From positions 1,609,001 to 1,673,000 of the forward strand of contig NZ_CP085167.1 in the NCBI RefSeq assembly GCF_022788715.1: a DNA stretch of 64,000 bases. The letters run 5' to 3'. The position numbers and the translations under genes are program-made. Below the pieces are notes generated by a model that saw only the letters and a program-made list of their open reading frames with translations, was not told the origin of the DNA and made no database searches. Below, piece by piece: positions 1 through 64,000 of the stretch (its first letter is position 1; every line of letters begins with the position of its first letter). This stretch comes from Sulfitobacter sp. DSM 110093 (GTDB lineage: Bacteria; Pseudomonadota; Alphaproteobacteria; Rhodobacterales; Rhodobacteraceae).

Positions 1-202
1 ATAGCCATTAGCATGCGGGCTTTGTGTCTGGATTTTGCAAACTCCGGCATAATTTTAACAAAGTTTCAAAATAGTGATATTTTTTGGAATTATATGAAAC
101 CTCTTTGGTCCAATGTGCGTGAATATAACACGGGGGCAATTGAGCAGCATGGGATCCCATATCCAAGGATCTCGGCCATGCTCACCAAAGAGGAGATGAC
201 AA

Positions 203-877
203 ATGACCATTTTTCAAAACGGAACTTTCAAGAAAACGCTGGCGCTGACGGCAACTGCGGTTCTGATCGCACCCACTGCACAGGCCGATATCGGCGTGGG
301 TGTCGGTGTTGGCGTCGGCGGCGCGGATGTCGGCGTTGGTGCTTCTGTCGGCGGTAGCGATGGAGTAGGCGCCGGGGTCGGTGCCTCCGTTGGTGGCGAT
401 GATGGCGTGAACGCTGGTGTTGGCGCTTCGGTTGGCGGCGGACATGGCGTCGGCGCTGGCGTGGGGGCATCTGTCGGCGGTCGGCACGGCCTCGGTGTTG
501 GCGTTGGTGTAGGAGTCGGAGGAGGTAGCGGCACCGTTGGCGGCGGCGCGGGCACGGGAGGACAGGGTTCAGTACCCGGCATGACTGCGGGCCGTGCCAA
601 TGGGAGCGGCGACAACGGTGTGATAGCCCCCCAAACAATTAACATCGCTACGCTAGTGGGCGCGCCTGTCTGGAGCAAAGATCGTGTTCTGGTTGGTATG
701 GTCGAAAAAGTCGCCCCCGGCCCAGATGGGAAGGTCGATACAGTTGTGCGTCTGAACGCAGGGTTGGGCTCCGACAAGGAAATCATCCGGATGCGGGTCT
801 TGCCACGTCTGTCTGGCAACGGAGCACTGCGGTTGGGCTATTCCAAGCAGAAGTTCTTGCAACTTTTCGCAGGCTAA
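203..877 (+). CDS. Exported glycine-rich repeat protein with PRC-barrel-like C-terminus
   Basis: The 224-residue product starts at an ATG preceded by a GAGGAGA ribosome site. A basic n-region and hydrophobic core ending in TAQA near residue 28 look like a Sec signal peptide. Residues about 30-115 are a low-complexity array of GVGASVGG-type units in which one residue pair varies from unit to unit (SD, DD, GH, RH). The last 80 residues are ordered and contain GAPVWSKDRVLVGMVEKV, which resembles a PRC-barrel strand pattern; that assignment is inference. The gene stands alone and ends at a strong hairpin. The roughly 200 bases upstream are AT-rich and probably hold the promoter, but I could not fix its boxes. 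Function unknown; a surface or periplasmic structural role is possible. Confidence 0.8.
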   Translation: MTIFQNGTFKKTLALTATAVLIAPTAQADIGVGVGVGVGGADVGVGASVGGSDGVGAGVGASVGGDDGVNAGVGASVGGGHGVGAGVGASVGGRHGLGVGVGVGVGGGSGTVGGGAGTGGQGSVPGMTAGRANGSGDNGVIAPQTINIATLVGAPVWSKDRVLVGMVEKVAPGPDGKVDTVVRLNAGLGSDKEIIRMRVLPRLSGNGALRLGYSKQKFLQLFAG

Positions 878-907
878 GCGTGAGCCTAATTACTGACTAA
901 AGGCCCG

Positions 908-939
908 AAAGAGAGGCGGTGTAAATGCCGCCTCTCTTT
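908..939. terminator. Bidirectional intrinsic terminator
   Basis: A perfect 12-bp stem (AAAGAGAGGCGG pairing with CCGCCTCTCTTT) encloses an 8-nt loop. It lies between convergent genes, with T-rich sequence on the plus side and A-rich sequence serving the minus side, so it probably ends both the glycine-rich gene and the GNAT gene. Confidence 0.85.
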
Positions 940-941
940 GT

Positions 942-1480
942 TTAGTCAGCCATGCTTGGAACAGCGTCAATCAGCGGCAGCTCATAGAAACAGATTGCCT
1001 CTTTGGTGAAATCGGGCATTGGCTGATAGGGGCCGCGCGCGAAAAAACCAAGCGAACGGTAAAGTGCGCGGGCAGGCGCAAAAGCAACAGACGTGTCAAG
1101 ATAGACCTTCTCAAACCCATCCGCGCGCGCCTGATCAATCAACCGTTGGCAAATCGCCCGACCCGCACCTGTGCCACGGGCGGCATCAGTCACATAAACC
1201 CGTTTGATCTCGCTCTCTGTCCCGCTCAGCGCGTGGGACATGCCGCAGCCCACGGCTTTGCCGTCTTGTTCGGCCAATAGAATGACCCCAAGCGGCCGGG
1301 CATGTTCTTCGGCCAGTCGGCCCATTAACATGCTGTATTTTTCTTCAGGGTAGAACGTTTCGACAATACGCCGCTCGGTCGGGGCGAAGTTGTAGAGGAA
1401 GTCACGGTAAGCCCAGCAAAGCTCAACCACCGCCGCGAGGTCCGCAGCGGTGGTGACAGGACGAATGTCGATCTTTGACA

Positions 1481-1481
<1 letters not shown>
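942..1481 (-). CDS. GNAT-family N-acetyltransferase
   Basis: The 179-residue protein has the GNAT core. The acetyl-CoA-binding stretch is near residues 95-115 (VTDAARGTGAGRAICQRLID, a version of the family Q/RxxGxG/A motif), followed by LYRSLGF, the usual beta6-beta7 element. The substrate cannot be told from sequence. Its ATG overlaps the eno stop codon as TGATG, so it is probably translated by coupling to enolase on one transcript. It ends 3 bases from the shared terminator. Confidence 0.88.
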
Positions 1482-2779
<1,298 letters not shown>

Positions 2780-2790
2780 TTAGGTGCGGT

Positions 2791-3693
2791 TTACCCCGGT
2801 AGGCCCGGCTTGGAAAGACCGCGGCGGGGCCGGGGGGTGATTTTGCGTTCCCGTAGGAGGGTATAGACCCCCGACGCGATGATGATCGCGGCCCCAACCA
2901 GCGTCAGTGTGTCGGGAGTTTCCTTAAAGACCAAGATCCCGGCAACCAGCGCAAAGAGCATTCGCATGTAGCGAAACGGCGTGACAAAGCTGACTTCGCC
3001 CACGCGCATGGCGGCCACGATGGCGTAATAGGCCATCACACCAATCACCATCGCCGCGGTAAGATAAATCACCTCGGCACCACCCGGCATCACGGCGGGG
3101 GTTCCAGCGGCGACCATTAGGATCAACCCCGCCGGGACCAGTACGATAAAGGCAAGAAAGCTCAGCTGCATGGAACTGATGCTTTTGGGAACCTTGCGCG
3201 TCGCAAGATCACGCAGGGCAAGACCGATGACTCCAGCGACAGCAAAGAGCGACAGAGCGTTGAACCCCTCCAACCCCGGACGGACGATCAGCAGCACGCC
3301 AAGAAAGCCGACGACAATCGCGCTCCACCGGCGCCAGCCCACAGGCTCACCCAGAAACAACGCCGCCCCAAGGGTCACGGCCAGCGGAGTCGCCTGAAGG
3401 ATGGCTGAGGCCGAGGAGAGCGGCGTCAGCACGATGGCGGTCACGAAACACAGGGTGCCCAGCACCTCCCCCACGGCGCGCAGCAGGATCGGCCCGGTGA
3501 GCATATCCGCAGAGAACAACCGCCGCCCCTGAATGCGCAGGATTACTGCAAAGATCGCCCCGCCGCCCGCGCCCAAAAGCGCGATGATCTGCCCCACGGG
3601 GAGGGCATCGCTGGTCAATTTGACGAACATGTCTTCGATGGCGAAACCGGCCATGGCCAGCACCATCAGCATCGCGCCGCGCAGATTGTCCAT
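2791..3693 (-). CDS. EamA/DMT-family transporter
   Basis: The protein has 300 residues and about ten hydrophobic segments arranged as two EamA halves, as in drug/metabolite exporters of the RhaT/YdcZ superfamily. It starts MDNLRGAMLMVLAMAGFAIE and has the usual helix-end signature LGEPVGWRRW near the end of the first half. The substrate is unknown. It lies 32 bases upstream of eno on the same strand and could share its transcript. A second EamA gene is at 7760. Confidence 0.88.
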   Translation of the reverse strand: MDNLRGAMLMVLAMAGFAIEDMFVKLTSDALPVGQIIALLGAGGGAIFAVILRIQGRRLFSADMLTGPILLRAVGEVLGTLCFVTAIVLTPLSSASAILQATPLAVTLGAALFLGEPVGWRRWSAIVVGFLGVLLIVRPGLEGFNALSLFAVAGVIGLALRDLATRKVPKSISSMQLSFLAFIVLVPAGLILMVAAGTPAVMPGGAEVIYLTAAMVIGVMAYYAIVAAMRVGEVSFVTPFRYMRMLFALVAGILVFKETPDTLTLVGAAIIIASGVYTLLRERKITPRPRRGLSKPGLPG

Positions 3694-3822
3694 GTTATTG
3701 CCCTTTCACACCGGATATTACCAATCGCCCATGAACCTTTTGCGATGAAAGGGCAAGAGGCCAAGATGCGCGTCATGCGTGTGGCTCTGGCGCCCGCTGC
3801 GGCGGGGTGCTAGCTCTCATGC

Positions 3823-4884
3823 ATGAGATGGCTCAGCCTTTCCCTTGCCCCCCGTGACACCCTGCTGACCCTTGCCGTCGGCGGTCTTGGGGCACTGCTG
3901 TTTTGGTGGCTCAATGCGCCCGTCTATATGCTGCTGGGGCCGGTGATCGCGGTGAGCGGTCTGGGGCTGGCAGGCGTGCGGACGGCGGTCGACCCGCGGC
4001 TGCGGGATGCCTGTTTCGTGGTGCTGGGCATCGCTGTCGGCGCGGGCTTTAACCAAGATGCAGTCAACGCCATGGTGCGCTGGCCGCTGGCCTTTGTGTT
4101 TATGACGGGGGTGATCTGGGGAATTATGGCCGTCTGCCGCTGGATGTTGGCACGGTATTTTGGTTTCGACGCGCGTTCCGCGCTTCTGGCCTCGGCTCCG
4201 GGGCATCTGAGTTTCGTCATGGCGATTGCCAGCGACGGAGGCTCTGACGTGCCGCGCATCTCGATCACCCAGTCGGTCCGGCTTTTGGCACTGACCATCG
4301 TCGTGCCTTTTGCCGCCTTGCTGATGGGCGTCGATATGACCGGCAATATCGCCCCGGTGGGCAAAGGCATGGGGGTGCTCTCGATCGTCGTGATGATCGG
4401 TGCGGCCGTGGTTGTGGGGCTGATCTTTGCCCGGCTTTCGGTGCCCGCACCGCTGCTGATGGGGGCGATGGTGGTCTCTGCCATCGCGCATCTGACCAAG
4501 TTGGAGACCGGTGTGCTGCCGGGTTGGCTGACCCTTATCGCCTATTTGGTGCTGGGCTGCCTGATCGGCACGCGGTTTTCTGGCATCACGCCCGCACGGT
4601 TTGTCAGCGGCCTTGGTGCGGGGCTGGCGATTACCGGCGTGGCCGTCGGACTGGCGGGGCTGGGTGCAGTGCCGGTGGCTTGGGCACTTGGCATGCCGCT
4701 GGGCCATGTGTTGGTGGCCTTCGCACCCGGTGGGCTTGAGACGATGATCGCCCTCGGCGCGGTGCTGGCGGTGGTGCCGGGGTTTGTCGCCGCCTGCCAC
4801 ATCATGCGGCTCGTGGTGCTGAGCGTGCTGTTGCCCGCCATGCTATCGCGCGTCTCCCGACGCGAGAAGCGCCCCGCCGAGTGA
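3823..4884 (+). CDS. AbrB-family (AbrB duplication) membrane protein
   Basis: The 353-residue, very hydrophobic protein contains two copies of an AbrB-type membrane module, the family often labelled 'transition state regulator AbrB' or 'ammonia monooxygenase' in databases. Segments seen: a glycine-rich APVYMLLGPVIAVSGLGLAG helix, the APGHLSFVMAIASDGGSDVP loop, which recurs near the end as AFAPGGLETMIALGAVL, and about ten membrane spans. The database names are misleading: nothing here suggests DNA binding or oxygenase chemistry. A transport role is more likely. It faces the DMT gene divergently. Confidence 0.82.
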   Translation: MRWLSLSLAPRDTLLTLAVGGLGALLFWWLNAPVYMLLGPVIAVSGLGLAGVRTAVDPRLRDACFVVLGIAVGAGFNQDAVNAMVRWPLAFVFMTGVIWGIMAVCRWMLARYFGFDARSALLASAPGHLSFVMAIASDGGSDVPRISITQSVRLLALTIVVPFAALLMGVDMTGNIAPVGKGMGVLSIVVMIGAAVVVGLIFARLSVPAPLLMGAMVVSAIAHLTKLETGVLPGWLTLIAYLVLGCLIGTRFSGITPARFVSGLGAGLAITGVAVGLAGLGAVPVAWALGMPLGHVLVAFAPGGLETMIALGAVLAVVPGFVAACHIMRLVVLSVLLPAMLSRVSRREKRPAE

Positions 4885-4894
4885 TGCGCTGGCG

Positions 4895-5593
4895 TTAAGG
4901 TTTCAGCCGCACCATCAGCCGGTTGCCTGTCTTTCGGGTTTCCAGTGCCTTCAGGTCAGCCGCCAAGGCGCTCAGCTTGCCATGGCCATAAGTCCGGCTG
5001 TCGAAATCCGGATGTGCTGCCTGAATCGTCTGGCCAATCTGGCCGAGGTTGTACCAATCGTCTTCGGTGTCGATCTTATCCATCGCCGCTTTGAACAGGG
5101 GCAGGGCGTCGGCCACTTTGGCGCTGGCGCGTGACGTGGTGTCCGGCTCTGCCCCGTCGAGGTTTTCGATCAGGATGAAACGGTTGTAGACGTTGCGCAG
5201 CGAATCGTGGGTCTTCTTTTCGCCGATTCCGATCACCGTCACCCCATCCTCGCGTAGACGGTTCACCAGCGCGGTGAAGTCACTGTCGGACGAGACGATC
5301 ACGATGATATCGAAGCGGCGGCTGTGCAGGATGTCCATCGCCTGAATAACCAGACCAATGTCGCTGGCGTTCTTGCCCTTGGTGTTCGCGGTCTCTTGGT
5401 GGGCCACCAGACCCAACTCACGAATGGGGGCTTTCCAACCCTTGAGGTGGTCATTCGACCAATCGCCATAGACGCGGCGCAGGGCCGGCTCGCCAATCGT
5501 CGTGACCTCCCGCATGATGGCTGCAGCGTGTTTTGCTGGGACATTGTCGGCGTCGATCAACACGGCCAACAGGGGGCGGTCACGGTCGGTCAT
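4895..5593 (-). CDS. NYN-domain (PIN-like) protein with LOTUS/OST-HTH tail
   Basis: The 232-residue protein begins with a NYN/LabA-like nuclease fold. LAVLIDADNVPAKHA carries the first acidic residues, KNASDIGLVIQAMDIL the middle ones, and IVIVSSDSDFTALVNRLRED the last Asp pair. These acidic residues are those expected to bind metal in NYN ribonucleases. Residues about 165-230 resemble an OST-HTH/LOTUS RNA-binding domain (YNLGQIGQTIQ ... FDSRTYGHGKLSALAAD). The start codon overlaps the upstream regulator stop as ATGA, so the two are co-translated. RNA cleavage is inferred from the family only. Confidence 0.87.
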   Translation of the reverse strand: MTDRDRPLLAVLIDADNVPAKHAAAIMREVTTIGEPALRRVYGDWSNDHLKGWKAPIRELGLVAHQETANTKGKNASDIGLVIQAMDILHSRRFDIIVIVSSDSDFTALVNRLREDGVTVIGIGEKKTHDSLRNVYNRFILIENLDGAEPDTTSRASAKVADALPLFKAAMDKIDTEDDWYNLGQIGQTIQAAHPDFDSRTYGHGKLSALAADLKALETRKTGNRLMVRLKP

Positions 5594-6009
5594 GGGTCAT
5601 CCTTTTTGATCGGTACACCGTAAAGTTCCATCCGGTGCCCTTGCAGTTTGTAACCCAATTTACGCGCGATACGTTCCTGAAGCTCTTCGATTTCCGCGTC
5701 GACGAACTCAATCACCTCGCCCGAGTTTACGTCGATCAGATGATCGTGATGTTCGCGCTGCGCATCTTCATAGCGCGCCCGGCCATCGCCGAATTCTAAC
5801 TTTTCGAGGATGCCGGCCTCCTCGAACAGTTTCACCGTGCGGTAGACCGTGGCGATAGAGATGCCGCTGTCGATCTCAGTGGCGCGGGCCAGAAGTTCCT
5901 CGGCATCGGGGTGATCGTCGCTGTCGTGAATCACCTGTGCGATGACCCGGCGTTGACCTGTCATGCGCAGGCCCATGGCCTCGCACCGTTTAATGATCGG
6001 GTTGCGCAT
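5590..6009 (-). CDS. fur: Fur-family metalloregulator (Fur/Mur type)
   Basis: Starting at the ATG with AAGGGCGA just upstream gives 139 residues; a GTG 27 bases earlier is also open. The N-terminal winged helix contains RMTGQRRVIAQVI and the recognition region ISIATVYRTVKLFEEAGIL. The dimerisation domain has the metal-site signature REHHDHLIDV. The sequence resembles the alphaproteobacterial Fur/Mur branch, which in rhizobia and relatives senses Mn more than Fe, so the metal is uncertain. It leads a two-gene unit with the NYN protein, an unusual pairing. Confidence 0.9.
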   Translation of the reverse strand: MRNPIIKRCEAMGLRMTGQRRVIAQVIHDSDDHPDAEELLARATEIDSGISIATVYRTVKLFEEAGILEKLEFGDGRARYEDAQREHHDHLIDVNSGEVIEFVDAEIEELQERIARKLGYKLQGHRMELYGVPIKKDDP

Positions 6010-6356
6010 CGTTTCGCCCTTCGTCCGTCGGACCACGTTCCTAACATTCTAGCGCTGCCAGACGCCACCGCAATTGAACCCTGCCGGTTGACTTTTGCCC
6101 GCGCGCAGCCCATGTGGGGGTCAAGCGAAGCCTTCTGCCGCGTGAGCAGTATCAGCGCCAAGTCCCATGAGGGGCCACTGGATGCTGACGACAAGGCCCG
6201 CCGATGTTCCCAAAATCACGCGTGGGGCCAAGCGCGACAGACGGGTGTGAGGCATGTGGCCTGCGCCCGCGATCTGGCTTGCGCGACCCCGTGGCGCCTG
6301 TATTGGGCGCGGCGACTAAGGATGGCGCGCGCCCCCGCGTGCCGGAAAGTGAACGA
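6010..6356. other. Intergenic region without recognisable gene
   Basis: About 350 bases lie between the divergent Fur/Mur and helicase genes. Promoters for both must be here, but I could not define convincing -35/-10 pairs. The helicase reading frame stays open upstream to 6204, but the extra residues look nothing like the family N-terminus. A long helicase leader is possible, as in cold-regulated DEAD-box genes. No RNA family was recognised. Confidence 0.5.
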
Positions 6357-7667
6357 ATGAGCGATTTTGACATGATGGGCCTGCCAAAGAACTTGGTGGC
6401 CCGGTTGAATGAAATGGGTCTGAAAGATCCAACCCCGATCCAACGCCAAGCAATCCCCCAAGCCATGAATGGCCGTGACGTGATGGGCCTTGCCCAGACC
6501 GGCACCGGCAAGACGGCGGCATTTGGTGTGCCGCTTATTGCGCAGATGATGGAGCTTGAAGGCCGTCCCGCGCCGCGCTCCGTGCGCGGTCTGGTCTTGG
6601 CCCCGACACGCGAGCTGGCCCAACAGATCGCAGTGAACCTGCGCGGCTATGCCGAAGGCACGCCGATCAAGGTGGCGATGGTGGTTGGCGGTCAGTCGAT
6701 CAATACGCAAATCAAGCGTCTGGAGCGCGGTGTCGATCTGTTGATCGCCACGCCGGGCCGTCTGCTGGACCTGCTCGACCGCCGCGCGGTCAAGCTCGAC
6801 ACCACGACATTCCTCGTGCTGGATGAGGCCGACCAGATGCTCGACATGGGCTTCATCCATGACCTGCGCAAAATTTCGAACCTGATCCCGAAAGAGCGTC
6901 AGACGATGCTGTTCTCGGCGACCATGCCCAAGCTGATGAACGAGATCGCCAACAGTTATCTCAGCAGCCCGATCCGCATCGAAGTCTCGCCTCCGGGTAA
7001 GGCGGCGGATAAGGTGACGCAAGAGGTTCACTTCATCGCCAAGGCCGAGAAGACCGAACTGCTGAAAGAACTGCTGGCCAAGCATAAGGGCGAGCGGGCG
7101 TTGGTCTTTGGTCGCACCAAACATGGTTCGGAAAAGCTGATGAAGACGCTGGTGAAAGCCGGGTTTGACGCCGCTTCGATCCACGGCAACAAAAGCCAAG
7201 GCCAGCGTGACCGCGCGATCGCGGGTTTCAAAGGTGGGGATATCACTGTGCTGGTGGCCACCGATGTGGCGGCCCGTGGCCTAGATATTCCGGATGTGAA
7301 GCACGTCTATAACTTCGACCTGCCGAACGTGCCCGACAACTATGTGCACCGCATTGGCCGGACCGCGCGGGCGGGTAAAGACGGCGCTGCCGTGGCCTTC
7401 TGCGCACCGGATGAGATGGGCGAGTTGAAAGCGATCCAAAAGACAATGGGCATCTCGATCCCCGTAGCTTCGGGCCGTCCTTGGGAAGTGATCGATGAGC
7501 CGTCCAAACCCAAAGGCCGTGGCCGTGGGCGCGGTGGCCGACCCGGTGGCGGCGGTGGTCGCCCCGGTGGTGGTGGTGGTGGCGAAGGCGCTGGCAAACC
7601 AAGTGGCGGTCGCCGTCGGCGGCGCGGCGGTGGCGGCGGCAAGCCGGGTGGCCAACAGGCAGCCTAA
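6357..7667 (+). CDS. DEAD-box ATP-dependent RNA helicase
   Basis: The start was chosen at the ATG giving MSDFDMMGLPKNLV, because the Q motif (DPTPIQRQAIP) follows at the usual distance; the product is then 436 residues. Motifs in order: AQTGTGKT (Walker A), PTRELAQQI, TPGRLLDLL, LDEADQMLDMG, FSATMP, ARGLDIPDV and HRIGRTARAG. The last 55 residues are a Gly/Arg-rich tail with runs of RG and GGG, typical of RhlE-like helicases and likely to bind RNA non-specifically. It probably remodels rRNA or mRNA, for example with the degradosome. Confidence 0.96.
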   Translation: MSDFDMMGLPKNLVARLNEMGLKDPTPIQRQAIPQAMNGRDVMGLAQTGTGKTAAFGVPLIAQMMELEGRPAPRSVRGLVLAPTRELAQQIAVNLRGYAEGTPIKVAMVVGGQSINTQIKRLERGVDLLIATPGRLLDLLDRRAVKLDTTTFLVLDEADQMLDMGFIHDLRKISNLIPKERQTMLFSATMPKLMNEIANSYLSSPIRIEVSPPGKAADKVTQEVHFIAKAEKTELLKELLAKHKGERALVFGRTKHGSEKLMKTLVKAGFDAASIHGNKSQGQRDRAIAGFKGGDITVLVATDVAARGLDIPDVKHVYNFDLPNVPDNYVHRIGRTARAGKDGAAVAFCAPDEMGELKAIQKTMGISIPVASGRPWEVIDEPSKPKGRGRGRGGRPGGGGGRPGGGGGGEGAGKPSGGRRRRRGGGGGKPGGQQAA

Positions 7668-7692
7668 GCCGACGCTTAAAAATTGAACGATC

Positions 7693-7727
7693 CAATGGCG
7701 CGCTGTGAAAACCACGGCGCGCCATTG
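7693..7727 (+). terminator. Hairpin after the helicase gene
   Basis: An 11-bp perfect stem (CAATGGCGCGC with GCGCGCCATTG) encloses a 13-nt loop that can itself form GTG/CAC pairs. No long T-run follows, so termination may be partial and the downstream transporter could be read through. Confidence 0.6.
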
Positions 7728-7759
7728 ACTTATCCGGGCCAGGCGGCGCTTCTGGCGGG

Positions 7760-8647
7760 ATGGAACGCAAATCTCACATTGATACTTTTGGCGCGGTGGC
7801 ACTGGTGCTGTTTGCGGTGAACCTTGGGTTTAACCAAGTCGTTATCAAAGTAAGTAGCGGCGGGTTCAATCCAGTCTTTCTGGCGGGGCTGCGGTCGCTT
7901 GGTGCGGTGTTGGTGCTGCTGGTTTGGATGCGGCTTCGGGGCGTCGGCCTCTCCCTTCCGCGTGCTGCGCTGATGGGCGGTTTGGCGGCGGGGCTTTTCT
8001 TTACGTTGGAGTTCGTCTGCCTTTTCCTCGCACTTGATCTTACAACGGTCAGCCGCGCGTCGATTCTGCTTTATTCGATGCCGGTCTGGCTGGGTATTGC
8101 CGCGCATCTATGGCTGCCCGGCGAACGGCTGAGCGGTCTGCGTTTGCTGGGCATGGGGCTGGCGATGGGCGGCGTGGCGCTGGCGCTGAGCGACAGCAGC
8201 GCCGAGGGGGCAAATTGGGTTGGCGATTTACTTGCGCTTCTTGCGGCATTCTGCTGGGCTGGGATCGCGCTTTGCGTGCGCGTCACACCATTGTCGAAAG
8301 TGCCCCCGGCGCAGCAGTTGATGATGCAGCTGATTATATCCGCACCAATCCTTCTGCTGCTTGCACCGCTTTTCGGCCCTTTGTTGCGTGGGGTGGAGCC
8401 CGTACATTTGGCCGGGTTGGCCTATCAGATCATCGCCGTTGCAAGCTTTGGCTTTCTGGCGTGGTTCTGGTTGCTGACGGTCTATCCAGCGGCCTCTGTC
8501 GCCTCTTTCAGCTTTCTGTCACCGGTGTTCTCAGTGCTCTTGGGCTGGTTGATCCTGTCCGAAGACATCCCCCCAAGCGTTTGGGCCGCGCTGCTGCTGG
8601 TGGCGGCGGGGATCTATCTGATCAACCGCAAACCTCGGTTGCGCTAA
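7760..8647 (+). CDS. EamA/DMT-family transporter
   Basis: The 295-residue integral membrane protein has about ten spans and the two-fold EamA repeat: NLGFNQVVIKVSSGGFNPVF in the first half, and AFCWAGIALCVRVTPLSKVP starting the second. The end of each repeat shows the family pattern (LTTVSRASILLYSMPVW; ASVASFSFLSPVFSVLLGW). It probably exports a small metabolite; the substrate is unknown. It follows the helicase by about 90 bases and is convergent with selO, ending 3 bases from it. Confidence 0.88.
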   Translation: MERKSHIDTFGAVALVLFAVNLGFNQVVIKVSSGGFNPVFLAGLRSLGAVLVLLVWMRLRGVGLSLPRAALMGGLAAGLFFTLEFVCLFLALDLTTVSRASILLYSMPVWLGIAAHLWLPGERLSGLRLLGMGLAMGGVALALSDSSAEGANWVGDLLALLAAFCWAGIALCVRVTPLSKVPPAQQLMMQLIISAPILLLLAPLFGPLLRGVEPVHLAGLAYQIIAVASFGFLAWFWLLTVYPAASVASFSFLSPVFSVLLGWLILSEDIPPSVWAALLLVAAGIYLINRKPRLR

Positions 8648-8650
8648 GCG

Positions 8651-10060
8651 TTAGGTACCGCAGAAGGTCGCTGGGATAATCTCATCCTCACTCGGGGGAC
8701 GCTGCAATTCAGCGTCCGTTTCCACGAATGGGCATGCGAGTGCTTTCAACAACCGCTCGAACGGGGCCATGTCGCCTTCAACGGCGGCTTCGATCATCTG
8801 CTCGATTCGGTGGTTGCGCGGAATCACGGCGGGGTTCACCGCGTGCATCACCGCATGCGGATCCGGTTCTCCTTCGATCCTGTCGCGCCAGTTTTGCGCC
8901 CAAGCATCAAATGCTTCGAGGTTGGTGAAGTGATCACGCGCCCGTTCTGTCCCAAGCGAGCGGAATGTGTTGGTGAAATCAGCGCCATCCGCCTGCATCA
9001 GGCTCAGTAACTCATTGATTAGATCGACATCCTCGGGCCGCGGGCTGGAAATCCCGATTTTCGCCGCGAAACGCCGCAGCCATGCGGCTTCAATCAATTC
9101 GGGCATGTCGTGCACAATCTCGGTGGCTTCATCAACGGCGGTTTCTTTGTCGTCCATCTGCTGCAAAAGCGCAGTCGCAAGCTGCGCCATGTTCCACACC
9201 ACGATCTGCGGCTGGTTGCCATAGGCATAGCGGCCCTGTCGGTCGATGGAACTGAATACGCGGCCTTGGTGAAAGGCATCCATGAAGGCGCAGGGACCAT
9301 AATCTATCGTCTCGCCTGAGATGCTGCAATTATCCGTGTTCATCACCCCATGGATGAAACCCAATGACATCCACTGCGCCACAAGCTCCGCTTGCGCTGC
9401 ACAGACAGCACGCAAAAGGCCAAGCGGCCCGTCTACTTTTGGGTAATGTCGCGCGATGGCATAGTCGGTGAGGGTTTTGAGCGCTTCCGTCTCACCGCGA
9501 TGGGCAAAGACCTGAAAGGTGCCAACCCGCAGATGGCTTGCCGCGACACGCGTGACGATGGCGCCGGGCAGGGGGCCGGTTTCGCGCAGGATCGCCTCTC
9601 CAGTGGCCACGGCGGCCAGTGCGCGGGTCGTGGGCACGCCAAGCGCATGCATCGCCTCGCTAATGAGGTATTCCCGCAATACCGGCCCAAGCCATGCCCG
9701 GCCATCGCCCCTACGCGAATAGGGCGTGGGGCCAGCGCCTTTGAGTTGGATGTCGCGGCGGGTGCCGTCCTTGTCTTTCACCTCACCCAGCAGAATCGCC
9801 CGGCCATCGCCGAGTTGCGGATTAAAATTGCCGAATTGATGCCCCGCATAGAGTTGCGCCAACGGGTCCGCGCCATCAGGCAGGATATTTCCCCCAAAGA
9901 CCTCAGCACGTTCCGCCGCATCGGCCCCCTCGATTCCTAGCATGTCAGCCAGATCAGCGTTCCACGCCAATAGCTTAGGTTCTTTCACCGGGGTCGGGCT
10001 CAACCGGGTAAAGAAACCGTCGGGCAGGGCGGCATAGCTGTTATCGAAGGGGATACGCAT
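8651..10060 (-). CDS. selO: SelO/YdiU protein adenylyltransferase (AMPylator)
   Basis: The 469-residue protein belongs to the SelO pseudokinase family, which transfers AMP from ATP to Ser, Thr or Tyr of target proteins. Seen: YAGHQFGNFNPQLGDGRAIL, the ATP-binding DIQLKGAGPTPYSRRGDGRA, and MNTDNCSISGETIDYGPCAF with the metal-binding Asn and Asp. The C-terminus is FCGT, so a Cys sits third from the end, where eukaryotic SelO carries selenocysteine. The start was put at the ATG that overlaps the GNAT stop (TGATG); a TTG one codon earlier is also possible. It is last of a three-gene unit. Confidence 0.95.
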   Translation of the reverse strand: MRIPFDNSYAALPDGFFTRLSPTPVKEPKLLAWNADLADMLGIEGADAAERAEVFGGNILPDGADPLAQLYAGHQFGNFNPQLGDGRAILLGEVKDKDGTRRDIQLKGAGPTPYSRRGDGRAWLGPVLREYLISEAMHALGVPTTRALAAVATGEAILRETGPLPGAIVTRVAASHLRVGTFQVFAHRGETEALKTLTDYAIARHYPKVDGPLGLLRAVCAAQAELVAQWMSLGFIHGVMNTDNCSISGETIDYGPCAFMDAFHQGRVFSSIDRQGRYAYGNQPQIVVWNMAQLATALLQQMDDKETAVDEATEIVHDMPELIEAAWLRRFAAKIGISSPRPEDVDLINELLSLMQADGADFTNTFRSLGTERARDHFTNLEAFDAWAQNWRDRIEGEPDPHAVMHAVNPAVIPRNHRIEQMIEAAVEGDMAPFERLLKALACPFVETDAELQRPPSEDEIIPATFCGT

Positions 10061-10509
10061 CAAAGTTTCCGTGACATAAGCATGTAATCCTCGCGGCCAC
10101 GAAAGCCCGCGCGGGTGTAGAGTTTCACCGCCGCCGGATTGGTCCGGTCGACCTCAAGATGCATTGCGCGCACGCCACCTTGGGATAGGGCACGTGGCAA
10201 GGCGATCAGCGCCTCAGAAGCGATGCCGCGCCCACGCACGCCGGGGCGAACATAGATTTCATCAATAATGGCATCCAGCCCGCCAAACTCAACCGACCAG
10301 CCAAAACAGATGACGACATAGCCAATCGGTGCACGCGGCGGGCCGATGAGGTAGGCGGCACCATGGGGGATCCCCTCCAGCAAGGGCGCAAGGCCCGTGC
10401 GGCGCTGGTCATCGCTCATCTCGATCCCGGCTTCGGCGTGAAAAGCCGTCACCAACCCGACGAGCTTGTCGAGATGCTCCGGCGCACCAAGGGTAAGATG
10501 TGCGCTCAT
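10060..10509 (-). CDS. GNAT-family N-acetyltransferase
   Basis: The 149-residue product has the GNAT fold: IDEIYVRPGVRGRGIASEAL holds the acetyl-CoA pyrophosphate loop (RGRGIA), and AVKLYTRAGFRGREDYML is the C-terminal signature. The substrate is unknown. It is sandwiched by overlaps, ATGA with the nucleoside hydrolase upstream and TGATG with selO downstream, so the three are likely co-translated. Modification of a nucleoside, a ribosomal protein or an amine are all open. Confidence 0.87.
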   Translation of the reverse strand: MSAHLTLGAPEHLDKLVGLVTAFHAEAGIEMSDDQRRTGLAPLLEGIPHGAAYLIGPPRAPIGYVVICFGWSVEFGGLDAIIDEIYVRPGVRGRGIASEALIALPRALSQGGVRAMHLEVDRTNPAAVKLYTRAGFRGREDYMLMSRKL

Positions 10510-11447
10510 AGGCGGGCCAGCCTTTCGGTGAGCAGGGCAAAGAACCCATCGGCGTCAAGGTCGCCCACGAACAGCGCGTTGGGCGCGCGGTCGGTCACGC
10601 CCCACCAGTCGGCCACGGTCATGCCCATGGTCAGTTCTGACTGGGTCTCGATCTCGACGTTGATGTGGCGGCCTTTGAACAGGTCAGGATTGATCAGATA
10701 GGCGGTAACGCAGGGATCGTGGAGCGGCGCGCCTTCAGAGCCGTATTTCTCCTTGTCGAAACGCTCGAAGAAATCTGTCATCTCGGCCACGGCGATGCCC
10801 ACGGGTGTGCCAATCGCGCGGAAGGCGTCGTTGCGGGGTTTGGTCACCAGCGCCTTATGTGTCACGTCAAGCGGCATCACCACAATAGGAATGCCGGATT
10901 TGAATAAGATATCAGCGGCTTGCGGGTCGACATAAATGTTAAATTCAGCCGTGGGGGTGATGTTTCCGCCTTCAAAATAGCCACCGCCCATCAGCACAAT
11001 CTCTTGCACCTTTTCGGCGATATCGGGGGCTTTTTGCAGCGCGGTCGCGATATTGGTAAGCGGGCCCAAGGGACAAAGGGTGACACTACCTGCGGGATGG
11101 CCGCGAAGCTGCTCGATGATGAAGTCAACGCCGTGCCCATCGGCCAAAGGCATTTTGGGGTCAGGTAGGTCGGGGCCATCAAGGCCGGTTTTACCGTGCA
11201 CATGCTCTGCCGTGACCAATTCACGCCCCAGCGGACGATCGCAGCCGGCAAAGACCTTTACATCATTCCGCCCGGCCAATTCACAAACGATCCGCGCGTT
11301 TTTCGAGGTCAGATCAAGCGGCACATTGCCCGCGACACAGGTGATGCCCAGAACGTCGATCTCTTCGGGGCTGGCCAGCGCAAGAAGGATCGCCACGGCG
11401 TCATCTTGTCCGGGGTCGGTGTCTATAATTACTTTGCGCGGTGTCAT
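10506..11447 (-). CDS. Nucleoside hydrolase (IUNH family)
   Basis: Taking the ATG that begins MTPRKVIIDTDPGQDDA gives 313 residues, normal for the family; the 37 upstream open codons are dropped. The DTDPGQDDA motif supplies the Ca2+ and ribose-binding Asp residues, and HDPCVTAYLI near residue 240 the late His/Asp pair. The family cleaves the N-glycosidic bond of inosine, uridine or other ribonucleosides for salvage. Base preference cannot be read here. First gene of the hydrolase-GNAT-selO unit. Confidence 0.94.
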   Translation of the reverse strand: MTPRKVIIDTDPGQDDAVAILLALASPEEIDVLGITCVAGNVPLDLTSKNARIVCELAGRNDVKVFAGCDRPLGRELVTAEHVHGKTGLDGPDLPDPKMPLADGHGVDFIIEQLRGHPAGSVTLCPLGPLTNIATALQKAPDIAEKVQEIVLMGGGYFEGGNITPTAEFNIYVDPQAADILFKSGIPIVVMPLDVTHKALVTKPRNDAFRAIGTPVGIAVAEMTDFFERFDKEKYGSEGAPLHDPCVTAYLINPDLFKGRHINVEIETQSELTMGMTVADWWGVTDRAPNALFVGDLDADGFFALLTERLARL

Positions 11448-11524
11448 GGGCTTACTTTCGTCAAATTGCTTGGGGCTGAGCCTTGCCGGAGGGCCGTGTC
11501 TTTGTCCAGCATCAGACCCGCCAC

Positions 11525-12349
11525 TTAGCTGCGTTCCGCCAGTTTGACGGCATCCCACAGGGCATCCATCTCGGCCAGATCGCTGTCCTGCGGTGTTTTG
11601 CCCAAGGCTGCGAGCCGGGCTTCGATGCCTTCAAAACGGCGGGTGAATTTGGCGTTTGCAGCGCGTAGAGCGGCCTCTGGGTCCAGCCCAAGGTGACGCC
11701 CCAAATTGGCCATGACAAACAGCAGATCGCCATATTCTTCCTCGACTTCGGTTTGCGAGAGCGTGTCTTTTGCCTCGACCAGTTCGGCGGCTTCTTCGGT
11801 GATTTTGTCGAGCACCTGCGTCGTTTCGGGCCAGTCAAACCCCACCCGTGCTGCGCGGTTTTGCAATTTCATCGCGCGCAAAAGCGCGGGCAGACCAATC
11901 GCCACCCCATCCAGCGCGCCGCCCTGTGCCTTTCCAGCGCGTTCGGCGGCTTTGATCTTTTCCCAATCGGCGGTTTGCTGTTCGGCGCTTTTGTCGCGGG
12001 ATTCGTCGCCAAAGACATGCGGGTGCCGCGCCACCATCTTGTCGCTGATGTTGCGTACCACGGATTGAAAGGTGAAATGGCCGGCCTCTTCGCCCATGGC
12101 GGTGTGATAGACTGATTGCAGCAGCAGATCGCCCAACTCGCCCTCAAGCTCGGCCCAATCCCGCCGGGCAATAGCATCGGCGACTTCGTAAGCCTCTTCA
12201 ATGGTATAGGGTGCGATGCTGTCAAAATCCTGCTCGATATCCCAGGGGCAGCCCGTCTCGGGATCGCGCAGGCGGCGCATGATTTCGAGCAGCCGTTCAA
12301 TGCCCGCATCTGAATCGTGAATGAGATCGGCTTTTGTGTTGTCCGGCAT
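11525..12349 (-). CDS. mazG: Nucleoside triphosphate pyrophosphohydrolase MazG
   Basis: From the ATG beginning MPDNTKADLIHDSDAG the protein is 274 residues (an ATG four codons earlier is also possible). Two MazG-like helical modules are visible. The N-terminal one has CPWDIEQDFDSIAPYTIEEA and the acidic EGELGDLLLQ metal site. The C-terminal one has EEAAELVEAKD and EEEYGDLLFVMANL. This matches the house-cleaning MazG that hydrolyses non-canonical NTPs. It is transcribed away from the amidohydrolase gene. Confidence 0.95.
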   Translation of the reverse strand: MPDNTKADLIHDSDAGIERLLEIMRRLRDPETGCPWDIEQDFDSIAPYTIEEAYEVADAIARRDWAELEGELGDLLLQSVYHTAMGEEAGHFTFQSVVRNISDKMVARHPHVFGDESRDKSAEQQTADWEKIKAAERAGKAQGGALDGVAIGLPALLRAMKLQNRAARVGFDWPETTQVLDKITEEAAELVEAKDTLSQTEVEEEYGDLLFVMANLGRHLGLDPEAALRAANAKFTRRFEGIEARLAALGKTPQDSDLAEMDALWDAVKLAERS

Positions 12350-12413
12350 TGCAGGCCCCATGTGTCTGGTGTCAGATGCACCCTGACCAAACCAACCCCA
12401 AGGAGTCCAGCCC

Positions 12414-13583
12414 ATGCCCGTGGTAAACCGCATCAACGCTTTTGCGGAGGATATGACAGCGTGGCGGCGCCATTTGCATAGGATCCCCGAGTTGGGGTTG
12501 GAATGCCATGAGACGGCGGCTTTCGTGGCCGAGCGGCTGCGCGCGTTTGGTGTGGATGAGTTGCATGAGGGCATCGCGACGACGGGCATCGTGGCGATCA
12601 TCAACGGGCAGGGTGAAGGCCCGACCATTGGCCTGCGCGCCGATATGGACGCGCTGCCGATCCATGAGGCGACGGGCAAGGACTATGCCAGCACGCGGGA
12701 GGGCAAAATGCACGCCTGCGGACATGACGGGCATACCACCATGCTTTTGGGTGCCGCGCGGTATCTGGCCGAGACACGCAATTTCGCGGGCCGGGTGGCG
12801 CTGATCTTTCAACCTGCCGAAGAGACGGGCGGCGGCGCGGGTATCATGGTCGAAGAGGGCATTATGGAGCGGTTTGACATCGCGCAGGTCTATGGCATCC
12901 ACAACGCGCCGGGCTTTGACGAAGGCGCCTTCTATACCACGCCGGGGCCGATCATGGCGGCAGTGGATGAATTCCATATCCATATCAAAGGCAAAGGCGG
13001 TCATGGTGCTAAGCCCCATGACACCCGCGATCCTGTGGTGGCGGCCTGCGGCATCGCCACGGCGATCCAGACCATCGTCAGCCGCAATCATGTCGCGGCA
13101 CAGGAGTTGGTGGTCTCGGTCACGCAAATCCACACTGGCAGCGCCGATAACATCATTCCTGAGACCGCCTATATCAACGGCACCGTGCGCACCTTTGACC
13201 GCGAAGTGCAGGAGATGGTGATGCGCCGCATGCAGCAGATCGTGGACGGGCAGGCGGCAAGCTATGACGTCGCCGCCGAACTGGTCTATGAGGTCGGCTA
13301 TCCCGCCACGGTCAACGATCCCGCCAAGACCGAGACCGCCATTGCAGCGGCGAGCGACGTGGTGGGCGAGGCCCGCGTTCACGGCGATTATGGCCGTGAG
13401 ATGGGCGCAGAAGATTTCAGTTATATGCTTGAAAAACGCCCCGGTGCCTACCTGTTCCTCGGGGCCGGTGAGGGCGCGGGGCTGCACCATCCAGAATACG
13501 ACTTCAACGACGAGATCGCGCCGCTCGGCGCATCCTTTTTCGCCCGTATCGTTGAGCGGGCACAGCCAGCAGGAGGCAAGTAA
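12414..13583 (+). CDS. M20-family amidohydrolase (hippurate hydrolase/IAA-amino acid hydrolase type)
   Basis: The 389-residue M20D peptidase-like enzyme has an AAGGAG ribosome site. Metal-binding elements seen: GLRADMDALPI, MHACGHDGHTTMLLGAA (Cys, His, Asp, His) and FQPAEETGGGAGIMVEEG with the catalytic Glu pair. The lid domain carries IKGKGGHGAKPHDTRDPV. It cleaves an N-acyl amino acid or related amide. Its stop overlaps the agmatinase start as TAATG, so the two probably act together, perhaps on N-acylated guanidino or amine compounds; that link is inference. Confidence 0.92.
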   Translation: MPVVNRINAFAEDMTAWRRHLHRIPELGLECHETAAFVAERLRAFGVDELHEGIATTGIVAIINGQGEGPTIGLRADMDALPIHEATGKDYASTREGKMHACGHDGHTTMLLGAARYLAETRNFAGRVALIFQPAEETGGGAGIMVEEGIMERFDIAQVYGIHNAPGFDEGAFYTTPGPIMAAVDEFHIHIKGKGGHGAKPHDTRDPVVAACGIATAIQTIVSRNHVAAQELVVSVTQIHTGSADNIIPETAYINGTVRTFDREVQEMVMRRMQQIVDGQAASYDVAAELVYEVGYPATVNDPAKTETAIAAASDVVGEARVHGDYGREMGAEDFSYMLEKRPGAYLFLGAGEGAGLHHPEYDFNDEIAPLGASFFARIVERAQPAGGK

Positions 13584-14548
13584 TGGGACTGGAAGACGCG
13601 GCCAAACAGATGGATATGGCCTTTACCCGCGAGGACCTCAAAGGGCCGAGCTATGAGTTGACCTTTGGCGGGGCGACCTCTTTCCTGCGACGTAAATACA
13701 CCAAGGATCTGACCGGCGTGGACATCGCGGTAACCGGCGTGCCCTTTGATCAGGCCGTCACCAACCGACCCGGCACCCGCCTTGGCCCCCGCGCCATCCG
13801 CGAGGCGAGCGCGCTGCAAGCGCCCGACGCGCCCTATGGCTGGGACTTTGACGTGCTGAGCGAGTTCGCCATCGCGGACTATGGCGATCTGGCGTTTGAT
13901 TATGGCCATGTCAGCCAGTTTCCCGCCGCACTGACCGCGCATATCAAGAACATTTTGGATGCCGGTGCGGCCTCGGTCGTGCTGGGCGGGGATCACTATA
14001 TCTCCTTTCCGATCCTCAAAGCCTATGCCGAAAAATACGGTCCGATCAGCCTGTTACAGTTCGACGCTCACACCGATACGTGGGAAGATGACGACATGGA
14101 CCGGATCGATCACGGCACGATGTTCTACAAGGCCGTGAAGTCCGGCATCGTCGATCCCGCAACCAGTGTGCAGGTGGGCATCCGCACCACCAACGAAGAC
14201 ACGATGGGCGTCAATATCATCGACGCACGTGAGGTGCATGAGAAGGGGCCGCAGGCCACCGTGGCCAAGATCAAAGAGATCCTTGGCGATCGACCTTGCT
14301 ATCTTACCTTCGACATCGACGCGCTTGATCCGGCCTTTGCCCCCGGCACCGGCACGCCCGTTTGGGGCGGGCTGACCTCGGCGCAGACATCGATCATGCT
14401 GCGCGATCTGGCCGGGATCAATATCATGGGTGGTGATGTGGTTGAAGTCTCTCCGCCCTTCGACACCACAGGCGCGACGGCGATCGCGGGCGCGCATGTC
14501 GCGACCGAGATTCTGTCGCTGCTGGGCCACCGCATGAGAACCGCGTGA
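13583..14548 (+). CDS. speB: Agmatinase/ureohydrolase family enzyme
   Basis: The 321-residue binuclear Mn2+ ureohydrolase has the expected ligands: GGDHYISFP, LLQFDAHTDTWEDDD and YLTFDIDALDPAFAPGTGTP. The N-terminal RPGTRLGPRAIREASAL is typical of the agmatinase branch. The family splits a guanidino group to urea; agmatine to putrescine is the default guess, but guanidinobutyrate or related substrates are possible. It is translationally coupled to the amidohydrolase. Confidence 0.92.
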   Translation: MGLEDAAKQMDMAFTREDLKGPSYELTFGGATSFLRRKYTKDLTGVDIAVTGVPFDQAVTNRPGTRLGPRAIREASALQAPDAPYGWDFDVLSEFAIADYGDLAFDYGHVSQFPAALTAHIKNILDAGAASVVLGGDHYISFPILKAYAEKYGPISLLQFDAHTDTWEDDDMDRIDHGTMFYKAVKSGIVDPATSVQVGIRTTNEDTMGVNIIDAREVHEKGPQATVAKIKEILGDRPCYLTFDIDALDPAFAPGTGTPVWGGLTSAQTSIMLRDLAGINIMGGDVVEVSPPFDTTGATAIAGAHVATEILSLLGHRMRTA

Positions 14549-14567
14549 GCGAGGCCACAACATCATC

Positions 14568-14595
14568 GGGCGGCCCTCAGGCATGGAGGCCGCCC
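14568..14595 (+). terminator. Hairpin after speB
   Basis: An 8-bp GC stem (GGGCGGCC with GGCCGCCC) with a 12-nt loop lies 20 bases after the agmatinase stop. It lacks a T-run, so intrinsic termination is uncertain. Confidence 0.45.
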
Positions 14596-14652
14596 ACCTC
14601 ACCGCGACCACCTGCGTCGCCTCAAATCGCCACCCTTTGAAAGGTGCTTAGA

Positions 14653-15078
14653 ATGCTGTTCTGGATCATCGTGATCGCCCTCGTCGCCTTGGTGGCCTAT
14701 GTCCGCCTTGCGCCAATCGACACCGCGCGTTGGCATGTGCAGGCCGAAGGGCAGAAAATGGGCAAAACCCAAGGCACCAACAGCTATATCTGGCGCGCGC
14801 CGGTTGAGGGCGACGGGGCCGAGACCTTGGCCCAGCTTGACCGGGTGATCCTGCAAACCCCGCGCACCGAGGTTGTCGCCGGATCATTGGCAGAGGGGCA
14901 GGTCACCTATGTCACCCGCACCAAATTGATGGGCTATCCAGATTTCACCACCATCGGCGTCTATGGCGCTGATCCGTGCTATGTCGAAGTCTATGGCCGC
15001 TCGCGCTTTGGCCGGTCAGATCTGGGCGTCAACGCCAAGCGGGTCAATGCTTGGCTCGCTCAGGTTGAGGTGCGATGA
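14653..15078 (+). CDS. DUF1499-family membrane-anchored protein
   Basis: The ATG with GAAAGG eight bases upstream gives 141 residues. One N-terminal membrane helix (MLFWIIVIALVALVAYV) is followed by a DUF1499 domain with QTPRTEVVAGSLAEGQVTYV and the C-terminal YGRSRFGRSDLGVN, which is the conserved core of the family. The function of DUF1499 is unknown. Its last 60 bases overlap the oppositely oriented small secreted-protein gene. Confidence 0.82.
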   Translation: MLFWIIVIALVALVAYVRLAPIDTARWHVQAEGQKMGKTQGTNSYIWRAPVEGDGAETLAQLDRVILQTPRTEVVAGSLAEGQVTYVTRTKLMGYPDFTTIGVYGADPCYVEVYGRSRFGRSDLGVNAKRVNAWLAQVEVR

Positions 15079-15315
15079 CAGGCAGCCTTGCTGCACCTCG
15101 CGCCACATCGGCACGTTGAGCGACATCTGGCATTGCGCCATGAACATGCGCCCTCCGACCTGTAGGCAGATGGTCTCACCCAGTTCCACACGGGCGCCGG
15201 TGCTGTTGGTGCAATAGCAATCAATCGTCTTGCCGCCCGGCGCTTTGACATCCGCAGAGGCAGGGTGCAGGGCCGTCAGGGCCACAAGGCAGGTGAGCGA
15301 CATGATGCGTTTCAT
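15016..15315 (-). CDS. Small secreted cysteine-containing protein
   Basis: From the ATG giving MKRIMSLTCLVALTALHPASA the product is 99 residues with a clear signal peptide. The mature part has a CYC pair and two later cysteines (ETICLQVGG, MAQCQMSL) ahead of a final QQGC, suggesting disulphides in the periplasm. I recognise this as a conserved Rhodobacteraceae small protein but no function. It overlaps the DUF1499 gene tail to tail and shares a short divergent promoter region with prfA. Confidence 0.7.
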   Translation of the reverse strand: MKRIMSLTCLVALTALHPASADVKAPGGKTIDCYCTNSTGARVELGETICLQVGGRMFMAQCQMSLNVPMWREVQQGCLSSHLNLSEPSIDPLGVDAQI

Positions 15316-15375
15316 AGCCAATGATAGCATAAGCCGCCTCTTGACCAAAGCATTTGCATAAGCGACAGGAACCCC

Positions 15376-16431
15376 ATGATCCCGATGCACCGCCTCGCGC
15401 AAATTTCGCAACGTTTCCAGTTTCTGGAGGCTAGCATGTCTGCGGGCTCCGATGGGGCCGATTTTGCAGCCCTCGCCAAGGAATACAGCGATCTCAAGCC
15501 CGTGGTGGATCAAATTGATCTCTACCAGCAGCTTCAGCGCGACCTTGAAGAAGCCGAGTTGATGCTGAAGGACCCCGAGATGGCCGAGCTTGCCCGCGAG
15601 GAATTGCCGCGTTTGCGGGCACGTCTGCCGGAGGTGGAAGAGGCGCTGCAACTGGCGCTTCTGCCGCGCGATTCCGCTGACGCGAAGCCCGCGATGCTAG
15701 AGATCCGCCCCGGCACGGGCGGAGATGAGGCGGCGCTGTTCGCAGGCGACCTGCTGCGCATGTACCAGCGCTACGCCGAAGCGCGGGGCTGGGGGTTCGA
15801 CCTGATCGAAAGCCAGATGACCGAACTTGGCGGCGTGAAAGAGGTTGTGGCCCATATTACTGGGCAGAACGTCTTTGCCCGGCTGAAGTTCGAAAGCGGG
15901 GTGCACCGGGTGCAGCGGGTGCCCTCGACCGAAAGCGGCGGGCGAATCCACACCTCAGCGGCCACTGTGGCGGTCCTGCCCGAGGCCGAAGACGTGGATA
16001 TTGAGATCAACGCCAATGACCTGCGGATCGACACGATGCGTTCTTCGGGCGCTGGTGGGCAACACGTCAACACCACCGATTCCGCCGTGCGCATCACCCA
16101 TATTCCGACCGGGATTGTGGTGACATCTTCGGAAAAATCCCAGCACCGCAACCGCGACAAGGCGATGCAGGTGCTCAAAGCGCGGCTTTATGACATGGAG
16201 CGCAGCCGGATTGACAGCGCACGTTCAGCCGACCGCGCGGCGCAGGTCGGAACTGGCGACCGTTCCGAGCGCATCCGGACCTATAACTTCCCACAAGGGC
16301 GGATGACCGACCACCGGATCAACCTGACGCTCTACCGTCTTGAGGCCGTGATGCAGGGCGATTTGGATGAGATCGTCGATGCCCTGACCGCCGACGCCCA
16401 AGCACGTCAATTGTCGGAGATGGAGGGGTGA
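15376..16431 (+). CDS. prfA: Peptide chain release factor 1
   Basis: The 351-residue RF1 releases nascent chains at UAA and UAG. Seen: N-terminal [19 protein letters not shown], the [20 protein letters not shown] segment, the codon-recognition stretch [20 protein letters not shown], and the catalytic GGQ at residues 227-229 within [10 protein letters not shown]. The PxT-type region identifies RF1 rather than RF2. It overlaps prmC by four bases, and PrmC methylates the Gln of this GGQ. Confidence 0.97.
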
Positions 16432-17270
16432 GCCCCCAGACCGCCGCCCAAGCCATGGCCGCTGCCGCCGGACGGCTTCGGGCCGCGGGCGTGCCTGACC
16501 CGGCACGGGACGCGCGGATGCTTTTGGCCCATGCCGCTGCCGTGGATGCAGCCCGCGTGACCCTGATCGCGCCCGAGGAAATCGCGCCTGACGTGGCGGA
16601 GCGTTTTGAGCAACTCATCGCGCTGCGGGCCGTGCGCGTGCCTGTCTCGCAACTGATCGGGAGGCGGGCGTTCTATGGCCGGGATTTCAACATCAGCCGC
16701 GATGTACTTGATCCCCGTCCTGAAACGGAAACGCTGATTGATCTGGCCCTTGGGGACCATTTCGAGCGGATCTTGGACCTTGGCACCGGATCGGGCTGTA
16801 TCCTTGTCACGCTGCTCGCTGAACGCCCACAAGCCACGGGGCTGGGCGTAGACCTCTCGGAAGCCGCCTGTCTACAGGCCAGTGCCAATGCGGTGCAACA
16901 CGGCGTGGCCGCGCGTGCCGATATCCGACAGTCAGATTGGTTCAGCGCGGTCGACGGTCGCTTTGACCTAATCCTGTCAAACCCCCCTTATCTGGCAGTT
17001 GAAGAAATGGCGGAGGTCTCTCCCGAACTCCTGCACCATGAACCCGAGATGGCGCTGACCGATGGGCACGACGGGCTAAGCATCTACCGCATTATTGCCG
17101 CCGAAGCGCAGGGATATCTGACGTCCCAGGGGCGCGTCATGGTTGAAATCGGCTGGCAACAGGGCGACGCTGTGCAAGACATCTTTGCAGATGCAGGCTG
17201 GGGCCGGGTGACACTGGCACATGATCTTGATGGCCGTCCTAGGGTCGTTTGCGCTGATAAACCGGCGTAA
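16428..17270 (+). CDS. prmC: Release factor glutamine N5-methyltransferase
   Basis: The 280-residue protein starts at a GTG overlapping the prfA stop (GTGA). The N-terminal helical domain is followed by the SAM-binding fold: [20 protein letters not shown] (motif I) and the substrate-Gln-binding NPPY at residues 185-188. It methylates the GGQ glutamine of RF1 and RF2. The pairing with prfA is the classical gene order. Confidence 0.96.
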
Positions 17271-17478
17271 AATTGCGAAAAATCGGTGCTTTATCGGGGC
17301 AAATTGCAATTTCTTCTTGCTCAAGGCTTTCGGGCATGGTTAGTCAAGGGTGTTGCAGCGGTGGATGCCTTAGGCGGTCCCGCGCGGCACTATGCCCAAC
17401 ATATCGCTTAGGCCGGGACGATGACGTGCTTTGCACCCCCGGTAAACGACACACAGCACACAAGGCTGACATCATTCC

Positions 17479-18087
17479 ATGAATTCTCCCAGATCACGCT
17501 CCCGGTCGAAGAACAATCGTAAACGCTCCTCCCATGGTGGCGGCGGCGGCAATGTCGTCAATCGGGTGTTCGACAGCTCCGGTCCTGAGGGTAAGGTGCG
17601 CGGCACGCCGCAGCAGGTTATCGAGAAATACAACCAGCTGGCCCGCGACGCGCAGCTTAGCAATGACCGTGTGGCGGCTGAGAATTTTCAACAGCACGCT
17701 GAACATTACCTCCGCCTGCTGAGCGAAGCACAGCGCGAGATTGACCAGCGCCGCGAAGAGCAGGAACGTCAGAACCGTGAGCGGCAGGCAGAGCGCGACC
17801 GCGAGCGCGCTGAACGGCAGGAGCGTGAAGCGCAGCAGGGCGGGCAGCAACAGGGCGACCAACAACCCCAAAGCGATCAACCCGAGCAAGACAGCGCGCC
17901 TCAGCAACCCCAGCAGCAGGCTGAGGCGGAAACCAACGGCCAAGAGAGCACGCTGGTTGAAACGCCTGAGAGCAAGCCCAAGCCCAAACGTGCCCCGCGC
18001 CGCAAGCCCAAGCCGAAAGTGGCAGAGGCACAGCCGCAGGATGCTGGCGGTGACGGTAGCAACGATCCGGCCAAAGCCGCAGAATAA
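17479..18087 (+). CDS. DUF4167-domain protein with long charged tail
   Basis: The 202-residue protein has an N-terminal DUF4167 domain (residues about 1-85): a basic Arg/Ser/Lys opening with a Gly run, then RGTPQQVIEKYNQLARDAQL and AENFQQHAEHYLRLL. A charged coiled-coil stretch rich in RE/ER pairs follows, then a Gln/Pro/Lys region ending in PKPKRAPRRKPKPK. The composition suggests RNA or nucleoid binding, but no function is established that I know of. A strong intrinsic terminator follows directly. Confidence 0.85.
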   Translation: MNSPRSRSRSKNNRKRSSHGGGGGNVVNRVFDSSGPEGKVRGTPQQVIEKYNQLARDAQLSNDRVAAENFQQHAEHYLRLLSEAQREIDQRREEQERQNRERQAERDRERAERQEREAQQGGQQQGDQQPQSDQPEQDSAPQQPQQQAEAETNGQESTLVETPESKPKPKRAPRRKPKPKVAEAQPQDAGGDGSNDPAKAAE

Positions 18088-18090
18088 AGA

Positions 18091-18117
18091 AAAGCCCCGC
18101 ATTTTGCGGGGCTTTTT
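18091..18117 (+). terminator. Intrinsic terminator of the DUF4167 gene
   Basis: A perfect 10-bp stem (AAAGCCCCGC with GCGGGGCTTT), a loop of ATTTT and a T-run follow the stop codon by 3 bases. This is the clearest rho-independent terminator in the window. Confidence 0.93.
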
Positions 18118-18141
18118 CGTATCGCTGCAGGGCAGGGTGGC

Positions 18142-18720
18142 TTACTCTTCCATTCCCGCTTGCACGTATCTGATCCGCCCATTGCGGCGCAGAACCTCTT
18201 CGCGCGGCTCCCAATCATAGCGCGGATCGCTTGTGACCGGCGACCAGAACAGCACGCCCCCCTTGCGCCACGGATCAAGGACAATCCCCGCTTGCATCGG
18301 CGCGCCTGCCGCCGAGATGATGGCGGTGGAGTGGTCTATCAGCAGCCGGGTGTCACCGTTGGCAATGGCCCGGTGCATGTCGAGCGTGGCGAAACCTTCG
18401 GCCTTCAAACGTTTCTCCAAATCCTCAGCCCAATGCCAGCACAGCCCGCGCGGGCGGCGACCGCTGTTGACCTTGGCATTGTGAATAAGCGGCGCATCGG
18501 TGATCTGATAGGCAATCGCCAGTTCATGCGTGTGGCGATATGCAATCTGCGCTGCGCGCGCGGCCTCTGCCGGATCAATAGCCGGCGAAAGCCGTTCGAT
18601 GGCCCGCGTCAGTTCCGCAATCTCGGCGTTTGTGCCGACGGGCGGGGGGCCGTTGCGGGGCATGGCGCAGGCCGACAGGGTTAGAATCAGCGTGCAAAGC
18701 AGCAGCAGACGATGGAACAT
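18142..18720 (-). CDS. Lipoprotein with possible transglutaminase-like Cys-His-Asp triad
   Basis: The ATG with AAGGGG five bases upstream gives 192 residues; a GTG two codons earlier overlaps the rsmA stop. A lipobox (LTLSAC) places the lipidated Cys at residue 18. The mature domain has RGLCWHWAEDL (Cys94), LLIDHSTAIIS (His130) and GIVLDPWRKGG (Asp149), in the order and rough spacing of the transglutaminase/papain-like catalytic residues. The enzymatic reading is inference. It is last in the run from lptF. No family name is known to me. Confidence 0.75.
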   Translation of the reverse strand: MFHRLLLLCTLILTLSACAMPRNGPPPVGTNAEIAELTRAIERLSPAIDPAEAARAAQIAYRHTHELAIAYQITDAPLIHNAKVNSGRRPRGLCWHWAEDLEKRLKAEGFATLDMHRAIANGDTRLLIDHSTAIISAAGAPMQAGIVLDPWRKGGVLFWSPVTSDPRYDWEPREEVLRRNGRIRYVQAGMEE

Positions 18721-18722
18721 GA

Positions 18723-19565
18723 TCACCCCTTGGCGATTTCGCGGGCAAGGGCACAGAAACCCTCCAGCGGTATTTGCTCGGCCCGGTCGGTGGGTTTCAG
18801 CCCAGCGGCCTGCAGGCGATCCTCAATATCGGGCGCCGCCCCTTTGAGCGCCGAACGCAGCATTTTGCGGCGTTGATTGAACGCCATGGCCACCACACGG
18901 CTGAGCACCGCAGGGTCGGCAGGATAGCGCGGCTCGGTCAGCGCGGTCAGATGCACTACGCTTGATGATACTTTTGGCGGTGGCGTGAAAGCCCCCGGCG
19001 GCAGCTGCATGACGATCCGCGCATCGCTGCGCCATTGTGCCAGCACGGCCAGCCGCCCATAGGCTTTGGAGCCGGGCGTCGCGACGATCCGCTCGGCCAC
19101 TTCGCGTTGGAACATCAGCGTCAGGCTCTGCCAGAACGGGGGCCATTGCGGCGGGGTAAGCCAGCGCACCAGCAACTCGGTCCCGACGTTATAGGGCAGG
19201 TTGGCGGCCACGCGGATCGGCGGGGTCAGATGGCTCAGCGGGTCGATCTCCAGCGCGTCGCCTTCGATGACCGTCAGGCGACCGGGGTAGTGTTCTGCCA
19301 CCTCGGCCAGCGCGGGCAGGCAGCGGCGGTCTTTCTCGATCGCCAGAACGTGACGTGCGCCTTCGGCCAGGAGGCCACGGGTCAGGCCACCGGGGCCGGG
19401 GCCGATCTCAAGCACGTCGCAATCGGCCATGTCCCCCGCTTGCCGTGCGATCTTGGCAGTGAGGTTCAGATCCAGCAGGAAGTTCTGGCCCAGCGATTTC
19501 CGCGCGGCCAACTCGTGGGTGTTGATCACCTCGCGCAGTGGCGGGAGATTGTCGATAGCACTCAT
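18723..19565 (-). CDS. rsmA: 16S rRNA (adenine1518-N6/adenine1519-N6) dimethyltransferase
   Basis: The ATG overlapping the pdxA stop (ATGA) gives 280 residues. Seen: the KsgA opening [23 protein letters not shown] motif [20 protein letters not shown], the catalytic [15 protein letters not shown], and the C-terminal [13 protein letters not shown]. It dimethylates the two adenines in helix 45 of 16S rRNA during 30S maturation. The surA-pdxA-rsmA order matches enterobacteria. Confidence 0.96.
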
Positions 19566-20536
19566 GTTTTCTGGCCCATCTGCCATGCCAATTTGATCGC
19601 TTCGATCATGCTGGTCGGATTGGCGCGCCCTTGGCCCGCAATGTCAAAAGCTGTTCCGTGATCGGGTGAGGTACGCACGAAGGGCAACCCCAGCGTCACA
19701 TTCACGCCCCGGTCGAAGTCCAGCGTCTTGATCGGGATCAGCGCTTGGTCGTGATACATCGCCACCGCCGCGTCATAGCCTGCGCGGGCGCGGGCATGGA
19801 ACATCGTATCGGCTGGCAGCGGCCCTGTCAGGGCGTGGCCTTCGCCTTGCATCTCAAGGATCAGCGGCGCGATCCAGTCAAGCTCTTGCCGGCCCATACT
19901 GCCGCCTTCGCCTGCGTGGGGATTGAGCCCCGCCACAGCGATGCGCGGGCGAGTAATGCCAAAGCGGTTCTGCAATTCCTGTGCCGTGATCTCAATCGTG
20001 CGGCGCAGGCCCGCAGGGGTCAGCGCCAACGGCACCTGATCCAGCGCGATGTGGATGGTGGCGGGCACGACGCGCAACCGGTCGGAGGCCAGCATCATCA
20101 CCACATCCTCAACCCCTGCCAGTGCGGCGAGGTATTCAGTATGGCCGGGGTAGGCGAAATTCGCGCCATCCTGCAGGGCTTTCTTGTGGATCGGTGCGGT
20201 GCAGATGGCGCAAGCGGCCCTGGTCTGCACCAGATCAACGGCGCGGGCGATCACGTCAATCACCCCCTGCGCATGGCCGGGCTGCGGCACACCGGCGAGG
20301 GCGGTGCTTTCGAAAACATGAGACAGCACAGGCAGCGCATGGGTGCTCGGTGCGCCTACATCTTCGGGGCTATCGATCAAACGGTGCGGCACATCTTCAG
20401 GCAGGTGGCGCGGGTCGCCAATCCAGAACATCGGTATATCAGACGAAAGCGCCGCCCAAGCACGGGCGGCGATTTCAGGGCCAATCCCGGCGGGTTCACC
20501 GCAGGTGATGGCCACAGGCCGGGACGGGCGGTTCAT
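19562..20536 (-). CDS. pdxA: 4-hydroxythreonine-4-phosphate dehydrogenase
   Basis: The 324-residue enzyme of pyridoxal phosphate synthesis oxidises 4-phosphohydroxy-L-threonine with NAD. Family elements seen: [17 protein letters not shown] at the start, [29 protein letters not shown], the metal-binding [13 protein letters not shown] and [16 protein letters not shown]. It overlaps both neighbours (surA and rsmA) by four bases, so it is translated within the envelope operon. Confidence 0.96.
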
Positions 20537-21771
20537 TGGCGGGTGATGCGGGCTTCGGCGCGGGCCTGTTCCAGCAATTGCGTGGCATAGCCCTCAAGCT
20601 TGCGCTGCCGGATCGAGCTGATGACCGCCTCACGGTTTGCATCGGCATTGGCCGCTGTGGTGCGGTTGCAAAGCATCAAGAAAACAAGCGTTTGCCCATC
20701 GGCACGGGTCAGCGTGGTAGAGACTTCGCCGGGATCGAGTTTCGCCAGCTCAATGGCCACATCCTGCGGGATCTCACCCGGAGCCTTGGTGCCACGGTCA
20801 AGCACATTCGCGGGCTGGCCCTTGGCAACACCGTAAAGGTCGTCACATTGATCAACCCGACCGCGCAATTGTGCGGCACGCGACAGGGCGGCCTCGGAAC
20901 GGCCACCGGGGATGTAATAGGCCGCATAGTCAATCTCGGAATATTCGACGCTTGGCTTGCCGGTCTCTTCGATGCCGCGTAGCTGGAACAGGGCCACGGC
21001 ATTGGGGATCGGCAGCGGGGCCGTCACCTCACCGGGGGCGAGGGCCAGAAGGATTGGCCGCAGGCTGGCAGGAAGGTTTTCGAGCGGCGTCCAAGGCATT
21101 TTACCGCCGCGGCCCCGAGAAGCAGTGGCGGAATACTGGCTCGCATAGGAGGAAAACTCAGCCTCGGAACTGCTTTGCGCAATCCGTTCGGCCAGCGCGT
21201 TCACTTGATCGGCATTTTGCGGCGGGGCGGGAATGATAATCTCTGACAAAAGCACGCGCAGGCCGTTGTTGCCCCGGCTGCTGCCAAGTGCGCGCTCTAC
21301 CTCTTCGTCGGTGATATCGACCCGGCCATTATAGCGCGCGCGGATCAGGTCACGCCATGCAGCGCTGATGACGATGAAATCGCGGAATGTCTCTTCTGAG
21401 ATCTGCGCTTGGCCTAGCACCTGAAGGAATTCTTCGGTCGACAGATCAGCGCGGCTGGCGAATTCGGCCATACCGGACTGTATCCCGTCTGGGCTGACTT
21501 GCAGCCCAGCTTGATCAAGGATTTGCCCCCGAAGCCGGTCGTTGATCAGACTGTCGATGACGTTGTCGGTGTCCGCCCCCGGCGCACCGATCAACTGCAT
21601 AAAGCGCTGACGCTGCTGCACCTCATAGCCTGTGATGACCTCGTCGTTAACACGAGCGACGGGCGCAAAGAGGTTTTGCGCCGCAGCGGATTGCCCCACG
21701 ACCAAAGCGAAGGCGAGGGCTGCGGTGCCACGGATCCCGGCACGGACTGTCTGTTTCGTTACTTCCCACAT
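20533..21771 (-). CDS. surA: SurA-like periplasmic peptidyl-prolyl isomerase/chaperone
   Basis: The 412-residue protein has a signal peptide ending near GQSAAAQ, an N-terminal SurA chaperone domain (VARVNDEVITGYEVQQR, SLINDRLRGQILDQAG), and parvulin-type regions at about residues 180-290 (LSEIIIPAP, SSYASQYSATASRGRGGKMP). It chaperones outer-membrane proteins such as LptD, whose gene is immediately upstream and overlaps by 13 bases. Parvulin conservation is weak, so isomerase activity is uncertain. Confidence 0.9.
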   Translation of the reverse strand: MWEVTKQTVRAGIRGTAALAFALVVGQSAAAQNLFAPVARVNDEVITGYEVQQRQRFMQLIGAPGADTDNVIDSLINDRLRGQILDQAGLQVSPDGIQSGMAEFASRADLSTEEFLQVLGQAQISEETFRDFIVISAAWRDLIRARYNGRVDITDEEVERALGSSRGNNGLRVLLSEIIIPAPPQNADQVNALAERIAQSSSEAEFSSYASQYSATASRGRGGKMPWTPLENLPASLRPILLALAPGEVTAPLPIPNAVALFQLRGIEETGKPSVEYSEIDYAAYYIPGGRSEAALSRAAQLRGRVDQCDDLYGVAKGQPANVLDRGTKAPGEIPQDVAIELAKLDPGEVSTTLTRADGQTLVFLMLCNRTTAANADANREAVISSIRQRKLEGYATQLLEQARAEARITRQ

Positions 21772-23891
21772 GAGCGTACGTATCTTTCTGTTCCGGTGTT
21801 GGCGGCAAAGCCCCTGAGGCCGATGTTAAAACCGAAATCCGTTGAGGGCTCAACACTTGTTGAGGATGAATAGCTCCGGCTGACGGAAAGGTCGACCTGT
21901 ACGCATTCATTGTTATAGCTCAGGCCAAGACCCGCCGTCGCTGCACGTTCGTCGGCCAAGTCAAAACGCCAGTCAGCAGAAGCCTGCCATTGGCTGTTGA
22001 TCGAAAAGCTGCCGTCAAAGGTGATTTCTGACACATCTTCATCGCGGTCTTCAGCGGCATCTTCTTGCAGCCAGACATAGCTGCTCGCGATTTGGCCGCG
22101 TTTGAAATTCCAAACGCCGCGCAGCTCGGCCTTGGCGACTTCGAAATCATCATCAACCAAGCCACGCCCGATAATTGCCAAACCATTATCGCTGCGCAAT
22201 TGGCCAGCGAGCAGAAAGTCAGAGTAAGTCCCCTGCAAGCCCGAGCTAAAGCTGAAATCATCATCCGCATCGGCCCGGATCACCTGACCGAAGGAAAAAC
22301 TTGCGTCGGGCCCGTTAGGGTCTATCCGCGCCCAATTCACGCCGAAGGCCGCAACCGCACCGCGCTCGCGGCGGTCGGGTCGAGGGAAACGGCTGAGCGA
22401 CAGTAGGTTGCCTTCGTCATACTCAACCAGTGTGCTTTCCTCATTGGGAATGTCCAGCCGATCGCCGCCGGTCCAGCCGAATTGTACAAGCGGTTCAATC
22501 TGTTGTACCGCGCCGCCCGTCTCACGACGTTGCATGGGATAGCGCAACGCGACGGCAATTTCGGGCACTAGATCGCCATGGCGCGGTTCAAACCCATCAT
22601 CCTGCGCAATATTAAAGAGGCCAAAATTCGCACCAGCATGAAGGTCGCTGACCAAGCCGTTAGAGAATGTCAGGCGTCGCAACCATGTCGCTTCACCATT
22701 CAACCGCGAGACATCGCGGCCAAGCCCGCCCGCACTCACGTCGGAGCCGCGGCGGTGGGTGTGCGCTTCGAGCGATAGACGAAGCTCTCCGCCCAGACGG
22801 GTCGGGAAATAGCGTCGCTGATGTTCGCCGTCCAATACCAGTGTCGGCAGTTCAGCGTTTACATCATCATCGCGCAGGGAACGGTAATTGAGCAAACTGG
22901 CGCGGGTGTAATCGTCGCGCCGGGCGCGGCTCACGGTCAACTCATTCGTCAGGCGGTCTTTGTCGGAATAGCCATAGTCATTGAGGTATGAGCGGTCGCT
23001 GGTGGTCTCAATATCGAAATAAAGCTTGTAGTCGCGCCGCAAATCAAAGGTGCCGGTTCCAAACAGATAGCCGCGCGTTTCGCCCGGTTCCTCATCATCG
23101 CGGGTAATCGCACCATCAAAGTCGATCCGCCCAGACACGAAGGCTTGCCGATAGCGGAATTCCATCGTGCGGGTATCGGGCGACAGATAAGGCGTCAGTG
23201 TAAGGTCGCGGTGATCGCCAAGCTTGATGAAATAGGGCAGTTTCAGCCCCACGCCCAGTTGCGAAGTGGACCGAATGGAAGGCGCTAGAAAGCCGGTGGC
23301 ACGGTCCAACGTCGGGTCAGGCAGGCGCAGGCGCGGCAGATAGAAGATCGGCACGTTCTTGATGCGAAACTGCGCTTCGTCGAAATAAAGCTGCTGGGCC
23401 AGTTGGTCATGCACCACTCGTTTCGCGCGGATTTGCCAAAGCGGGGCTTCACCATCTTCGCATACTTTACAGGAGGTTACAGCCGCTTTGTAAAGCTGGC
23501 TATACCTCCCTTCGACCCGGTTGATCTGCACAGCGGCAAGCTGCAACTGCTGCTCAAGGATCATGCGCGCGCCGCGCAACAATCCTGATTGTAACCCCGC
23601 ATCGAGAGAGGCGGCATCAGCAAGAATTGTGGTATTCTCGCCCTCTGACAGCACAATCGGCCCTTCAATGCTCAAGGCACCGGTGGCTTGATCATAGCGG
23701 ATCGCGGTGGCACGCAGCCGTGTCTCGCCCCTAAAGGCTTCGACATTCCCCTGCGCGACCAAGACCTTATCGCGGGTAATGAACACCTGATCGGCGACCA
23801 AAACGGCGGGTCGATCTGTGGTGGGGGCGGTCTGCGCGCTTATGGCCAGAGGCGCAAAGCTAAGAGCAAGTCCAACCAAAGCCGCGCGCAT
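21759..23891 (-). CDS. lptD: LPS-assembly outer-membrane protein LptD
   Basis: The start was set at the ATG preceded by GGAGG nine bases away (the open frame extends further), giving 710 residues with signal peptide MRAALVGLALSFAPLAISAQ. Residues about 28-180 form the periplasmic OstA jellyroll (LVADQVFITRDKVLVAQGNV). The remainder is a large beta-barrel with alternating aromatic strands, ending in GLRGFAANTGTERYVRSCGK. It inserts LPS into the outer leaflet. Cysteines near TSCKVCED and at the C-terminus could form the known inter-domain disulphides. The partner lptE is not in this window. Confidence 0.94.
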   Translation of the reverse strand: MRAALVGLALSFAPLAISAQTAPTTDRPAVLVADQVFITRDKVLVAQGNVEAFRGETRLRATAIRYDQATGALSIEGPIVLSEGENTTILADAASLDAGLQSGLLRGARMILEQQLQLAAVQINRVEGRYSQLYKAAVTSCKVCEDGEAPLWQIRAKRVVHDQLAQQLYFDEAQFRIKNVPIFYLPRLRLPDPTLDRATGFLAPSIRSTSQLGVGLKLPYFIKLGDHRDLTLTPYLSPDTRTMEFRYRQAFVSGRIDFDGAITRDDEEPGETRGYLFGTGTFDLRRDYKLYFDIETTSDRSYLNDYGYSDKDRLTNELTVSRARRDDYTRASLLNYRSLRDDDVNAELPTLVLDGEHQRRYFPTRLGGELRLSLEAHTHRRGSDVSAGGLGRDVSRLNGEATWLRRLTFSNGLVSDLHAGANFGLFNIAQDDGFEPRHGDLVPEIAVALRYPMQRRETGGAVQQIEPLVQFGWTGGDRLDIPNEESTLVEYDEGNLLSLSRFPRPDRRERGAVAAFGVNWARIDPNGPDASFSFGQVIRADADDDFSFSSGLQGTYSDFLLAGQLRSDNGLAIIGRGLVDDDFEVAKAELRGVWNFKRGQIASSYVWLQEDAAEDRDEDVSEITFDGSFSINSQWQASADWRFDLADERAATAGLGLSYNNECVQVDLSVSRSYSSSTSVEPSTDFGFNIGLRGFAANTGTERYVRSCGK

Positions 23892-23892
23892 G

Positions 23893-24990
23893 TCAGCCGT
23901 CCTCCGCATGCAAAAGCAGACCAAGTGCCAAAAAGATGGCGGCAACGGGCGGTGCCCAAGCGGCAAGGGTCACAGGGATTTGGCCGTTCTCGCCAAGGAT
24001 CTGCGCGAAACTGCGAATAAAATACAAACCGAACCCCAGCAAAATCGAGGCCAGCACAGCAACGCCGGTCCCCCCAAAACGGGTATGGCGCATGGTGAAT
24101 GCGCTCGCAACCAGAACCATGGCCACCAGAAAGAAGGGCCGCGCCAATTCGGCCTGCAACCAAACCTCATGTTGCCGCGTGCTAAAGCCCGCCTGCTCCA
24201 ACTGACGAATGAATTCAGGCAACTCATAGATCGAGACTGCGGCGACACGGCCAATGCTTTCCCGAATACGCTCAACCGTGAGAGACGCGGGAATCGACAA
24301 CGTTTCATGTACCTCGGCTTCGCCTTCGGCGTTAACCCCAGCCTCTAGCGGCCAAATCTTGGCCCCGGTCAACTGCCAGTCGCTACCGCTAAGTTGCGCG
24401 CTTTCGGCCTCGATCCGGCGGATCGGACCTTTCTCGGCGTTATAGCTGATGATCGTCACATTATAGAGGACAGAGGCATCGCTGTTGGTACGCCATGCGC
24501 GGATGACCGATTGGCCTTCCTCTGTGCCTTGGCGCAGCCAGAGCCCTTCGTCGCTCACAGAAAGGGCCGAGCTTCCGTTAGAGCGGTATTTCTGCGTCAA
24601 ATACTCCGCCCGTTCGCTGGTTGCCGCCACGATGGGGTTAAGCATAGCCACGGCCAGCGTACCGATAATCAGCGCCACCACCATCGGTGCGATCAAGGCG
24701 CGCAAAGCAGAGCGGCCTGCCGCGCGGGTCACGACCAGTTCAGAGGATCGCGCCAAACCGATGAACAACGCAACCGTGGCAAGGATCATGATCAGTGGAA
24801 GGATCATATTGATCGTCTGCGGCATGTGCAGCAGGGTCATGCCCAACACTTGATCCCAGCCGACATCATCGTCGGCAAAACGCCGCGCCTGATCGACACC
24901 GTCAACCAGCATCACCAAGGCGGCAAGCACTGCCGTTATCACCATAAAGCTGGTGAAAAAACGGCGGGCGAAGTAGAAATGCAGGATCAT
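23893..24990 (-). CDS. lptG: LPS export ABC transporter permease LptG
   Basis: From the ATG giving MILHFYFARRFFTSFMVITA, overlapping the lptF stop (ATGA), the protein is 365 residues. It has the LptF/LptG (YjgP/YjgQ) layout: membrane helices near the N-terminus, a periplasmic jellyroll with VLYNVTIISYNAEKGPIRRI, and C-terminal helices. MPQTINMILPLIMILATVAL contains the coupling-helix region. With LptF and the ATPase LptB (not seen here) it extracts LPS from the inner membrane. lptD starts one base after its stop. Confidence 0.93.
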   Translation of the reverse strand: MILHFYFARRFFTSFMVITAVLAALVMLVDGVDQARRFADDDVGWDQVLGMTLLHMPQTINMILPLIMILATVALFIGLARSSELVVTRAAGRSALRALIAPMVVALIIGTLAVAMLNPIVAATSERAEYLTQKYRSNGSSALSVSDEGLWLRQGTEEGQSVIRAWRTNSDASVLYNVTIISYNAEKGPIRRIEAESAQLSGSDWQLTGAKIWPLEAGVNAEGEAEVHETLSIPASLTVERIRESIGRVAAVSIYELPEFIRQLEQAGFSTRQHEVWLQAELARPFFLVAMVLVASAFTMRHTRFGGTGVAVLASILLGFGLYFIRSFAQILGENGQIPVTLAAWAPPVAAIFLALGLLLHAEDG

Positions 24991-26120
24991 GCGGTCGCCC
25001 CTTTGCCGCGCAGACGCCGCCGGATCCAGCGCGGATGCGCCGCTTGCCAAAGCATCGCAAGTGTCAGTGCCGCCCCGATAAGCGACGGCAGATAGGCCAG
25101 TGGCCAAGCGGCGGCACTCTCGCGAATTTGTACCACCAAGGTACCCCGCAGCCCGTCAATGGCGATCAACAGGCCAAAAGCTATCACCGCTTCGCGCCAG
25201 ACACCAAACCGCGAGAAACCACCAAGGATCAAAGTGGCAAAACCAATCATTGCGGCGACGATACAGAACAAGGGCTGCGCAAGGCGGCCGTGTAATTCTT
25301 CGGCAACGATGCCTTGTGTTGTGTCAGCCTGCGCGGCAACCCCGGCCCAGTCCCATAACAACGCAGGCGTCACCATTGAAGACACCGACTGGCCAATAGC
25401 CTCGTCACTGCCGACCAAAGGGGAAATATCGAAGGAAAAATCACGAAACTTGGCGGTGGCCAGCCGGTTCTGGACCGTATCAAGGCGCTGCGCCATGCCG
25501 TTGAGCATGATCAACGTCGTATTCTCACCATTGCGGGCCAAGTAGGCTTCGGCGGCAGTATAGATCACCCCCTCATCGGCCTTGCGGCGATCCGACAGAA
25601 ACACATCGCGCAAGACGCCATCGTTATCGATCGCGCGGGTATAGAAGGTCACCTCATCCGACGGATGCAAAAACGTCCCTTCCGTCAACAGCCGCGCGGT
25701 GAGATTGCGCGAGATCTCGGCCTCACGCTGCTTCAGCTGGCCCTGCGCCATAGGGACAAGAAAATTGCTCAGCACTGTCATCATCAGCGCCACGCATAGG
25801 CCAAAGACAAAGACAGGCCGCGCCAGACGCCAAGGGCCGGAACCTGCGGCCTGAAGGACAGACAGTTCAGATTCGCTCGACATGCGGTTGGTCACATAGA
25901 CCGACGCGGCAAAGGTTGCGATCGGCAGGACGGTGACGATCAACTTGGGCAGGCCAAGGGCCGTAAACTCCAGAAACACCAATGCAGATTGGCCATCTCC
26001 GATCAAACGGTCGAATAATACCACCGCGCGGTTGATCCAAAACAACGCCACCAGCACCAGCGCGAAAAAGCCGAACATAACCAGAAGTTGCGACAGCATG
26101 TAGCGGTCAATTCGTGCCAC
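24987..26120 (-). CDS. lptF: LPS export ABC transporter permease LptF
   Basis: The 377-residue protein starts at a GTG with GGGGGA upstream. N-terminal ARIDRYMLSQLLVMFGFFAL and the helix NRMSSESELSVLQAAGSGPW match the LptF coupling region; a periplasmic domain (residues about 130-270) precedes three C-terminal helices. It is the first gene of an uninterrupted overlapping run through lptG, lptD, surA, pdxA and rsmA, so its promoter in the 130 bases before pepA probably drives all six. Confidence 0.93.
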   Translation of the reverse strand: MARIDRYMLSQLLVMFGFFALVLVALFWINRAVVLFDRLIGDGQSALVFLEFTALGLPKLIVTVLPIATFAASVYVTNRMSSESELSVLQAAGSGPWRLARPVFVFGLCVALMMTVLSNFLVPMAQGQLKQREAEISRNLTARLLTEGTFLHPSDEVTFYTRAIDNDGVLRDVFLSDRRKADEGVIYTAAEAYLARNGENTTLIMLNGMAQRLDTVQNRLATAKFRDFSFDISPLVGSDEAIGQSVSSMVTPALLWDWAGVAAQADTTQGIVAEELHGRLAQPLFCIVAAMIGFATLILGGFSRFGVWREAVIAFGLLIAIDGLRGTLVVQIRESAAAWPLAYLPSLIGAALTLAMLWQAAHPRWIRRRLRGKGATA

Positions 26121-26250
26121 TCTGATCCCCCGAGATGCTCTGACGGCGTTTACGGGGATCTTAAAGCAAATCTTGGGGCGGGAAAACTGCTATCTGGCCA
26201 TGGGCGGCGCGGCGCGCTAGGTCTGGGCCAAATCAAACACGAGGCATACC

Positions 26251-27723
26251 ATGACCGATCTGACCCCCATCACCTTTGCTGAGACCGACATTGACCGTAT
26301 CGCAGGGCATTCAGGGCGGGTCGCGGTCTTTCTTGAGCCAGAGGGTCGGCTTGATGCCGGGGCGCGGCGGGTGAACCGGCTGACCAAGGGCGCGTTACAA
26401 CGGCTGGTTGAGAGCGATCGTTTTACCAGCCTCAATCCCGGTGATGTGCTTAGCATGGGCTTTCCCGCCGGAATGGCAGTAGAGGCGGTGGATGTGGTCC
26501 ACATGCCGCGCCGTGCCGATGTGATGACCGCGCGCAAGGCAGGCGCGGCTTTGGCTAAACGTAGGGGCGACAGCGAACTGTTGATTCTGGCCGCAGGCAT
26601 GCGCCGGGTGGCCGATGTGGCCTTTGGTCTGGCAATGAGGGATTATGGGTTTGAGGATCATAAATCATCCCCCAAACCCCGTAAGGGCAGTGTTGAGGTC
26701 ATGTGTTCCAAGCCTGAGGATGCACGCAAAGCTGCAGCGCCATTGATGGCCGTGGCGGAGGGCGCATTCATGACCCGCGACCTGACCAATGCCCCGGCCA
26801 ACATCCTGACGACAACCAACTTTGCCGAACGTCTGGCCGAGATGGAAAGCTTAGGCCTTAAAGTTGAAGTTTTAGATGAAGAAGAGCTTGCAACGCTCGG
26901 AATGAGAACGCTTTTGTCAGTCGGGCAGGGATCTGATAGCCCCTCTAAGGTCGTGGTCATGCGGTGGGAAGGTGGCGCTGAGGGGACGGCTCCGCTGGCG
27001 CTGGTCGGCAAGGGCGTGGTCTTTGATACCGGCGGCATCAGCCTTAAACCCGGCCCGGGCATGGAAGATATGACCATGGACATGGGCGGCGCAGGCGTGG
27101 TGTCGGGCGTGATGCGCACGCTGGCGCTGCGCAAGGCCAAGGCGAATGTCGTAGGGCTGGTGGGGATTGTGGAAAATATGCCTTCGGGCAACGCCACCCG
27201 TCCAGGCGATGTGATCACCACCATGAAAGGCGACACGGTGGAGGTCATCAACACCGACGCCGAGGGGCGCTTGGTGCTCTGCGATGTCATGTGGTACGCG
27301 CAAGATCGGTTCAAACCCGCCGCGATGATTGATCTGGCAACGCTGACCGGTGCGGTCATTATCGGACTGGGACATGAAAACGCCGGTGTTTTCTCGAACG
27401 ATGACGGCCTGTGCAACGATTTCCTAAAGGCCGCCGAGAGTGAAGGCGAGGGCGCGTGGCGGCTACCACTGGGCCAAGGTTATGACGATCAGTTGAAAAG
27501 CCGCATCGCTGATATGAAAAACATCGGGGGGCGTCCGGCGGGGTCTATCACTGCAGCGCAATTCCTCAAGCGCTTCGTCAAGGATGAGACACCTTGGATC
27601 CATCTCGACATCGCCGGGGTTGCCTCGTTGAAATCCGAGAGCACGCTGGCCCCCGCAGGCGCGACCGGCTGGGGCGTGGCGGCGCTGAACCGTCTGGTCG
27701 CCGACCGCTTCGAGAAGGGCTGA
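26251..27723 (+). CDS. pepA: Leucyl (cytosol) aminopeptidase
   Basis: The 490-residue M17 aminopeptidase has its catalytic C-terminal domain fully conserved: VGKGVVFDTGGISLKPG with the active Lys and metal Asp, the helix following MEDMTMDMGGAG, and NTDAEGRLVLCDVM with the Asp/Glu/Arg set. It removes N-terminal residues from peptides as a hexamer with two Mn2+/Zn2+ ions per subunit. It is divergent from lptF and leads a pair with holC. Confidence 0.96.
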   Translation: MTDLTPITFAETDIDRIAGHSGRVAVFLEPEGRLDAGARRVNRLTKGALQRLVESDRFTSLNPGDVLSMGFPAGMAVEAVDVVHMPRRADVMTARKAGAALAKRRGDSELLILAAGMRRVADVAFGLAMRDYGFEDHKSSPKPRKGSVEVMCSKPEDARKAAAPLMAVAEGAFMTRDLTNAPANILTTTNFAERLAEMESLGLKVEVLDEEELATLGMRTLLSVGQGSDSPSKVVVMRWEGGAEGTAPLALVGKGVVFDTGGISLKPGPGMEDMTMDMGGAGVVSGVMRTLALRKAKANVVGLVGIVENMPSGNATRPGDVITTMKGDTVEVINTDAEGRLVLCDVMWYAQDRFKPAAMIDLATLTGAVIIGLGHENAGVFSNDDGLCNDFLKAAESEGEGAWRLPLGQGYDDQLKSRIADMKNIGGRPAGSITAAQFLKRFVKDETPWIHLDIAGVASLKSESTLAPAGATGWGVAALNRLVADRFEKG

Positions 27724-27730
27724 ACCGAAA

Positions 27731-28189
27731 ATGGGAGCGGCCTACTTCTATCACCTGACGCAGCGACCTCTGGTCGAGACGCTGACGATGCTGCTGGAAA
27801 AGTCGCTCGCCAACGGCTGGCGCGTGGCCTTGCGCGGCACGGATCGCGAGGGGCTAGAAGCGCTGGATCGGGCGCTTTGGACATTTTCCGAAGACAGCTT
27901 TCTGCCACATGGCATGGTTGGTGGTCCACAAGATGCAGATCAGCCGGTGCTGTTGACGTTGGAGGACAGCACCCCCAACCGTGCGGATTGCCTGATGGCG
28001 GTACATGGTGCCAATGTCACGGCGCAAGAAGTCGCAGCGTTGCAGCGGGTTTGCGTGTTGTTTGACGGACATGACCCCATGGCACTGGATCACGCGCGCG
28101 CGCTGTGGAAGCGGCTGAAGTCCGACGGTGCATCGGCACAATATTGGTCAGAAGAGAGTGGCCGTTGGGAAAAGAAGGCTGAGACCTGA
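27731..28189 (+). CDS. holC: DNA polymerase III chi subunit
   Basis: The 152-residue protein matches HolC: YFYHLTQRPLVETLTMLLEK at the start, RVALRGTDREGLEALDRALW, then the SFLPHG motif and VLLTLEDSTPNRADCLM. Chi links the clamp-loader to single-strand-binding protein. It follows pepA by 7 bases; the pepA-holC order is common in proteobacteria. A hairpin follows the stop. Confidence 0.94.
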   Translation: MGAAYFYHLTQRPLVETLTMLLEKSLANGWRVALRGTDREGLEALDRALWTFSEDSFLPHGMVGGPQDADQPVLLTLEDSTPNRADCLMAVHGANVTAQEVAALQRVCVLFDGHDPMALDHARALWKRLKSDGASAQYWSEESGRWEKKAET

Positions 28190-28193
28190 AATA

Positions 28194-28221
28194 GGGGCAG
28201 GTGGCAAATGCCTCCCGCCCC
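28194..28221 (+). terminator. Hairpin after holC
   Basis: GGGGC pairs with GCCCC, enclosing an inner GGC/GCC stem with mismatches between. It sits 5 bases after the holC stop. The T-run is poor (two T), so strength is uncertain. Confidence 0.5.
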
Positions 28222-28240
28222 TTGAATGAATAATCTCGGA

Positions 28241-28846
28241 TCAGGCCGCTTTGTCGACTGCGGATTTTGCAGCGGATCCAGCGTTGTTGGCCGTGCCGTC
28301 TTGCGCCTGCGGCTCGACCTTGGTTACGTAGGATTTCGCGGCCTCAACAGCGCTGTTATTCACCGGCGCAATTGTATCGAGCAAAGCGCGGGTGCGAACG
28401 CTCTCAACATTACGCTGTGCCGCAGCGCGGGCGAAAGCTTCGCTGTCGGCGTCTGACGCCTTCGGGGTTGTTTCCATCGATTTTGTCTGCGCGACGGTCT
28501 GTACCGCTTGGGTCTTTGCGGGCGCTTGTACCGATTGGGACTTGGTTGTTTCCTGTGCGGCGGCGCTGTTTTGCGTCGCCTGTGGTTCGCTGGCTGGTTT
28601 TGCCTCAGCCTTGGGGGCGCTATTTTGGTTCTTTTCCGGTTTCCCAGGCTTTTCGACCTTCTCGGCTTTGGGCGGCCTATTACTCTGTTGATAGGAGGAA
28701 GACCCCCTTAAAATATTCGATAGCATGGCAGCAAGTTCTCCAAATTTGGGTACAGTTGTGCCTTGCAGATATTCGCGCAAAACGGCGGTAACCTGTCCAA
28801 TTTGCGGCGAATGCGGCGTCATTCTGCGGCGAATTTGATTGCTCAA
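28241..28846 (-). CDS. Hypothetical Ala/Lys/Gln/Pro-rich protein
   Basis: An open frame of 201 codons starts at TTG; an ATG eight codons in (28822) may be the real start, and neither has a strong ribosome site. Residues 10-55 could fold (GQVTAVLREYLQGTTVPKF). The middle is low complexity with repeated PKAE/PAKTQ/KSQ segments, and the last 65 residues look helical (SEAFARAAAQRNVESVRTRA). I recognise no family. It lies 29 bases beyond the aspartic-protease stop on the same strand and may be its operon partner. It could be an envelope linker or nucleoid protein; this is open. Confidence 0.5.
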   Translation of the reverse strand: MSNQIRRRMTPHSPQIGQVTAVLREYLQGTTVPKFGELAAMLSNILRGSSSYQQSNRPPKAEKVEKPGKPEKNQNSAPKAEAKPASEPQATQNSAAAQETTKSQSVQAPAKTQAVQTVAQTKSMETTPKASDADSEAFARAAAQRNVESVRTRALLDTIAPVNNSAVEAAKSYVTKVEPQAQDGTANNAGSAAKSAVDKAA

Positions 28847-28875
28847 TGCCGAGGGATAGGAAATTATAAGCCGGA

Positions 28876-29457
28876 TCAGCGACTTAGACGTAATTCGCCA
28901 CCGCTAATCTCAATTCGTCCCCAGCGTTGTAGATAGCCCATACCCAAAAGTGACTGTGACATTACGCCTTCATTCACCACAGCAGAGACATTGTAATCTA
29001 CCGCGTTGCCCACGACGATTTCGTCAAGCTCTACGAAAGCGGTGCGGGTTTCACCATTCGCTGTAGCGGCACGCCCGAGGTAGTTAAGTTCTCCTGGGTC
29101 GATCCCAATCCGCTCGGCATCTGCCTTGCTCAACACAATATCTGACGCGCCTGTGTCGACGACAAAACGCACCGGGGCTCCGTTGACCTCGGCAGTCAGG
29201 TAATAATGACCATCGGGCCCGCGCGGCAGGACGATCTCGCCCGCTTCGCTGATGCTAAGTTGCTGGCGCGCTGTGCCGCGGCTGATGTCTTGCCACAGGC
29301 CAACACCAGCGGCGGCACCGACAAAGATCAGCCCCCAGACTGCAGCCTGTTGCAGCGTCTTGTTCATGCTGGGACGATTTTGGAGGAAAAACCAGCCCGC
29401 CAACATGGTTAGCAGGACAATTAGGTAGATCAGATGTGCAGTGTCGATTTCGGCCAT
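28876..29457 (-). CDS. Membrane-anchored retropepsin-like aspartic protease
   Basis: The ATG giving MAEIDTAHLIYLIVLLTMLA yields 193 residues with two N-terminal membrane helices (about residues 8-24 and 37-55). The periplasmic domain has the single-copy aspartic signature VRFVVDTGASDIVLSKADAE and the matching hydrophobic-Gly element QSLLGMGYLQRW, as in TIGR02281 clan AA proteases. These probably act as dimers on unknown periplasmic substrates. Confidence 0.9.
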   Translation of the reverse strand: MAEIDTAHLIYLIVLLTMLAGWFFLQNRPSMNKTLQQAAVWGLIFVGAAAGVGLWQDISRGTARQQLSISEAGEIVLPRGPDGHYYLTAEVNGAPVRFVVDTGASDIVLSKADAERIGIDPGELNYLGRAATANGETRTAFVELDEIVVGNAVDYNVSAVVNEGVMSQSLLGMGYLQRWGRIEISGGELRLSR

Positions 29458-29503
29458 TAGGTCGCCCCCCCTAATCCAGATATAGGAACGCAGAGGGCAA
29501 ATG

Positions 29504-30142
29504 TCAGCCGGGTGTCGGGCCGGGGCCGAAACCAAAGGCCGCAAGGCCATCGAGCACGAATTGAACCGAAAGAGCCGCCAGCAGCATGCCCAGTAAACGG
29601 GTGATGATATTAATGCCGGTCTTGCCCATCGCGCGCTCAAGTGCGCCGCTTACTTGCATGGTCAGCGCCATAACCACCAAGGTAAGTGCGGTGATCACGA
29701 TAATGGTCAGCAACCCTTCGCCGCCCGGTTTTTCACCCGTTAGCAGGATGACAGAGGCGATGGAGCCGGGACCGGCGATCAGTGGGATCGCCATGGGAAA
29801 GACCGATGGATCGTCATGGTCATCCTCATCCGCGCGGTCCTCGCGCCGTTTGGTCCGGCGGTCAAAAAGCATGTCGAGAGCGGTAATGAACAGCAAAATG
29901 CCCCCCGCGACGCGGAAAGCGGGCATTGAGATCCCGATGAAGCCGAGCACCGCTTCGCCGAAGGCAGCGAAAATCAGCAAAATCAACCCGGCTACGCCCA
30001 CTGCGCGCCAAGCGATTTTGCGCCTTTGCGCATTACTCATCCCGCGGGTCAGCGCCAGAAAGACAGGCGCAATGGCGATGGGGTCGACCACAACAAACAT
30101 CGTGACGAGGGCGGTGATCATATAGGCGGTATCGAAGGTCAT
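29504..30142 (-). CDS. MarC-family integral membrane protein
   Basis: The 212-residue MarC/UPF0056 protein has six predicted spans, with the family sequence VVVDPIAIAPVFLALTRGMS near the N-terminus, IPLIAGPGSIASVILL in the fourth span and GINIITRLLGMLLAALSVQF near the end. An acidic cytoplasmic loop (EDRADEDDHDD) is present. Function unknown; the old antibiotic-resistance link for MarC has not held up. The start is the ATG giving MTFDTAYMITALV. Confidence 0.9.
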   Translation of the reverse strand: MTFDTAYMITALVTMFVVVDPIAIAPVFLALTRGMSNAQRRKIAWRAVGVAGLILLIFAAFGEAVLGFIGISMPAFRVAGGILLFITALDMLFDRRTKRREDRADEDDHDDPSVFPMAIPLIAGPGSIASVILLTGEKPGGEGLLTIIVITALTLVVMALTMQVSGALERAMGKTGINIITRLLGMLLAALSVQFVLDGLAAFGFGPGPTPG

Positions 30143-30234
30143 CGGTATTCCTTGGCGCGGTGCAGTCTTGTCAGAATGCACGAGGGCCGCCCTATAGGCG
30201 ACCCCCGCGTTGTATTAATATGATAGGCTCAAGA

Positions 30235-32100
30235 TCAGGCCGTGGCCTTCTCCAGCTTTTCCTGCGCGCCCATCCAAAGAGTTTCGGCGCGGTGCAGCGC
30301 CTCCATCACTTCGGCGTATTTCTTGTTCCAGACCTCAAGCTCGCCGGTTTTTGCGTCTTCATAGAGCGCGGGATCGGCCAGTTTCTTGGCTAGTTTGTCG
30401 CGCATCTCGTTGATCTTTTCCATCCGCGCCTCGGCCTTGCGCACCTCACTGCGCAGCGCCAGCACCTCATCGCGGCTGGCGCGTTTGGGTTTGGGGGCTT
30501 CCTTGGGCTGCTTTGACGGGTTCTTGCTGACCGGTTTTTCGGGCGTCAGCAGCATCTTGCGATAGGCCTCGAGGTCGTCCTCATAGGGTTTGACCGTGCC
30601 GTTCGACACCAACCACAAGCGGTCTGCGACCATCGACAGCAGGTGCATATCGTGGCTGACAAGGATCACCGCACCAGAATACCGCGTCAGCGCTTCAACC
30701 AACGCTTCGCGGGATTCGATATCAAGGTGGTTGGTCGGCTCATCGAGGATCAGCAGATGCGGCGCGTGCAGAGTGGCCAGCAGCAACGACAGACGTGCCT
30801 TTTGCCCGCCAGACAGACGTCCAACTTCGGTTTCAGCCTGATCCGGGCCAAGGCCAAAGCCAGCCAATTGCGCCCGCAGCTTCGATTGCAGCACGCCGGG
30901 GCGTGCGGAAATCATGTGTTGCAGGGGCGTTTCTTCGACAATCAATTCATCAACCTGATGCTGGGCAAAAAAGCCCACACGCAGCTTGGAGGAGTTAATC
31001 TGCTTGCCCGCCATCAACGGCAATCGGTCTGAAAGCAGTTTGGCCAGTGTTGATTTACCCTGACCGTTCTTACCCAGCAGGGCGATGCGGTCGTCTTGGT
31101 CGATACGCAGGTTCAGCCGCGTCAGCACCGGGCTGTCATCGCTATAGCCGACCGAACCGTTCTCAATATTGATGATCGGCGGCGACAGTTCTTCGGGTTC
31201 AGGGAAGGTGAAGACCTTGCGCGCCACATCCTCGGGCGCGGTGATCATATCCATCTTCTCGATCATCTTCAGACGCGATTGCGCCTGTTTCGCCTTGGAT
31301 GCCTTGGCCTTAAAGCGGTCCACAAAACTTTGCATGTGATCGCGGCGGGCCTGCTGTTTCTTGGCCATCGCCGCCTGCAACGCACGTTTCTCGGCGCGCT
31401 GGCGGGCGAATTGGTCGTAAGGGCCCTGATAATATGTCAGCTTGCGGTCTTCGAGGTGCAAGATACCGCCCACGGCGCGGTTCAAAAGCCCCCGGTCGTG
31501 GCTGATGATCAACACGGTGTGGGGGTATTTAGCCAGATAGCTTTCCAGCCAAAGCGCACCCTCAAGGTCGAGATAGTTGGTCGGTTCATCCAAGAGCAGC
31601 AGATCGGGCTGTGCAAACAGCACCGCCGCCAGCGCCACACGCATCCGCCAACCGCCCGAAAAGGCAGAGCAGGGCATCTGCTGCTCTTCGTCGTCAAAGC
31701 CTAGACCTTTGAGGATCGACGCGGCGCGCCCTTCGGCGGACCATGCGTCGATATCGGCCAAACGGGTCTGGATGTCTGCGATGCGGGTCGGATCCTCGGC
31801 GGTTTCAGCCTCCAACATCAACCGGGCGCGTTCCACATCGGCGGCCAGCACCGTGTCGATCAGCGATGTCTCGGAGGAGGGCACCTCTTGCGCGACGCCG
31901 CCGATCTTGGCGCGGGACGGCAGAGAGAAGTCACCGCTATCAAGCGACAGCTCGCCACGGATGATCTTGAACAGCGTGGTTTTGCCCGCGCCATTGCGCC
32001 CGACGATGCCCACCTTGTGGCCCTCGGGGATCACGGCGGAGGCTTCCTCAAACAGAGGGCGGCCTTCGACGGAGTAGTTGATTTCTGAAATGCGTAACAT
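30235..32100 (-). CDS. ABC-F family ATPase (ribosome-associated type)
   Basis: The 621-residue protein carries two ABC cassettes without membrane spans. Cassette 1 has [24 protein letters not shown] and [19 protein letters not shown]. Cassette 2 has [25 protein letters not shown] and [18 protein letters not shown]. The linker between them contains the P-site tRNA interaction motif region with many basic residues. A basic segment and C-terminal coiled coil (residues about 525-615) resemble YheS/Uup proteins, which act on ribosomes. No resistance role is implied. Confidence 0.93.
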
Positions 32101-32206
32101 GCACGCCGTTTGGAGCAAGCCGGGCCGAAGGTCAATCACGGCTTTTCATGTGTCAGACCCCATGCTAGGGAGCGCGCAAATCAACACCCGCTATGGAGTA
32201 CAGCCA

Positions 32207-32629
32207 ATGGCCCTCGAACGCACTTTCTCGATCATCAAGCCCGACGCAACCCGCCGCAACCTGACCGGCGCCATCGTCAAAAAATTTGAAGACGCTGGCC
32301 TGCGCGTTGTCGCACAAAAGCGCATCCACTTGACAAAAGCGCAGGCGGGCGAGTTCTACAAGGTGCACGCTGAGCGTCCTTTCTACGACGAACTGTGCGA
32401 GTTCATGGCATCCGCGCCGATCGTTGCTCAGGTTCTCGAAGGTGAAAACGCCATCGCGAAAAACCGCGAAGTCATGGGCGCAACCAACCCTGCTGACGCA
32501 GAAGCAGGCACTATCCGCGCAGAATTCGCTGAAAGCGTTGGCGAAAACTCCGTTCACGGTTCCGACGCACCGGAAACCGCAGCGGTTGAAATCGCATACT
32601 TCTTCTCCGGTCTTGAACTGGTCGGCTAA
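32207..32629 (+). CDS. ndk: Nucleoside diphosphate kinase
   Basis: The ATG giving [18 protein letters not shown] yields 140 residues, the usual size. The phosphorylated catalytic His is His117 in [11 protein letters not shown]. It balances nucleoside triphosphates by ping-pong phosphate transfer. It is divergent from the ABC-F gene, and an intrinsic terminator follows about 30 bases after the stop. Confidence 0.97.
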
Positions 32630-32657
32630 GCCGCCGTTCTTCGGACAGAGTTTGAGA

Positions 32658-32682
32658 GGGTCGCTTTCGGGCGGCCCTTTTT
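32658..32682 (+). terminator. Intrinsic terminator of ndk
   Basis: A 7-bp stem (GGGTCGC with GCGGCCC, one G-U pair), a six-base loop and TTTTT follow ndk. It lies between convergent ndk and the DUF4112 gene. Confidence 0.85.
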
Positions 32683-32694
32683 ACGTTTGAGGGA

Positions 32695-33117
32695 TCAATT
32701 GTTGAGGGTAGGATGATGCGAAGACATACGCCCTTCGATATCACCCATCGGCGGGGCTTTGGCAGCTTTCTCTCGCAAGTGCCGCTCAAGCAGGTCAACA
32801 TTGCGCAGCTTCGACTTCCAGCCGATGTCGAACAGATCACCCACCAGTGGTACTGAACCGATCACATAGTCGATGCCCGTATTTACCAGCATCTTGGCCA
32901 AAACGCCTTTTGGCGCGCCCATGCGATGCGATTCCTTTAGGATATACGCCGAGGGCAACAGCGCCAGCGTATCGCCAACCACAGGCACAAAGCCTAAGAT
33001 CGAATCCCACCCCATGCGCACGCCAACCACTGGCAGTTTGAATGCGCTGTCCATGCTCACCGCCAAACGGCGCAGGCGGGCGAGGTCGGCTTCGTGAGAA
33101 GGGGCGTGGGGTTCCAT
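32695..33117 (-). CDS. DUF4112-family membrane protein
   Basis: The 140-residue protein has the DUF4112 signature: RMGWDSILGFVPVVGDTLAL followed by a second repeat GIDYVIGSVPLVGDLFDIGW. Both G-x-V-P-x-V-G-D turns occur in hydrophobic segments, suggesting two membrane hairpins. The cytoplasmic C-terminal segment is basic (KSKLRNVDLLERHLREKAAK). Function unknown. Confidence 0.87.
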   Translation of the reverse strand: MEPHAPSHEADLARLRRLAVSMDSAFKLPVVGVRMGWDSILGFVPVVGDTLALLPSAYILKESHRMGAPKGVLAKMLVNTGIDYVIGSVPLVGDLFDIGWKSKLRNVDLLERHLREKAAKAPPMGDIEGRMSSHHPTLNN

Positions 33118-33215
33118 GGGTGTCCTTGCGTGCTTAGCTATATAGCGTCAACGCTGGTTTGCACATCAAAGTTCCCCCAATGCACCGACCCCTATCCGGC
33201 ACATCACGGCCTTAT

Positions 33216-33338
33216 TCAAAGGCTGGCGTAATCGGTGATGAGAGGGATCGGGCGCCGAGGGGGCTGAGCCGAGGTGCCTTTCGGCGTCTGCTCAGGCTTT
33301 GGTTTTTGCGGTTGCGGCGTTCTGTCAAGTCGGGCCAT
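33216..33338 (-). CDS. Candidate small proline-rich protein (40 aa)
   Basis: An ORF of 40 codons has an excellent ribosome site (AAAGGAG, seven bases before ATG). It begins MARLDRTPQPQKPKPEQTPK and ends with PIPLITDYASL: a Pro/Lys/Gln-rich basic stretch followed by a short hydrophobic end. It fills most of an otherwise empty 360-base gap, 98 bases upstream of the DUF4112 gene on the same strand. Evidence is the ribosome site and the biased composition only; no family recognised. A longer overlapping frame on the same strand lacks a ribosome site. Confidence 0.5.
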   Translation of the reverse strand: MARLDRTPQPQKPKPEQTPKGTSAQPPRRPIPLITDYASL

Positions 33339-33483
33339 CGGGTAGCTCCTTTGCTGCTCGCTGGGGTTTTGATGTCTCTGCCCCTGCAACCAGCTTGGGC
33401 GCGGTTAAGGTCCAAAAAAGGGCTGGATTGTGCCCAGAAAGCGGCTTTTGTTGCGATTATGCGACGGAAATCGCTGCTTTCCC

Positions 33484-34398
33484 CTATGAGGTGAGGGCGA
33501 AATGCGCCTCAGCCCGCAAGGCGCCCTGCGGGGCAACGCGGCTCCGGCCTGTCAGATCAACCAGATGCGCCAGCACGTTTCGCGTGGCAGCCCCCAAAAG
33601 CGCGGCGGGGGTCTCGGTATAGATCACGCGGGCGAGGTCCTCAGCCGTGGCAGGCCCGGCGGTCAGCGCCTCAAGGATCGACGCCTCGCGCGCGCGGCGG
33701 TGCGCCAGCAACCAGTCGAGCCGCGCGTTGGGATCGCGGACAGGCGCGCCGTGGCCGGGGTAGAACACCCGCCACTGACGGGCTGCCAGCTTTTCGCAAG
33801 AGGCCATGAAATCAGTCAAATCTCCGTCTGGAGGGGAGACCAGCGAGGTGGCCCAGCCCATAATGTGATCCGCCGTCAGACAGGCATCCCCCCACGCAAG
33901 ACAAAGGTGATTGCCGATATGGCCCGGCGTGTGCAGCGCTTGCAGCGCCCAGCCGTCCGCCCTCAGTACGTCACCGTCGGCCAAAAGGTGATCGGGGATA
34001 AACCCGCGATCCACACCTTCACCACCGCCCATCAGCCCCGCCTCGGCCAATCCCTGCATCACTGGGGACCGGCCCGCTGTGGCGTCGCCGAAGGCCCAGA
34101 CCTCGGCCCCGGTCCGCGCGGCCAAAGGACGCGCGAGGGGGGAGTGATCCAGATGCGTATGGGTCACAATGATATGGCTGATCCGCTGCCCCGGCTCTAT
34201 CGCGGCGAGGATCGCTTCAAGATGCGCGGGGCTATCTGGGCCGGGATCGATAACGGCGATGTCTGTGCTGCCCAACAGATAGGTATTGGTACCGCGATAG
34301 GTCATCGGCGAAGGGTTGGGCGCCACGATACGGCGCAGCCCGGGCTCCAAGGTTTCGGCAAGGCCAATCTCGGGGTCGAAGTTGTCGGGCGGCAGCAT
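33484..34398 (-). CDS. MBL-fold metallo-hydrolase (LACTB2/glyoxalase II-like)
   Basis: The 304-residue protein has the metallo-beta-lactamase zinc motif HTHLDHSPLARPL (HxHxDH), followed by HTPGHIGNHLCLA and ADHIMGWATSLVSPPDGD with later ligands. The last 80 residues form the winged-helix tail seen in LACTB2-like enzymes (ARLDWLLAHRRAREASILEAL). Such enzymes hydrolyse RNA or small thioesters; the substrate cannot be settled. It is divergent, by 44 bases, from a sensor kinase gene. Confidence 0.9.
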   Translation of the reverse strand: MLPPDNFDPEIGLAETLEPGLRRIVAPNPSPMTYRGTNTYLLGSTDIAVIDPGPDSPAHLEAILAAIEPGQRISHIIVTHTHLDHSPLARPLAARTGAEVWAFGDATAGRSPVMQGLAEAGLMGGGEGVDRGFIPDHLLADGDVLRADGWALQALHTPGHIGNHLCLAWGDACLTADHIMGWATSLVSPPDGDLTDFMASCEKLAARQWRVFYPGHGAPVRDPNARLDWLLAHRRAREASILEALTAGPATAEDLARVIYTETPAALLGAATRNVLAHLVDLTGRSRVAPQGALRAEAHFALTS

Positions 34399-34442
34399 GG
34401 TTTCACCTTTCGCAGGGGCAGGGGGCTGGCTAAGGTCTAGCT

Positions 34443-35765
34443 ATGAATTTTGCTTGGCTCAAACGATATGTGCCGCGCGGCATCTACGGACGCGCCGCGT
34501 TGATCCTGCTGTTACCAGTGGTGTTTTTGCAATTGGTCGTCGTGGTGATCTTTGCTCAGCGGCATTTCGAAGGCGTCACCGGCCAGATGACCGACACGGT
34601 TCTGCGTGAATTGGAACTGGTGATGCTGGCCGTTGGCACTGCGCCCGACGCGCAATCCGTTCCGATGGCGGTTGAGGCGCGGGCAGGGCCGCTTGATTTC
34701 GTGGTGACCCCCGCCAATCGCCCGCTTCCCGAAGCCGACAAGATGCTGTGGTACGATTATTCCGGCCGGGTGCTGATTCCGCGACTGAGAAGCAAGATGG
34801 ACGGGATTGAGGCAGTGGACCTCAGCGATGATGATTTTGTCATCCTCTATATCGAAAGCGTCCACGGCCCCCTGCGCATCCAATTTGAGCGGCGGCGAAT
34901 CTCGGCATCCAATCCGCATCAGCTTTTCGTATATACTGTGTTCTTCGGTGTGCTTTTGAGCGTGATTGCTTCGATCTATCTGCGTAATCAATTGCGCCCG
35001 ATCAAACGCTTGGCCCGTGCAGCCGAAGCCTTTGGCCGAGGGCGGCATGAGCCCTATACCCCCACCGGCGCGGTTGAAGTACGCGCGGCGGGGAATGCTT
35101 TTGTTGACATGCGCGCCCGGATCGAGCGGCAGATTGAACAGCGCACATTGATGCTTTCGGGGGTGAGCCACGATCTGCGCACGCCGCTTACCCGGATGCG
35201 GCTTGGCCTGTCGATGATCGACGAAGACGACGCCACACCACTCTTGGCTGATGTGGACGACATGCAGCGGATGCTGGATGAATTTTTGAACTTCGCCAAA
35301 GGCGCCGCCGAGGGCGAGCCGGAGAAGGTGGAGCCGCATGGGTTTGTCCGGACAATCGTCGAGGACGCGCAGCGCGGGGGGCGCAGGGTGACGCTGCTGC
35401 CACCCGAGGGCAGCGGCGAGGGCGTGGTGAAACTGCGCAAAATGGCGATGCGGCGTGCGGTCGATAACCTGATTTCTAATGCCGTGCGCTATGGCACTCA
35501 GGCCGAAGTTTCCGTCATGCTGAGCGATCGCACCCTGCGCATCCGCGTCGAAGACGATGGCCCCGGCATCCCAGAAGAACGCCGAGACGAGGCAACGCGG
35601 CCTTTCTCGCGGCTTGATCCCGCACGCAATCAAGATAAAGGCGGCGGCGTGGGGCTTGGCCTTGCGATTGCCACCGACATTGCACGTGCCCATGGTGGGG
35701 TGCTGCGGCTGGGAGAATCAGACCAACTTGGTGGGCTGCGCGCGGATATCGTCATCGCGCGGTGA
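34443..35765 (+). CDS. EnvZ-like sensor histidine kinase (orphan in this window)
   Basis: The 440-residue kinase has membrane span 1 at about residues 18-38, a periplasmic domain of about 120 residues, span 2 near 162-180 (LFVYTVFFGVLLSVIASIYL), a HAMP segment with LRPIKRLARAAEAFGRG, the phospho-accepting His in LSGVSHDLRTPLTRMRLGLS, the N-box DNLISNAVRYG, and G boxes DDGPGIPEERR and GGGVGLGLAI. The layout matches EnvZ. No response-regulator gene adjoins it: the neighbours are a metallo-hydrolase and a thioesterase, so its partner is encoded elsewhere. Confidence 0.92.
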   Translation: MNFAWLKRYVPRGIYGRAALILLLPVVFLQLVVVVIFAQRHFEGVTGQMTDTVLRELELVMLAVGTAPDAQSVPMAVEARAGPLDFVVTPANRPLPEADKMLWYDYSGRVLIPRLRSKMDGIEAVDLSDDDFVILYIESVHGPLRIQFERRRISASNPHQLFVYTVFFGVLLSVIASIYLRNQLRPIKRLARAAEAFGRGRHEPYTPTGAVEVRAAGNAFVDMRARIERQIEQRTLMLSGVSHDLRTPLTRMRLGLSMIDEDDATPLLADVDDMQRMLDEFLNFAKGAAEGEPEKVEPHGFVRTIVEDAQRGGRRVTLLPPEGSGEGVVKLRKMAMRRAVDNLISNAVRYGTQAEVSVMLSDRTLRIRVEDDGPGIPEERRDEATRPFSRLDPARNQDKGGGVGLGLAIATDIARAHGGVLRLGESDQLGGLRADIVIAR

Positions 35766-35835
35766 CCCGGCGGCATGATTGTGTGGCTGGATATCCTTTG
35801 CCACAATACGCCAAACCCTGAGACGGAGCGCGCCC

Positions 35836-36285
35836 ATGACCCCCTATGACATGATCAAATCCCACCTCGACACGGCCGTACCTTTTGCCGCACATGTGGG
35901 GGTGAAACTGCTGGAAATCGGCGACGGCACCGCCAGTGCCGAATTGGTCCAGCGGCACGAGACGTCTAACCACATCGGCACGCAACACGCAGGGGCGATG
36001 TTCACCCTGGGAGAGGCGGCCTCAGGCGCTGCTATGGCAGGGGCGATTGCGCCCGTAATCATGGACATGCGCCCCGTCGCGGCGATGGGGCAGATTACCT
36101 TTAAGCGTATTGCCGAGGGCACGCTGACCGCCCATGCCAAAACTTCGCTGCCCGGTACCGACCTTCTGGCGGCGTTACAAGAAGCGGGTAAAGTGGCCTT
36201 CGACGTGACGGTCGATATCCGCAATGAAGCTGGCGCAACCGTGGTTGAAATGACGATGAATTGGCATGTCAGCGCAAAACGCTGA
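35836..36285 (+). CDS. Hotdog-fold thioesterase (DUF4442/PaaI-like)
   Basis: The 149-residue protein has a hotdog fold: HIGTQHAGAMFTLGEAASGA supplies the central helix with the Glu expected for catalysis, then FKRIAEGTLTAHAKT. It probably hydrolyses an acyl-CoA. The start is the ATG giving MTPYDMIKSHLDTAV. The coding 3' end (ATGTCAGCGCAAAACGCT) is repeated almost exactly 30 bases later, beyond the stop codon and just before the tRNA gene. Confidence 0.85.
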   Translation: MTPYDMIKSHLDTAVPFAAHVGVKLLEIGDGTASAELVQRHETSNHIGTQHAGAMFTLGEAASGAAMAGAIAPVIMDMRPVAAMGQITFKRIAEGTLTAHAKTSLPGTDLLAALQEAGKVAFDVTVDIRNEAGATVVEMTMNWHVSAKR

Positions 36286-36313
36286 ACGGACCAATATGTC
36301 AGCGCGAAACGCT
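36266..36313 (+). repeat. Tandem 18-bp duplication across a stop codon
   Basis: 36266-36283 and 36296-36313 match at 17 of 18 bases. The first copy is the end of the thioesterase gene and the second is noncoding, in the same frame (30-base period). It looks like a local duplication that the stop codon later separated, or an older, longer C-terminus. Confidence 0.75.
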
Positions 36314-36337
36314 TAGTTCGGTGTGTTGAGGCGGTAA

Positions 36338-36414
36338 TGGTAGGCCCGGCAGGACTTGAACCCGCAACCAAAGCGTTATGAGCGCTCTGCTCTAACCAAT
36401 TGAGCTACAGGCCC
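36338..36414 (-). tRNA. tRNA with CAU anticodon, probably tRNA-Ile2
   Basis: The minus strand folds as a 77-nt cloverleaf with encoded CCA: acceptor GGGCCTG, D arm GCTC/GAGC, anticodon stem GAGCG/CGCTT with loop CTCATAA, and T arm GCGGG-TTCAAGT-CCTGC. CAU could mean elongator Met, or Ile2 after TilS converts C34 to lysidine. The variable region TGGTT and the T stem resemble E. coli ileX rather than tRNA-Met, which favours Ile2. The first acceptor pair is G-U. Initiator features (the G-C triplet below the anticodon) are absent. Confidence 0.93.
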
Positions 36415-36535
36415 GCCATGGCGTTTGGGTATGACGCCGCAGCCGGGGCGTCAAGACATTAGCTGCACCAAATGATTGCAGTGACCCGCACAATACTCTA
36501 ACTCCGCGCGCAAGGGAAAATGCGCGCCGGGGGCC

Positions 36536-37588
36536 ATGACCATGACAAAATCCGACAACGGAATCACCTATGCCGAAGCAGGCGTGGATATTGACGCAGG
36601 CAACGCGCTTGTAGAGCGGATCAAACCGGCGGCGAAATCCACCGCTCGGCCCGGCGTTATGTCTGGCCTTGGCGGCTTTGGCGCGCTGTTCGATCTGAAG
36701 GGCGCAGGTTTCACCGATCCGGTGCTGGTTGCCGCGACGGACGGCGTAGGCACCAAGCTGCGCATTGCCATCGACACCGGCAATGTCGACAGCATCGGCA
36801 TTGATCTGGTCGCTATGTGCGTCAACGATTTGGTCTGCCAAGGCGCCGAGCCGCTCTTCTTTCTCGATTATTTCGCGACCGGTAAACTGGAACTCGACAG
36901 CGCCGCGCGGATCATTGAGGGCATCGCTAAGGGCTGCGCCGATTCCGGTTGCGCCTTGATCGGTGGTGAGACTGCTGAAATGCCGGGCATGTATCACGCG
37001 GGCGATTTTGACCTCGCCGGTTTTTCCGTCGGCGCGATGGAGCGCGGGACGGAACTGCCGCGCGATGTGAAAGAGGGCGACGTGCTCTTGGGCCTGCCCA
37101 GCGACGGTGTGCATTCCAATGGCTATAGCCTAGTGCGCAAGATCGTTGAGCGCAGCGGTTTGGGTTGGGGCGACGATTGCCCATGGGGCGAAGGTGATCT
37201 GGGCAGTGCGCTGCTGACACCCACACGGCTTTACGTCAAAGGCGCCGTTGCGGCCCTGCGCGCCGATGCCGTGTCGGCGCTGGCTCATATCACCGGCGGT
37301 GGCCTGACCGAGAACCTGCCGCGTGTGCTGCCCGTTGGGTTGGCGGCCGAGATTGACCTCAACGCATGGGACCTGCCGCCGGTCTTCAAATGGCTTGCCG
37401 CCGAAGGGGGCATGGCCGAGACCGAGATGCTCAAGACCTTCAACGCTGGCATTGGCATGGTTGCCGTCATCTCTGCCGACAAGGTCGAGGCCGCCAAGGC
37501 CGCCTTTGCCGAGGATGGCCACGCCGCCGTCGAAATCGGGCGTATCACCACCGGCAATGGCGTCACCTATTCCGGCGCGCTGCTTTGA
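36536..37588 (+). CDS. purM: Phosphoribosylformylglycinamidine cyclo-ligase (AIR synthetase)
   Basis: The 350-residue enzyme closes the imidazole ring in purine synthesis using ATP. Seen: [20 protein letters not shown], the ATP/FGAM-binding [38 protein letters not shown] and [11 protein letters not shown]. An ATG two codons downstream could be the actual start. It is coupled to purN by overlapping stop and start. Confidence 0.96.
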
Positions 37589-38181
37589 CCAAGCGGGTTG
37601 CGATTTTCGTCTCGGGCGGCGGCTCCAACATGCGGGCGCTGGTCGAGGATATGACTGGCGACCATGCGGGCCGCCCCTGTCTGGTGCTGTCCAACAACGC
37701 AGACGCGGGCGGAATCGCTTGGGCGCAGGGGCAGGGGATCGCGACCGAAGTGGTCGACCACCGCCCCTTCGGCAAGGATCGTCCGGCGTTTGAGGCGGCG
37801 CTTACCGCCGCGCTTGAAGCCCATGCGCCCGACATCATTTGCCTTGCCGGTTTCATGCGCAAACTGACCGAAGGGTTTACGGACGCTTGGGCCGGGCGAA
37901 TGATCAACATCCACCCTTCCTTGCTGCCGAAATACCGCGGGCTGCACACCCATGCCCGCGCGTTGGAAGCAGGCGATACCGAACATGGCTGCACCGTTCA
38001 TGAGGTGACTGCCGCATTGGATGACGGCCCGATCCTTGGCCAAGCGCGCATTCCGGTTCTGCCGGGCGACACGGCCGAGACGTTGTCCGAGCGGGTGCTG
38101 GTTCAGGAACATCTGCTTTATCCAGCAGTTTTGCGCCGTTTTGCGGCAGGTGAGCGGCAACCGGTGATGCTCAAGGGCTGA
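37585..38181 (+). CDS. purN: Phosphoribosylglycinamide formyltransferase
   Basis: The most plausible start is a TTG that overlaps the purM stop (TTGA), giving 198 residues beginning (M)[19 protein letters not shown]. Formyl-THF binding and catalysis: [20 protein letters not shown] carries the Asn and His, and [16 protein letters not shown] the catalytic Asp. It formylates GAR. There is no internal ATG before the conserved GGGSN loop, so a non-ATG start with coupling is likely. Confidence 0.95.
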
Positions 38182-38261
38182 CGCTGGTCAAACCTGCGCA
38201 CGTGATGTACCTCTTGGGCTAAAGCCCGATGACCGGGCATGCAACTTGTCAAAGAGCATTT

Positions 38262-39419
38262 ATGAAAACCATCACCACGACAGCCGATCTCGCGCAATTC
38301 TGTGAAGAGGCGGCCCGCCATGAATATGTGACCGTCGATACCGAATTTCTGCGCGAACGCACCTACTATTCCAAGCTGTGCCTCGTCCAGCTCGCGATGC
38401 CCGGCACCGACGACAGCAACGCCGTGCTGGTCGACCCGCTGGCCGAGGGCATCTCGCTAGAGCCGCTTTATACGCTTTTTCGCGACACGTCGGTTGTCAA
38501 AGTGTTCCACGCGGCACGACAAGACCTTGAGATTTTCTTTGTCGATGCCGAAGTTTTCCCTGAGCCGCTGTTCGACACCCAAGTGGCCGCGATGGTCTGC
38601 GGCTTTGGCGAACAGGTGGGCTATGAAACGCTGGTGCGTAAGATCGCGCATCAGGCGCTCGATAAAACGTCCCGCTTTACCGATTGGTCGCGCCGTCCGC
38701 TGACCGATGCACAGAAAACTTATGCGCTGGCCGACGTCACCCACCTGCGCCAGATTTACGAGTTTCTGGCCGGTAAGCTGGAGCAGACAGGCCGCGCACG
38801 TTGGGTTGCTGAAGAGCTGGAAACGTTGCTCAGCCCCGATACCTATGTGACCCAACTGCAGGATGCGTGGAAACGTGTCAAAACCCGGACCAATTCGCCG
38901 AAGTTCTTGGCGATCGTACGGGAACTGGCTGCATTCCGCGAGGACTATGCCCGCACCCGCAATATCCCGCGCAACCGGGTGTTTAAGGATGACGCGTTGG
39001 TCGAATTGGCCAGCCTCAAGCCTTCGAACGGAGAAGAGTTGAACCGCGCCCGCCTGCTGCTCCGCGAGGCCCGCAAGGGTGAAATCGCCGAGGGTATTTT
39101 GAAAGCCGTGGCCGCAGGCGTGACCTGCAAACCAGGCGATATGCCTCAGCCTGACCGAAAGCGCGAGAAGCTACAGGTGAACCCGGCGCTGGCCGATCTT
39201 TTGCGTGTGCTGCTTAAGGCCAAGACCGAAAGCGCGGGCGTCGCGGCCAAGCTGATCGCTTCGGCCAGTGATTTAGACATGCTTTCTGCCGGGGAGCGTG
39301 ACGTGCAAGCGTTGCGCGGCTGGCGGCACGAAGTCTTTGGCGCCGATGCCCTGCTGCTTTGCGAGGGCAAAATCGCCTTGGCGGCAGACGGCAATGACGT
39401 GAAAACCGTAAAGGTCTGA
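38262..39419 (+). CDS. rnd: Ribonuclease D
   Basis: The 385-residue DEDD exonuclease has the expected motifs: VTVDTEFLRERTYY (Exo I), VFHAARQDLEIFFVDAE (Exo II) and YALADVTHLRQIYEFL (Exo III). An HRDC domain follows at about residues 205-290 (NSPKFLAIVRELAAFREDYA). It trims 3' ends of tRNA and other stable RNAs. The ATG lies 80 bases after purN; it may be read from the purMN promoter. Confidence 0.95.
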   Translation: MKTITTTADLAQFCEEAARHEYVTVDTEFLRERTYYSKLCLVQLAMPGTDDSNAVLVDPLAEGISLEPLYTLFRDTSVVKVFHAARQDLEIFFVDAEVFPEPLFDTQVAAMVCGFGEQVGYETLVRKIAHQALDKTSRFTDWSRRPLTDAQKTYALADVTHLRQIYEFLAGKLEQTGRARWVAEELETLLSPDTYVTQLQDAWKRVKTRTNSPKFLAIVRELAAFREDYARTRNIPRNRVFKDDALVELASLKPSNGEELNRARLLLREARKGEIAEGILKAVAAGVTCKPGDMPQPDRKREKLQVNPALADLLRVLLKAKTESAGVAAKLIASASDLDMLSAGERDVQALRGWRHEVFGADALLLCEGKIALAADGNDVKTVKV

Positions 39420-39423
39420 AACG

Positions 39424-39451
39424 AAAAGAGCCGCCCGATCAGGGGCGGCTC
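39424..39451 (-). terminator. Intrinsic terminator for the minus-strand lipoprotein gene
   Basis: A perfect 9-bp stem (GAGCCGCCC with GGGCGGCTC) is followed on the minus strand by TTTT. It sits between convergent rnd and the lipoprotein gene and may slow both. Confidence 0.8.
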
Positions 39452-39475
39452 AACTCGGCAAGGCGCGGTGGAATC

Positions 39476-39994
39476 TCAGCGGCGTGACACCAATGTGTTC
39501 AGCTGCCCTTGAACGCGAATCTCACGCACACCGATCAGATCTTCGTCAGTCAGACGCCGCCCGGCGATAACTTCGCGAGTGGGTTGGCTGCCTTGGCGTG
39601 TCGCTTTGTCGGGGCGGATCCCCTCCAATCGATAAGTCAAAACACCGTCGACGGGCAATTCATCAACCGTTGCGGGGGTCAGACGTACCGCATAGATACC
39701 CTGTCGCGCGGCCAGCCCCGTGGCGCGCAGAATCGCACCACCCGGCACAGGCTCAATCGTCAGGTCGGTGATCTGCTCAAAGGGACGCCCCTCATAGGTG
39801 TCGACCTCAACTGCGCGTCTGGCAAAAAGACCACGACGTTGCGGGATCAGTGGGTTCGTGCTCTCCGCCGGTGCAGCCTCAACCGAGCGGGCAGGGCCGA
39901 ACCAATTCATCGGGTTGATACGGCTGTCACGCACCGTGCCGCAGGCGGATACCAAGAGGGTCGAGGCCAAAAGAGCGAGGGTTGTCTTGCGCAT
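39476..39994 (-). CDS. Lipoprotein of unknown function
   Basis: The 172-residue product has signal MRKTTLALLASTLLVSACG with the lipobox Cys at residue 18, then INPMNWFGPARS, a Roseobacter-type motif following the anchor. The folded part (residues about 65-170) has no family I recognise. A GTTAAGTTAAC palindrome lies just upstream of the start (40005-40015) and may belong to its promoter or to a regulator site. Confidence 0.8.
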   Translation of the reverse strand: MRKTTLALLASTLLVSACGTVRDSRINPMNWFGPARSVEAAPAESTNPLIPQRRGLFARRAVEVDTYEGRPFEQITDLTIEPVPGGAILRATGLAARQGIYAVRLTPATVDELPVDGVLTYRLEGIRPDKATRQGSQPTREVIAGRRLTDEDLIGVREIRVQGQLNTLVSRR

Positions 39995-40120
39995 AAGATC
40001 CGCCGTTAAGTTAACTTGTCTTGTGCTACCCCATCACGCAGGCCTTGGGAAGGGGGTGGACCTTTGCGCATCGGCATCCTACCTGTCAAACAGTGAAATT
40101 CACCCAAAGAGAGTGCACAG

Positions 40121-40531
40121 ATGGCCACGCCCGCCTTTGAAGAACTGGTCGAAGATTTCGAGTTTCTGGAAGACTGGGAAGACCGTTATCGTCATGTTAT
40201 CGATCTTGGCAAAGCAATGGACCCGCTGGCCGAGCCGCTGCGCGTGCCCGCGACCAAGGTGGACGGTTGCGCCTCTCAGGTCTGGCTGCATGCGCAGTTC
40301 GAGGGTGGGAAACTGCATTTCGACGGGGCGAGCGACGCGATGATCGTGTCGGGGCTGATCGCTGTTTTGCGTATGCTTTATAATGGTCTAACGCCTGCGG
40401 ACGTTAGCCGCGTCGATGCGAAAGCGGAGTTGGCACGGCTGGGGTTGAACGACCACCTATCGGCGCAACGCTCCAACGGTTTGCGGGCAATGATCGAGCG
40501 CGTGCGCGAAACGGCAGCTCAGGAAGCGTGA
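40121..40531 (+). CDS. sufE: SufE-family Fe-S assembly protein
   Basis: The 136-residue protein has the SufE signature KVDGCASQVWLHAQFEGG with the sulphur-accepting Cys50, then DAMIVSGLIAVLRMLYNGLT. SufE accepts persulphide from the desulphurase SufS and stimulates cluster building. It stands alone here, away from any suf operon, which is common in this group. Confidence 0.95.
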   Translation: MATPAFEELVEDFEFLEDWEDRYRHVIDLGKAMDPLAEPLRVPATKVDGCASQVWLHAQFEGGKLHFDGASDAMIVSGLIAVLRMLYNGLTPADVSRVDAKAELARLGLNDHLSAQRSNGLRAMIERVRETAAQEA

Positions 40532-40535
40532 AGGC

Positions 40536-41180
40536 TTAGAGGTCGCGCAGCGCGGTCTGTAGATCTCCATAGCCCGTAAATCGCCGCTCAAAGGCGAGAC
40601 CCAACCGCGCCGCGCAATCGCGGGCCTTGTCCGTCAGTGCCGGGTCGTCAGTCTGCGCCTGATAGACCAATTTCTCGTAATTTCCGAAATACATGTCGCG
40701 CAGCTCTGGATGTCGGTCGAGGCCCATAGGCTTGATGATGAAAGCCTCAAACTGCCGCACCAGAAAATCGGTGAGGTAGAAGGTGGTGATCTCATCTTCC
40801 GAGGTTTTGGCAAAGCTCTCGTTGCCCTGAAAAAAGCTGTAGCAATGCGGCCCCGCGACCATCTGCACGCCCATCTCTTCACAAGCCCGTTCCAGCCCGC
40901 CGCCCGTGCCGCAATCGGCATAGACGACAAAGAAATCGTCATAGTCCGTGCGGTGTTTGGCGACCGTGTCGCGCACCGCTTGGGTGATCTTTTCCGGGTA
41001 GAGGTGATATTTCGCGGGCAGACAGGTCAGGTCCAGATGGGTCCAGCCGTTCGCGGCCTTCAGATCCAATATCTCACGGGCCAGCGCGCCACAGGCGATC
41101 AGCAAGATACGGCCCGCGCGGGTGGGCGCGAGCCCCTCTTGGGTGAGGGTCCGATCATCTGGCAAATTGCTGTCGCTCAT
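40536..41180 (-). CDS. DUF1638-family protein beside a corrinoid protein gene
   Basis: The 214-residue protein is DUF1638: ILLIACGALAREILDLKAAN, LTCLPAKYHLYPEKI, VVYADCGTGGGLERACEEMG and GPHCYSFFQGNE. Four conserved Cys-containing turns (ACGAL, ADCGT, ERACE, GPHCY) hint at a metal or corrinoid-related site. It follows the corrinoid protein gene by 55 bases on the same strand. DUF1638 genes often sit with corrinoid methyltransferases, so a role in corrinoid loading, reactivation or methyl transfer is inferred. Confidence 0.85.
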   Translation of the reverse strand: MSDSNLPDDRTLTQEGLAPTRAGRILLIACGALAREILDLKAANGWTHLDLTCLPAKYHLYPEKITQAVRDTVAKHRTDYDDFFVVYADCGTGGGLERACEEMGVQMVAGPHCYSFFQGNESFAKTSEDEITTFYLTDFLVRQFEAFIIKPMGLDRHPELRDMYFGNYEKLVYQAQTDDPALTDKARDCAARLGLAFERRFTGYGDLQTALRDL

Positions 41181-41235
41181 GGCGTCACCATCGCATGTCA
41201 CCGATGCCAAAGCCAAGTGGAGCGGTGCCAGCAGC

Positions 41236-41934
41236 CTAGGCGTTGGCGGAGTTATGTTTCCGGCCCATCCAGTCTTTGGCCGTTTCCACTGCTACGGCGG
41301 CATCGCGGCAATAGGCGTCAGCCCCGATGGCCTTGCCGAACTCTTCGTTCAGCGGCGCGCCACCGACCAGCACGATATAGTCATCGCGCTTGCCCTGTTC
41401 GACCAACGTATCGATCACGACTTTCATATAGGGCATGGTGGTGGTCAGCAGCGCTGACATGCCAAGGATGTCGGCCTGTTCGGCTTCAAGCGCTTCGAGA
41501 TAGGCTTCGACCGCGTTGTTGATCCCAAGATCGACAACTTCAAAACCCGCGCCTTCCATCATCATGCCGACAAGGTTTTTGCCGATGTCGTGGATGTCGC
41601 CTTTGACTGTGCCGATCACCATCTTGCCCACACGCGGCGCGCCGGTTTCGGCGAGCAGCGGCTTGAGGATCGCCATGCCGCCCTTCATCGCATTGGCGGC
41701 CAGCAGCACTTCGGGCACAAAGAGAATACCGTCGCGGAAATCCGCGCCGACGATGGTCATCCCGCCGACCAGCGCTTTGGTCAGAACTTCGTAGGGTTCC
41801 CAGCCGCGGTCGAGCAGGATTTGAACGGCCTCTTCGATCTCTTCCTTGAGACCGTCATAGAGGTCATCGAACATCTGCTGGACCAGTTCTTCGTCGTCCA
41901 ACTCGGCCAGGATGATATCGTCTTCTTCTGACAT
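41236..41934 (-). CDS. Corrinoid (cobalamin-binding) methyltransferase carrier protein
   Basis: The ATG giving MSEEDDIILAELDDEELVQQ yields 232 residues. Residues about 10-100 form the helical B12-binding cap (VPEVLLAANAMKGGMAILKP). The Rossmann domain holds GTVKGDIHDIGKNLVGMMME with the lower-ligand motif DxHxxG, and later ILGMSALLTTTMPYMK and IVLVGGAPLNEEF. This is the MetH-type cap plus B12 module as a separate protein (MtbC/MttC-like). With the homocysteine methyltransferase at 43.2 kb it could be part of a split methionine synthase. Confidence 0.93.
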   Translation of the reverse strand: MSEEDDIILAELDDEELVQQMFDDLYDGLKEEIEEAVQILLDRGWEPYEVLTKALVGGMTIVGADFRDGILFVPEVLLAANAMKGGMAILKPLLAETGAPRVGKMVIGTVKGDIHDIGKNLVGMMMEGAGFEVVDLGINNAVEAYLEALEAEQADILGMSALLTTTMPYMKVVIDTLVEQGKRDDYIVLVGGAPLNEEFGKAIGADAYCRDAAVAVETAKDWMGRKHNSANA

Positions 41935-42108
41935 GGTGTTTCCTTCTGCTGGGCGTGCAGGTGCATGACACTTGGGCCCTTGTCTCACGGAATGTTAGCG
42001 CCGGGGTCGCAGTTTGCGACATCGGCCGCGCCATGCGCGACGCCTTGGGGGCAAACTACTGCTTTTTGCGGTGTAAGGACAAGGGTTTGCGCAAGTTTAC
42101 TTGCTGAT

Positions 42109-42123
42109 GTTCGCGCAATGTTC
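42109..42123 (+). promoter_or_regulatory. Candidate LexA box (GTTC-N7-GTTC)
   Basis: GTTC GCGCAAT GTTC is an exact match to the direct-repeat operator used by alphaproteobacterial LexA. It ends 12 bases before the ATG of a radical SAM gene of the COG1533 'DNA repair photolyase' group, where a repressor would block the promoter. The match and position are seen; the regulation is inferred. Confidence 0.75.
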
Positions 42124-42135
42124 TAACCTTCTTTC

Positions 42136-43212
42136 ATGGATAGGGAAGACCAGCGATTCCGCGTGCTTGGCCGCGCGGCAGGCAGCAATGATGCGGGCCG
42201 GTTCGAGCGTCACGCCCGCGTGGCAGAGGACGATGGCTGGGCGCGGGAAGAGGTGCTTCCGGTGCTGCGGACCAACACCAGCATCGAGGTGCCGCGCCGG
42301 GTGATTACTTACAACCGCTCGCCGGATCTGCCTTTTGATCGGTCGATCAACCCGTACCGCGGTTGCGAACATGGCTGCGTTTACTGTTTCGCACGGCCCA
42401 GCCACGCCTATCTTGGCCTGTCGCCGGGGCTGGATTTTGAGACGCAGTTGATCGCCCGCCCCGAAGCCCCGGCGGTGCTAGCGCGAGAACTGCGCGCGAA
42501 ACGCTATGAGGTCGCGCCCATTGCTATCGGCACGAGCACCGACCCGTATCAGCCGATCGAAAAGACCCATGGCATCATGCGTGACTGTCTTGAGGTACTG
42601 TCTGACTTCAATCATCCGGTCGCGATTGTCACCAAGGGCAGTCTGATCGAGCGGGACATTGATATTTTGAGCGATATGGCCAAACGCGGCCTCGCCGCAG
42701 TGGGAATTTCGGTGACAACGCTCGATGCCCGCCTCAGCCGATTGATGGAACCGCGCGCGCCAGCGCCGCAGCGGCGGTTGCAGGTGATCCGGAGGCTGTC
42801 GGAGGCTGGAATTCCGGTGCGGATCATGGCGTCCCCAATGGTTCCGGCGCTGACCGATCCAGAGTTGGAGGCGATCCTTGCCGCCGGGCGCGATGCCGGG
42901 GCGCGGCACGCCAGTTGGATCATGCTGCGCCTGCCGCGTGAGGTATCGCCGCTGGTGCAAGAATGGCTTGCGACCCATTATCCCGACCGGGCCGAGCGGA
43001 TCATGGCGCGGCTGCGCGATATGCATGGTGGAAAGGAATACGACGCAGGCTGGCACAAACGCATGCGGGGCGAGGGGCCCTATGCGCAGATGGTGGCGCA
43101 GCGTTTTAATCTGGCGGTCAAACGGCTGGGGCTAACCCGCGCGGGCGTGCCGCTGCGCTGCGATCTGTTTCGACCGCCCTCCGAAAAGGGCGATCAATTG
43201 AGCTTGTTCTAA
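42136..43212 (+). CDS. PA0069-family radical SAM protein (SplB-like, COG1533)
   Basis: The 358-residue protein has the cluster motif NPYRGCEHGCVYCFARPSHA (CxxxCxxC form), then a typical partial TIM barrel with AIGTSTDPYQPIEK, AIVTKGSLIERDIDIL and SVTTLDARLSRLMEPRAPAP. The name links it to spore photoproduct lyase-like repair, but its substrate is unproven. A LexA-type operator lies directly upstream, so SOS control is plausible. No ribosome site precedes the ATG, so translation may be near-leaderless. Confidence 0.92.
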   Translation: MDREDQRFRVLGRAAGSNDAGRFERHARVAEDDGWAREEVLPVLRTNTSIEVPRRVITYNRSPDLPFDRSINPYRGCEHGCVYCFARPSHAYLGLSPGLDFETQLIARPEAPAVLARELRAKRYEVAPIAIGTSTDPYQPIEKTHGIMRDCLEVLSDFNHPVAIVTKGSLIERDIDILSDMAKRGLAAVGISVTTLDARLSRLMEPRAPAPQRRLQVIRRLSEAGIPVRIMASPMVPALTDPELEAILAAGRDAGARHASWIMLRLPREVSPLVQEWLATHYPDRAERIMARLRDMHGGKEYDAGWHKRMRGEGPYAQMVAQRFNLAVKRLGLTRAGVPLRCDLFRPPSEKGDQLSLF

Positions 43213-43215
43213 GGC

Positions 43216-44229
43216 TTAGCTCCGGCGGCGGCCGCGGCGTGGCGCGCGCACTGGACCTTGACCGTCGGTGCCGTCGCTTTCGGACGAGAAATCACCTATC
43301 TCTTCGCGGATCTGCTCCAAAGTGGGGGCCGGGCCTTTTTCGGTGCTGTCGAGCGCTTCGCGCATCGCGACCAAATGCTCGGGCAGGGTGCCACAGCAGC
43401 CGCCGATGACGCTGGCCCCCGCGTCCCGCGCCATGGTCGCATAGCGCGCCATCAACTCGGGCGTGCCATCATAGTGGATGTGGCCTTCGACGTATTTCGG
43501 AATGCCCGCGTTGCCCTTGGAGATGATCGGCAGCGTGCCATTCTTTGCAGCGAAACCGAGCACGGTGCGCAGCAGATCAGATGCGCCCGTACCGCAGTTG
43601 GCGCCATATGCCAGCGGCGTGTTGTCCAGCCCGTGGACCATATCGACCATCCCTTCGGAGGTCAGGCCCATCATCGTGCGGCCCGCGGTGTCGAAGCTCA
43701 TCGTGCCGCACCATGGCAGACCCGCCAGCGCGAAGCCTTCGGCAGCGGCGCGGTATTCTTCGGGGGCGCTGATCGTCTCCAGCCAACCGATATCGGCACC
43801 ACCAGCCTTGAGACCATCAGCGGTTTCGTGGAACATCTCAACGGCGAGGGAGTGGGTCAGCGTGCCGACCGGCTCCATGATCTCACCCGTGGGGCCGACA
43901 GAGCCTGCGACGATGACTTTGCGCTCGGCGGTATCAGCCACTTCGCGTGCCAGTTCGGCAGAAACGCGGCTCAGCTCATGAACGCGCTTTTCAGCGCCGT
44001 GCAGTTTGAGCCGCGAAGCATTGGCCCCAAAAGAGTTGGTCAGGAACAGGTCACTGCCCGAATCCACTGCAAACCGGTAAAGCTTGATGATCTTCTTAGG
44101 CTCATCAGTGTTCCACATCTCAGGCGCGTCGCCTGACATCAGCCCCATGTTGAACAGATTGGTGCCCGTGGCCCCATCCGCGAGCAATGTGCCCTTTTCA
44201 GCGAGAAGATCGGTGAATGCGTTGCTCAT
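43216..44229 (-). CDS. bmt: Homocysteine S-methyltransferase (betaine- or corrinoid-dependent; MetH module)
   Basis: The 337-residue protein is the homocysteine-binding Zn barrel: GTLLADGATGTNLFNMGLM, LFLTNSFGANASRLKLHG, AGSVGPTGEIMEP, then the Zn cysteines in YGANCGTGASD and VIGGCCGTLPEH. The C-terminus adds a Glu/Ser-rich then basic tail (RAPRRGRRRS). Databases call it betaine-homocysteine methyltransferase. A free corrinoid protein gene 1.3 kb away makes a split MetH role equally likely. The start has AGGAG about seven bases upstream. Confidence 0.92.
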   Translation of the reverse strand: MSNAFTDLLAEKGTLLADGATGTNLFNMGLMSGDAPEMWNTDEPKKIIKLYRFAVDSGSDLFLTNSFGANASRLKLHGAEKRVHELSRVSAELAREVADTAERKVIVAGSVGPTGEIMEPVGTLTHSLAVEMFHETADGLKAGGADIGWLETISAPEEYRAAAEGFALAGLPWCGTMSFDTAGRTMMGLTSEGMVDMVHGLDNTPLAYGANCGTGASDLLRTVLGFAAKNGTLPIISKGNAGIPKYVEGHIHYDGTPELMARYATMARDAGASVIGGCCGTLPEHLVAMREALDSTEKGPAPTLEQIREEIGDFSSESDGTDGQGPVRAPRRGRRRS

Positions 44230-44289
44230 GGGGGCTCCTGTGGGGTCTGGGAATTTCGCCTGATGTCACGATGGGTTCATAGGGGCAAT

Positions 44290-44315
44290 CTCATAATATT
44301 CATCTTCATTATGAG
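44290..44315. promoter_or_regulatory. AT-rich palindrome upstream of bmt
   Basis: A perfect 8-bp inverted repeat (CTCATAAT with ATTATGAG, 10-base spacer) lies 61 bases before the methyltransferase start, in a GC-rich background. It could be an operator for a methionine or SAH-responsive repressor, or part of the promoter. No known motif was matched with certainty. Confidence 0.45.
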
Positions 44316-44332
44316 GGCAGGCGGGTAGAGTG

Positions 44333-44355
44333 CACCCCGGCGCGTGGCCGGGGTG
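44333..44355 (-). terminator. GC hairpin after the zeta-inhibitor gene
   Basis: A perfect 9-bp stem (CACCCCGGC with GCCGGGGTG) has a 5-base loop, 8 bases beyond the DUF1476 stop. It is very stable but lacks a T-run on the minus strand. Confidence 0.6.
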
Positions 44356-44363
44356 AGTGGGGG

Positions 44364-44681
44364 TTAGCTGGTTTCGCTCAGAAGCTGCGCTTTGGCTTCG
44401 GCCATCAGGGTCTGCATCTTGGCGCGGATCGTCGCTTCATCGGCGCGGTCGCCCAAGTCGCCAGAGACTTTGCGGTAAACATCTTCGTCGCCCGCCTCTT
44501 CGAAGTCGGATTTCACGACCTCTTTGGCGTAGTCGTCGGCGTCGCTGCCCGATTTGCCTAAAAGTTCAGCAGCCCAGAGGCCCAACAGTTTGTTTCGGCG
44601 CGCCTCGGCGCGGAATTGCATGTCTGCATCGTGGGCGAACTTGTTTTCAAAGGCGTTGGCGCGGTCGTCAAAGTTGCTCAT
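44364..44681 (-). CDS. F1-ATPase zeta-subunit inhibitor (DUF1476)
   Basis: The 105-residue protein matches DUF1476, the alphaproteobacterial zeta subunit first described in Paracoccus: [40 protein letters not shown] and [20 protein letters not shown]. The N-terminal segment inserts into F1 and blocks ATP hydrolysis, a role like mitochondrial IF1. It is divergent from purC with 167 bases between. Confidence 0.95.
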
Positions 44682-44848
44682 GGAGGGTCTCCGATTGCTT
44701 TGGTTACCCTATTCATATGCGGTCGCCTCCGCCTTCCCACAAGTGGCGCGTCAAAGGTGACGGGCCATGCTTGCAGCAGCGGGGTGGTTGCACTAAGAGA
44801 AGCGCAAGCGGCGGGGATGTTCCCCGCCCCCTGTTGGAAAGGATGCCC

Positions 44849-45610
44849 ATGGCCCGGCGCAACAAGATCTACGAAGGCAAGGCAAAGATCCTCTATGAAG
44901 GTCCTGAGCCCGGCACCATCGTGCAATATTTCAAAGACGATGCGACGGCCTTTAACGCCGAGAAGAAAGCCACGATCGAGGGCAAGGGCGTGTTGAACAA
45001 CCGCCTGTCCGAGTTCTTTATGACCGGGCTGAACAACATCGGCGTGCCGACGCATTTCATCAAACGCCTGAACATGCGCGAACAGCTCGTGCGGCAGGTT
45101 GAGATCATTCCGCTAGAAGTGATCGTGCGCAACTATGCGGCCGGCTCCATGTCCAAGCGTCTTGGCATCGAAGAAGGCACACAGCTGCCGCGCCCGATTG
45201 TCGAATATTGCTACAAAGACGACGCGCTTGGTGATCCGCTGGTCACCGAGGAGCATATCGCCGCCTTTGGCTGGGCAACTCAGCAAGATATGGACGATAT
45301 CCTGAGCCTCGCGCTGCGGGTCAATGACTTCATGTCGGGCGTGATGATGGCCGTCGGCATCAAGCTGGTTGACTTCAAGATCGAGATTGGCCGCGTTTAC
45401 GATGGTGACTTCCAACGTCTGATCGTCGCCGATGAGATCAGCCCCGACAGCTGCCGCCTGTGGGACATCGAGACGGGCCAGAAGCTCGACAAAGATGTGT
45501 TCCGCCGCGATCTTGGCTCGCTTACCGATGCCTATACCGAAGTGGCCAAACGTCTGGGCGTAATGCCTAAAAACAATCAGCCGGTCTCCAAGCCGACGTT
45601 GATCAACTAA
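44849..45610 (+). CDS. purC: SAICAR synthetase
   Basis: The ATG with GGAAAGG six bases upstream gives 253 residues. Seen: [40 protein letters not shown], the substrate loop [20 protein letters not shown] and [10 protein letters not shown]. It joins aspartate to CAIR in purine synthesis. An in-frame ATG two codons earlier abuts the ribosome site and is less likely. Confidence 0.97.
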
Positions 45611-45658
45611 CGCGGCTTCGCCGTTCAATTTGCAGATGTTACAAAGGGGTGTCGCGCC

Positions 45659-45889
45659 ATGAAAGCACGGGTGCATGTGATGCTGAAGAATGGGGTTCTC
45701 GACCCTCAGGGCGAAGCTGTTCGCCACGCGCTCGGAGCCTTGGGCTTTGACGGGGTGAATGGCGTGCGTCAGGGCAAGGTGATCGAGTTGGACCTTGCCG
45801 AGGGCACGACCGAGGCCGATGTGACCGCCATGTGCGAAAAGCTCTTGGCCAATACGGTGATCGAATCCTATTCGGTGGAGCTGGCCTGA
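45659..45889 (+). CDS. purS: FGAM synthase subunit PurS
   Basis: The 76-residue PurS ([40 protein letters not shown]) bridges PurQ and PurL in the three-part FGAM synthase. It shares TGATG with purQ. purL itself is not in this window. Confidence 0.96.
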
Positions 45890-46557
45890 TGCACGCAGCG
45901 GTAGTTGTCTTCCCCGGGTCCAATTGCGACCGCGACCTTGCCGTGGCTTTCAAAGCCGCGGGCGCCAAGGTTTCCATGGTCTGGCACAAGGACAGCGAAC
46001 TGCCGCAAGGCGTTGATATCGTAGGCATTCCCGGCGGGTTCTCCTATGGGGATTACCTGCGCTGCGGGGCCATTGCCGCGAATTCGCCGATCTGCCGCTC
46101 TGTGGCGGCTCATGCCAATCGCGGCGGGTATGTGCTGGGCATCTGCAATGGCTTTCAGGTGCTGACCGAAACGGGTCTGCTGCCCGGCGCGCTCCTGCGC
46201 AATGCGGGGCTGAAATACATCTGCAAGACTGTCGGCCTTAAGGTTGAGACCACGGTCAGCGATTATACTTCTGAATACAACGCCGGTCAGGTCATCAACA
46301 TTCCGATCGCGCACCATGACGGCAATTACTTTGCCGATGATGAGACAATTGCGAAACTGCGCGGCGAAGATCGTGTGGCGTTCAGCTATGCCGAGAACCC
46401 GAATGGTGCACGCGATGATATCGCCGGAATCCTGTCGGAAAACCGCCGTGTGCTGGGCATGATGCCGCATCCTGAGCGGGCAGCGGAAGTGGCCCATGGC
46501 AATACGGATGGGGCGGCGCTCTTTCGCGCATTGACTGGCGCATTGCAGACTGCTTGA
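45889..46557 (+). CDS. purQ: FGAM synthase glutaminase subunit PurQ
   Basis: The 222-residue class I glutamine amidotransferase has the nucleophile Cys in [13 protein letters not shown], the oxyanion region [16 protein letters not shown], and the His/Glu pair in [14 protein letters not shown]. It supplies ammonia to PurL. It starts within the purS stop codon. A sensor-kinase gene follows after 36 bases on the same strand. Confidence 0.97.
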
Positions 46558-46593
46558 CTTGAGTGCAATGCGCGTAAAGCGTAAGTTGCCACG

Positions 46594-48354
46594 ATGAGCG
46601 ATGCATCCCGACCTGAACGCAGCAGTATAGCCGTATCCTGGCGGGTGCGGTTTGCTATTGCTGCGTTGCTGGTATTGGCCGTGGTGACGATTTCGATCAC
46701 CAACAAGCTGCTGACTGATCGCTTTACCGAAAGCACGCGCAACCGCGCGGAACTGCGTATCGCGCTCTACAGTGGCAACTTACTGGCCGAACTGCGCCAG
46801 AACGCGATTGTACCACAGCTTTTGGCGCGCGATCCCACGTTAATCGGCGCGCTGCAAACGGCCGATTATTCGCTTTCCACGCAGCGGCTTATCTCTTTTG
46901 TTGAGGAAATCGGCGCGGCGTCTTTGATGTTGTATGACATTGACGGGCGTACGGTGGCCGCGACCGACCGCAACAGGCTTGGATCGGCGCATAAGTCTGA
47001 GCCCTATTTCGTTGATGCCATCCGTTCTAACGCGACGATCTTCTCAACCATCGAGCGTGAGCAGGGCGGGTATCGGTTTCTTTACTCGCGCCGAATGCAA
47101 TCGGGCGGCGAAACGCTGGGCGTGATCGCGGTTGAGGTTGATCTTCAAAAGTTCGAGCGTGCTTGGGCTGGGATTTCCGATGCGGTGATCGTCATGGACA
47201 GCACTGGCCAGATCATCCTCGCCACTGAACCGCGCTGGCGCGGCCTGACCGAACCCGAAGCGCTGGCGAACCACACGCCGCAAAGCGCAATTGAACGCGC
47301 CATTCAGGCCACGACAGATTGGACAGCATTACCCCCCGATGCCTATCTGCAGGGCGAAGCGGTGATGCGGCTGGAAAATAGGATTCCCTTTCGCGGTTGG
47401 CGGATGAGCAGCTACACCACCTATGCGTCCGTCCGCGAAAAGGTAAATGGCGTCCTGGCGCTAGAGGTCATGGGTTTTGCGATTCTTTTGGCCTTGGCGT
47501 TTTATTTCCTTAGCCGCCGCACGGCGGGCCGTTTGGCGATCTTTCAGCGGGAATCGGCCAAGCTTCGGGCGCTAAACTTGGCGCTACAGCGTGAAATCGC
47601 CGAGCGGAAGCGCGTGCAACAGACCCTCGCCGTGGCTGAGCAAACGCTTGAACAATCGTCGAAACTGGCTGCCTTGGGCGAAATGTCGGCTGCCGTCAGC
47701 CATGAGTTGAACCAACCCCTAGCGGCGATGAAGACCTATCTGGCGGGCGCGCGGCTGCTGCTCAAGCGGAACCGGCAGGAAGAGGCGCTGTCCTCATTCG
47801 GGCGCATCGACGACCTGATCGAGCGGATGGGCGCGATCACACGGCAGTTAAAATCTTATGCCCGCAAGGGGCAGGAGGCGTTCTCTCCTGTCGATATGGG
47901 CGCGGCGCTGGCTTCTTCGCTGTCGATGATGGAGCCTCAACTACGTCAGCGGCAGGTGCAAATCAGTCGGATCTTACCCGATAACCCCGTTTTGGTGATG
48001 GGGGACCGTATGCGGATCGAACAAGTTATGGTAAACTTGCTAAGAAACGCATTGGACGCGACTAAATCGGAACGAAACCCGCAGGTAGACATTATACTAT
48101 CAGCGGGGGAGACGGCGACATTGACCGTGCGCGACAATGGCCCGGGGATCGAGGACCTAGACGCGCTGTTCGAACCTTTCTACACGACCAAGCAGCCTGG
48201 CGACGGTGTTGGGCTGGGTCTTGCTATTTCTTCGGGGATCGTAAACGACCTCGGAGGACGGCTGACAGCGCGCAACGGACAGAACGGTGGCGCTGTATTT
48301 GAAATGCAACTGCCTATATTGGCAGATGAAACGAAAATAGAAGCGGCGGAGTGA
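46594..48354 (+). CDS. dctB: DctB-like sensor histidine kinase
   Basis: The 586-residue protein has membrane span 1 at about residues 17-35, a periplasmic double-Cache-like domain of about 250 residues (SAHKSEPYFVDAIRSNATIF, FLYSRRMQSGGETLGVIAVE), span 2 near 290-310 and a coiled coil. The HisKA motif AAVSHELNQPLAAMKTYLAG carries the phospho-His at 370, and the kinase core has DNGPGIEDLDALFEPFYTTK and GVGLGLAISSGIV. This is the C4-dicarboxylate sensor architecture, but the ligand is unproven, and no dctPQM transporter adjoins. Confidence 0.9.
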   Translation: MSDASRPERSSIAVSWRVRFAIAALLVLAVVTISITNKLLTDRFTESTRNRAELRIALYSGNLLAELRQNAIVPQLLARDPTLIGALQTADYSLSTQRLISFVEEIGAASLMLYDIDGRTVAATDRNRLGSAHKSEPYFVDAIRSNATIFSTIEREQGGYRFLYSRRMQSGGETLGVIAVEVDLQKFERAWAGISDAVIVMDSTGQIILATEPRWRGLTEPEALANHTPQSAIERAIQATTDWTALPPDAYLQGEAVMRLENRIPFRGWRMSSYTTYASVREKVNGVLALEVMGFAILLALAFYFLSRRTAGRLAIFQRESAKLRALNLALQREIAERKRVQQTLAVAEQTLEQSSKLAALGEMSAAVSHELNQPLAAMKTYLAGARLLLKRNRQEEALSSFGRIDDLIERMGAITRQLKSYARKGQEAFSPVDMGAALASSLSMMEPQLRQRQVQISRILPDNPVLVMGDRMRIEQVMVNLLRNALDATKSERNPQVDIILSAGETATLTVRDNGPGIEDLDALFEPFYTTKQPGDGVGLGLAISSGIVNDLGGRLTARNGQNGGAVFEMQLPILADETKIEAAE

Positions 48355-48358
48355 ACGC

Positions 48359-49693
48359 ATGGCTCAGGCAATGAAAATCGCGATTGTAGATGATGAACAG
48401 GACATGCGGCAGTCCATCAGCCAGTGGTTGGCCCTATCGGGTTATGACACTGAAACCTTCGGCAGCGCCGAAGATGCGCTCAAGACGCTGGGGCCGGATT
48501 ATCCAGGCATCGTAATCTCGGACATCAAAATGCCGGGCATGGACGGGATGCAGTTCCTGAAAAAACTGATGGGCAGCGACTCGGCCCTGCCGGTCATCAT
48601 GATTACTGGCCACGGAGATGTGCCGATGGCGGTTGAGGCGATGCGCGTGGGTGCGTTCGACTTCCTTGAAAAACCCTTTAACCCTGACCGGATGAGCGAA
48701 CTGGCCAAGAAAGCCACGAATGCCCGCCGTCTGGTGATGGACAACCGTGCCCTGCGGCGGGAGTTGTCGGACGGCGGCCAGCTGATGAAGAAGTTGATTG
48801 GCCAGTCCCCCGTGATGGAACGGCTGCGCGAGGATATCCTCGATCTGGGTCAGGCCGATGGGCATGTGCTGATCGATGGTGAAACCGGCACGGGGAAGAC
48901 CCTCGTGGCCCATGCGCTGCACGCGGTCGGCAGCCGCGCGGGCAAGAAATTTGTCCTCGTCTCCTGTGGTGCGCTGGAAGAAGACGCGCTGGCAAAGCGC
49001 CTTTTCGGCCCGATGCAGCCCGAAGACGCGCAATTGCCCGCCATCGAAGAGGCGCGTGGTGGGACGTTGGTGTTGGAAGACATCGAGGCACTCACAGAAA
49101 GCCTTCAGGCCCGGCTGTTGAGCGCGATCAATGAACAAGGCACTCCAGCAGAGACGCGGATCGTCGCGATCTCGAACCTACAAGAAGCAGGCCGCACTTC
49201 AGAGGATGCGCTGCGCTCTGATTTGTTCTACCGTCTGGCCGCGTTGCGCATCACCGTGCCACCGCTGCGCCAGCGGGGCGAAGACATCCTGACGCTTTTC
49301 ACCCGTCTAAGCGACCAATTCGCCGATGAATACGGCTGCGACGCACCGCAGGTTTCGGCGCAAGAAGCTGCACAGTTGTTGCAGGCTCCGTGGCCCGGCA
49401 ACGTGCGTCAGTTGATCAATGTGGCTGAACGCGCGGTGCTGCAATCGCGCCGCGGATCGGGCACCATCGCATCCTTGTTGATGAGCGATCATGATGAGAT
49501 GCAGCCGGTGATGACCACCGAGGGCAAGCCGCTAAAGGAATACGTTGAAGCCTTTGAGCGCATGTTGATCGACAATACAATGCGCCGTCACAAAGGCTCA
49601 ATCGCCAGCGTTATGGACGAACTTTGCCTGCCGCGCCGGACATTGAATGAGAAGATGGCAAAATACGGGTTGCAGCGGTCAGACTACCTCTGA
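48359..49693 (+). CDS. dctD: DctD-like response regulator lacking the GAFTGA loop
   Basis: The 444-residue protein has a receiver domain (IVDDEQDMR, VISDIKMPGMDGM, DFLEKPF), an AAA+ domain with GETGTGKT, a shortened L1 region (RLFGPMQPEDAQLPAIEEA), GGTLVLEDIEAL, FYRLAALRITVPPLRQRGED and WPGNVRQLINVAERA, and an HTH near the C-terminus. The ESELFGHEKGAFTGA stretch that contacts sigma-54 is absent, and the usual LDEI Walker B reads LEDI. It is unlikely to open sigma-54 promoters as DctD does. The ATG follows dctB by four bases with GGAG upstream. Confidence 0.9.
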   Translation: MAQAMKIAIVDDEQDMRQSISQWLALSGYDTETFGSAEDALKTLGPDYPGIVISDIKMPGMDGMQFLKKLMGSDSALPVIMITGHGDVPMAVEAMRVGAFDFLEKPFNPDRMSELAKKATNARRLVMDNRALRRELSDGGQLMKKLIGQSPVMERLREDILDLGQADGHVLIDGETGTGKTLVAHALHAVGSRAGKKFVLVSCGALEEDALAKRLFGPMQPEDAQLPAIEEARGGTLVLEDIEALTESLQARLLSAINEQGTPAETRIVAISNLQEAGRTSEDALRSDLFYRLAALRITVPPLRQRGEDILTLFTRLSDQFADEYGCDAPQVSAQEAAQLLQAPWPGNVRQLINVAERAVLQSRRGSGTIASLLMSDHDEMQPVMTTEGKPLKEYVEAFERMLIDNTMRRHKGSIASVMDELCLPRRTLNEKMAKYGLQRSDYL

Positions 49694-49697
49694 CCGC

Positions 49698-49741
49698 GAT
49701 TGCAGAGCAGCGCGGCTTAACCGCTGCGCTGCTCTGCAATC
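49698..49741. terminator. Long inverted repeat between dctD and lipoprotein gene
   Basis: A perfect 16-bp inverted repeat (49698-49713 with 49726-49741) has a 12-base spacer; an alternative inner GCGG/CCGC pairing also exists. It starts 5 bases after dctD. Its right arm encodes the last residues of the convergent lipoprotein gene, so it may end transcription in both directions. T-runs are weak. Confidence 0.65.
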
Positions 49742-50007
49742 TCAATGGCTTTGCCGCTTGGATCGGTGATGCACGACCAGCTTGCGCCGCCGGGTACGTT
49801 TACCACATAGCGGTAAAGTTCGACCACAGGACGCGTGGTGTTGATTGCCACGCCCGCCGCGCCCGTTTGCTGGCCTACTGCTGCCAAACAGCTTTTCTGA
49901 CCGCGCAGGTCGGCCAACGCCGCCGGATCATCGGCCACGGCGATTTCGTCACAGGCGGCGAGGCCAAAAAACGTAAGGCAAATCGCGGGGCGGAGTATTT
50001 TTTGCAT
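49717..50007 (-). CDS. Small lipoprotein
   Basis: The 96-residue protein has signal MQKILRPAICLTFFGLAACD with the lipobox Cys at 19. Two further cysteines (QKSCLAAVG, SWSCITDPSG) probably form a disulphide in the mature part, and the segment RPVVELYRYVVNVPGGASWS recalls small Rhodobacteraceae envelope proteins. Function unknown. Its ribosome site AAGGA overlaps the stop codon of a candidate 49-codon ORF upstream. Confidence 0.72.
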   Translation of the reverse strand: MQKILRPAICLTFFGLAACDEIAVADDPAALADLRGQKSCLAAVGQQTGAAGVAINTTRPVVELYRYVVNVPGGASWSCITDPSGKAIEIAEQRSG

Positions 50008-50020
50008 CTGATGCGGTCCT

Positions 50021-50170
50021 TCAAGGCTGGGTGCCGCAGCCTGTGACCGGGCAGTACTGTTGCGTCGCGGAAGGTAGCCGCGCCGACAGTCTGAATGTTT
50101 CCAAGCGCATGCGCGTTGTCAACCGGGCCGACATAAACCGCATTTGACTGTTGCTCATTCGATTGGCCAT
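50021..50170 (-). CDS. Candidate 49-aa protein coupled to a lipoprotein gene
   Basis: An ORF beginning MANRMSNSQMRFMSARLTTR and ending QQYCPVTGCGTQP has AAGGGG nine bases upstream. Its third codon positions are about 70% G or C, like real genes here. Its TGA overlaps the AAGGA ribosome site of the lipoprotein gene 13 bases later, a coupling layout. A competing frame over the same bases has lower GC at third positions. The basic N-terminus and paired Cys are noted. Not recognised as a family. Confidence 0.4.
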   Translation of the reverse strand: MANRMSNSQMRFMSARLTTRMRLETFRLSARLPSATQQYCPVTGCGTQP

Positions 50171-50510
50171 TGTGTTTCACCCCTTAAAGCTCTTAACTAG
50201 CCGGATAAGTCCCGTAACGCCCGACTGGCGTATGAAGACTTTTGACAGTTTCGCTGCTGCGTCACTTCGACACCGGGGGGCAGGCAGACCGATTGGGCTG
50301 GAAACGGCCGAAGAACCGCTGATATTCGCAAGGGTTAGCCCGACCGAAGCACAGCTAATTAATGGATGTAAGAGGCGCGACAAGCCCTTGCATCGGAGAA
50401 GAACCGCGATGACGCGCGCAGATGCTCAGAGCAGACAGACCGGGGCCCTCAGCGGCCCTGCTGTTGCCGCGTCCTCCATCGCCCTGACAAGTCACACCTC
50501 CCAGCCCGAT
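50171..50510 (+). other. rne leader region
   Basis: No convincing gene is seen on the plus strand in this stretch. A possible -35 TTGACA is at 50241-50246 with a poor -10. From 50409 an open frame with GGAGAAG upstream runs past the rne start in another frame; it may be a regulatory upstream ORF or chance. The leader ends in an intrinsic-type hairpin, so a short leader RNA could be made. Confidence 0.45.
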
Positions 50511-50529
50511 GCCCCACCAGGGGCTTTTT
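50511..50529 (+). terminator. Terminator-like hairpin in the rne leader
   Basis: GCCCC-ACCA-GGGGC is followed immediately by TTTTT, a compact intrinsic terminator, only 28 bases before the rne ATG and on the same strand. It must either end an upstream transcript or act as an attenuator; the rne promoter could lie after it only if very close to the start codon. Confidence 0.75.
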
Positions 50530-50557
50530 GCGCGCGGGTGCTGTGCATAATGGATCT

Positions 50558-53419
50558 ATGTCTAAGAAAATGCTTATCGATGCCACCCACGCCGAGGAAA
50601 CTCGCGTTGTGGTCGTGGACGGAAACAAGGTCGAAGAATTCGATTTTGAATCAGAAAACAAACGCCAGCTGGCTGGCAATATCTATCTAGCCAAGGTTAC
50701 GCGCGTCGAGCCGTCGCTTCAGGCGGCCTTTGTGGACTATGGCGGCAACCGCCATGGTTTCCTCGCTTTTTCGGAAATTCATCCCGATTATTACCAAATT
50801 CCCGTGGCCGACCGTCAGGCGCTGCTGGAAGAAGAGCGTGCCTATGCCGAAGCACAGGCTGCCAAGGACGACGAGAACGACAAACCCAAGCGCACGCGCT
50901 CTCGCTCGCGGAGCCGTTCCAAAACCCAAGCCGCAGAAACCACCAGCGATGACGCCGTAGCAACGGCCGAGGTATCTGACGACAGCAGCGATCAGATCGC
51001 CGGGATGGAGACGGTCGACCTCGACAGTGAGGAGGGCAGTTCACCCATGGAGCGGGTCGCCGAGACACCGGTAGAAGAGCCGGAAACTAACGGCGACGAA
51101 GGCGACACAGCGCTGGCAACCGAAGCTGCGGACAATACCTCTGACGACACCCATGCCGATGAAGCCAATGGCGACGACGAGAAGGGCAGCGATGCCACGG
51201 CGAAAGACGATTCAATCGAATCCGTCGCCGACGAAGATGACAGCGAAGACATTCGCCCAGTGCGCAAACCGCGCCCGCGTCGGTACAAAATCCAAGAAGT
51301 GATCAAGGTTCGCCAGATCCTTCTGGTGCAGGTGGTTAAAGAAGAGCGTGGCAACAAAGGCGCGGCGCTGACCACATACCTCAGCCTTGCTGGCCGTTAC
51401 TGCGTCTTGATGCCCAACACCGCCCGTGGTGGTGGCATCAGCCGCAAGATCACCAATGCCGCCGACCGTAAGAAGCTGAAGGAAATCGCGACCGAGATCG
51501 AGGTGCCGAAAGGTGCTGGCCTGATCGTGCGCACCGCCGGTGCCAAACGCACCAAGGCTGAGATTAAGCGCGACTATGAATACCTCCAGCGCCTCTGGGA
51601 GCAGATCCGCGAGCTGACGTTGAAATCGATCGCGCCTGCGAAGATTTATGAAGAAGGCGATCTGATCAAACGTTCGATCCGCGACCTCTATAACCGCGAG
51701 ATTGATGAGATTCACGTCGAGGGCGAGCGCGGCTACCGCATCGCCAAAGACTTCATGAAGATGATCATGCCGTCCCACGCCAAGAACGTGAAGCTCTACA
51801 ACGAGAGCCTGCCGCTCTTTGCGCGCTATCAGGTGGAAAGCTACCTCTCGGGCATGTTCAACCCCACGGTTCAATTGCCCTCGGGCGGCTACATCGTGAT
51901 CGGCGTGACCGAAGCACTGGTGGCCATCGACGTGAACTCGGGCCGGGCGACCAAAGAAGGCTCGATCGAACAGACGGCGACCAAGACCAACCTTGAGGCC
52001 GCCGCCGAGGTGGCACGTCAGCTGCGTCTGCGCGACCTCGCCGGGCTGATCGTCATCGACTTCATCGACATGGACGAGCGCAAGAACAACGCTGCCGTCG
52101 AAAAGATGATGAAAGACAAGCTGAAGACCGACCGCGCGCGCATTCAGGTGGGCCGCATTTCGGGCTTCGGTCTGATGGAAATGTCGCGCCAGCGTCTGCG
52201 TCCCGGTATGATCGAGGCAACGACCCAGCCTTGTCACGCCTGCCACGGCACCGGCCTTGTGCGTTCTGACGACAACCTCGCGCTGTCGATCATCCGCCAG
52301 ATCGAAGAAGAGGGCACCCGCCGCCGTTCGCGCGAAGTGCTGGTACGTGCGCCCGTAGGCATCGCCAACTTCTTGATGAACCAAAAACGTGAGCACATTG
52401 CCCATATCGAAATGCGCTATGGCATGTCTGTGCGGATCGAAGGCGACCCATCGCTGGTCAGCCCCGATTTCCACATCGAAAAGTTCAAGACCGCGACACG
52501 CGCCGTACCACCCGCGACGGATCACGTCGTTTCGGTCGATACGTCCTTGATGGATCAGATCGACGAAGATGAAAGCGCCGCCGAAGCAGAAGAGGCACCC
52601 GCCGCTCAGGAAGCCACCCAACCCGACAACGGGAATAATAACGGTGGCGGTAATGGTGAAGAGGGCGATGGCGAAGGTAAATCCAAGCGTCGTCGTCGTC
52701 GTCGTCGCAGCCGGGGGGGCCGTGGCCGCAATGGCAATGGTGATCAGCAGAATGATGCAGATGACCAGAACAACGGTCAGCAGCAGGACGCCGTACAATC
52801 CGATGACGCGGAAAAGAACCAGCCGGTAGAGGCCGATGCGCCCCAAACCGAAGGTGAAACCGCAACTGCCACAGAAGAAAAGCCTAAACCCAAGACCCGC
52901 AGCCGGTCGCGCAAGCCAAAGGCCGAAGTCGCACCAGAAGCCGAACCGGCACCCGAAGCGCTTGCTGCCGCTGAGGGCGAAACGCCCAAGGTTGCTGCTG
53001 ACGTCGAGGCCGAAGAGACGCCTAAGCCCAAGGCACGACGGAGCCGCGGCAGCCGGGCCAAAAAGCCCGCCACCGATGCACCGGCAGAGGGCAGTGTGAC
53101 AGCCGATGCGGCAGCCACCGAAGAGACGGCCGAGCCTGCACCAAAGCCCAAACGCCGGAGCCGCGCCAAGGCGAAACCGGTAGAGCCGGTTACCGAAGCA
53201 ACGCCCGACGCGATGGCCGAAGCGCTTCCGACCGAGACACCTATTGCAGCGCCAAGCCCGGAAACCGCCACACCCGTCGCGGAAGAGGTAAAGCCCGCGC
53301 CCACAGCCGAGGCACCTGTCGCAGAGGCCGTACCTGAAACCGCAGCCGAGCAGGCGCAGGAACAGCCCGCCGAGAAGCCCAAGCCCAAACGTCGTGGCTG
53401 GTGGTCGCTGGGCAGCTAA
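50558..53419 (+). CDS. rne: Ribonuclease E with acidic insertion in S1 domain
   Basis: The 953-residue endonuclease starts MSKKMLIDATHAEETRVVVV. The S1 domain (residues about 35-290) is split by an acidic, serine/Arg-bearing insertion of about 150 residues. Catalytic Asp458 (VAIDVNSGRA) and Asp501 (IVIDFIDMDERKNN), and Zn-link Cys559/Cys562 (PCHACHGTG), keep E. coli spacing with a 155-residue offset. The 260-residue tail is low complexity: Arg-rich RRRRRRRSRGGRGRN, then Ala/Glu/Pro with repeated PKPK motifs, and a C-terminal KPKPKRRGWWSLGS. It initiates mRNA decay and scaffolds a degradosome. Confidence 0.97.
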   Translation: MSKKMLIDATHAEETRVVVVDGNKVEEFDFESENKRQLAGNIYLAKVTRVEPSLQAAFVDYGGNRHGFLAFSEIHPDYYQIPVADRQALLEEERAYAEAQAAKDDENDKPKRTRSRSRSRSKTQAAETTSDDAVATAEVSDDSSDQIAGMETVDLDSEEGSSPMERVAETPVEEPETNGDEGDTALATEAADNTSDDTHADEANGDDEKGSDATAKDDSIESVADEDDSEDIRPVRKPRPRRYKIQEVIKVRQILLVQVVKEERGNKGAALTTYLSLAGRYCVLMPNTARGGGISRKITNAADRKKLKEIATEIEVPKGAGLIVRTAGAKRTKAEIKRDYEYLQRLWEQIRELTLKSIAPAKIYEEGDLIKRSIRDLYNREIDEIHVEGERGYRIAKDFMKMIMPSHAKNVKLYNESLPLFARYQVESYLSGMFNPTVQLPSGGYIVIGVTEALVAIDVNSGRATKEGSIEQTATKTNLEAAAEVARQLRLRDLAGLIVIDFIDMDERKNNAAVEKMMKDKLKTDRARIQVGRISGFGLMEMSRQRLRPGMIEATTQPCHACHGTGLVRSDDNLALSIIRQIEEEGTRRRSREVLVRAPVGIANFLMNQKREHIAHIEMRYGMSVRIEGDPSLVSPDFHIEKFKTATRAVPPATDHVVSVDTSLMDQIDEDESAAEAEEAPAAQEATQPDNGNNNGGGNGEEGDGEGKSKRRRRRRRSRGGRGRNGNGDQQNDADDQNNGQQQDAVQSDDAEKNQPVEADAPQTEGETATATEEKPKPKTRSRSRKPKAEVAPEAEPAPEALAAAEGETPKVAADVEAEETPKPKARRSRGSRAKKPATDAPAEGSVTADAAATEETAEPAPKPKRRSRAKAKPVEPVTEATPDAMAEALPTETPIAAPSPETATPVAEEVKPAPTAEAPVAEAVPETAAEQAQEQPAEKPKPKRRGWWSLGS

Positions 53420-53438
53420 GTCACGGCACAGAAAACAG

Positions 53439-53467
53439 AAACGGCGGGCTCTTAGGTCCGCCGTTTT
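53439..53467 (+). terminator. Intrinsic terminator of rne
   Basis: A 9-bp stem (AAACGGCGG with CCGCCGTTT) with a 10-base loop and a short T-run follows the rne stop by 20 bases. Confidence 0.88.
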
Positions 53468-53524
53468 CGATTCTTGTAATCATGAGTTGGACGGATGAGC
53501 CGCCCCGCGCCCCGCGCCCCGCGC

Positions 53525-53752
53525 TCAGCCGCCCTTGGTGATGATATACAGCTCCGCCTTACCCTCGGTCCGGGTTTCGGTCAGTTCATGTCCGGCTTCG
53601 GCGCAGAAGTGGGGCACGTCAATTACGGCGGCGGGATCATCGGCCTGCATGTGCAACTGATCGCCCGGCGCCAAGGCAACCAATCGTTTGCGGGCTTTTA
53701 ACACGGGCAGGGGGCACAAAAGCCCTGTGGCATCTAGTTTTTCGATTTTCAT
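53525..53752 (-). CDS. TusA-like sulfurtransferase
   Basis: The 75-residue protein has the SirA/TusA fold with the CPxP motif ATGLLCPLPVLKARKRL (Cys13 carries persulphide) and DDPAAVIDVPHFC with a second cysteine. TusA relays sulphur for tRNA thiolation or other thiol chemistry. It is divergent, by about 90 bases, from ccdA, a thiol-redox partner elsewhere, which may mark a sulphur or cytochrome-linked function. Confidence 0.93.
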   Translation of the reverse strand: MKIEKLDATGLLCPLPVLKARKRLVALAPGDQLHMQADDPAAVIDVPHFCAEAGHELTETRTEGKAELYIITKGG

Positions 53753-53843
53753 AAGCTCAGTTAATCCAAGACTTTCTCAAGGTCCACGATCTTGTGACAA
53801 TATGACAGGTGACGCCGGGGCGCTGGCGGTCTAGGACTTGGGC

Positions 53844-54596
53844 ATGTTTGATATCAGCCTTCTCGACGCTGGGCTTTTGCCCGCCATGACAATCGCCCTG
53901 ATCGCCGGGATCTTCAGTTTCCTGTCGCCCTGTGTGCTGCCAATTGTGCCGCCTTATCTGGCCTATATGGGGGGGGTGTCGATCAACGACATGTCCAGCC
54001 AAGGCACCGCGCGGCGGCGTGCAGTCGTGGCGGCGCTGTTTTTCGTTCTGGGGCTAAGCACAGTTTTCATCCTGCTGGGCTTTACCGCCTCGGCGTTTGG
54101 TATGTTCTTTTTGCAGAATCAGGCGCTCTTCGCCAAGATCTCTGGCGTCGTTATCATCGTATTCGGCCTGCATTTTGTAGGCCTGTTCCGCATCCCGTTC
54201 CTTGATCAAGAGGCGCGTTTGGACGCAGGTGATAAAGGCGGGTCAAGCTTTGGCGCTTATGTTCTCGGGCTGGCTTTCGCCTTTGGCTGGACGCCCTGTA
54301 TCGGACCACAGCTTGGCGCAATTCTGTCGCTGGCCGCGAGCGAGGCTTCCGTCTCACGCGGCACGCTTTTGTTGGGGGTCTATGCGGCGGGGCTGGGCAT
54401 TCCTTTCCTGCTGGCGGCTATGTTCATCACCCGCGCCATGACGCTGATGAACCGGATTAAACCGCATATGAAGCTCATTGAGCGGATCATGGGCGGGCTG
54501 CTGGTTCTGGTGGGTCTGGCGCTGCTGACCGGGGCGTTCACAACCTTCTCGTTCTGGCTGCTAGAGACGTTCCCGATCCTCGCCACCGTCGGATAA
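53844..54596 (+). CDS. ccdA: CcdA-type thiol-disulphide transporter
   Basis: The 250-residue protein has six membrane spans. The two redox cysteines lie in IFSFLSPCVLPIVPPYLAYM and FGWTPCIGPQLGAIL, the CcdA hallmark. It passes electrons from cytoplasmic thioredoxin to periplasmic proteins such as those maturing c-type cytochromes. The ATG giving MFDISLLDAG is used; a TTG two codons earlier is open. Confidence 0.94.
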   Translation: MFDISLLDAGLLPAMTIALIAGIFSFLSPCVLPIVPPYLAYMGGVSINDMSSQGTARRRAVVAALFFVLGLSTVFILLGFTASAFGMFFLQNQALFAKISGVVIIVFGLHFVGLFRIPFLDQEARLDAGDKGGSSFGAYVLGLAFAFGWTPCIGPQLGAILSLAASEASVSRGTLLLGVYAAGLGIPFLLAAMFITRAMTLMNRIKPHMKLIERIMGGLLVLVGLALLTGAFTTFSFWLLETFPILATVG

Positions 54597-54650
54597 AGCC
54601 TTATTCTCGCCCCGAATTGCGGCTAGACTGTGCCGGACAAGGGGTTGGGC

Positions 54651-55877
54651 ATGAGCGACAGCAAAACAGGGCAGGTCAAGACGCGACGGGTGTTCTACAT
54701 CCCCGGCTATGATCCTATTCACCCGCGCCGTTACCGCGAGCTTTACCGCAAGGAAGGCGCGGCACAGGCGGCGATCTCGGGCTATGAGGTTGCATTGAAG
54801 CCGAAGTTGGGCAAGGGCAACTACGGCTGGAACGTTGATGCTATGATTGAGGGCGAGCAGGTCTCGGCCCAGGTCGAAGTCTTGGTCTGGTCCGATATTG
54901 TGCGCACCAGCATGAGCAATTCAATCCCGGCGACGTATTGGCAATTGCTGCGCACCGCGTGGGTCTACATCGGCTCCGGTACGCTGTGGCGTCTGATGCG
55001 CCTACGCAAGGGGCCGGTGATTGCGGCACTCTATCCGGTGGGAATGCTGATCGTGCAGGCGTTGCTGGCGCTGGCGGTTGGTCTGATTACTTACCGTGTG
55101 CTGGGATTGCTTAGCGATAACGGGGCCGCGCAGTTGGCTTTTGCCGTTTTGGGCGTCGGGCTAGGCATCGCCCTGCTGCGCTGGTTCAAAAAGAAGGACG
55201 GCAAGTTCTTCGCCTATTACCTCATGCATGACTACGCGTATTCAGCAGCGACAAAGGGCGCCAATTCACCAGAGTTGGAAGCACGGATAGCCGCGTTCGG
55301 CGACACCATCGCCGCCGCCTTGGCCACGGATGTAGATGAGGTGTTGGTCGTCGGCCATTCCTCCGGGGCGCATCTAGGTGTCTCGGTATTGGCCGATCTC
55401 ATCCGCGCGGGCAGGGTGCCGACAGGCGGGCCTGCTTTGGGATTTCTCTCGCTCGGTCAGGTGGTGCCAATGGTGTCTTTCTTGTCTCACGCCGAACGGC
55501 TCCGCGCCGATCTACGCTACCTCTCAACCCGCGATGAATTGGCGTGGGTCGATGTCACAGCTCCCGGCGATGGCTGCGCCTTTGCGCTTTGTGATCCGGT
55601 GTCGGTGTCGGGCGTGGCCCCCGAGGGCAAGCGCTGGCCGCTGGTCTTTTCTGCCGCGTTCACCCAAACGCTGAGCCCCGCGCGTTGGAAGGAACTGCGC
55701 TGGCGCTTTTTCCGGCTTCATTTCCAATACCTCTGCGCCTTTGACCGCCCCCGCGACTATGACTATTTCCAGATCACCGCAGGGCCGCAAACCTTGGCCG
55801 CGCGATATGATGGGCGGCCTGCGTCCAAATCGCGGATCGACCATGCGGTCAGTAAATACACTTCCGTCGCTGCATGA
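54651..55877 (+). CDS. Membrane-associated alpha/beta-hydrolase-like protein
   Basis: The ATG giving MSDSKTGQVKTRRVFYIPGY yields 408 residues. Two to three membrane spans (about residues 125-185) interrupt the chain. The second half has VLVVGHSSGAHLGVSVLADL with a GxSxG nucleophile at Ser237, and YLSTRDELAWVDVTAPGDGC with a possible late Asp. The family is not named to me. Its stop overlaps the P450 start (ATGA), so the two are made together. Confidence 0.78.
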   Translation: MSDSKTGQVKTRRVFYIPGYDPIHPRRYRELYRKEGAAQAAISGYEVALKPKLGKGNYGWNVDAMIEGEQVSAQVEVLVWSDIVRTSMSNSIPATYWQLLRTAWVYIGSGTLWRLMRLRKGPVIAALYPVGMLIVQALLALAVGLITYRVLGLLSDNGAAQLAFAVLGVGLGIALLRWFKKKDGKFFAYYLMHDYAYSAATKGANSPELEARIAAFGDTIAAALATDVDEVLVVGHSSGAHLGVSVLADLIRAGRVPTGGPALGFLSLGQVVPMVSFLSHAERLRADLRYLSTRDELAWVDVTAPGDGCAFALCDPVSVSGVAPEGKRWPLVFSAAFTQTLSPARWKELRWRFFRLHFQYLCAFDRPRDYDYFQITAGPQTLAARYDGRPASKSRIDHAVSKYTSVAA

Positions 55878-57226
55878 GCCTTCCCCCCAAGCCCCCTGCG
55901 CGGCCTGACCGCGTATCGCTTTGGCGCTACGCCAAGCTGTTTCGCGCAGACATCCTCTCGGCCCAGCCCGCGCGGCTTTATCGGGCGTGGATGGCAGAGT
56001 TCAAAACGCCGTTCTTCCGTAGCTATTTGATGAACCAGCCCGAATTGGTCAAAACGGTGCTAAAAGACCGGCCCGATGATTTCCCCAAATCTGAACGGAT
56101 CGGCGAGGGGCTGCGCCCGCTGTTAGGTAACTCCGTCTTTCTAACCAACGGGGACGCATGGAAACGGCAGCGCCGGATCATCGACCCTGCGTTCGAAGGC
56201 GGGCGCCTGCGCGAAACATTCCCGGCAATGTGGGACGCCGCCGAAGCCGCTTCGGCGCGGCTGGAGGGGCAGGCAGGGCAGGTAATTGAGATCGAGGCCG
56301 AGACCAGCCACGCCGCCGCCGACGTAATTTTTCGCACGCTGTTTTCGCTGCCCATCGAGCACGAAGTCGCCCGCGCGGTGTTTGCGGAGTTTCGCAACTA
56401 TCAACGCAGCCAGCCGATCTTGAATCTTGGCGCGCTTTTGCCGCTCCCGCGTTGGATGCCGCGCCTGTTTCGCAAAGATACCCGCGCCAGCGCCGCGCGG
56501 ATCAGGGAATTGATTACCGAGTTGACTCAAGAGCGGATGCAGCAAATTGAGGCAGGAACTGCACCTAACGATCTCGCTACCAAAATCATGACCCAGGCCG
56601 ACCCCGAAACTGGGGCGCGGTTTGACACCGAAGAGATGGTCGATCAGGTCGCGATCTTCTTCCTTGCGGGGCACGAAACGAGTGCCTCTGCACTGGCCTG
56701 GGCGCTTTATTTAATGGCGACCTATCCCGAATGGCAAGAGCAGCTGGCCGAGGAGGCGCAGGCGCTGGAGACCTGCGATTTCGCTGTGATGTCGAAGCTT
56801 AAACTCAGCCGCGATGTCTTTCGCGAGACGCTGCGCCTTTATCCGCCCGTGCCGATGATGGTGCGCGAAAACAGCTGCCCTGAACGGTTCCGGGAACGGG
56901 ACGTGAAGAAGGGTGCGCAGCTTGTGCTAAGCCCTTGGCATTTGCATCGGCACGAACGGCTCTGGGACAATCCCGACGGTTTCGACCCGACCCGCTGGCA
57001 GACCGAAAACGGCAAGCAATGCCAGCGCGAGGCCTTCATCCCATTCTCTGCTGGGCCGCGTGTCTGTACGGGGGCCGGGTTCGCGATGGTCGAAGGGCCG
57101 TTAATCCTGTCGCGCATCTTAAAGGACTTTCGCGTTACCGCGCAGCCCAACTGTGTGCCGGTGCCCGTCGCACATTTGACCGTCCGTTCAGATAAGGGCA
57201 TTTGGTTAGCGCTATCAAAGCGCTAG
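55874..57226 (+). CDS. Cytochrome P450
   Basis: The 450-residue P450 has the I-helix FFLAGHETSASALAWALYL, the K-helix ExxR in FRETLRLYPPVPMM, and the haem loop FIPFSAGPRVCTGAGFAMVE with Cys398 as the iron ligand. There is no membrane anchor, so it is probably soluble and needs ferredoxin partners encoded elsewhere. It resembles fatty-acid or alkane-type bacterial P450s (CYP153/102-like layout is only a guess). It is translationally coupled to a membrane alpha/beta hydrolase. Confidence 0.94.
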   Translation: MSLPPKPPARPDRVSLWRYAKLFRADILSAQPARLYRAWMAEFKTPFFRSYLMNQPELVKTVLKDRPDDFPKSERIGEGLRPLLGNSVFLTNGDAWKRQRRIIDPAFEGGRLRETFPAMWDAAEAASARLEGQAGQVIEIEAETSHAAADVIFRTLFSLPIEHEVARAVFAEFRNYQRSQPILNLGALLPLPRWMPRLFRKDTRASAARIRELITELTQERMQQIEAGTAPNDLATKIMTQADPETGARFDTEEMVDQVAIFFLAGHETSASALAWALYLMATYPEWQEQLAEEAQALETCDFAVMSKLKLSRDVFRETLRLYPPVPMMVRENSCPERFRERDVKKGAQLVLSPWHLHRHERLWDNPDGFDPTRWQTENGKQCQREAFIPFSAGPRVCTGAGFAMVEGPLILSRILKDFRVTAQPNCVPVPVAHLTVRSDKGIWLALSKR

Positions 57227-57296
57227 CCTTCTATCATCGGCTTTGCGTTTCGATTAGAAACGCTGCAAACGGAATCAACAATAGGACGTGGGTGAC

Positions 57297-58190
57297 ATGG
57301 GCTACGACAAGGCACAACTTGAGCAAATGAACAGCGGCAAGGGCTTCATCGCGGCGCTCGATCAATCGGGTGGTTCCACCCCCAAGGCGCTGAGCCTCTA
57401 TGGCGTGGAACCGTCGGATTACAACGGCGACGAAGAGATGTTCAAAGCCGTCCACGACATGCGGGCGCGGATTATTCTGGCCGAAGATTTCACCTCTGAC
57501 AAAGTGATCGGAGCGATCCTTTTTGAGCGCACTATGGATGACACGATCAACTGCAAACCCGTCGCGCAGCTTTTGTGGGAAGACCGTGGCGTGGTGCCTT
57601 TCCTGAAGATCGACAAGGGGTTGGAGGAAACCAACAACGGCGTGCAGATGATGAAGCCGATCATGGAGATCGACGATCTGCTGGCGCGCGCGGTGAAGCA
57701 CGGCATTTTCGGCACCAAGGAACGCTCGGTCATTCACGAGGCCAATGAAAACGGGATCGCCGCCGTGGTTGCACAGCAGTTCGAACTTGCCAAACAGGTC
57801 TGTTCGGCGGGTCTGGTGCCAATCATCGAACCTGAGGTGAACATCAACTCCGAAAGCAAAGCCGAGGCTGAAGAGATCCTGCGCGGCGAGATCGAGAAGC
57901 GCCTAAACGCGCTGCCCGAGGGCGAAATGGTGATGCTGAAGCTGACAATCCCCGAGAAAGCCGGTCTTTACGACGAGCTGGCCGGCCACGCTAACGTTCT
58001 GCGCGTTGTGGCGCTGTCGGGTGGGTATTCCACGGCAGAGGCCTGCGAGCGGCTTGGCAAGAACCGCACCATGATCGCCAGCTTCTCGCGCGCTTTGACT
58101 GAAGGGTTGAACGTCAAAATGACGGACGCGGAGTTCAACGAGGCGCTTGGCCAGAACATCGAGAAGATTTACCAAGCGTCGATCTGCTGA
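57297..58190 (+). CDS. Fructose-bisphosphate aldolase, class I
   Basis: The 297-residue class I aldolase starts MGYDKAQLEQMNSGKGFIAA and contains LDQSGGSTPKALSLYGV, then LVPIIEPEVNINSESKAEAE and the Schiff-base Lys in VMLKLTIPEKAGLY. It splits fructose-1,6-bisphosphate to triose phosphates. It lies 70 bases after the P450 and ends at a pair of hairpins. No metal-site signature of class II is present. Confidence 0.93.
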   Translation: MGYDKAQLEQMNSGKGFIAALDQSGGSTPKALSLYGVEPSDYNGDEEMFKAVHDMRARIILAEDFTSDKVIGAILFERTMDDTINCKPVAQLLWEDRGVVPFLKIDKGLEETNNGVQMMKPIMEIDDLLARAVKHGIFGTKERSVIHEANENGIAAVVAQQFELAKQVCSAGLVPIIEPEVNINSESKAEAEEILRGEIEKRLNALPEGEMVMLKLTIPEKAGLYDELAGHANVLRVVALSGGYSTAEACERLGKNRTMIASFSRALTEGLNVKMTDAEFNEALGQNIEKIYQASIC

Positions 58191-58193
58191 AAC

Positions 58194-58240
58194 GGAATTT
58201 TTTGAAAATTCCGAGGCCGTTTTCTTTAAAAGAAAACGGC
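58194..58240. repeat. Tandem AT-rich hairpins after the aldolase gene
   Basis: Hairpin 1 pairs GGAATTTT with AAAATTCC around a 3-base loop (58194-58212). Hairpin 2 pairs GCCGTTTTCTTT with AAAGAAAACGGC around one A (58216-58240), ending on the stop codon of the convergent small gene. Together they probably form a bidirectional terminator, and their paired design resembles a dispersed repeat element. Confidence 0.75.
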
Positions 58241-58455
58241 TAGGCAATCCGCCGGATGGGTTCTCTGTTGCAAAACATGATGACCTGTCCGGCGTTTTCA
58301 ACCGCTAGGAAACCACGACGTTTCAATTCGCGGCGACCGACGAACTTTTCGATATCGCGCGCTTTACATCGAATAACCTGACCGCGAATGGCCGCCTTTG
58401 AGGCGAAAATATCGGCCAGCCAAGCGGCCGGTGAGAGAGGGAATGCGAGGGCCAT
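58240..58455 (-). CDS. Conserved small hypothetical protein in the fumC unit
   Basis: The 71-residue product MALAFPLSPAAWLADIFASK ... ends CNREPIRRIA. It has a hydrophobic N-terminus and a basic middle (RDIEKFVGRRELKRRG). It follows the ribbon-helix-helix gene by 9 bases on the same strand, so it is likely the fourth gene after fumC. I recall a protein of this kind near fumC in other Rhodobacteraceae, sometimes misannotated; function unknown. Confidence 0.6.
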   Translation of the reverse strand: MALAFPLSPAAWLADIFASKAAIRGQVIRCKARDIEKFVGRRELKRRGFLAVENAGQVIMFCNREPIRRIA

Positions 58456-58464
58456 GGCCCGACG

Positions 58465-58698
58465 CTAATCTGCCTTTGGTAAACGTTCCTTTAACGATCG
58501 CAGCACGAACAAGCGGATCGCCCCGGCCAGCCCGATGTCCAGCCCCCGTGCCGCGTCAATCTCGGTTACCAATGCATTGATCGGCAGCCCCCGCGCGGCG
58601 GCAATGGCCCGGAACTCATCCCAAAATTCATCTTCGAGAGAGATTGATGTCCGGTGACCCCGAAGGGTCACCGAATGTTTGCGAGGACGCGCGTTCAT
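58465..58698 (-). CDS. Ribbon-helix-helix (RHH) domain protein
   Basis: The 77-residue protein has an RHH_4-type fold: KHSVTLRGHRTSISLEDEFW as the strand and first helix, ARGLPINALVTEIDAARG as the second helix, then AGAIRLFVLRSLKERLP. RHH proteins bind DNA as dimers or serve as antitoxin-like regulators. It overlaps the DUF4169 gene by four bases and is two genes behind fumC. No toxin-like partner is obvious beside it. Confidence 0.88.
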   Translation of the reverse strand: MNARPRKHSVTLRGHRTSISLEDEFWDEFRAIAAARGLPINALVTEIDAARGLDIGLAGAIRLFVLRSLKERLPKAD

Positions 58699-58871
58699 GT
58701 CTCGCGCTTATGCGATTCCAGATTGCGGGCGATCTGCTCGGCGCGGGCCTTGAGCGCGTCTTTCTGCGCTTTGGTCTGGCCAAAACCCACGGCGTTTTCG
58801 TTGGCGCGTGCTTTGCGAGACGAACGGTCCCGCTCTTTCTTCACCTTGTTAAGGTTGATGGGCGCACTCAT
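58695..58871 (-). CDS. DUF4169-family small basic protein (58 aa)
   Basis: Translated by hand, this 58-codon ORF reads [20 protein letters not shown], then [20 protein letters not shown] and ends NLESHKRET. It matches DUF4169, a short, highly charged helical protein. It overlaps fumC by ATGA at its start and the RHH gene by ATGA at its end, so all three are co-translated. The role is unknown; nucleic-acid or ribosome binding would suit its charge. Confidence 0.88.
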
Positions 58872-60259
58872 TTTGGTCCGATCATATTTTCGGGCCGCAC
58901 GACCCGTTCAAAGGTTTCGGCATCCACGAAGCCCAGTGCGATGGCCTCTTCTTTCAACGTGGTACCGTTTTTATGCGCGGTCTTGGCGACCTTGGTTGCA
59001 TTGTCATAACCGATTTCAGGCGCCAGCGCTGTCACCAGCATCAGCGACTCGCGCATTAGCTTTTCGATCCGGTCTGCGTCTGCCTTGAGGTCGACCATAA
59101 GATTGTCGGTGAAGGCCGACGCTGCATCGCCCAAAAGCTGCATGGATTGCAGGACGTTATAGGCCATCATCGGCTTGTAAACGTTCAACTCGAAATGACC
59201 CTGCGAGCCTGCGAAACCTACGGCGGCGTCGTTGCCCATCACCTGAATGCAGACCTGTGTCAGCGCTTCGCACTGGGTCGGGTTTACCTTGCCCGGCATA
59301 ATAGACGAGCCCGGCTCGTTCTCAGGCAAGATCAATTCGCCCAGACCGCAGCGTGGGCCGGAGCCCAACAGGCGAATGTCATTGGCGATTTTGAACAGCG
59401 AGGCTGACACCGTCTTCAGTGCGCCAGAGATTTCCACCATCGCGTCATGGGCGGCCAACGCTTCAAATTTGTTAGGCGCCGTAACAAAGGGCAGGCCGGT
59501 GATTTCGGCCATGTTATGCGCCACGGTCTCGGCCCAGCCCTTTTTGGTATTCAGCCCGGTGCCAACGGCGGTACCGCCTTGCGCCAACTCATAAATGCGG
59601 CCCAGAGCGTCACGCACGCGGGCGATGCTCATGGCGACCTGATGGGTGTAGCCCGAGAACTCTTGGCTCAGCGTCAGCGGCGTCGCGTCTTGCGTGTGGG
59701 TCCGGCCAATCTTAATGATGCCGTCGAATTCTTCGACCTTCTTTTGCAGCGCGCCGTGCAGCTTCTCCAGCCCCGGCAGCAGCACGTCACGCGCGGTCAT
59801 CGCGGTGGCGATATGCATGGCGGTGGGGAAAGTGTCGTTTGACGACTGGCCCATGTTGCAATGATCGTTCGGGTGCACCGGGTCTTTGGAGCCGATTGTG
59901 CCGCCCATAAGTTCAATCGCGCGGTTGGCGATAACCTCGTTGGCGTTCATGTTCGACTGGGTGCCCGAGCCGGTCTGCCAGACAACCAGCGGGAAGTTGT
60001 CGTCGAACTTGCCTTCAAAGACTTCGCCAGCGGCTTGAATGATTGCTTTACCGCGTTCTTCGTCCAGCGAGCCTTGGGCCACATTCGCCTGCGCGCAGGC
60101 TTTCTTGATCACGCCAAGCGCGCGCACGATGGCAATGGGCTGCTTTTCCCAGCCAATCGGGAAGTTAATGATCGAGCGCTGCGTCTGTGCGCCCCAATAC
60201 TTATCGGATGGGACTTCGAGAGGACCAAAGCTGTCGGTTTCGGTGCGGGTATCGGCCAT
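58868..60259 (-). CDS. fumC: Fumarate hydratase class II
   Basis: The 463-residue enzyme hydrates fumarate to malate. Signatures: [39 protein letters not shown], and the catalytic loop [19 protein letters not shown]. It is the first gene of a four-gene unit with DUF4169, RHH and a small ORF. AGGAG precedes the ATG by about seven bases. The long 3' unit suggests the small proteins share the citric-acid-cycle enzyme expression. Confidence 0.97.
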
Positions 60260-60354
60260 TTTGCGGCTCCTGCTGTGACTTATCGTTGTCCAGCGGTGTA
60301 CCTGTGCCTTGCGACCTGCGCAATGCAGCTATGGCGCTAACGGTGCTGTTGTCC

Positions 60355-60834
60355 TTACTTCCGGAACGAATCCAGCGACACGATCTCGGCGTCTTTGGAT
60401 GGCTCCTCCGCGACTTCCAACTCATCTTCGTCAGTCTGGTCGAGTGCGTTCTCATCGGTCTCGTCGTCGTCTTCTTCGGTTTCTTGCTGTTCAAACCGCA
60501 GACCAAATTCAACCGATGGGTCCACAAACGTGCGGATGGCATCGTAAGGGATATACAGCGGCTCTGGCGCGTCTCCGAAGTTCAGCGTGATCGCGAAACC
60601 ATCTGGCGTCACGTCCAGCCCATCAAACCAATGTTGTATGACCACCGTCATCTCACCGGGGTAGCGGTCAGATAGCCAATCGGCCAGCTCCGCATCCGGA
60701 TGGGACGTATCAAAGGTGATAAAGAAATGGTGATTCCCCGGCAGGCCATTGTCAGAAATATCCTGTAAAACCTTGCGGATAAGACCCCGCATGGCTTCGT
60801 GCATTAGGTTGCCGTAATCAATGCTGCGGCTCAT
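60355..60834 (-). CDS. sspB: SspB-type ClpXP adaptor (alpha form)
   Basis: The ATG giving MSRSIDYGNLMHEAMRGLIR yields 159 residues. The folded core (residues 1-105) has HHFFITFDTSHPDAELADWL and MTVVIQHWFDGLDVTPDGFA, as in alphaproteobacterial SspB. An acidic linker (ETEEDDDETDENALDQTDED) leads to the ClpX-docking tail EIVSLDSFRK. It delivers ssrA-tagged proteins to ClpXP; the tag-encoding ssrA gene lies 1.4 kb away. Confidence 0.94.
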   Translation of the reverse strand: MSRSIDYGNLMHEAMRGLIRKVLQDISDNGLPGNHHFFITFDTSHPDAELADWLSDRYPGEMTVVIQHWFDGLDVTPDGFAITLNFGDAPEPLYIPYDAIRTFVDPSVEFGLRFEQQETEEDDDETDENALDQTDEDELEVAEEPSKDAEIVSLDSFRK

Positions 60835-60907
60835 TCTTCTCTCCGGTCCGGGCGATGGGCAGGGATCAGCATACCCCATTCACGGGCGAGTGAAAGGGGG
60901 CGCGGCG

Positions 60908-62152
60908 CTAAATCGCGGTTAACAGCAAGGCAAGGACCGCGAGCAGGGCCATAGAGGTCACAAAACCGCGCTTGAGCCCCAGCATCAAAACAGCGGCGAC
61001 TAATGTCAGCACCGCGGCCAAAAGGTTAAAGCTCCCCCAGACCGGGGTGGGCAGGGCGAGGAGGGTCGCCGGATCGACACGGTCAAACAACACATGCAAT
61101 GAAAACCAGACAGAAAGATTGGCAATCACGCCGACCACCGCCGCGGTGATCGCCCGCAACGCACCCGCGATACGCGGCTGCGCCGAAAGCGCTTCGAGGT
61201 AGGGACCGGCAAGGAAGATCCACAAAAAACACGGTGTAAATGTCACCCAAAGCGTCAGCATCCCGGCGGCAAGCGCGCCCCACGGCCCGCTTTGCGCAAA
61301 ACCCGCCAGCATTCCCACAAACTGCGTCACAAGGATCAGCGGTCCGGGGGTGGTTTCTGCCAGACCGAGCGCATCGATCATCTGATCCGTGTCGATCCAG
61401 CCGAAATCCTGCACAACCGTCTGCGTCATATAGGCCAGAACCGCATAAGCGCCGCCAAAGGTGACCACTGCGAGTTTCGAAAAGAACAGCCCTAATTGCA
61501 GCAGGAATTCATTCCCCAAAAGCGCCAATATAACGAGGGGTGCCGCCCAGAGAGCGCCCCAGATTAGCATGGTTCGAACGCTGTGGGCACGGGGCAGCTG
61601 CACATTTTCAGGCGCGGCGGCGGGTTCTTTTGCGATCATTCCGACGGCAGCGGCCCCCAAAATGATCAGAGGGAAAGGTAGCCCGAAAACAAAAAGCGCG
61701 ATGAAAGACCCAAGCGCCAAGGCCCATCCCAATCTGCCCTGAAGCGCCTTTGAAGAAACCTTGATAAGCGCTTGGAATACGACGATAATAACAGCCGCCT
61801 TTATCCCCAGAAATGCGGTTTGAACCAGCAGCAACTGCCCGTACCACGCATAAAGCAGCGCTAGAACGGCAATAAAAATCGCACCGGGTACAACGAACAG
61901 CATACCACCCAAAAGCCCCCCGGCCACGCCGCGCAGTCGCCACCCGGCATAGGTGGCAAGTTGCATCGCTTCCGGCCCGGGCAACAACATGCAGAGCGAT
62001 AGAGCGCGCAGGAAGGTCTGGTCGCTCAGCCAAGGGCGATCTTCGACCAATTCGCGGTGCATCACAGCGATTTGCGCCGCCGGGCCGCCGAAGGACATCA
62101 GGCCAACGCGCCCGAACACGCGAAACATCTCGGGCCAATTGGGCGGGGTCAT
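60908..62152 (-). CDS. chrA: Chromate transporter, CHR family (two-domain)
   Basis: The 414-residue protein has two CHR domains. SFGGPAAQIAVMHRELVED and its repeat TFGGAYAVLAYMTQTVVQDF both contain the conserved FGGxxA motif, with about ten spans in all. The PGPEAMQLATYAGWRLRG and TTPGPLILVTQFVGMLAGF segments follow each motif. The family exports chromate, but many members are uncharacterised, so resistance is not shown. Confidence 0.92.
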   Translation of the reverse strand: MTPPNWPEMFRVFGRVGLMSFGGPAAQIAVMHRELVEDRPWLSDQTFLRALSLCMLLPGPEAMQLATYAGWRLRGVAGGLLGGMLFVVPGAIFIAVLALLYAWYGQLLLVQTAFLGIKAAVIIVVFQALIKVSSKALQGRLGWALALGSFIALFVFGLPFPLIILGAAAVGMIAKEPAAAPENVQLPRAHSVRTMLIWGALWAAPLVILALLGNEFLLQLGLFFSKLAVVTFGGAYAVLAYMTQTVVQDFGWIDTDQMIDALGLAETTPGPLILVTQFVGMLAGFAQSGPWGALAAGMLTLWVTFTPCFLWIFLAGPYLEALSAQPRIAGALRAITAAVVGVIANLSVWFSLHVLFDRVDPATLLALPTPVWGSFNLLAAVLTLVAAVLMLGLKRGFVTSMALLAVLALLLTAI

Positions 62153-62276
62153 CGGCGCTTCCTGCTATCTGAGAGGCCTTAACGGCGTTTTCTCACAACG
62201 GATAGGCACACCAATAAGCGCGGTCAAGTGTGGGCAGCATCGCCATGCAAGCTGCCATAAACAAACAGATATCGGG

Positions 62277-62591
62277 AATAAAAGTGCAGGTTTCTGTTGC
62301 CAGGTACCTGCGAACCCCGCCTTAAGCTGCAAAGCCTAAGGACTTAGATTTCAGTCGCTGAAACCGCTTACGCGGCCATCGCAACTGGAGCACGATTGTC
62401 ATTTGCAATTGTACAGTTTGTACCGATAACGGTGGTAACTCACCGAGACAAAGCAACCCCTTTAGACGTTCGTCGATCCTATTTCGGCCCCATGATCCCC
62501 AAATGAAGGATGTTTGGTGGAGCCGCCGGGTACCGCCCCCGGGTCCGAACCGCTTATTACGAGCGCGTTTATGTCTATAGTCCCGAAGGAC
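62277..62591 (-). ncRNA. ssrA: Two-piece (circularly permuted) tmRNA
   Basis: Read on the minus strand, the acceptor piece (about 62591-62515) starts with GTCC-TTCG-GGAC and ends CGGCTCCACCA. A 23-base spacer (62514-62492) is removed. The coding piece starts GGGGCCG at 62491, which pairs with CGGCTCC to make the acceptor stem. The tag frame at 62406-62368 reads ANDNRAPVAMAA then TAA. The arm CCGGG-GGCGGTA-CCCGG next to the CCA end is the T arm. The 3' boundary is inferred from a hairpin-like end and TTTT near 62280. It rescues stalled ribosomes with SmpB. Confidence 0.93.
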
Positions 62592-62597
62592 ATGACT

Positions 62598-62626
62598 AAA
62601 ATAGGGCTGGGGGGGATGAATTGCAA
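62598..62626 (-). promoter_or_regulatory. Promoter of ssrA
   Basis: On the minus strand, TTGCAA (62626-62621), a 17-base spacer and TATTTT (62603-62598) form a good housekeeping-type promoter. The first base of the RNA would be about 62591, the G that opens the GTCC-TTCG-GGAC hairpin. Confidence 0.75.
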
Positions 62627-62700
62627 GGGGTGCAGTTCTGGGAAATTTATGGGTGAACTTAAGCAGGCAAAGCATTGATAAGTCTATTTTTCGTCAGACA

Positions 62701-63456
62701 TCAACTTTCCAATCTAGCCTTCGCATCAAGCCGTGCAGCGCGGGCGGCGAGGACACTTTGCGCTAATTCTTGGGTCTCAACTTCAAGTGCGCTCAAACCT
62801 GCCGTAACCGCTGCACCATCCTGCGCCTCTGCCGCATCAGCGATATTTTGGTGCAGCGCGACGATGCGGGCACGATCCCGGGCGGTGAAGGTGATCATAT
62901 TCATCAACGGCTGCATGGCCTCGACCGCACCCGCAAGTTGATAGCTCAGCAAGGGGTTGCCCGCCCCATCGACCAACGCCCGATGAAAGGCGACATCCGA
63001 GGCGCAGAATGCTTCGTCGGTCAGCCCCGGCTGCGCCTGACGGTGGATTTCTGCGCGCATGGTGGCAAGGTGATCGGCTGTGCGCCGCTCCGCCGAAAGG
63101 GGCGCACAGGCCCGCTCAAGCGCATAGCGCGCTTCGCAGGCGGTCTCAAAACTCACGGCATTCATCGACAAAAGCAGCGTAGAGGTGGTGATCTGTTGGT
63201 CGTAAGCCTCTGGAAAGCTGAGCCGATTAACAAATGCACCGCCCGTGGCCCCGCGTTGGGTCCGGATTAACGATTGCGCTGCGAGACGCTTCAGTGCCTC
63301 CCGCACTGTTGGGCGAGAGACCTCAAATTGCTCGGCCAATTCGGCTTCTGACGGGAGACGTTGGTCTACGATCAACCGACCACCGACAATGGCATCACGG
63401 ATGGCAGAGGCGATCTGGGCTGACAGGTCGGCAGGGTTGCTTGGGTCGATTTTCAT
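62701..63456 (-). CDS. GntR-family regulator, FCD (FadR) subfamily
   Basis: The ATG giving MKIDPSNPADLSAQIASAIR yields 251 residues. The winged helix is at residues 10-75 (RLPSEAELAEQFEVSRPTVR, QSLIRTQRGATGGAFVNRL). The FCD ligand domain follows, with ACEARYALERACAPLSAERR and the metal-binding FHRALVDGAGN region. The ligand is probably an organic acid. It is divergent from a DUF2182 gene, with two near-identical 11-bp sites between them. Confidence 0.92.
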   Translation of the reverse strand: MKIDPSNPADLSAQIASAIRDAIVGGRLIVDQRLPSEAELAEQFEVSRPTVREALKRLAAQSLIRTQRGATGGAFVNRLSFPEAYDQQITTSTLLLSMNAVSFETACEARYALERACAPLSAERRTADHLATMRAEIHRQAQPGLTDEAFCASDVAFHRALVDGAGNPLLSYQLAGAVEAMQPLMNMITFTARDRARIVALHQNIADAAEAQDGAAVTAGLSALEVETQELAQSVLAARAARLDAKARLES

Positions 63457-63500
63457 ATGTCTTACAATTAATGTTTGCGAGGACTTTATTTGTCTGACAT
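63457..63500. promoter_or_regulatory. Paired candidate GntR operators
   Basis: Two elements face each other: TTGTAAGACAT (minus strand, 63467-63457) and TTGTCTGACAT (plus strand, 63490-63500). They agree at 9 of 11 positions and resemble the TNGTNNNACNA pattern of FadR/PdhR/LldR-type regulators. One abuts the regulator start codon and the other lies 36 bases before the DUF2182 gene, which suggests auto-regulation and control of that gene. Confidence 0.6.
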
Positions 63501-63535
63501 TAAATCCACAAGAGCTTGCACGGGAGGGGCGCGAG

Positions 63536-64000
63536 ATGTCTGCGATGGTACGGTCCACGATGTGGCTGGGGTTTTTCGCCCTGATATTGGCCGCTTGGTG
63601 GATGATGTACGCCATGGCCATGCAGATGGACCTTGACCTACTAGGCCGCCCCGGTGCCATGGGCGAACGGATGCGGCAGATGGATCCGGGCATGGATATG
63701 TATATGCCCATGGCGCATTTCTTTCCGCTTTTTGTGATGTGGGGCGCTATGATGGCAGCCATGATGGTGCCAACCATGGTGCCCACGCTGCGCGCTTACG
63801 AAGACCTCATGACCTCGGCCAATGGAAGCCGCATGGGCTGGCTGGCCGTTCTGGGGGGCTATTTCGCGGTCTGGCTTGCGTTTGCCGCCGGGATCGCCGG
63901 GTTTCAATTGCTGCTGCTGCATGGCGGGGTGATCGACATGCTTGGTATCGCCAAATCGCGCTGGACCGCTGCTGTGCTGCTGCTTGCTGTGGGGCTGTTT
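63536..64000 (+). CDS. DUF2182 methionine-rich membrane protein (partial)
   Basis: The frame opens at an ATG after GGGAGGGG and runs off the window end with 155 codons seen. It begins MSAMVRSTMWLGFFALILAA, then a Met-rich periplasmic loop (MRQMDPGMDMYMPM), and MWGAMMAAMMVPTMVPTLRA, the signature of DUF2182. At least four spans are visible. The Met clusters suggest metal (Cu or similar) contact; this is inferred. The C-terminus lies beyond the window. Confidence 0.85.
   Translation, partial: MSAMVRSTMWLGFFALILAAWWMMYAMAMQMDLDLLGRPGAMGERMRQMDPGMDMYMPMAHFFPLFVMWGAMMAAMMVPTMVPTLRAYEDLMTSANGSRMGWLAVLGGYFAVWLAFAAGIAGFQLLLLHGGVIDMLGIAKSRWTAAVLLLAVGLF

Follow-up and report, generated by a model that had tools for sequence, protein, structure and literature searches.

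The minus strand of the window, the 64,000-nucleotide stretch of the Sulfitobacter sp. DSM 110093 genome that was analysed, almost certainly carries at ~62591–62283 the gene ssrA, encoding a circularly permuted two-piece tmRNA of the alphaproteobacterial kind. The proximity of this gene to sspB, which encodes a proteolytic adaptor, is not a product of chance. ARAGORN, run on the window, called a permuted tmRNA at 62277–62607 of the minus strand with the tag ANDNRAPVAMAA. A search of the interval with the Rfam model RF01849, which the original prediction had put forward as a check, returned a full-length match at 62630–62283 (minus strand; model positions 1–355) with a score of 315.2 bits, far above the cut-off of 50, and an E value of 3.8e-91. 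RF04321 matched at 62576–62368 of the same strand with 154.9 bits (cut-off 47, E value 7.4e-31), and the scores and E values of the two models exclude a chance match. Within the tmRNA clan, RF01849 is the sole family listed for the gene. The claim of a two-piece permuted tmRNA on the minus strand is thus borne out by ARAGORN, by the end-to-end model match, and by relatives that share the parts of the gene. The fold of the precursor is more stable than that of most shuffled sequences (z of -2.45, with 2 of 100 shuffles equally good), a result that carries little weight next to the covariance-model match. An open reading frame of 117 amino acids at 62322–62675, which runs across the gene and overlaps the tmRNA parts, was set aside. 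The gene upstream of ssrA, at 62701–63444 of the minus strand, encodes an FCD/GntR-family regulator according to a profile search and lies outside the system.

The order of the gene is permuted as had been claimed, with the acceptor end and its CCA (62515) located upstream of the start of the coding piece (62491) on the minus strand. The acceptor piece (62515–62591) is about 77 nt long from the predicted start and ends in an encoded CCA at 62517–62515. Reading base by base, the 3′ strand of the acceptor stem, CGGCTCC (62519–62525), continues as CGGCTCC-ACCA to 62515, and the complementary 5′ strand, GGGGCCG (62485–62491), provides the G3-U70 pair. A G-U at the third acceptor pair is the alanine identity mark. 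The two strands are separated by the 23-base spacer that had been described, at 62514–62492, which would be removed in maturation. The predicted coding piece (62283–62491) has ~209 nt, counted to where the Rfam match ends. It contains the tag reading frame at 62406–62368, where both ARAGORN and base-by-base reading recovered the predicted ANDNRAPVAMAA followed by the stop codon TAA; the frame has the Ala resume codon, the stop, and the AA end characteristic of the family. Folds and comparison with relatives place the terminal stem GCAGGU...ACCUGC with a CAACAGAA loop motif at 62286–62311, followed by A, C, and four U.

The promoter proposed for ssrA, TTGCAA-17-TATTTT, was found as described: a putative -35 box occupies 62621–62626 and a putative -10 box 62598–62603 of the minus strand, 17 nt apart. 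The assignment draws on the letters themselves and on comparative support. A pattern of TT or CTT, 15–19 nt, and TA(T/A)NN(T/A/G) occurs at the same place in 28 of 30 loci of the window's family, 57 of 66 named loci, and 26 of 27 and 50 of 58 loci in two class sets; in mononucleotide shuffles of the family and named upstream stretches it occurs in 375 of 1920. A strict scan for promoters and terminators lists neither signal of ssrA, and by our count the promoter has eight of 12 matches, against the nine required by that scan. The sequence folds into a 5′ hairpin, GUCC-UUCG-GGAC (62580–62591), the stem letters of which vary on both sides among relatives in an alignment read by eye. The foot of the hairpin, G62591, lies seven nt below the -10 box, and the transcription start is predicted at ~62591. 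The starts given by ARAGORN (62607) and Rfam (62630) both fall within or above the promoter. At 62630–62592 the unpaired 5′ columns of RF01849 coincide with the -35 and -10 boxes, and the Rfam coordinates therefore probably overstate the 5′ end of the RNA. The first unpaired columns of the model appear to cover promoter and not transcribed sequence, because a start at G62591 gives pieces of 77 and 209 nt, near the 82 and 204 nt measured for ssrA of Sinorhizobium meliloti (Ulve et al. 2007, cited in PMC2245857). The -35 box begins at 62626; this position, which had been taken as the 5′ limit of the element, is not the end of the RNA.

The ssrA of the window is an ordinary gene of an already-known kind. 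It shares with the tmRNA of Caulobacter crescentus and other RF01849 members (Keiler et al. 2000, cited in PMC3985003) the permuted order with the acceptor piece first, the short spacer, the tag frame, the alanine identity pair, and the full-length model match, but differs from them in the middle of the tag (RAPVAM) and the letters of the spacer, both of which are variable in the family. The tmRNAs of betaproteobacteria and cyanobacteria (RF01850 and RF01851) have the same two-piece plan; however, they belong to other clades of permuted forms (PMC11915505). The original prediction implied that such a gene is rare; it is usual for the class, as RF01849 matches in 233 of 241 class genomes, 231 of them above the cut-off, and in 142 of 149 genomes of the window's family. 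The 30 best-scoring of these 142 loci all have a seven-pair acceptor stem, with G-U as pair 3, and a spacer of 22–26 nt (23 nt in 15 of them). Pair 5 of the stem changes on both sides, being C-G in 22 loci, U-A in five, and A-U in three. Among the loci that could be located, the same rule finds a seven-base-pair stem in 64 of 67 of the named set and in 76 of 85 of the class set. The named relatives are the best 80 loci by SspB, among which Sulfitobacter species rank top, and 19 of the 67 with ssrA encode the exact tag of the window. Three genomes of the window's family that are 97–100 percent complete and contain sspB (G111, G131, and G109; L139–L141) gave no RF01849 match and matched RF00023 only below its cut-off. 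Four genomes placed in the class (G281, G364, G209, and G296) have a standard-form tmRNA, with RF00023 above its cut-off, and no SspB match.

The adaptor gene sspB had been placed 1.4 kb from ssrA, and it is real: its product contains an SspB domain (PF04386, 150.4 bits against a cut-off of 27; one match in the genome) and matches the PDB entries 2nys, 2qas, and 2qaz, with 2nys_A at an E value of 1e-34. The listed reading frame starts at 60879; however, many relatives align only from residue 16, and Met16 is therefore preferred, which makes 60834 the probable start and 60355–60834 of the minus strand the extent of the gene. A chrA-type chromate transporter gene (60908–62152, minus strand; PF02417, 239.3 bits) lies between ssrA and sspB. 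The PF04386 domain is common to the SspB of the window and the characterized alphaproteobacterial SspB (Lessner et al. 2007; PDB 2nys, 2qas, and 2qaz). Unlike in that system, chrA separates sspB from ssrA in the window, and the binding of the tag is predicted. Among the best 80 named loci, 68 have a chrA homologue, 67 have ssrA upstream of sspB, and 60 have both, which indicates that ssrA-chrA-sspB is the usual order in the nearest relatives. The search for ssrA at these loci covered a 3.5-kb flank, and the 13 loci without ssrA do not represent 13 losses because contig ends cut some of the 80.

The components of the window fit a complete tagging route. A sigma-70-type promoter at 62626–62598 would produce one precursor from about 62591, and processing would cut it after the CCA at 62515 and before G62491, discarding the 23-nt spacer. 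The likely enzymes are RNase P and tRNase Z, which have been suggested for the two-piece tmRNA family (PMC3985003). The acceptor and coding pieces would then be joined by base pairing into an alanine-accepting tRNA-like domain (G3-U70). As in the family generally, the tmRNA would enter stalled ribosomes together with SmpB and donate its alanine, and ANDNRAPVAMAA would be translated onto the unfinished protein, so that tagged proteins would end in AANDNRAPVAMAA. The full tag, A-ANDNRAPVAMAA, would combine an SspB-binding front (AANDN) with a ClpX-binding end (MAA), and the SspB encoded 1.4 kb downstream would hand the tagged proteins to ClpXP.

That the tagging RNA and its adaptor are near neighbours, as the original prediction had it, is correct for the window and reflects a conserved gene order. 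Of the 139 genomes of the window's family with both genes, nearly all of them from different genera, 114 have ssrA ahead of sspB on the same strand and within 10 kb, and in 24 of these 114 the distance is within 250 bp. In the other 25 genomes the two genes are on different contigs (19) or are far apart or differently arranged (six). The survey of the class drew on the best 150 of 233 genomes with ssrA and the best 150 of 225 genomes with SspB. Of the 114 genomes found in both sets, 106 have the same order within 10 kb; in six the genes lie on separate contigs, and in two they are far apart. Outside the window's family, 102 of 110 class genomes among the best 150 listed per search are linked, 81 within 250 bp, with a median distance of 122.5 bp from the end of the RNA model to the SspB domain in the 102. 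When one genome per family is counted and the window's family is excluded, order and strand are the same in 44 of 48 genomes, and 37 have the genes within 250 bp. For comparison with the rest of the phylum, SspB was searched in 70 genomes, 50 of them not of the class; 38 of the 50 were searched for tmRNA with RF00023 alone, and 36 have both genes. None of these 36 has ssrA and sspB linked within 10 kb; only ten have both on one contig, where the nearest pair is 236 kb apart. The orthology of SspB outside the class is less sure because 20 of the 38 matches are weak (E value above 1e-20).

The ssrA-sspB order looks old in Alphaproteobacteria and appears to have been opened in roseobacters by chrA, the direction of the change being our reading of the distribution. 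At several class loci, the first plausible start of sspB was found by eye ~25–60 bases past the terminal stem of the tmRNA. This leaves scant space for another promoter, which suggests possible read-through from ssrA into sspB. A run of at least four T after the terminal stem is present in nine of 30 family loci, ten of 27 and nine of 58 class loci, and eight of 66 named loci. Loci with adjacent and distant sspB do not clearly differ in how often they have such a run, and the T-run terminator was discarded as a sign of separate or joint transcription.

It is possible, although we propose it tentatively, that ssrA and sspB formed one ancestral unit in which the tmRNA precursor also serves as the messenger of sspB, so that maturation sets the supply of the adaptor; the tag would evolve in step with the pair, and AANDN would decay where sspB has been lost. 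The role of the precursor as a messenger is proposed because the tightest sspB starts lie a few tens of bases past the terminal stem, with scant room for a promoter. The neighbourhood could instead be an inherited gene order without function, a credible reading that we judge somewhat improbable. It is consistent with the 25 of 139 family genomes that are unlinked within 10 kb, although the 19 with the genes on different contigs may reflect assembly breaks, and with the U-run that has no clear link to adjacency. Both genes flanking the alphaproteobacterial tmRNA have been described as conserved, and their functional association was called uncertain (PMC2245857). By contrast, the same order and orientation are shared by 44 of 48 genomes representing other families of the class and, within the window's own family, by 114 of 139, which argues against a lack of function, and our own estimate of the chance is ~0.1 percent for one genome. 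In the accessible text of PMC2245857, sspB is not named as a flanking gene of tmRNA, nor is the pair named in the corresponding portions of PMC2573895, PMC3188799, PMC3985003, PMC4131195, PMC8138137, and PMC11476347. Literature searches, the scope of which excluded the likeliest source, Lessner et al. 2007, found no mention of the pair by name, and the word ANDNRAP had no literature match.

The proposal of one ancestral unit extends to the tag, the motif of which was scored as N at positions 2 and 4 from ARAGORN calls and a looser scan. Locus patterns of the form A-N-[D/N]-N cannot show loss of the motif because they require it. In a first set of 59 loci, 15 were without a parsable call, and all 44 called by ARAGORN have N at both positions, as do 59 of 60 class loci chosen for close ssrA-sspB. 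As a control for genome reduction, 25 SspB-bearing genomes of at most 1.7 Mb were scored; 16 have the motif, six lack it, and three are unclear. After two class searches, 21 genomes were without an SspB match: 14 have a permuted tmRNA above the cut-off, four have the standard form, and three have neither. The motif is present in three and lacking in 11 of the 14 permuted tags, and none of the four standard-form tags has it. Fisher's exact test comparing these 14 with the small SspB-bearing genomes that could be called gives a p of 0.005; however, the association is suggestive only, because the 14 represent few lineages (six genomes from one family, three from another, and five single). Two of the genomes without an SspB match, G249 and G287, keep the motif, the tag call of G249 being ambiguous, and G504, counted as lacking it, has ANQN two residues further on. 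Since congeners of all three have SspB, theirs may merely have been missed, and when they are left out, ten of 11 SspB-less permuted tags lack the motif. G169, which keeps ANDN without SspB, is a plain exception. At five loci (L168, L221, L223, L226, and L127), tags of 20–25 residues contain an N-x-N motif twice, as in ANSN...ANFN; the sequence that precedes the first Ala codon (for example, TATAGAT or TATAAAT) favours this long-tag reading.

The search with RF01849 found one full copy of ssrA in the genome, together with a second, partial match at G000:C2:336151–336278 (L002:1501–1628) with 45.7 bits. The fragment covers only some 60 nt at the 3′ end of a tmRNA and, compared by eye, differs from the copy in the window. 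It lies close to one end of a 336-kb contig, adjoins reading frames that resemble transposases by eye, and looks like the integration-site remnant of another ssrA allele. It is very improbable that the window harbours a decayed or duplicate tmRNA with the working copy elsewhere, because the partial match that could speak for it is below the cut-off, has no tag, acceptor, or ARAGORN call, and the window copy has intact parts with no second full copy in the assembly. In another genome, G013, a repeated ssrA 3′ end (L138, 3695–3846 and 10735–11082) bounds ~7 kb between ssrA and chrA, with a fragment of this kind located between ssrA and a chrA-like reading frame about 7 kb from ssrA. The arrangement resembles an island in ssrA formed by entry of an element at the 3′ end of the gene. 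Genes of tmRNA are well-known integration sites (PMC11915505; PMC11476347).

For the annotation of the genome, the gain is one further two-piece tmRNA, with a likely start shifted from 62626 to ~62591. What deserves a second look is the conservation of the ssrA-sspB pair. The class-wide linkage, against none of 36 genomes outside the class, offers a straightforward way to test whether bacteria co-regulate tag synthesis and the delivery of tagged proteins to ClpXP. The erosion of AANDN in genomes without SspB, if true, would reveal what maintains the conservation of the tag's front half.
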